A DNA stretch of 23,265 bases from a virus: IMG/VR virus record IMGVR_UViG_3300021139_000154, positions 1 through 23,265 of that record, one strand, 5' to 3'. This document shows, in pieces, positions 1 through 23,265 of this stretch; position 1 is the first letter of the stretch; each line of letters opens with the position of its first letter. The notes under the pieces were generated by a model. That model made no database searches. It was not told the DNA's origin and saw nothing but the letters and a program-made list of their open reading frames with translations. The position numbers were made by a program, and so were the translations under genes.

Positions 1-372
1 AATGTCTTGTAGACCATAGGCCTTAACTTCTGGAAGCATTTCATAAACTTCATTTGCACAAGTGATTAAAGTTTCCATATCATCATAAAGAATCTTAATC
101 ATTTCTTCTGCATTTGGTGCTACTGTTTCATCTTTAATGTCAGCAAGAGCCAATACACGGGTTAGGCTAAAAGGAACAACTTCATGAAGTGTTCTCAAGC
201 CTTCACCTATGGTGTCGATCTCTCTGTAGAGTTCTTCATAAACATGCTTAAAAAGGTGATGATTGCCTAAAAAGCCATATCCTACCACATTAACATGGAA
301 ACCATGTGCTTTGGTATAGAGGATAAAGTTATTGGCCCAAAGGCGTTTTGTTGCGTCTTCTAATTTGCTCAT
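1..372 (-). CDS. Dps/ferritin-like protein, 3' end cut off by window edge
   Basis: Reading the minus strand from ATG at 372 gives 124 residues with no stop before the edge, so the C-terminus is missing. The sequence looks like a Dps-type ferritin (DNA-binding protein from starved cells): a short helix, then HGFHVNV (23-29), GNHHLF (36-41), YEELYREIDTIGEGLR (45-60) and a PFSLTRV turn. The known Dps ferroxidase ligands align with His26, His38, Asp53 and Glu57; the extra acidic ligand four residues after the second His in Listeria Dps is Lys42 here. Family role: dodecameric shells that oxidise Fe(II) with H2O2, store iron and sometimes bind DNA. The start overlaps the stop of the 94-residue gene (ATGA), so it is the last visible gene of the portal operon. 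Inferred role: protection of phage or host DNA from oxidative damage, or an unusual virion component. Confidence 0.8.
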   Translation of the reverse strand, partial: MSKLEDATKRLWANNFILYTKAHGFHVNVVGYGFLGNHHLFKHVYEELYREIDTIGEGLRTLHEVVPFSLTRVLALADIKDETVAPNAEEMIKILYDDMETLITCANEVYEMLPEVKAYGLQDI

Positions 373-653
373 AATTTTTTCTTCTTTATTCCTTCTGCAT
401 GGCGTAGATCATGGCTGTAAAGAAATTCTCCATCTTTCTTGGGAACTTCTCCGGCCTTTTCAGCAACACGAGCCGCAACTAGACGATTAACCACACGACC
501 ATTGCTAAGTTCAAACTCATGTTTTGCACCTTTTGCATCCTTACCTGCCTTCTTAATAAGTTCAGCATGGCTCCAAGCAGGACTAGGAGCTTCAATTATT
601 TTGCCGGACCTTTCAAGGATTGCAGGAACCTTGACAGTTAAAGGTTTATTCAT
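369..653 (-). CDS. hypothetical protein, 94 aa, basic
   Basis: A 94-residue lysine-rich protein of unknown function, ending in a run of lysines (IKKKKL). No membrane segment, signal peptide or recognisable catalytic motif is visible. Its start overlaps the end of the 56-residue gene by 8 bases and its TGA stop overlaps the ATG of the Dps-like gene, so it sits tightly inside the operon. Only a weak purine-rich stretch (AAGAGA) precedes the ATG, so translation is probably coupled to the gene before it. The position just after the portal in transcription order is where many phages carry small head-assembly or accessory proteins, but nothing in the sequence fixes the role. Confidence 0.7.
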   Translation of the reverse strand: MNKPLTVKVPAILERSGKIIEAPSPAWSHAELIKKAGKDAKGAKHEFELSNGRVVNRLVAARVAEKAGEVPKKDGEFLYSHDLRHAEGIKKKKL

Positions 654-816
654 TGTTGTGTCTCTTCAAGACTCGTGTTTTCGTAACATGGCTCTTGGGC
701 TTATGTGCTGTATTCAAGGCAATGGCCACAGCTTGATTGTGTGGTTTACCCGCCGCCATCTCCGTGGCAATATTCTGGCCTATGACCTTGGCTGAGTTTC
801 CTTGTTTTAATGGCAT
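646..816 (-). CDS. small conserved-type phage protein, 56 aa
   Basis: An uninterrupted 56-codon frame runs from ATG at 816 to TAA at 646. An AAGGA ribosome site precedes it and it overlaps the next gene by 8 bases. The protein begins MPLKQGNSAKVIGQNI and contains GKPHNQAVAIALNTA. A short N-terminal basic part followed by a GKP-x-x-QA-x-AIAL-x-x-A helix is a pattern I recognise from many small uncharacterised phage proteins near the portal or head genes. No function is known to me. It has many Lys/Arg/His residues and could bind nucleic acid, but that is inference. The region would otherwise be an unexplained gap between two genes of one operon. Confidence 0.75.
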   Translation of the reverse strand: MPLKQGNSAKVIGQNIATEMAAGKPHNQAVAIALNTAHKPKSHVTKTRVLKRHNNE

Positions 817-825
817 AATAGTTCC

Positions 826-1026
826 TTAAGCGTAGGTATCTTCGTCTGTTTGTCCTTCTACATGAATGACTTCACCTTGACGGTTATAGATTTTACTCTT
901 ATAACCATCGCGGTGTTCATTTTTTATAAAATTACGAGCATCCTCTTCACGAGTAAAGAAGCGTTCAATGGTTTCTAGCTTACCGCCTAACCATTTTTGA
1001 ATTTTTACTTTGTGATTAGTGACCAT
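826..1026 (-). CDS. hypothetical protein, 66 aa
   Basis: A 66-residue protein of unknown function. The pattern is a basic N-terminus (NHKVKIQKWLGGK), an alternating charged segment with FFTREEDARNFIKN, then KIYNRQGEVIHVEGQ near the end. This resembles a small alpha/beta fold with a C-terminal hairpin, of the kind found in many short phage proteins. It begins 3 bases after the stop of the 86-residue gene and lies 9 bases before the ATG of the 56-residue gene, so it belongs to the portal-downstream operon. No metal-binding or catalytic motif is seen. Confidence 0.65.
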   Translation of the reverse strand: MVTNHKVKIQKWLGGKLETIERFFTREEDARNFIKNEHRDGYKSKIYNRQGEVIHVEGQTDEDTYA

Positions 1027-1029
1027 GAC

Positions 1030-1290
1030 TTACTTCTTAGACCAGAATTTGTCGTCACCGCCTTGGTGATCTTCAATACCTTTTAAGATCTCACCTGATT
1101 CTACTGGACTCCAGGCTGGGTTAAGATCATGGTCAGGACCAATTTTTCCATTCATACGGCTCATATCAGCTGTAACGGTTGGAATTGCTAGTCGTGTATC
1201 ATTGGGAATACTTACCTTTCCCTTGTCTGTTGCACCATATTGTAATGGTTGATTTCCGTTTGGATTTACTCCGTTTGGTAACATTGGCAT
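1030..1290 (-). CDS. hypothetical protein, 86 aa
   Basis: An 86-residue protein rich in Pro, Gly, Asn and Asp (begins MPMLPNGVNPNGNQPLQYG), probably largely disordered, of unknown function. A near-perfect ribosome site (AAAGGAGG) lies about 6 bases before the ATG, inside the last codons of the upstream gene, so the start is well supported and this gene is probably well translated. Low-complexity, proline/asparagine-rich small proteins between portal and capsid genes occur in many phages and can be scaffold or head-completion factors, but nothing specific is visible here. Confidence 0.65.
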   Translation of the reverse strand: MPMLPNGVNPNGNQPLQYGATDKGKVSIPNDTRLAIPTVTADMSRMNGKIGPDHDLNPAWSPVESGEILKGIEDHQGGDDKFWSKK

Positions 1291-1291
1291 T

Positions 1292-1759
1292 TTAGCCTCC
1301 TTTAGTTGGTTTTAATGGGTTTGGACTCACCTTAGGTGGCCAATTTACATACAATGGTTTCTTCACGGGGTCTACACCCCCTGGAAAATTGTATCTCTTT
1401 GCTTCGGTGCTTTGTAAAGCACCATACATCTTATCGCTATTAGGACCATAGCTGTCAATCATTTGTTCAGGCATACGCTCGCCTTTGGTCCGCCAATTTA
1501 GAGCCTGTGCTGGATTGCCCATATCAGTTTCGGTGAATGGTTTACCAGGAACAATCATAGGAGCACCTTGGCGTCCCATAGGTGGTTCATAGTTGGGGCC
1601 AGCAAACAGGTTCATTTCGTTTTGATGCCAGTCGGTAGGCACAACATTTCCACTGTGCGTATCGATCTGGCTACCAGCACGGATTCGCTCCCGGCTATTC
1701 TTGTTGACATTCTTAGCTGTAAAGTTGATTGGATTTTTAGGAAGAATATTATCTTTCAT
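1292..1759 (-). CDS. hypothetical protein, 155 aa, after portal
   Basis: A 155-residue Pro/Asn/Gly-rich protein with few hydrophobic stretches and segments such as GPNYEPPMGRQGAPMIVPG and a proline/lysine-rich C-terminus. It is likely extended or disordered. Its ATG shares bases with the portal stop (TAATG), so the two are probably translationally coupled and present in related amounts. No protease, scaffold or capsid motif is recognised. Candidate roles by position are scaffolding, head-tail joining or a minor head component. All are inference. Confidence 0.65.
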   Translation of the reverse strand: MKDNILPKNPINFTAKNVNKNSRERIRAGSQIDTHSGNVVPTDWHQNEMNLFAGPNYEPPMGRQGAPMIVPGKPFTETDMGNPAQALNWRTKGERMPEQMIDSYGPNSDKMYGALQSTEAKRYNFPGGVDPVKKPLYVNWPPKVSPNPLKPTKGG

Positions 1760-3300
1760 TATGTAGGACTCCCAGCATTACGGCCAGCTCCGGCTGTTGT
1801 CATTCTTAAGTTAGGAACATTCAATGTTGTCTTACCTGTGGGCTGTGTAGATACCTTAATATTACCGTATTCGTCGACAGTAGCAGGGCCTGCCGCACTA
1901 GGTTCAACTTCATCAACATTGTAATTGCTAACTTCGCGTTTTAATTCTGCTTCATCCAGGCTAGGACCTGCGGCTTCTATAGATAAATCTTCAGCTAGTA
2001 ATTCAATCAATTTGCGATCAATCATAGCTAATACATCTGGACTTGTAGCACTTGCCTTAGCAACCTGCAACTTGGTGTATTCAGCGTTCTTATCTTGGAT
2101 ACCATAACTATCTTGGTACTTGACTGTGCCTGTCCACTCTTGTGCTTGATAGTGTGCAAATATGCGCCACATTTCTGTTTCAGCATCTTCTAGGTTACCG
2201 GCCATCTCAGCTAATTTGGCATTAAGCAATTGGAATTCAGTGGCCATTGCAACACCACTAAGCAATTTTTGTCCGCTTGCACGAACAGAACCTGTGTTGG
2301 CCATTAAGTCAATAGCGGCTGTACCATGTTCAATAGCCTTATAGATTCCATCTATTTGTGCGCCTGAAGTTTCTAACAAATATGGTTTTAAGCCTGGATC
2401 TAAATTCTCTGGCATGGCAACTATGCTACCAGCACCAGCTGAGGCCATAGTTTCATTAGTCTTAACCAATGATGGATGATTGTCTAAACGGATTGCCTGT
2501 TCTACTTCACTTAATTGATTGTAGATAAACTGTTGTGTCTTGGCAATATCCTGAATGGCTGAAACACCAAAACCTCTAACTAGACTCTTTTGATTGTAAA
2601 CAATAACTAGGGGAATAAAGCCTAATTGGTTTGGCACTACTGTTTCAGCTAGTTCTTCACGAGTATCATAGTTAACTTCGTGTGTTGTGATTGTATCTAC
2701 TGTCCATTCTTTAACAGTTTGTACAGATCCATTGATCTCTTCAACATATTTGACATAGACTAGTTCATAGCGTCCTGTTTCTCCACGCTCCCATCGCCAG
2801 TCTATAACAACTAATGGGCTTAGGATGGTAGCATATGGTCTAACACCAACAGCCATTTCGTCGGCTTTGGTAACAGCGCCAATATCAGGTTTGACCATTA
2901 AGACCCAGCAATGTCCGAATACGCTTGCCCATGTTGAAACTTCTTTCATAAAGCTATCAAGGTCGCGGCCATCAAGGTCTGCATCTTCTAGAAAATCTAA
3001 TGTTTCAGGAAGGCCTTCTAATGTGCCGAGATCACGCTCAGGTTTTTCCTGGAAGAGAAAGCTATTGTAGACATTGATGACCGACTTACAATGGTTATGC
3101 AATGGGGTTTGATCTAACCTTTGCCCATACTCCATGTCTGTTTCTAATTGATAGCGAGTTAAGAGTTGGTAGCGAGTATAATCCTCACCGCCCATATAGC
3201 TTACTAATAAGAAGCGCCAGTTGGCACGGTTGTAGTTGTAGAATCTATTGGGACTGGCTATGCGCCCCAGTTGTTCATCAACAATTTGAATTATACTCAT
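1759..3300 (-). CDS. portal protein
   Basis: This 513-residue protein matches the length and layout of siphovirus/podovirus-type portal proteins, which form the dodecameric ring at the capsid vertex through which DNA is packaged and to which the tail attaches. The N-terminal part has the familiar TPLHNHCKSVINVYNSFLF segment (about 65-83), then EDADLDGRDLDSFMKEVSTW (about 105-124) followed by ASVFGHCWVLMVKPD. The middle is beta-rich (clip/stem). The later part, GQKLLSGVAMATEFQLLNAK, leads into long helices that fit the wing and crown. The ATG overlaps the TerL stop (ATGA), the classical TerS-TerL-portal order. It resembles the portal class often labelled DUF4055-like rather than T4 gp20; that assignment is from memory, not from a search. 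Confidence 0.88.
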   Translation of the reverse strand: MSIIQIVDEQLGRIASPNRFYNYNRANWRFLLVSYMGGEDYTRYQLLTRYQLETDMEYGQRLDQTPLHNHCKSVINVYNSFLFQEKPERDLGTLEGLPETLDFLEDADLDGRDLDSFMKEVSTWASVFGHCWVLMVKPDIGAVTKADEMAVGVRPYATILSPLVVIDWRWERGETGRYELVYVKYVEEINGSVQTVKEWTVDTITTHEVNYDTREELAETVVPNQLGFIPLVIVYNQKSLVRGFGVSAIQDIAKTQQFIYNQLSEVEQAIRLDNHPSLVKTNETMASAGAGSIVAMPENLDPGLKPYLLETSGAQIDGIYKAIEHGTAAIDLMANTGSVRASGQKLLSGVAMATEFQLLNAKLAEMAGNLEDAETEMWRIFAHYQAQEWTGTVKYQDSYGIQDKNAEYTKLQVAKASATSPDVLAMIDRKLIELLAEDLSIEAAGPSLDEAELKREVSNYNVDEVEPSAAGPATVDEYGNIKVSTQPTGKTTLNVPNLRMTTAGAGRNAGSPT

Positions 3301-4571
3301 ACTCTATGTCCTTGTATTGTTGGGCCTTTATAAACACCCTGATGTCCCCAACGCTGTGTGTTTACTGGATACATCGATAAATCTCTCTTCACTGGGAATA
3401 GATAATCAACCATATACCCCAATGCATCATTCATATGGTCATAGCCACTGTCTTTATCTGGCTGTACTGTGCCTTCCTTATAGGTATGGCGCTCTAATGA
3501 TTCTATCGTGTATTTACATGAGTTTGCGATAAACAGGTGTCTTTTACCATCAGAACCGCATAATCTGGAATTGACAGCATTAATACGATCTCTAACTTGT
3601 GTATGAGCATTAGGGGCTTTGACTATGAATCCATTGTTAGCCAAGATAGATAAATCTGTCGCACCTCCTGCTGATGTCTTACGCTGTCTTGCCGCAGGAT
3701 CAGGATAGATCCACATTTTACTCTTGGGGTAACGCTCTTTTAGTTCGTCAGCCATTTCTTGTGTGTTGCTGGAGAACATTCTAATCTCATCGATAATGAA
3801 TAAATCATCATTACGGCGCACGGCAATTACAGCACTCATAGGATCAATGTTAAAGTCCATACCTATATAAAGCACATCAACATTGATATTCTCAGGTGGT
3901 GTTATTGTGTTCAGCTTACGGTCAAAAGCATAATAGATTCGGCCACTATAAGTTTCAAATGTAGCCATGAATTCTTGACGAAACTGTCTCTCATCAAGGT
4001 CACGCATTGCCGCATCTATTTCTGCCTTACTTACTTGCCCACCTTCAATAGTGGTGTACTGAAAACTCTTCCAAGCATCTGGGAACTCTTGTTCCATTTG
4101 ATACAGTTCATAGGCCCAGTTTGTAATACCTTTAGGAGTACCAATGAACATAGCTTTACCTTCACGATCAGCTAGTGTAGGACGCAATACTTCAAAGAAT
4201 GCTTCGGGATCCACATCGGCGAATTCGTCCATGATCAAATAGTCAAGTCCAACTCCACGCAAGCTGTCTTCATTGTCTGCACCTTTTAGTGCTATGGTTG
4301 ATCCATTCTTTAATTGGATACTGAGTTCACTTTCATTTGCCTTGCGGATCCAGCGTAGGTCAGAGAGTTTTTGTTTTAGTTTGCGCCAAACAATCATCTT
4401 GGCCTGTTTGTAAGTAGGTGCAACATACCATACTTCTTGGTCCGGGACTCTAGCGTGGAAACAAAGTTCTCTTATAGCCAAATGGGTCTTACCAAAGCGT
4501 CGCCCGGCCACAACAACCTTAAACCTATGGTTATCATCCGCGATAGTTTGTTGTGGAACGCTTAATGCCAT
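3297..4571 (-). CDS. terminase large subunit (packaging ATPase and nuclease)
   Basis: A 424-residue terminase large subunit, the motor that cuts the DNA concatemer and pumps it through the portal. The Walker A motif is GRRFGKT (23-29), Walker B is YLIMDE (111-116) with the catalytic Glu, and the coupling motif is FIGTPKG (143-149). The C-terminal RNase H-like nuclease shows Asp239 in IGMDF, an acidic pair in IIDEI (259-263) and Asp378/Asp382 in DHMNDALGY. The length is normal for the family. It starts on the stop of the coiled-coil/membrane gene (TAATG) and ends on the portal start (ATGA). It does not look like T4 gp17; the strategy (cos or pac) cannot be judged from motifs alone. Confidence 0.96.
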   Translation of the reverse strand: MALSVPQQTIADDNHRFKVVVAGRRFGKTHLAIRELCFHARVPDQEVWYVAPTYKQAKMIVWRKLKQKLSDLRWIRKANESELSIQLKNGSTIALKGADNEDSLRGVGLDYLIMDEFADVDPEAFFEVLRPTLADREGKAMFIGTPKGITNWAYELYQMEQEFPDAWKSFQYTTIEGGQVSKAEIDAAMRDLDERQFRQEFMATFETYSGRIYYAFDRKLNTITPPENINVDVLYIGMDFNIDPMSAVIAVRRNDDLFIIDEIRMFSSNTQEMADELKERYPKSKMWIYPDPAARQRKTSAGGATDLSILANNGFIVKAPNAHTQVRDRINAVNSRLCGSDGKRHLFIANSCKYTIESLERHTYKEGTVQPDKDSGYDHMNDALGYMVDYLFPVKRDLSMYPVNTQRWGHQGVYKGPTIQGHRV

Positions 4572-4858
4572 TAATGAGTTACAAATTTAATAATAGTTTC
4601 TAAATGGCCAAAGATCAAGCTGAGCATGGTCAAGGCAACGCCTCCAACCCATACCCATTTATTCTTAAAATCTTTTAGATCATCTAGAAGATCCATGACT
4701 CTAGCATGTTCTTTAGAATTTTCTTCGCGAACATGATCCAGTTGGTCGATTAATTTATTATGGCTTTCGGTAAGTGTATCACGAAGATCATCTATCTTCT
4801 CAGTGACACCATCCATCTTTGTTTCTAGTACTGCAACACGCTCATTAGTTGTAGGCAT
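4571..4858 (-). CDS. coiled-coil protein with C-terminal membrane segment (holin-like?)
   Basis: A 95-residue protein with a charged coiled-coil-like N-terminal two thirds (heptad-like Leu/Ile/Val spacing, about 5-65) and one hydrophobic helix near the C-terminus (WVWVGGVALTMLSLIFGHL, about 69-87). There is no signal peptide. This layout is like XhlA-type haemolysin/holin-associated proteins, which are membrane-anchored by a C-terminal helix and act in lysis. The unusual point is its place between the small and large terminase genes, overlapping both by a single base (TAATG). The topology is seen in the sequence; a lysis role is inference, and a membrane tether for packaging or assembly is an alternative. 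Confidence 0.72.
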   Translation of the reverse strand: MPTTNERVAVLETKMDGVTEKIDDLRDTLTESHNKLIDQLDHVREENSKEHARVMDLLDDLKDFKNKWVWVGGVALTMLSLIFGHLETIIKFVTH

Positions 4859-5367
4859 TATAATTCACCATCCGACCAAGGTAAAGGTTGATTTGCGGCT
4901 GAATCCTGGGGATTATCCGATTGGCCGAGGATATTTTTGCCCAGCCAAATTAGCAAAGTAGCGTTACCCGCCATAGCTACTTTAATCTGTGCTGAACGCA
5001 GTCTGCGTTTCAGTTCTGCACGGCCTTTTGCAATATAATCCGCAAAGTTGTATTTTAGGGTATCTGGCTTGACTTGGAACCAATCTGCCATCTCTTCTAG
5101 AGTACAGCCCATTGCGGCCAGCTTCCATACTTCATCAGGAGGTACAACCTTACGGTTTGCACCTCTCCCAACAACTAAGCCGTCCTTGGTAACTGTGCCC
5201 CATTTTGGCTGTTGGCGGGATCGATATTCCCATTTAACTGCGTATTCCTGAATGGGAGTCTCAGCCGGAATTTCACACGCACAGTCGTGTTCGTGTGAGC
5301 ATTCCGTGTTATTAACTGTATTGGGTGGGGTCGCGACTATAACGCCGCTGTCGATTATTGTGGCCAT
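4858..5367 (-). CDS. terminase small subunit
   Basis: A 169-residue protein with the hallmarks of small terminase, which binds the packaging site and regulates TerL. Residues 77-112 form a helix-turn-helix-like unit (DEVWKLAAMGCTLEEMADWF, then KPDTLKYNF), followed by the typical helix pair ending in AMAGNATLLIWLGKNILGQS (131-150). The first 40 residues hold three Cys and two His (CSHEHDCAC, 23-31), an unusual possible metal-binding patch. It stands immediately before the holin-like, TerL and portal genes. No good ribosome site is visible before the ATG, and an AATAAATA sequence lies 4 bases upstream of it. Confidence 0.85.
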   Translation of the reverse strand: MATIIDSGVIVATPPNTVNNTECSHEHDCACEIPAETPIQEYAVKWEYRSRQQPKWGTVTKDGLVVGRGANRKVVPPDEVWKLAAMGCTLEEMADWFQVKPDTLKYNFADYIAKGRAELKRRLRSAQIKVAMAGNATLLIWLGKNILGQSDNPQDSAANQPLPWSDGEL

Positions 5368-5401
5368 CTTGTATTTATTGGATGGCTTAAAAATCAGTCA
5401 A

Positions 5402-5617
5402 TTATTGTGGTAATTTAAGTAAGATTTGTCCTATGGCCGTACTAAGGACTTCTTCATTATGTTGTAGCTGTTTAATTAATTGATTCTGCTGTTGCAACAT
5501 TTTAGTAGCTTCTAATAACTGTTGCTGGCTTTCTCTTAAATTAGTTTCTAATAGGTTTATACGAACATTGTTCTGTATAAGCATATCGTAAGGGTCGATA
5601 TTAAACTGTATCATCAT
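5402..5617 (-). CDS. hypothetical coiled-coil protein, 71 aa
   Basis: A 71-residue protein dominated by glutamine- and leucine-rich heptads (about 20-60; for example LLEATKMLQQQNQLIKQL), predicted to form a coiled coil. The first of two consecutive Met codons is used here; GGAG lies 5-8 bases upstream of it. It overlaps the end of the preceding 142-residue gene by 17 bases. Function unknown. A 34-base gap separates it from the small terminase. Small coiled-coil proteins near terminases may oligomerise as packaging accessories, but there is no direct sign of that here. Confidence 0.65.
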   Translation of the reverse strand: MMIQFNIDPYDMLIQNNVRINLLETNLRESQQQLLEATKMLQQQNQLIKQLQHNEEVLSTAIGQILLKLPQ

Positions 5618-6029
5618 TTAGCTCCATTAGGTCGCTAAAATTATTTACTCGATTAAAAGTTTGTGTTAGGATAATAGCGTAATCTGTGCCTTCAAACAGC
5701 TTGTTCCAGCGTTCAATTGGGGCCATGGCAAAGTCTTTGGGTAAATTGTTTCTTTGCTTACCTTTGGCTTCATTGACCATATCTTGTATAATATCTAATA
5801 CACTACGATTAGTGCCCTGTGTGGTCTTAAAGCCTTTTAAGGGTTGTCTAATAAAGTAGTTCCAATCTGGGTCAAGTTCTATTGCATCGGCTATTTCTTG
5901 TACGCAATGTCTTATATGTTTGCACAATTCTTGGCGTTGTTCCAAGGTTTGCTTTACATAAGTGGTTGAATAATTAAAGCCTTCGCGGGGAAGCAATTTC
6001 TCTGTTCTTTGGTATCTGATTACTTTCAT
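5601..6029 (-). CDS. hypothetical protein, 142 aa
   Basis: A 142-residue protein of unknown function, mostly helical by composition, with a central QEIADAIELDPDWNYFIRQP segment and a C-terminal acidic tail (LMELNDDTV). There are no membrane segments or Cys clusters. Its ATG overlaps the TGA stop of the upstream gene (ATGA) and AAAGG lies about 11 bases upstream. It belongs to the run of small genes that precedes the terminase genes. No motif of a known enzyme family is seen. Confidence 0.65.
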   Translation of the reverse strand: MKVIRYQRTEKLLPREGFNYSTTYVKQTLEQRQELCKHIRHCVQEIADAIELDPDWNYFIRQPLKGFKTTQGTNRSVLDIIQDMVNEAKGKQRNNLPKDFAMAPIERWNKLFEGTDYAIILTQTFNRVNNFSDLMELNDDTV

Positions 6030-6424
6030 TTTGTTCTAGCCTTTCTTTTGTGAATATCCATGCCTCTAGTTCTATAGTTTGTTTTGCTTAATAATTGTTT
6101 ATATACGCCTTGTTTTTGGCATTGTTCTGTGCGGGTAATTAGGGTAATGTTGTCCTTTGTCCAGGCCTTTTCCCAGTCTATGCGGGTCATTACTAGATCA
6201 TCACCACCACGACCTCTTTGTTCCCAATAGCCATTCCACAGTTGGTAAAAGTCTTCAAAGTCTAATTCAAATTCTTCTTGGCGATATTTGGCCTGTGCTT
6301 TTACCTTGAGAAAGGGAATATACATGCTGTGTTTGTAAGGGTCCGGACCGCATTTCCAAACATGTGGTCTTTCAACACCTCTGGCATTGCCTCCCTTTGT
6401 TCTTTTAACTTTATCGATTGGCAT
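6026..6424 (-). CDS. hypothetical protein, 132 aa, basic, possibly HNH-like
   Basis: The best start is the ATG at 6424, preceded by a strong AAAGGAGG ribosome site (6431-6438). The longer frame to 6487 begins in the spacer, without a ribosome site, and is rejected. The 132-residue product is basic, with HVWKCGPDPYKHSMYIPF (21-38), an aromatic FEDFYQLWNGYW stretch (56-67), RGRGG, and TRIDWEKAWTKDNITLITR (80-98). The last segment resembles the D...W...N...I-T-R pattern of some small phage nuclease-like proteins, but no complete His-Asn-His core can be identified, so the name stays hypothetical. A TATAAATA element lies 27-34 bases upstream, which would make this the first gene of the packaging transcript. 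Confidence 0.7.
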   Translation of the reverse strand: MPIDKVKRTKGGNARGVERPHVWKCGPDPYKHSMYIPFLKVKAQAKYRQEEFELDFEDFYQLWNGYWEQRGRGGDDLVMTRIDWEKAWTKDNITLITRTEQCQKQGVYKQLLSKTNYRTRGMDIHKRKARTK

Positions 6425-6450
6425 TACTTGCCTCCTTTGATCTTGTAATA

Positions 6451-6458
6451 TATTTATA
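6451..6458 (-). promoter_or_regulatory. T4-late-promoter-like TATAAATA box
   Basis: An exact TATAAATA on the minus strand in the spacer between the 63- and 132-residue genes. Transcription beginning 6-7 bases beyond it would give a leader of about 20 bases containing the AAAGGAGG ribosome site of the 132-residue gene. TATAAATA is the known consensus of T4 late promoters read by gp55-containing RNA polymerase. The sequence and spacing are seen; use as a promoter is inference. Confidence 0.45.
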
Positions 6459-6483
6459 CTATATAATAAAAAACCGGTAGATA

Positions 6484-6675
6484 TCAAGCATTTCGGCTAT
6501 ATCGTTTCAAAATGTATTCAACATATCTTCTTTGCTTTTGACTGAGCTTTCGATTTTCTCGCCAATATTTCAAAACTCTAGCAATGAATTCAAATTGTCT
6601 AGCAGTAGTTTGCCAATGTAGTTCAGGATGGGTAAGCCAATGTTCGGCATCTTGCATTAATATCTCATCTATCAT
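6484..6675 (-). CDS. hypothetical protein, 63 aa
   Basis: A 63-residue basic, helix-rich protein (ends SQKQRRYVEYILKRYSRNA) of unknown function. Its first ATG has no visible ribosome site, and a second Met at residue 7 is possible. It is divergent from the glycosyltransferase: the two starts are only 29 bases apart, so promoter elements for both must overlap this gap or lie inside the neighbouring genes. The Arg/Lys-rich C-terminus could bind DNA, but no defined helix-turn-helix is recognised. Confidence 0.55.
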   Translation of the reverse strand: MIDEILMQDAEHWLTHPELHWQTTARQFEFIARVLKYWRENRKLSQKQRRYVEYILKRYSRNA

Positions 6676-6692
6676 ACAAATATTTAGTGGGT

Positions 6693-6700
6693 TATAAATA
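6693..6700 (+). promoter_or_regulatory. TATAAATA box 4 bases before the glycosyltransferase ATG
   Basis: An exact TATAAATA on the plus strand with TAAT between it and the ATG at 6705. If it were a T4-type late promoter, the transcript would start at or just inside the first codon, giving a leaderless message. No ribosome site is present before this ATG. The sequence match is certain; its function is doubtful. Confidence 0.25.
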
Positions 6701-6704
6701 TAAT

Positions 6705-7757
6705 ATGAAAAAAATTTGTGTATATGCCATTGCTCTTAATGAAGAGAAATATGTAGAGAAATTTGTAGCCAGTTGTAAGGGTGCTGACCTTATTGTTATT
6801 GCTGATACTGGTTCAACAGATCGTACAGTAGAACTAGCCCGTAGCTTAGGTGTTAGTGTTTATGAGATCAGTATTAAACCTTGGCGCTTTGATCATGCTC
6901 GCAATGCTAGTCTAGCTCTTATACCTGCAGACTATGATATCTGTGTTAGTATGGATTTGGATGAAGTTCTAGTAGAAGGTTGGAGAGATCAAATATTAGA
7001 TATTTGGACTCCTACTACTACTCGTATGCAGTATAGATTCAACAATGGAATGGGTAACATATTCAATGCTACCAAAGTACATGCTAGACATGGATATGCT
7101 TGGCATCATTTGTGTCATGAAATGATTGAAATAGATCCTCGCATGAAGGAAACTTGGGCAACTACAAATGAAATCTTAATTGAACACTATCCAGATCCCA
7201 CCAAATCTCGTGGACAATATTTGCCTATGTTAAGAGCTGGAGTTACAGAAAGACCACAGGATCATAGAGACAGTTGGTATCTAGCTAGAGAATTTTATTA
7301 TGTGAGTGATTGGAACCAAGCTATTAAAGAATGGGCAAGATACTTAAAATTACCTACAGCCACTTGGCATCATGAGCGTAGTTTTGCACTTCGTCATATG
7401 GGCAAATGTTATATGCAATTAAAAGATCATACCAATGCTCTTAAACACTTTAGGCTAGCTATAGATGAAAGCCGTTATATTCGTGATCCTTGGTGTGACC
7501 TAGCACAGGCCTGTTATGAACTAGGTCAATGGCAAGAATGTTTTTATGCCGCTACACAAGGTCTTACTATTATTAATCGCGAATATGTGTTTACAAGTAC
7601 ACCTGAACCATGGGGATGGAAATTGTATGATCTTGCCGCATTGGCCGCACACAATCTAGGTATCAAGGAAGAAGCTATCAAATATGGAGCAAAGGCCTTG
7701 GAGCATAATATGTCAGATCCTAGACTATTAAAGAACCTAGAATTTTATTTCAAGTAG
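6705..7757 (+). CDS. family 2-type glycosyltransferase with TPR-like C-terminus
   Basis: The start is placed at ATG 6705 (MKKICVYAIALNEEKY) rather than the GTG at 6687, giving 350 residues. Residues 1-100 form a GT-A fold typical of family 2 glycosyltransferases: ALNEE (10-14), IADTGSTDRT (32-41) for nucleotide-sugar binding and a DxD-type MDLDEV (83-88) for the metal ion. Residues about 220-350 contain helix pairs of the tetratricopeptide kind (HMGKCYMQLKDHTNALKHF, DLAQACYELGQW, NLGIKEEAIKYGAKAL). Such proteins transfer a sugar to protein or surface glycan. It is a lone plus-strand gene inside a minus-strand late block, like an accessory gene. Possible targets are host surface glycans or the phage's own Ser/Thr-rich fibres. 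Its stop overlaps the convergent 52-residue gene by 8 bases. Confidence 0.87.
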   Translation: MKKICVYAIALNEEKYVEKFVASCKGADLIVIADTGSTDRTVELARSLGVSVYEISIKPWRFDHARNASLALIPADYDICVSMDLDEVLVEGWRDQILDIWTPTTTRMQYRFNNGMGNIFNATKVHARHGYAWHHLCHEMIEIDPRMKETWATTNEILIEHYPDPTKSRGQYLPMLRAGVTERPQDHRDSWYLAREFYYVSDWNQAIKEWARYLKLPTATWHHERSFALRHMGKCYMQLKDHTNALKHFRLAIDESRYIRDPWCDLAQACYELGQWQECFYAATQGLTIINREYVFTSTPEPWGWKLYDLAALAAHNLGIKEEAIKYGAKALEHNMSDPRLLKNLEFYFK

Positions 7758-7908
7758 TTAGAGAATCTTCCATAATTTCATCTAGATCCGCCATCATTTG
7801 TTCTAAAATTACTCTGCTATCTTCAGGAAGATGATTCGGGGCTTTGATTATATCTGTGATTTTATTCTGATTTTCTTTTATTTGTTCTAATACTTTTACT
7901 GCTTTCAT
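7750..7908 (-). CDS. small acidic helical protein, 52 aa
   Basis: A 52-codon frame runs from ATG at 7908 to TGA at 7750, with an AGGA ribosome site 5 bases upstream. The product is helical and amphipathic (MKAVKVLEQIKENQNKITDI, then a C-terminal acidic helix with EQMMADLDEIMEDS). Function unknown. It lies at the end of the long structured spacer 7909-8553 and converges with the glycosyltransferase, overlapping its last codons. If the TATAAATA at 8400-8407 is a promoter, this gene would have a structured leader of nearly 490 bases, so it may be controlled by that leader or be incidental to a noncoding RNA. Confidence 0.6.
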   Translation of the reverse strand: MKAVKVLEQIKENQNKITDIIKAPNHLPEDSRVILEQMMADLDEIMEDSLTT

Positions 7909-7952
7909 ATAATTCCTAAGTAATTGTTTATTATATAGATTTAACTAGAAAG

Positions 7953-8097
7953 GTCAAACTGCGTTTGCCCATTTAGTTAGTAACTTCGTTTCGTATGACT
8001 CAACTCATTTACTAACTAAAATTTGAAGTTAAAACGCGAAGCGAGCCAACAGGCGCGAAGCGATTTAACTGAAATAGGCAAACGCTTTGCGTTTGAC
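7953..8097. repeat. nested inverted-repeat array with two GCGAAGC mini-hairpins
   Basis: The outer arms are GTCAAAC (7953-7959) plus GCGTTTGCC (7961-7969), pairing with GGCAAACGC (8077-8085) plus GTTTGAC (8091-8097). Each arm can also fold alone; the right one is a perfect 7-bp stem with a TTT loop (8079-8095). Inside are TTTAGTTAGTAA pairing with TTACTAACTAAA (left arm about 7972-7983, right arm about 8009-8020), and AGTTAAA with TTTAACT (about 8027-8070). The last pair encloses two copies of CGCGAAGCG (8035-8043 and 8054-8062). The heptamer GCGAAGC is known as an exceptionally stable DNA hairpin with a GAA loop. Confidence 0.7.
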
Positions 8098-8104
8098 TAT
8101 GAAT

Positions 8105-8153
8105 GATTTTCAAGTCGTGACTAGCAACAGCCATTTTTTCAGATTTGAAAATC
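8105..8153. repeat. 9-bp inverted repeat
   Basis: GATTTTCAA (8105-8113) is the exact reverse complement of TTGAAAATC (8145-8153), with a 31-base spacer. It sits between the GCGAAGC array and the 12-bp long-range helix and is probably part of the same structured region. Confidence 0.5.
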
Positions 8154-8202
8154 CTAGAGACCATCGTTTATCATGTTTATACCCTTGGCTGTCTCTGCCT
8201 GA

Positions 8203-8317
8203 CATTATTCAATTAGATCCCTGCGTCTAATTCACAACCTTTTCAGTCAACCCATATTTGTAGGTAACCGCACAAACCTAGACAGTGAGTCTGCCATCAG
8301 TTAGGAATTGAATAATG
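8203..8317. ncRNA. candidate structured RNA closed by a 12-bp helix
   Basis: CATTATTCAATT (8203-8214) pairs perfectly with AATTGAATAATG (8306-8317). The 91 bases between them contain small hairpins TTTGT/ACAAA (8257-8261 with 8272-8276) and AGAC/GTCT (8280-8283 with 8289-8292). A competing hairpin AATTAGA/TCTAATT (8211-8217 with 8226-8232) uses four bases of the closing helix, so two mutually exclusive folds are possible. The region could be transcribed on the minus strand from the TATAAATA at 8400-8407. The inverted repeats are seen; an RNA product is inference. Confidence 0.4.
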
Positions 8318-8328
8318 TATATCGGGTG

Positions 8329-8357
8329 GGTCCTGTTTTAACCCCGTTAAGGAGCCT
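8329..8357. repeat. imperfect hairpin
   Basis: GGGTCCT and AGGAGCC pair with one mismatch, around an inner TTAAC-CCC-GTTAA hairpin. It lies just downstream (in minus-strand reading) of the TATAAATA at 8400-8407, so it would fall in the leader of that transcript. Confidence 0.4.
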
Positions 8358-8399
8358 ATTGTTAGCCATGTTTGTTTGCCTGAATACTTCTCTGTAATA

Positions 8400-8407
8400 T
8401 ATTTATA
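8400..8407 (-). promoter_or_regulatory. T4-late-promoter-like TATAAATA box after a terminator
   Basis: An exact minus-strand TATAAATA beginning 10 bases beyond the terminator-like hairpin at 8417-8443. The order terminator then late promoter is common in T4-type late regions. The first gene downstream is the 52-residue frame at 7908, leaving a structured leader of almost 490 bases. Promoter function is inferred from the consensus only. Confidence 0.4.
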
Positions 8408-8416
8408 TTTTATTGT

Positions 8417-8443
8417 AAAAAAGCCCTGGTAATCAAGGCTTTT
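8417..8443 (-). terminator. rho-independent terminator for the fibre operon
   Basis: On the minus strand AAAAGCC, an 11-base loop and GGCTTTT form a stem that runs into further T residues (GGGCTTTTTT). It lies about 110 bases after the stop of the 111-residue gene, the last gene of the fibre operon. The stem is AT-rich at its base, so strength is uncertain. The opposite strand has only four T after the stem, so the orientation is mainly minus. Confidence 0.6.
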
Positions 8444-8489
8444 AGATAAAATTGAGGGGACATCTGCTCGTCTGCCAATGCGTTGATGC

Positions 8490-8543
8490 CTAGGGAGGAA
8501 AACGGACAAAATTCCCTAGTTCAGCCTACCCTCGCGGTCCGTT
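8490..8543. repeat. H-type pseudoknot-capable interleaved repeats
   Basis: Two perfect 7-bp pairings are interleaved: CTAGGGA (8490-8496) with TCCCTAG (8513-8519), and AACGGAC (8501-8507) with GTCCGTT (8537-8543). Loops are 4, 5 and 17 bases. The order a-b-a'-b' is that of an H-type pseudoknot and can form on either strand. It starts about 10 bases after the stop of the 111-residue gene in the direction of transcription. A flanking TCTGCC/GGCAGA pair (about 8471-8476 with 8556-8561) may close the whole unit. Confidence 0.55.
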
Positions 8544-8553
8544 AACCTGTTAA

Positions 8554-8889
8554 TTAGGCAGATCTATTTTTAACTCTGACTCTAAAATTTCTACGATCAA
8601 TTAGACCATTGGCAGTATTAACTGTACAAGTGACTGTATAGGTACGCTCATTTTGGCCACCACTTAAAGTAATATAAGTTTGAAGACCACCATTGGCAAT
8701 TCCACTATTAACATTAACAATTGGTTGTGGATCATTAGCACGAACTTGTAGTGTATAACTTGTGCTACCAATTGTATCACCATTAACTAACCATTGACTC
8801 CAATCGAATGTATAGGTAAGAACTGCGGCTGGATCTTTATCAATTGTTAATAATTCATTTATTATTTGAAATCCTGTTGTTGCTGTCAT
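8554..8889 (-). CDS. Ig-like phage virion protein, 111 aa
   Basis: A 111-residue beta-rich protein of a type common at the end of phage fibre or structural clusters: DPAAVLTYTFDWSQWLVNGD (about 18-37), DTIGSTSYTL, a GNN-like LSGGQNERTYTVTCTV strand pair and a final RRNFRVRVKNRSA. The pattern (acidic FDWS-WL-DGDTI start, SGG turn, VTC strand, basic R-x-x-x-V-x-V-R end) matches an immunoglobulin-like small phage protein. The likely role is a virion surface or fibre-associated domain. It is the last gene of the fibre operon, 18 bases after the 894-residue gene, with an AAAGGAT ribosome site. It is followed by a pseudoknot and terminator. Confidence 0.72.
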   Translation of the reverse strand: MTATTGFQIINELLTIDKDPAAVLTYTFDWSQWLVNGDTIGSTSYTLQVRANDPQPIVNVNSGIANGGLQTYITLSGGQNERTYTVTCTVNTANGLIDRRNFRVRVKNRSA

Positions 8890-8907
8890 TTTTATTATCC
8901 TTTAATC

Positions 8908-11592
8908 TTAATGAGTTATTATATAATTTGATAGTATTTCTGGCGCAATCATCCATTCTCTATCTTCATGTTCAATATACCAAACAATACTTGTATCTAT
9001 TCGTAGTTTACCATAGGTAGCATAAAATGTTGATGTGCTGGATAAGTTAGCGGCACCTTGTTTTGTAGTTGCAACATTATCCAACTCTGCAAATAGATTG
9101 CTTTGACTTGCCAAATGGCCTGCAAAAATTGCAGTCTTAATTGTATTGGCATGAATAGTTGTAGAACTTTGTAAACTTGCACCATCTAATATTAATGCAT
9201 ATACATCATAGGTAGCTGTTATAGTTGAACTAGAATTCAATTGTGCTGATACAGTTCTAAACTTAGTTGCACTTGATGTTAATGATGATGTAGATGTTAG
9301 ATATGCAGTTGTTTGAACAACATGACCTAAAACAGCCGAAATTGAACTTGTAGATGTTAGATGTGCTTGTACAGTATCTTTAACTTGTTCAACACCTGTC
9401 AATGATGTAGTTGCTGTTAATTGTGCTGAAACATGTCTAATTCTTGTTGCATTTGCTGTTAAAGTACATGTATCTGACATTAACTCTGCAAATTGTTTTG
9501 TTCTTATACCTTGAGTAGTTAATGATGTAGAAACACTTAATTGTGCTTGAGCAGATTGAACATGACCTAAACTTGCAGTTAATGAAGTGGTTGCAGTCAA
9601 GTATGCACCATTCCATGGCAAGTTATCATCATCCACACTATTATCAAAGTGGAACAAGGCATTTACATTTGGACCGTTACTCCATGGAGTTGTTGGTACT
9701 GTATAACTTGTATCGGTTGGTTGTGTTAAAACATCTTTGGTTAATAAGAATTCATCAATATAAAAAGTTGGACGACTATATTGAATATCATTTAACCAAC
9801 GACCAATATACATTGGACTATTAATATAACCTAATGTACCTTGTGGAGTAAATGTGCTTATTCTAGAACCATTGGCAAAAATAGCACCTTGACTACCATT
9901 GTTAACAATACGAATATGGTTCCAAGAACCTGCTGGTAATACATTAGATGTATTAATCGAACCTAGACTATTACCATTGGTATCATATTCGTCGATATAA
10001 AATGCAGAATTTTGAGGACTACCGTTGTTAGTACTGAAACCGATATCAAATGTTGCTCGAGAATTTACATCCTGTTGCCATAAGATACCTGTAATACTTT
10101 GTTTGGTACTTGGAGTAATGTATAACCAAAAATCCAAAGTTTTCCAAAGATTCAAATAGTTACCAGGAACATAATAAACACTTGGTTGTTGATTTGGTAA
10201 TTGGCCAATCCAATCTATGTTGGTCCAAGAATTTATACTACTGTTAGAATAATATCCACCAGCTATCCAAGTATTGTTACCATAAGTTAATCCATTAACA
10301 TATTGATTAATATCAATATTAACAGTAGGATCGACCCATGGTGTACTTGGATTTGGACTTGTAAATGTTGGACTAATTACTGTCCAAGAATTTAGATTAC
10401 TTGTGCTACTTACTAAGATTTTGTTTGTTGCAGTACGAGCTACAAATTGTCCATTGGCATAGGCAACAGAAATAATATCATCTGTAGTATTACTTGTTCT
10501 TAGATAGATAGCGGCTTGATTATTTGTTGCACTAAAGGCAAAATCGATATCATCAGTAGTTATTGTACCAATAATACCTCCTGTACCTACAAATACAAAA
10601 TTATAACCATCATTGGCTGTTGCTAACCATTTTTTACTAGCCCATCCTGCAGGCATTAAACCTGGAGGATAAACAATACTGGTACGCCAATCTCTAGTTA
10701 ATCCATCAGGATTTTCTATTCTACTATAAGCAATTATTGGACCAAAAACTGAATCAGAACCTGCGGCAACAATAGCCTTACCTGTTGTATTAAATCCTGT
10801 ACTAGGATTTACATAGGTAAATTCGCAAACACTTACATCCCATAATGTATCAACATATCCAAGAGTATATAAACTATCTAATCCAGTCCAAGTTGTTAAA
10901 TTTGTACTTTTATAAATTTGATTACCGGCAGTTAAAACATATAAACCATTTATGAATATTAATTTAGTAACGGTATTATTAAAATTGCTAGTTGAGGTTA
11001 ATTGTGTCCAATTAACACCATCTGTTGATGTATAAAAATATTGATTACTATTTGATATAATGTCTACAACAAATTGATTGTTAACAAAATATAATTTGCC
11101 CCAAGTTGTTGCACTATAATTATCTGCAGGTAAATTGTTAAGAGCAGATGTCCAAGTTATACCATCTGTACTAGAAAAACTATATGAAGGTTCGGCATCT
11201 ACAATTTGTAATGGAATATTCAATGCTAAGAATTTTCCATTACCATAAACTGGACCTAAATCAACAAGACCACCGGCAGTTCTTGCATCAAATCTAAGAC
11301 TCGATCCGAATTTTTTAATATTACTATCGAATCCAATACCTGAATAATTTGATCCACTAATAATGTATGGGTCAATATATCTAGTTGTACCATCAAGTAC
11401 AGCACGAGTTAAGGTAAATGTGCTGGTTAATTGTGCTTCAGCAAATTGTATACCCGGATAATAATTTGGTATTGTTATTGGTGTTAATTCAGCCGTGATT
11501 GTTGAACTAACAGTTAACTGTGAATTGGCATCGGCTGTATAGACAAAATAAGTATCATCTATATAACCATCAACTAGATAGGTTATATCCAT
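8908..11592 (-). CDS. large tail adhesin: propeller-like, LamG-like and 20-residue repeats
   Basis: An 894-residue modular surface protein. Residues 1-66 hold two copies of a short A-x-L-x-S-x-S/T motif (NSQLTVSSTITAEL, AEAQLTSTFTLTRA). Residues about 105-460 look like a beta-propeller with Asp-box-like strands (SSTDGITWTS, TSTDGVNWTQ, KSTNLTTWTG, SSTSNLNSWTV). Residues about 480-640 look like a concanavalin A/LamG-type lectin fold (WKTLDFWLYI, AGSWNHIRIV, PMYIGRWLND, FYIDEFLLTKD). From about 662 to 860 there are about ten tandem copies of a 20-21-residue repeat with the pattern A-x-L-x-S-x-S-x-L/I-x-A. The short C-terminus (WYIEHEDREWMIAPE) closes the chain. Inferred role: glycan-binding tail fibre or receptor-binding adhesin. 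It lies between the collagen-like fibres and the Ig-like gene. Confidence 0.78.
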   Translation of the reverse strand: MDITYLVDGYIDDTYFVYTADANSQLTVSSTITAELTPITIPNYYPGIQFAEAQLTSTFTLTRAVLDGTTRYIDPYIISGSNYSGIGFDSNIKKFGSSLRFDARTAGGLVDLGPVYGNGKFLALNIPLQIVDAEPSYSFSSTDGITWTSALNNLPADNYSATTWGKLYFVNNQFVVDIISNSNQYFYTSTDGVNWTQLTSTSNFNNTVTKLIFINGLYVLTAGNQIYKSTNLTTWTGLDSLYTLGYVDTLWDVSVCEFTYVNPSTGFNTTGKAIVAAGSDSVFGPIIAYSRIENPDGLTRDWRTSIVYPPGLMPAGWASKKWLATANDGYNFVFVGTGGIIGTITTDDIDFAFSATNNQAAIYLRTSNTTDDIISVAYANGQFVARTATNKILVSSTSNLNSWTVISPTFTSPNPSTPWVDPTVNIDINQYVNGLTYGNNTWIAGGYYSNSSINSWTNIDWIGQLPNQQPSVYYVPGNYLNLWKTLDFWLYITPSTKQSITGILWQQDVNSRATFDIGFSTNNGSPQNSAFYIDEYDTNGNSLGSINTSNVLPAGSWNHIRIVNNGSQGAIFANGSRISTFTPQGTLGYINSPMYIGRWLNDIQYSRPTFYIDEFLLTKDVLTQPTDTSYTVPTTPWSNGPNVNALFHFDNSVDDDNLPWNGAYLTATTSLTASLGHVQSAQAQLSVSTSLTTQGIRTKQFAELMSDTCTLTANATRIRHVSAQLTATTSLTGVEQVKDTVQAHLTSTSSISAVLGHVVQTTAYLTSTSSLTSSATKFRTVSAQLNSSSTITATYDVYALILDGASLQSSTTIHANTIKTAIFAGHLASQSNLFAELDNVATTKQGAANLSSTSTFYATYGKLRIDTSIVWYIEHEDREWMIAPEILSNYIITH
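9013..9609 (-). repeat. tandem coding repeats (20-21 residues) in the large adhesin
   Basis: About ten degenerate copies of a roughly 60-base unit encode A-x-L-x-S-x-S-x-L/I-x-A. At DNA level, phrases such as TGTAGATGTTAGAT recur nearly identically (about 9290-9360), so copy number could change by recombination. Two further copies lie near the N-terminus of the protein (about 11395-11530). Confidence 0.7.
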
Positions 11593-11601
11593 TTATTATC
11601 C

Positions 11602-12543
<942 letters not shown>

Positions 12544-12559
12544 TTTATATTGTCCTTAA

Positions 12560-13669
12560 TTATTTTGCATCACTTAATCTAGTTACTTTGAAAAATAAAG
12601 TTCCATATAATGGAGCATTAGGTTGAACTCCGTATAATCCAAGTTGATAAAGATTATTTTGATATCCTTCTTTTCCTTGAGGTATATTAATAAAAGCAGT
12701 CAAGGGTGAAATTAGATAATAATTACTATCATTATTTGGTGTATTACATGGAATTTCTAAATATGTTTCTTCTCCAACACTAGCACTTGTAGTATTGGAA
12801 TACATTTCATAGATATCAAACCACATATAACTACCTGATTTTTTAGCAGCCGCATGACCATAAATTTCAACAAGATAAAATCCAGAATTTGAAAAGAAAA
12901 ATTGACCTTCGCCATGGACAGTTTGTCCATTTATGGTTAGGTCACCATCAGAAAGAGTATTAATTAATTCATTAATATCAGACCAATAATTAGGTCCAGT
13001 ATCATTAATTATACTTAAAGTTTGATTAAATGGTATATAATCTATTTCATTACCGTTATGTATTCTTGTTTGTGCAGATCCTAAAGTCCAAAATGTATAA
13101 TTAGAAAAAGTATTCAATAATTGATAAACACCTACTTTTATTTCTCCACCACTTATTGTCCCCCAACTTGCAGAAGTTCCATTAGTGGTAAGATATTTTC
13201 CACTATTACCTGTTTGATTTGGTAATGTAATATCTGCTCCGGCTGGTCCAGTATCCCCTTGTGGTCCAGTTGTACCAGTTGCACCAGTTGTACCCTGTGC
13301 TCCTGTTGGTCCAGTATCACCTTGTGGTCCTTGTGCTCCAGTTGCGCCAGTTGGTCCTCTATAATCTTCGCCACTTGGATCACTTCCAGTAGCAGTACCG
13401 CCATCCTCGATGCCGGTTGTTGTGACAGCACTATTGCCGCCATCTAAATTTGTTGTTAAGTCTATAACCAATTGGTTATTAATGACTTCTGTTGAAATCT
13501 TTGATCCACCTGCAATGGTGAATGTATCATTAAGGCTACCATTAATAGTGCCTGTATCACCTGCTATGTTTATAGAGGCATTGTCTAAATTACTAAAATT
13601 ATTATCTAACTCTGTACGAGTTAGAGGCGCACCTTTAATGGCGCGAGTTACTATCACTGGCTTGGTCAT
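12560..13669 (-). CDS. collagen-like tail fibre, 369 aa
   Basis: The N-terminal domain (MTKPVIVTRAIKGAPLTRTE, then LDNNFSNLDNASI) is a paralogue of that of the next fibre (13739-15055). It ends in a beta-rich link up to about residue 100 and is followed by a short collagen-like stretch (105-144, [12 protein letters not shown]-type). After TTNGTSASWG (161-170), a C-terminal beta-sandwich (about 175-369) has features of C1q/TNF-like trimer heads (GEGQFFFSNSGFYLVEIYGH; ends GTLFFKVTRLSDAK). It probably forms a trimeric fibre anchored through the shared N-terminus, with the head binding host surface. An AAGGAC ribosome site precedes the ATG. The collagen block is much shorter than in its neighbour. 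Confidence 0.8.
   Translation of the reverse strand: MTKPVIVTRAIKGAPLTRTELDNNFSNLDNASINIAGDTGTINGSLNDTFTIAGGSKISTEVINNQLVIDLTTNLDGGNSAVTTTGIEDGGTATGSDPSGEDYRGPTGATGAQGPQGDTGPTGAQGTTGATGTTGPQGDTGPAGADITLPNQTGNSGKYLTTNGTSASWGTISGGEIKVGVYQLLNTFSNYTFWTLGSAQTRIHNGNEIDYIPFNQTLSIINDTGPNYWSDINELINTLSDGDLTINGQTVHGEGQFFFSNSGFYLVEIYGHAAAKKSGSYMWFDIYEMYSNTTSASVGEETYLEIPCNTPNNDSNYYLISPLTAFINIPQGKEGYQNNLYQLGLYGVQPNAPLYGTLFFKVTRLSDAK
13238..13357 (-). repeat. short collagen-like coding repeat
   Basis: Residues 105-144 of the 369-residue fibre are Gly-X-Y triplets ([12 protein letters not shown]). This gives a short, less regular 9-base repetition than in the two flanking fibre genes. Confidence 0.75.
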
Positions 13670-13697
13670 CGTTTGTCCTTTTTAATTAAACGGGATA

Positions 13698-13717
13698 GGG
13701 AGAGCCCATGCCCTCCC
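13698..13717. repeat. intergenic hairpin between two collagen-like genes
   Basis: GGGAG (13698-13702) pairs with CTCCC (13713-13717), with an inner GC/GC pair and a CCAT loop. It lies in the 69-base gap between the 438- and 369-residue fibre genes. There is no convincing T-tract on either strand, so it may be a weak terminator, an RNA-stability hairpin or incidental. Confidence 0.35.
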
Positions 13718-13738
13718 CCTTATTTGCCTACTTACTTT

Positions 13739-15065
<1,327 letters not shown>

Positions 15066-15082
15066 TAGGGTGGTATGACTGT

Positions 15083-15090
15083 TTTTATAG
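15083..15090 (-). promoter_or_regulatory. TATAAAAA, late-promoter-like
   Basis: Minus-strand TATAAAAA one mismatch from TATAAATA, starting 2 bases beyond the 8-bp hairpin at 15092-15112 and about 28 bases upstream of the ATG at 15055. The hairpin-then-box order repeats that seen at 8400-8443. Weak evidence on its own. Confidence 0.25.
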
Positions 15091-15091
15091 C

Positions 15092-15112
15092 ATTAGGGCA
15101 CAAGGCCCTAAT
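15092..15112. terminator. 8-bp intergenic hairpin (possible terminator)
   Basis: ATTAGGGC (15092-15099) and GCCCTAAT (15105-15112) form a perfect stem with a 5-base loop, just after the stop of the 139-residue gene in transcription order. No T-tract follows on the minus strand, so it may be a weak terminator or a processing/stability element at a gene boundary. It is followed by TATAAAAA. Confidence 0.45.
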
Positions 15113-15121
15113 TAGTTCGCT

Positions 15122-15541
15122 TTAAGCTAATGCGACTGACAAATTACCAGAAGTAATCTGGAATGTATCGCCGTTTAAGATTGATTTACTTGTTGTTACT
15201 GCTCCGAAGAACAATACATGTCCACCAGTTGCGGCATCCATAATTGCAATGTGAGTAATTGTACCCCAATCAGCTGTTGCTGTTGGGAATGTAATTGTTG
15301 CGTTTATTGCTGAACTTGTTGTACCACCACTTGTTGAAGCAGTAGCAAAAGTAGCTGATTGACGGCTATATCCACCAGCTGAAATCTCATCGGTTGTTGT
15401 ACCGATTTGTAAATTTGCCATGGCATTTCCACTTGTATTTGTGAATAATGCAACATAGCGTCCACTTGGTTGTGAATAATTTGTTGATGTTAGAACATGA
15501 TTAAGTAAAGATGATTCTAAGTAATTGCTTGCGGCGCTCAT
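15122..15541 (-). CDS. phage virion protein, 139 aa, fibre-associated family
   Basis: A 139-residue protein of a family common in phage tail and fibre clusters. It has N-terminal SNYLESSLLNHVLTSTNYSQ (5-24), then RYVALFTNT (28-36), AGGYSRQSATFATAS (about 55-69), SSAINATITFPTATADWGTI (about 76-95), THIAIMDAATGGHVLFFGAV and a final SKSILNGDTFQITSGNLSV. Members are beta-rich and thought to be structural (fibre or decoration), but no precise function is established to my knowledge. A good AAGGAG ribosome site precedes the ATG and an exact TATAAATA is about 45 bases upstream, making this the first gene of the fibre operon. Confidence 0.8.
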   Translation of the reverse strand: MSAASNYLESSLLNHVLTSTNYSQPSGRYVALFTNTSGNAMANLQIGTTTDEISAGGYSRQSATFATASTSGGTTSSAINATITFPTATADWGTITHIAIMDAATGGHVLFFGAVTTSKSILNGDTFQITSGNLSVALA

Positions 15542-15585
15542 ATGTTTCTCCTTAAGGGTTATATGGATTTCGCGAATCTCAGTAT

Positions 15586-15593
15586 TATTTATA
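15586..15593 (-). promoter_or_regulatory. T4-late-promoter-like TATAAATA box before fibre operon
   Basis: An exact minus-strand TATAAATA in the 130-base divergent gap between the 139-residue gene and the plus-strand zinc-ribbon gene. A start 6-7 bases downstream would give a leader of nearly 40 bases with the AAGGAG site close to the ATG at 15541. Promoter use is inferred from position and consensus. Confidence 0.45.
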
Positions 15594-15621
15594 GCAAACT
15601 TAAAAAATCATTAGAAAACCC

Positions 15622-15629
15622 TATAAATC
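15622..15629 (+). promoter_or_regulatory. TATAAATC, late-promoter-like, plus strand
   Basis: TATAAATC differs from TATAAATA only at the last base. It points toward the plus-strand gene starting at 15672, leaving a leader of about 36 bases. With the minus-strand box at 15586-15593 it would make a divergent promoter pair about 29 bases apart. Confidence 0.3.
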
Positions 15630-15671
15630 CCGGAAAAAAGGTCAAAAAAGATTTTGGATTGTAAATACTTA

Positions 15672-16103
15672 ATGGATAAAAATAAATTGAGAGAACTAAT
15701 TAAACAAGTTGCCATTATCAAGGATGTTGGGACAGATGTCGGGCCGAGCGGAATACCATTAACAGGTGTTCGAAAGGCAAGACCTAAAAAAATAATCGAA
15801 ACTGTTATAAATGAATTTGGTGAAGAAGAACAAATTGAAGTTGAAATGGTTACTTCTAATCCAACATTAGGTTACATTATTGATGAATTAAAAGACAATT
15901 ATCGATTATGTGAATTAGGTTGTGGTGAAATGGTTAATAATCAACAGATTTATAAAAGATTGGTACATACACCTGAAAATCATTGGCGTACTCAATGTGT
16001 TAATTGTAAAAAAGTTATAGGGCCAGATGGTGAATTAATTTATGGTACTTTGAATGTACAAAGAGCCTTTTCTGCACACTTTTCTGCAAAACAAAATAAA
16101 TAA
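15672..16103 (+). CDS. putative zinc-ribbon protein, 143 aa
   Basis: The start is set at ATG 15672; a TTG at 15654 in the same frame is possible but has no support. The N-terminal half is charged and probably helical or disordered (MDKNKLRELIKQVAIIKDVG). The C-terminal half has a compact four-cysteine pattern: CELGC (80-84), His99 in KRLVHTPENHW and CVNCKKV (109-115), fitting a zinc ribbon. Function unknown; nucleic-acid or protein binding is plausible. It is the only plus-strand gene among the tail genes and ends 2 bases before the cloverleaf element (16106-16233). The opposite strand and own late-like box suggest an independently transcribed accessory or regulatory gene. Confidence 0.7.
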   Translation: MDKNKLRELIKQVAIIKDVGTDVGPSGIPLTGVRKARPKKIIETVINEFGEEEQIEVEMVTSNPTLGYIIDELKDNYRLCELGCGEMVNNQQIYKRLVHTPENHWRTQCVNCKKVIGPDGELIYGTLNVQRAFSAHFSAKQNK

Positions 16104-16105
16104 GT

Positions 16106-16233
16106 GTGTTAGGGAGATAATGTAATACAAGGCTTTGCATTACATGTTCTGACACCATTAGACCTAATCCTAATGGAATTTCTCCGGGCTACAGCCATTG
16201 CCCGAATTCTCTGTTCTGGTATCTCCCTAACAC
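16106..16233. ncRNA. candidate cloverleaf structured RNA or cruciform element
   Basis: GTGTTAGGGAGATA (16106-16119) pairs perfectly over 14 bp with TATCTCCCTAACAC (16220-16233). Inside are three perfect hairpins in a row: ATGTAAT/ATTACAT (16120-16126 with 16139-16145), CCATTAG/CTAATGG (16155-16161 with 16170-16176) and CGGGC/GCCCG (16185-16189 with 16200-16204). This is a complete four-helix cloverleaf of 128 bases. It fills the gap between two convergent genes, starting 2 bases after one stop and ending 3 bases before the other. It could act at the 3' end of either transcript; T-rich bases follow on both sides (CACCTTTT on plus). It is not a tRNA and I recognise no known RNA family. Confidence 0.6.
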
Positions 16234-16236
16234 CTT

Positions 16237-16419
16237 TTACCACTTCTTTTCTGGACAATGAAATATTGGAATGAATGTTTTAATTGTCATTAAACAGCCA
16301 CATACCCCGCACTTATCCGTTTGAGGATTAAATCTTTCGCATTTGGTACAAATCTCAAAGCGTTCTCTTGCCTGTGGATTTTGTACAAATCTAGTTATGA
16401 GATCAGCTAGTTGGTTCAT
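16237..16419 (-). CDS. small Cys-rich putative zinc protein, 60 aa
   Basis: The start is set at ATG 16419, overlapping the stop of the 751-residue gene (ATGA). An upstream in-frame TTG at 16440 is rejected because it lies inside that gene without a ribosome site. The 60-residue product has six cysteines: CTKC (24-27), CGVCGC (37-42) and CP-x-x-K-W at the C-terminus (Cys55 to Trp60). This C-x2-C ... C-x2-C-x-C ... C-P-x-x-KW pattern is one I recognise in many small phage proteins in tail-tip and fibre regions. It probably binds zinc or an iron-sulphur cluster; function is unknown. Its stop is 3 bases from the cloverleaf element. Confidence 0.78.
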   Translation of the reverse strand: MNQLADLITRFVQNPQARERFEICTKCERFNPQTDKCGVCGCLMTIKTFIPIFHCPEKKW

Positions 16420-18671
16420 CTGAAATAAATTCGAAGCCAAACATATCCATCAGCTCCGTTACCATTAGTATTATAATTTAAGGCTAATAAATTACCACTG
16501 GATCCAGTACCACCATGGCCAGGAATATTAGTAGCACCTGCTACTATGGCATTGGCATTGTATCTACTATAAAAATCAGCAGTATTACCATCACATCCAT
16601 ATCCACCAACACCGACATAATATCCAGTAATGGCAGATACCATACCGGGACCGCCGACAGTATGATATGTAACATCTGTACTAACACCAGCAGAACCTGC
16701 TCCACCTAAATATCCATTACCATTATCCCAAATATAATGATCATCTGTAGAACTATTGGAACTTAATCCTGAATTGCCACTTTGGCCACCTGAATTATAA
16801 TAAGCTCCTGTTGTAGCACTTCCATATAAAGCAGGATTATTAATTCCACCGCCACCACCACCATAAGCAATATAACCAGCAAATGTAGTATTACCTCCAT
16901 TTGCGCCTGCATTCCAAGTTACAGTTTGACCACTATAATTAAATGTATGGCTTGTACCACCGCCTGCTATTCCACCTGCACCTACTGTTAATAATGATGT
17001 TATTGTAGGATTTGCATTTGTACCAGCATTTAATGCTATTTGGGTTAAACTTAAATTCGCATGATAAGCATAACCGCCACCGCCACCGGCACCTGCGGCA
17101 AGATAAACAGGATTTCCTGATATAACAGGAGCAGTAATAGTAACCCCACCCCCACCACCACCTACTAATTCTACATTAACTATACCATAATATAATTGAT
17201 CAAATGATATTTGTGTATTAGAACCACGAATAATTTTATAATCCCCCCAAATAGATCCACTACTACCACTGGTATTTGAAACTAAAGTTACAGCAATATT
17301 AATTGTTGTTGGAGTTGATTCAGTTGTATCTGTTGATTTGGTTTGACTATAAACAATCGTATCACTAGATCCGCCAGGTACAGCATGATAATTAATTTGG
17401 GTAGTTGTTAAATTAAAAAAACTATTAACTTGTGCTTTAGTACCTGTAAATGAAATAGGATTTTGAGGTGTTTTTATAAATGTGCTATTTTGTACAAAAC
17501 CATTTACAATAGCATAAGTGCTAAACAACCCGCCATTTAATGAAGTCAATGTAACAGTAAATTGAGCACCTGTTGGATCCAAGTCAGTTATTAAAGTAGA
17601 ATATCCTCCTAAAAAACTTCCTGTAGTCTGATAGTTAAAACCTACATAAGTTGCAGGACAATTAGTTGTTTGAGTTGCATTACCAAATTGGACTGTTTGT
17701 GCTTTACTAATATTAGTTGATCTTGGAGTAGTTAATGAATAAATTAAAGAATAATTTAATTCATAATTACCGCCGGGGATTAATGTTATATTTTGTAAAC
17801 TATTATTAATCTGTGTTCTAGTACCAGTTAATGTTAAAACTTTGGTTGCTGAATTAAAACTACTAGTTGCTTGTCCGGTAGGAACACTAAGACTAATTAC
17901 AGCTTGAACATCACTAGGTGTTACGGTTATTGTATAACCTGATGAATCAGCATATGCTAGATCAACAATTTGAATATATGGAACAATCGTTTCTGTAGTA
18001 TCTTCATTATAAAATAAGGTACTAGGCACTTGACCGAGAGTATAATTATTACCAGTAGTAAAATAAATTACATTTGATGCTGTAATTGCTGAATTTGTAA
18101 ATTTGTATTCATCGATTACACATCCAGCATCAATGGTAACATAATAATTTGTATTGTCCCTTAAATATTGAAATAAATTTACGACAACACTTCCATTTAC
18201 AAATGTAATATTTGTAGTATCTGTAATAGCAAAAGAATATACTAGACCGGAAGAATTGTACAATTTAATTGATCCAGTTGTTCCTCTATCAACCCATCTA
18301 TTAAAATTAATAGTTATATTGGTACCGCCATAAGAACTAGTACCGGGCATTGGATTACTTGTATTAAATGTTGGTCCAGTTGATGGAGTTGTATAAGTTA
18401 AAGTAGTACCGGGAATTGGATTTCCGCTAATATCTAAAAAAAATCCATAAGGTATTGATACACTATAGCTTGTACTAGGAGAATATGTAATTCCTAAATC
18501 AAATGCTGTAAGAGTAACAGTTGTTCTTTTGGTTATACCAACAAAATCTGAACAAGTAAAAAAACTAGAAACTAAAAAAGTTGCAGGAGCAATACCTATA
18601 TTCTTTTGAGGTTGGGTTACATTTAATGTACTTGTACATGTTAAATTGGCATTGAATAATCTAATTGACAT
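16416..18671 (-). CDS. modular adhesin with glycine-rich C-terminal domain
   Basis: A 751-residue surface protein. Residues 1-100 and about 107-206 look like SbsA-type Ig-like (Big_5) domains (GSIKLYNSSGLVYSF, LRDNTNYYVTIDAGCVIDE, IYFTTGN). Two cadherin-like modules follow (about 220-315 and 345-450), each with the TGT-x-x-Q-V/I-N signature (LTGTRTQINNSLQ, FTGTKAQVNSFFN). The last 255 residues (about 497-751) are glycine-rich (VELVGGGGGGVTIT, AGAGGGGGYAY, AYGGGGGGINN) ending in GADGYVWLRIYFR, the pattern of polyglycine-rich fibre tips and adhesins that bind host receptors. It follows the hub gene with a 3-base gap and shares the Ig-like modules with the hub's C-terminus. Inferred role: receptor-binding protein at the tail tip. 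Confidence 0.8.
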   Translation of the reverse strand: MSIRLFNANLTCTSTLNVTQPQKNIGIAPATFLVSSFFTCSDFVGITKRTTVTLTAFDLGITYSPSTSYSVSIPYGFFLDISGNPIPGTTLTYTTPSTGPTFNTSNPMPGTSSYGGTNITINFNRWVDRGTTGSIKLYNSSGLVYSFAITDTTNITFVNGSVVVNLFQYLRDNTNYYVTIDAGCVIDEYKFTNSAITASNVIYFTTGNNYTLGQVPSTLFYNEDTTETIVPYIQIVDLAYADSSGYTITVTPSDVQAVISLSVPTGQATSSFNSATKVLTLTGTRTQINNSLQNITLIPGGNYELNYSLIYSLTTPRSTNISKAQTVQFGNATQTTNCPATYVGFNYQTTGSFLGGYSTLITDLDPTGAQFTVTLTSLNGGLFSTYAIVNGFVQNSTFIKTPQNPISFTGTKAQVNSFFNLTTTQINYHAVPGGSSDTIVYSQTKSTDTTESTPTTINIAVTLVSNTSGSSGSIWGDYKIIRGSNTQISFDQLYYGIVNVELVGGGGGGVTITAPVISGNPVYLAAGAGGGGGYAYHANLSLTQIALNAGTNANPTITSLLTVGAGGIAGGGTSHTFNYSGQTVTWNAGANGGNTTFAGYIAYGGGGGGINNPALYGSATTGAYYNSGGQSGNSGLSSNSSTDDHYIWDNGNGYLGGAGSAGVSTDVTYHTVGGPGMVSAITGYYVGVGGYGCDGNTADFYSRYNANAIVAGATNIPGHGGTGSSGNLLALNYNTNGNGADGYVWLRIYFR

Positions 18672-18674
18672 CTA

Positions 18675-21600
18675 TTAACCGTCCTGATTTGATAATGAAA
18701 GATTTGGAGAAGTTGGTGTTATGGAACTTACTACTGTACCACCTCCTGTTGTTATGTTAGCTGTTCCTGTTCCAAGTAAAACTTGTCTATCATAAGTTAA
18801 TGTTGGAGTAATTGATCCGGTTGATCCAGCCGATGCTATTCCACCATTATCTGTAGTCCAAACAACTGTTGTAGAATCAGAAATTTGAGTATTTCCATTA
18901 ATTCCGCAAGCATCTTTGACACAATTACTTGTCATTGTTAAATGATAAGTTGTTGCCGGAGCAAAATCACTAGTTGGGTTAATCCATAAAGTATTTCCCG
19001 ATACCCAAACTAAATTACTTGTATGAGCATTAGAAAAAGTCTTTGATAAATCTATAACCTGTTGACCACTAATTGTAATTGTTCCTGTTGTTTGTAATGT
19101 GATAGGTTCATTATATACCAAACCGATGTTAGATTGAACATAGACTTTGGAATGTGGCGTTATTTCTTCAACATTAGGCAAAGTTTCTGTTATAAATTTA
19201 ATTAAATTTAATGAATTACTATTACAATTATTTGAAGGAGTTACTAAAGGATCTCCTGTTACTGAATAAGGATTTGCATTACCAGTATGAAAATTCCAAA
19301 CAGTTGGATCTGTAATACCTGGACTTAAACATCCATTTTGTGTAACAAATCCCGCTGTCATTAAAATATAATAATCAACACCGATTGTTCTTGTAGCAAA
19401 TGGAATTGATACAACATTTTTATCAATAGTGACTGCACTAGCAGAAACAGTAGAAATTAATGTTCCATCACTAGAATACAAATAGGCATTACCTGTTCCT
19501 TTACTTAATGCTGAATAAGCTGGAGCAAATCTAATTGAATAACTTCCAGAAATAGGAGCATTATCTGGTAAGGTTGTATAATCTAATAAAGGATCTAAAC
19601 TTGATCTATCAGGTGGATAATATTGGTTTATGGTAATAAAACAAGGATTACTGCCACCTGATCCTCCACTACCACCTGAACCATTCATACCACCTAATGC
19701 ACTACTAGGTACCCAATTTTGTCCATTCCATTCTAGATAATCACCACTGGCTGGAACTACTGTAGTTGTATCAACATCATTTAATGCATCAATACTGGCA
19801 TTAAGACTAACAACACCTCCTGAACTAACATTAATGCCTGTACCACTAGTTACACCGCCAGTAAATTGTTTGTTAAGATTACCTTGAATACTAGAAACAG
19901 TATCTGGGCTTAATACACCTGCACTTTCTAAACTACTTAAAATGCTTGAACCAAGACCTTGCCAGTTAATCTGACTAGCAACATAGGCCGCAATAATACC
20001 TAAACCTAAGCCACTTAAAGCTGATAAACTACTTCCACTACCACCTGTGACTGGAGTATTGTATGGTAATACATCAGGAGCTTGTATATAGGTAAATGGT
20101 AGGCCTGCACTCGCTGGACTAAATTTACTTGTACCTTGTTGATTACCTGCACGAACTTTGAAATACCAAGTGGCTGTTTGTAATTCAACAGTCTTAAAAC
20201 TTGTTGTTGAACCGGTAGTAAATGGTCCGCTATTGGCACTACGAGTAGAACCTTGGAACACATAATTTACACCATCGCTTGATGCCCAAAATTCCATATC
20301 TGTAACAACACCACTAGGTACCGTAGCTGTAATTGTAATACTTGGTTGGCTTGAAATTGTTGAACTTGCTACTGTAGGTGCAATTGGAGTTCCGATTGCC
20401 GCCAAATTAGGATTACTACTTGTTCCTAATAATGGAGTAAATTGATCAATGGTATCAACAGTATAAACATCTGGATTATAACTTAGACCAGTTACAGTTA
20501 TAGTTAATTCACCCTTATCATCTTCGTTTTTAATTAATTTAATAACACGAAATTGTCTATTAGTGAATCCATAAGTTGCATTGGTTAATCCAAATACATC
20601 TCCAATTTGTAAATTATAACTGGAAAAATCTGTCTTAAATTCTACGGCTAGATCTTCTCTACTTTGACGAAGAATAATATTTCCTACAATAGCCGCTTGA
20701 ACTTGATTATTAATAAAATCATGTTGAAGTTTAAGAACATTAACAGGTTCATTATAATCTAAATCAGCACTAGGTAAATCAATACGAATGTAATTGTTTT
20801 GATCTCTATAATATGCATAAGGGAATTGTACTTCAACACTATTGTAATAACTGTCTAATGCTGTACCTGTAGCATTAACTTGACCAATAATATTATGATC
20901 ACTAAATGTAAATGTTTGACTTACAACTTGTTGAATTAATACGCTCCATTGACCACTGGCTACATCATAGGTAATATAACTACCAGCTGTAGCGGCCAAT
21001 TTGTCCATGTTATCAAGAACTTTATTATTGGTATCAATTAATCCATTAATTTGATAGCGTTGTTGTGCAGGAAAATTACCATAAGTTACTGATTGGGCAC
21101 TATAGGTATTCAATGCAGTAATGCTTGAAGTATTAATTAAATTAGGATTAATACTTGCACCATAAAGATCATTAGTCATATAATCGTACAAACAATCTCC
21201 AGGCAAACTTATGGTGTTTACCACATGAAATTTTAAGTTAGGAATTGTACTAATACCTTTACTTTGATCATAATTTAATTTAACAATGGCAAAAACAATA
21301 TTTTCCGCCATGTAAGTATTATTCCATCCAGGCATAATACTATAAGCCGCCGATGGTACAGTACCGGAAATAGGAGTTGTAGTACCGGGTTGTACTGGCA
21401 ACATGGGGCTACTACTATTACCTTGGTACAAGTAGATACCTAAATCATTTTGTGCCCTATAATCTATAACCCCAGTATCATCTGTAGTATGGTCTACAGT
21501 AGTACCGTCACTAGCAAAGGTAATAAGTTTATTATCTAAATAAATTGCATCAATATATATTTGACTAGCGGCACCTGTTGAATATAAATTACCTGTAGTT

Positions 21601-21887
21601 TCACATAAGGCTATGGCTGTCCATAAACTTAAATTATTATTGGTTAATTGTATATCAAAAATTGTTCCACCAAGATAACTAGCACCATATGCAACAGGAA
21701 TTTTATTATCTGTTGCAGGTTGGATTTGAATACGATTATCTGGAACTGTTGTAGTAGTATTTTTATTTGTAAGACCATTAATAAATCGCATTAGTCCAAA
21801 TGCCGCGGCAACACGGACTAAACTTCCTAATAGACTTGAGTTTTCGGCCCAAGAAAAAATTGATCCTATTGCATCTAACCAACCCAT
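18675..21887 (-). CDS. tail tip / hub protein (gpJ-like) with FN3 and Ig-like extensions
   Basis: A 1070-residue protein in the place of the host-specificity tail-tip protein. Residues 1-45 include a hydrophobic helix (LLGSLVRVAAAFGLMRFI). Residues about 50-490 form the hub region: IPVAYGASYLGGTIFD (63-78), the CLYDYMTNDLYGASI segment (232-246), and later LQIGDVFGLTNATYGFTNRQ (426-445) followed by FRVIKLIKNEDDKGELTITV. Residues about 500-600 look like a fibronectin type III domain. A helical stretch (620-660), a DVDTTTVVPASGDYLEWNGQ fibre motif (705-724) and a Gly/Ser linker (733-746) lead to SbsA-like Ig domains (about 778-870 and 915-1012). Such hubs close the tail tube and carry the receptor-binding apparatus. 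It lies 9 bases after the 217-residue tail gene. Confidence 0.82.
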   Translation of the reverse strand: MGWLDAIGSIFSWAENSSLLGSLVRVAAAFGLMRFINGLTNKNTTTTVPDNRIQIQPATDNKIPVAYGASYLGGTIFDIQLTNNNLSLWTAIALCETTGNLYSTGAASQIYIDAIYLDNKLITFASDGTTVDHTTDDTGVIDYRAQNDLGIYLYQGNSSSPMLPVQPGTTTPISGTVPSAAYSIMPGWNNTYMAENIVFAIVKLNYDQSKGISTIPNLKFHVVNTISLPGDCLYDYMTNDLYGASINPNLINTSSITALNTYSAQSVTYGNFPAQQRYQINGLIDTNNKVLDNMDKLAATAGSYITYDVASGQWSVLIQQVVSQTFTFSDHNIIGQVNATGTALDSYYNSVEVQFPYAYYRDQNNYIRIDLPSADLDYNEPVNVLKLQHDFINNQVQAAIVGNIILRQSREDLAVEFKTDFSSYNLQIGDVFGLTNATYGFTNRQFRVIKLIKNEDDKGELTITVTGLSYNPDVYTVDTIDQFTPLLGTSSNPNLAAIGTPIAPTVASSTISSQPSITITATVPSGVVTDMEFWASSDGVNYVFQGSTRSANSGPFTTGSTTSFKTVELQTATWYFKVRAGNQQGTSKFSPASAGLPFTYIQAPDVLPYNTPVTGGSGSSLSALSGLGLGIIAAYVASQINWQGLGSSILSSLESAGVLSPDTVSSIQGNLNKQFTGGVTSGTGINVSSGGVVSLNASIDALNDVDTTTVVPASGDYLEWNGQNWVPSSALGGMNGSGGSGGSGGSNPCFITINQYYPPDRSSLDPLLDYTTLPDNAPISGSYSIRFAPAYSALSKGTGNAYLYSSDGTLISTVSASAVTIDKNVVSIPFATRTIGVDYYILMTAGFVTQNGCLSPGITDPTVWNFHTGNANPYSVTGDPLVTPSNNCNSNSLNLIKFITETLPNVEEITPHSKVYVQSNIGLVYNEPITLQTTGTITISGQQVIDLSKTFSNAHTSNLVWVSGNTLWINPTSDFAPATTYHLTMTSNCVKDACGINGNTQISDSTTVVWTTDNGGIASAGSTGSITPTLTYDRQVLLGTGTANITTGGGTVVSSITPTSPNLSLSNQDG

Positions 21888-21896
21888 ATCTTTTCC

Positions 21897-22550
21897 TTAT
21901 GCCTGTACTACCTGACCGGTAGTTGAATTTATTGTACTCACAGGTGCTGTTCCACCAAAGTCCCATACCGCATCTGTTAATGATGCCACACGATTCATTG
22001 CATTATCTCCTGGGAACCAATAGTTTTGATCTGCTTGATTGGTTCTGCGTCCTGCTTCTTGTTTGCTTAATACCGCTAAGGTACTTGCACAAGTTAAATT
22101 AATTGTGCTGGTTACTGTTTGACTTGAATAATTTGTCCACTTTTCATCAATAGAGAAATTACTAACAACACCAACAAATTCTAATATTGGATTTCCAGCA
22201 ATGTTTAAGAAATTTCCACTAGTATCAAAAAATACCTTGCGTATTTCTACTGGAGCCGCTTTAATTGGATTGGATACAATATCACTCATATATTGTGCAG
22301 GTATCCCTGATAGTGAAATAGTTACATCAGCTTGGCTGGATTTAAGTTCATTGGCAATTTGAGTAACACCCAACAATGTGCCTACAGCAGGATAACTATA
22401 ACTTTGACCATCACTTTCAGTAATACTAAATGGAGTTGAATGATTGCTTACACGCACTACAACCTGGCTTCCATTTTGTGTGAAAACCATACGAATAAAA
22501 GTTGCTTGTTGTATGCCAACATAAGGTGCTAAATTTAAGGCAGTGGTCAT
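21897..22550 (-). CDS. tail assembly protein, 217 aa
   Basis: A 217-residue protein between the 196-residue tail gene and the hub. It is beta-rich, with VVVRVSNHSTPFSITESDGQ (30-49), a PILEFVGVVSNFSIDEKWTN strand pair (about 121-140) and an EAGRRTNQADQNYWFPGDNA segment (165-184) followed by MNRVASL. The GRRTN...PGD signature and position are those of a small tail-tip/baseplate-like protein that often precedes the hub in tailed phages. The ATG overlaps the stop of the upstream gene (ATGA). The exact family was not confirmed. Likely role: adaptor in the tail tip. Confidence 0.72.
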   Translation of the reverse strand: MTTALNLAPYVGIQQATFIRMVFTQNGSQVVVRVSNHSTPFSITESDGQSYSYPAVGTLLGVTQIANELKSSQADVTISLSGIPAQYMSDIVSNPIKAAPVEIRKVFFDTSGNFLNIAGNPILEFVGVVSNFSIDEKWTNYSSQTVTSTINLTCASTLAVLSKQEAGRRTNQADQNYWFPGDNAMNRVASLTDAVWDFGGTAPVSTINSTTGQVVQA

Positions 22551-23137
22551 GGTGTTGGTAAACTCTCTACAAATATAAATGGTTTATCCCAAGTAACAAT
22601 ACCACCGGGACTAATTTTATAATCTGGAATTTGTGTACAGATAACATAGAATTGCACACTATTACCTACTAATAATGTATAAGTTCCACTAGTTTCTAAT
22701 ACCGGACGATTTAATACCACATTAGTTCCTGTCACAGCACCATATACACTATAAACACGAGGTTGACCACTTAATTGAACAACATCACCACTGGCCAATT
22801 TAGTTCCACTACCGCCTGATATTGTTGCAAGATTACTACCTTGTGTAACAGTTATGCTTGTTGGTTGTGTTGTACCTTGATAAGGAAATAAATTAGTATG
22901 ACTAAAATTTACATACGCAGGAGTATAACGGTCGAAGTTATCAATAGTTTCAATATAACTTCTAACACCGGGATCATTATATCGTAAACCCGTTGGTGGA
23001 GTAACAGTAAATCTCCATATTATTCCGCCACGACTAACAGCACGAACTGTTTGGTCGCGAGCCATTGTTGATGCAACAATACCTCTTTTATTAATTTGTA
23101 CATCTTGTGCGTTATCTATAATCCATTGAAAACTCAT
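22547..23137 (-). CDS. minor tail protein, 196 aa
   Basis: A 196-residue beta-rich protein directly after the tape-measure-like gene; the TAA stop of that gene shares a base with this ATG (TAATG). Features are an N-terminal IIDNAQDVQINKRGIVASTM (6-25), then IWRFTVTPPTGLRYNDPGVR (40-59) and a central small beta insert (SGGSGTKLASGDVVQLSGQP, about 107-126). The position between tape measure and hub, together with its size, fits a distal tail or tail-tip protein. No enzyme motif is seen. It is translated in series with the 217-residue gene through an ATGA overlap. Confidence 0.72.
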   Translation of the reverse strand: MSFQWIIDNAQDVQINKRGIVASTMARDQTVRAVSRGGIIWRFTVTPPTGLRYNDPGVRSYIETIDNFDRYTPAYVNFSHTNLFPYQGTTQPTSITVTQGSNLATISGGSGTKLASGDVVQLSGQPRVYSVYGAVTGTNVVLNRPVLETSGTYTLLVGNSVQFYVICTQIPDYKISPGGIVTWDKPFIFVESLPTP

Positions 23138-23265
23138 TATAATCCTCCAGCACCAGGAATCATATTTTGTCCACGCAAAGTTACAGCGTAGATAAAGCTA
23201 GGATCCTGGGCTATCATTTGTTGGAAACTTCTAGCATCGGTTGCATTGATATTGTAAGTAACATT
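23137..23265 (-). CDS. C-terminal end of a tape-measure-like protein (truncated)
   Basis: The minus strand from the right edge is open for 42 codons and ends in TAA at 23137. It reads VTYNINATDARSFQQMIAQD near the start and ends RGQNMIPGAGGL. This N-I-x-A-x-D-A-x-S-F pattern is the familiar C-terminal tail of siphovirus tape-measure and tail-length proteins, and the following genes are tail genes in the expected order. Only the last 42 residues are inside the window, so size and domains cannot be given. Confidence 0.65.
   Translation of the reverse strand, partial: NVTYNINATDARSFQQMIAQDPSFIYAVTLRGQNMIPGAGGL

Follow-up and report, generated by a model that had tools for sequence, protein, structure and literature searches.

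What kind of element is the tightly folded block of 128 bases between two convergent genes in this viral DNA: an RNA in its own right, a message end shared by two genes, or a DNA site? The window (the whole stretch analysed, 23,265 nucleotides) carries this block on its plus strand, where a perfect closing helix of 14 bp (P1) surrounds three hairpins (P2, P3, and P4; Table 1). The cloverleaf described in an earlier note on this DNA is there as drawn, with arms of 7, 7, and 5 bp, and on the plus strand P2 gains a further 3 bp beyond an A.C mismatch. The predicted folding energy is -44.7 kcal/mol for the plus strand (z -5.9) and -50.5 kcal/mol for the minus strand (z -6.1). None of 200 dinucleotide shuffles matched the folding energy, the shuffles lying about six standard deviations above on each strand, in agreement with the note's view that the pairing exceeds chance. 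The edges of the fold do lie close to both stop codons: it starts 3 bases past the TAA of the plus-strand gene (stop at 16101–16103) and ends 4 bases short of the stop codon of the minus-strand gene at 16237.

We conclude that this element, here called RNA1, is very probably a structured, independently transcribed late phage RNA. On the evidence of sequence comparison, it is a previously uncatalogued RNA gene in a group of uncultivated phages. Few large conserved noncoding RNAs are known from phages, and most have an obscure function. RNA1 would add a new family with strong covariation, a defined promoter, a terminator, a protein-gene neighbour, and a concrete candidate partner sequence.

Table 1. 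Features of RNA1, its neighbour gene, and the candidate partner RNA2 in the window.
Feature	Position	Strand	Basis or remark
Gene A, encoding a 143-aa zinc-ribbon protein (CxxxCG ... HWRTxCxxC); always the 5' neighbour of RNA1	15672..16103	+	
Predicted late promoter of RNA1: TTTT (16080-16083) and AATAAATA box (16095-16102)	16080..16102	+	Within the end of gene A
RNA1, predicted structured noncoding RNA, whole fold	16106..16233	+	Folds, covariation, covariance model
P1, 5' strand of closing helix	16106..16119	+	
P2 hairpin (arm I)	16120..16145	+	Folds; sequence highly variable, left out of pair counts
P3 hairpin (arm II)	16155..16176	+	Fold, double changes
J3 joiner, pyrimidine-rich (UUUCUCC region)	16177..16184	+	
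P4 hairpin	16185..16204	+	Conserved 10-base loop UACAGCCAUU at 16190-16199; stem covaries
J4 joiner with UUCUCUGU, candidate pairing segment	16205..16219	+	Complementary to RNA2 leader
P1, 3' strand of closing helix	16220..16233	+	
Short U tract after P1	16235..16238	+	Window compared with L030/L004; in relatives a separate terminator comes next
RNA2, putative late noncoding RNA lacking a long open frame (ends approximate)	~8395-8070	-	Conservation
RNA2 late promoter TATAAATA (8400-8407) and leader with ACAGAGAA (8388-8395) and AUGGCU (8364-8369)	8364..8407	-	Candidate target

A family of covarying folds beside gene A

We reached homologues of RNA1 through the flanking proteins and then through DNA patterns. 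They occur in some 30 IMG/VR contigs, all from uncultivated phages, as about 24 distinct versions of 95–138 bases. A covariance model built from 16 members (R1) finds a single strong match per record in 19 of 20 records, and the copy number is one per record. Members outside the training set were also recovered (E-values of 4e-9 for L059, 4e-7 for L023, 9e-7 for L057, and 7e-6 for L058).

The earlier note had named compensatory substitutions in homologous junctions as the result that would support the fold, and these are clearly present in P1, P3, and P4. Because plain MAFFT, applied to whole elements, puts the arms out of register, pairs were counted on ungapped blocks anchored at the promoter box and at conserved loops, which avoids an alignment fitted to the structure. 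In P1 and P4 together, 93.9% of cells pair in standard fashion, and 13 of the 18 pairs have changes on both sides. Double-changed cells number 62, against 17 in shuffles and 8–16 in controls with slid partners. Both-side changes are found in 6 of the 7 pairs of P3, while P2 folds in each member and is too variable to align or count. These counts argue that the RNA1 fold is under selection.

The stem of P4 changes freely (GGGC/GCCC, GGGU/ACCC, AAGGC/GCCUU, UACUG/CAGUA, AAUCC/GGAUU, GUC/GAC, and others) around a near-invariant loop. The loop was fixed in the search pattern for some members, but it is also present in those found through P1 alone or through gene A; small changes occur in L023, L052, L054, L058, and L071. 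Many relatives have UGGCAU as the P3 loop, and that of the window differs. A kissing contact between the P3 loop (UGGC) and the P4 loop (GCCA) is possible in many members and absent in the window, L019, L052, and L071, and we do not claim it. A match of the P4 loop to 16S rRNA (AUGGCUGU) was dropped, since 8 matching bases are not rare by chance.

Gene A, which encodes a zinc-ribbon protein of 101–167 aa across members, adjoins every RNA1 found, with RNA1 always on its 3' side. A profile located 31 gene A loci, and RNA1 is present, by the model or by identical sequence, at 28 of the 30 that have downstream sequence. In L071 and L073 the box and hairpins are present and fall below detection by the model. 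The gene on the other side of RNA1 varies between members, so that gene A and RNA1 occur together in varied neighbourhoods. The protein matches no Pfam family and has no credible PDB relative, and a structure model of it (pLDDT 77) matched no fold significantly. From its linkage, it is a possible partner of RNA1.

Known RNAs did not account for the element. Rfam 15 gave no family at the gathering score for the window and ten further loci, and a permissive search up to E 10 returned only chance matches to miRNA, snoRNA, and lncRNA families. ARAGORN found no tRNA or tmRNA gene, and here too the note had been right in excluding a tRNA. A DNA pattern searched for in 84,980 genomes of bacteria and archaea hit four places, all lacking the fold and taken as chance matches. 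In a collection of isolated phages we saw no credible relative of the junction or of gene A; RNA1 is absent from phage DSL-LC06 and from two pelagiphages. We found no earlier report of RNA1 in the literature.

Promoter, terminator, and strand

An ATAAATA-type box lies 3 bases ahead of the fold in all 24 members (CTAAATA in L023; the distance prints as 2 where the extracted sequence began one base early). Such a box is the late promoter of T4 and cyanophages (PMC2984593; PMC2988020), and the same box with an upstream T run precedes the structural genes of these phages. In T4-type late promoters the NATAAATA box lies about one helical turn before the start (PMC2988020; PMC2984593); thus, RNA1 would start in the first bases of P1. 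The box appears to be independent of gene A coding, because it stays where gene A ends elsewhere: the gene A stop is shifted by 4 bases (earlier and in another frame) in L032–L036, L052, and L057 with the box kept, and in L058 gene A ends more than 40 bases earlier with box and spacing unchanged. A search of 11 partial records for a sigma-70 region 2 domain gave none over the cut-off (the phage late sigma factor gp55 is divergent).

On the plus strand, an intrinsic terminator follows within 130 bases of RNA1 in 23 of the 24 members, compared with none of the 24 on the minus strand (1.2% at random places). The window itself has no separate terminator after RNA1, and P1 runs directly into CUUUUACCA (CUUUU in RNA). 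In its nearest differing relative (L004/L030), the fold is separated from the opposite gene by 80 bases that include a terminator; the window has no such stretch, which is why the fold appears to fill the junction exactly. The exact filling of a convergent junction that the note described holds only for the closest relatives of the window; elsewhere, a terminator and other genes follow. From these comparisons, RNA1 appears to have its own promoter and its own terminator on one strand, the window itself lacking the latter.

The plus strand also folds better than the minus strand in 17 of 22 members (p 0.006), and the covariance model scores the window at 87.7 bits on the plus strand versus 27.2 on the minus strand. 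The window is a counter-example in that its own minus strand folds slightly better. We nevertheless rejected a minus-strand RNA, since promoter, terminator, model scores, and most relatives indicate the plus strand. With its covariation, conserved loop, own promoter, and own terminator, the element fits the new phage noncoding RNA that the note had listed among its possibilities.

A candidate pairing with RNA2

A second late noncoding RNA, RNA2, is predicted on the minus strand of the window, with a length of about 310 bases. It is near-identical in L014 and L021 though their neighbouring genes diverge, and it can be aligned with L046 and with phage DSL-LC06 (OR003941), where the relative lies within an annotated gap at 572–1328. 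Other phages have different long noncoding RNAs at this place. In L033, RNA2 contains Polynucleobacter-1 RNA (RF01718, 73.1 bits; 4197–4329, plus strand) as a domain. This orphan motif is thus also present in phages, and the L033 RNA2 offers it a possible context. Just before the RNA2 promoter of the window, positions 8448–8557 (minus strand) resemble the Rhizobiales sRNA Atu_At1 (RF02496) with 48.5 bits and E 1e-6, the gathering score being 60.

The J4 joiner of RNA1 is complementary to the RNA2 leader at 8395–8388 (minus strand), the first bases after the late promoter. With its own leader, J4 gives -9.1 kcal/mol, compared with -3.9 +/- 0.6 for shuffled J4; none of 400 shuffles did as well. 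J4 prefers its own leader over those of other phages (exact p 0.014 over 7 groups), in a sample of 12 phages whose groups are related and whose members are not independent, and for a pairing that was spotted by eye ahead of its testing. J3 likewise prefers its own leader (p 0.0016). The P4 loop shows no such preference in the same 7-group test (p 0.74), so the RNA2 leader does not explain the conservation of this loop. Among the late leaders of the same record, that of RNA2 is the best J4 partner in 8 of 12 records; in L014 and L037 the sole better partner is RNA1's own P1 strand, and for L030 and L021 another partner ranks above the RNA2 leader. Being rich in pyrimidines, J4 would be expected to pair with many leaders that are rich in purines. 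In the divergent L058, J4 (UUCCUAUC) and leader (GAUAGGGA) each have a sequence seen in no other member, yet they still match each other over 8 bases, one of the pairs being G.U. That RNA1 works by pairing with RNA2 is, on these sequence matches, a nearly balanced question, tipping if anything slightly toward no.

In the mechanism that we propose, the AATAAATA box overlapping the gene A stop codon would direct transcription of RNA1, with a probable start no more than a few bases from G16106, and the transcript would fold into a closed multibranch structure of P1 and three hairpins. Since its ends would be locked in P1, RNA1 should be stable. J4, kept open between P4 and P1, would pair with the first bases of RNA2 (UUCUCUGU with ACAGAGAA), perhaps with a contribution from J3 and from P4-loop pairing of GCCAU with AUGGC. 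Such pairing would join the two RNAs or mask the 5' end of RNA2. The gene A protein, by its linkage, would be the obvious candidate for a partner of RNA1.

Alternative explanations and known systems

RNA1 could instead be chiefly the RNA of a protein–RNA particle, in which the gene A zinc-ribbon protein, or some other protein of phage or host, binds the P4 loop UACAGCCAUU and the RNA2 pairing is incidental. A near-invariant loop on a freely changing stem is what would be expected of a protein-binding hairpin, and gene A and RNA1 remain strictly linked across varied gene neighbourhoods, although linkage alone is no proof of contact. Between the C-terminal part of gene A and double-stranded RNA-binding domains there is a very weak structural similarity, which does not rise above noise (Z 2.3, Foldseek E above 1), and gene A belongs to no recognised RNA-binding family. 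We regard this explanation as somewhat unlikely. A reading as an elaborate terminator of gene A, or as an element that stabilises its 3' end (in the window, likewise for the opposite gene), would suit the position of the fold directly after gene A and the passage of the window's P1 into a U tract with no other terminator. It is nonetheless improbable, given a promoter box at fixed spacing right ahead of the fold, an ordinary terminator besides the fold in all members but one of 24, a conserved 10-base loop that a terminator does not need, and a distance of more than 40 bases between the fold and the gene A stop in L058. The note's suggestion of a shared 3' element protecting both messages also conflicts with gene A being the sole constant neighbour and with a promoter box that lies between most of gene A and RNA1.

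The near-perfect 14-bp terminal inverted repeats, and the occurrence of gene A plus element as a unit in different gene neighbourhoods, might point to a DNA element, either a MITE-like palindromic mobile element or a cruciform site for recognition or replication. Each record has a single copy, however, the flanks show no target-site duplications, the end sequences change together by compensation, and promoter and terminator are strand-specific, all of which make a DNA element highly improbable. The cruciform proposed in the note is disfavoured by the same strand assignment, which promoter and terminator fix. As an explanation of the whole, we favour an independent late noncoding RNA that acts in trans by pairing with RNA2, and we judge the case for it to be evenly poised. 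A broader proposal, a conserved late system in which RNA1 and the longer RNA2 recognise each other by pairing and work with the gene A zinc-ribbon protein, seems unlikely; if true, such a system might serve, for example, virion assembly or the control of late gene expression.

Several known phage RNAs invite comparison. Like RNA1, the phi29-type pRNA is a structured RNA encoded by a phage, has a length of about 120 bases, and folds with a long closing helix around several hairpins. The pRNA family (RF00044) is nevertheless absent from the Rfam matches up to E 10, and a packaging role has no support. The stable small RNAs of T4, species 1 and 2, have a cloverleaf- or tRNA-like fold and an obscure function, and lie within a tRNA cluster from which they are processed. 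RNA1 is similar in size and in its cloverleaf-like fold; in contrast, no tRNA was found here, and RNA1 has its own late promoter and neighbours gene A. Polynucleobacter-1 RNA, listed for Burkholderiales and for fresh water and estuary (PMC2864571), occurs in the same kind of phage, as the L033 domain, but is distinct from RNA1 and concerns its candidate partner RNA2. CfrI of cyanophage S-PM2 is an antisense noncoding RNA thought to regulate phage genes (PMC2984593). Like RNA1 it is a noncoding RNA of a phage, yet it measures about 225 bases and is antisense in cis, whereas RNA1 is highly structured and lies at a different locus from its candidate partner.

The box ahead of RNA1 and of the structural genes resembles the late promoters of T4 and cyanophages (TATAAATA, NATAAATA), but the annotated phages closest by terminase are DSL-LC06 and pelagiphages rather than T4. 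Three successive structural proteins of the window (11602–12543, 12560–13669, and 13739–15055, minus strand) contain long runs of collagen-like G-x-y repeats (GATGAT...). The leader (15541–15600, minus strand) of the gene starting at 15541, which encodes a Gp80-like fibre protein, carries a dyad, GATTCGCGAAATC, and a dyad after the late promoter of this fibre gene is conserved in several relatives. In a glycosyltransferase moron gene (6687–7757, plus strand), TATAAATA lies only a few bases ahead of the likely ATG (6705), pointing to a message almost without a leader or to a start further upstream.
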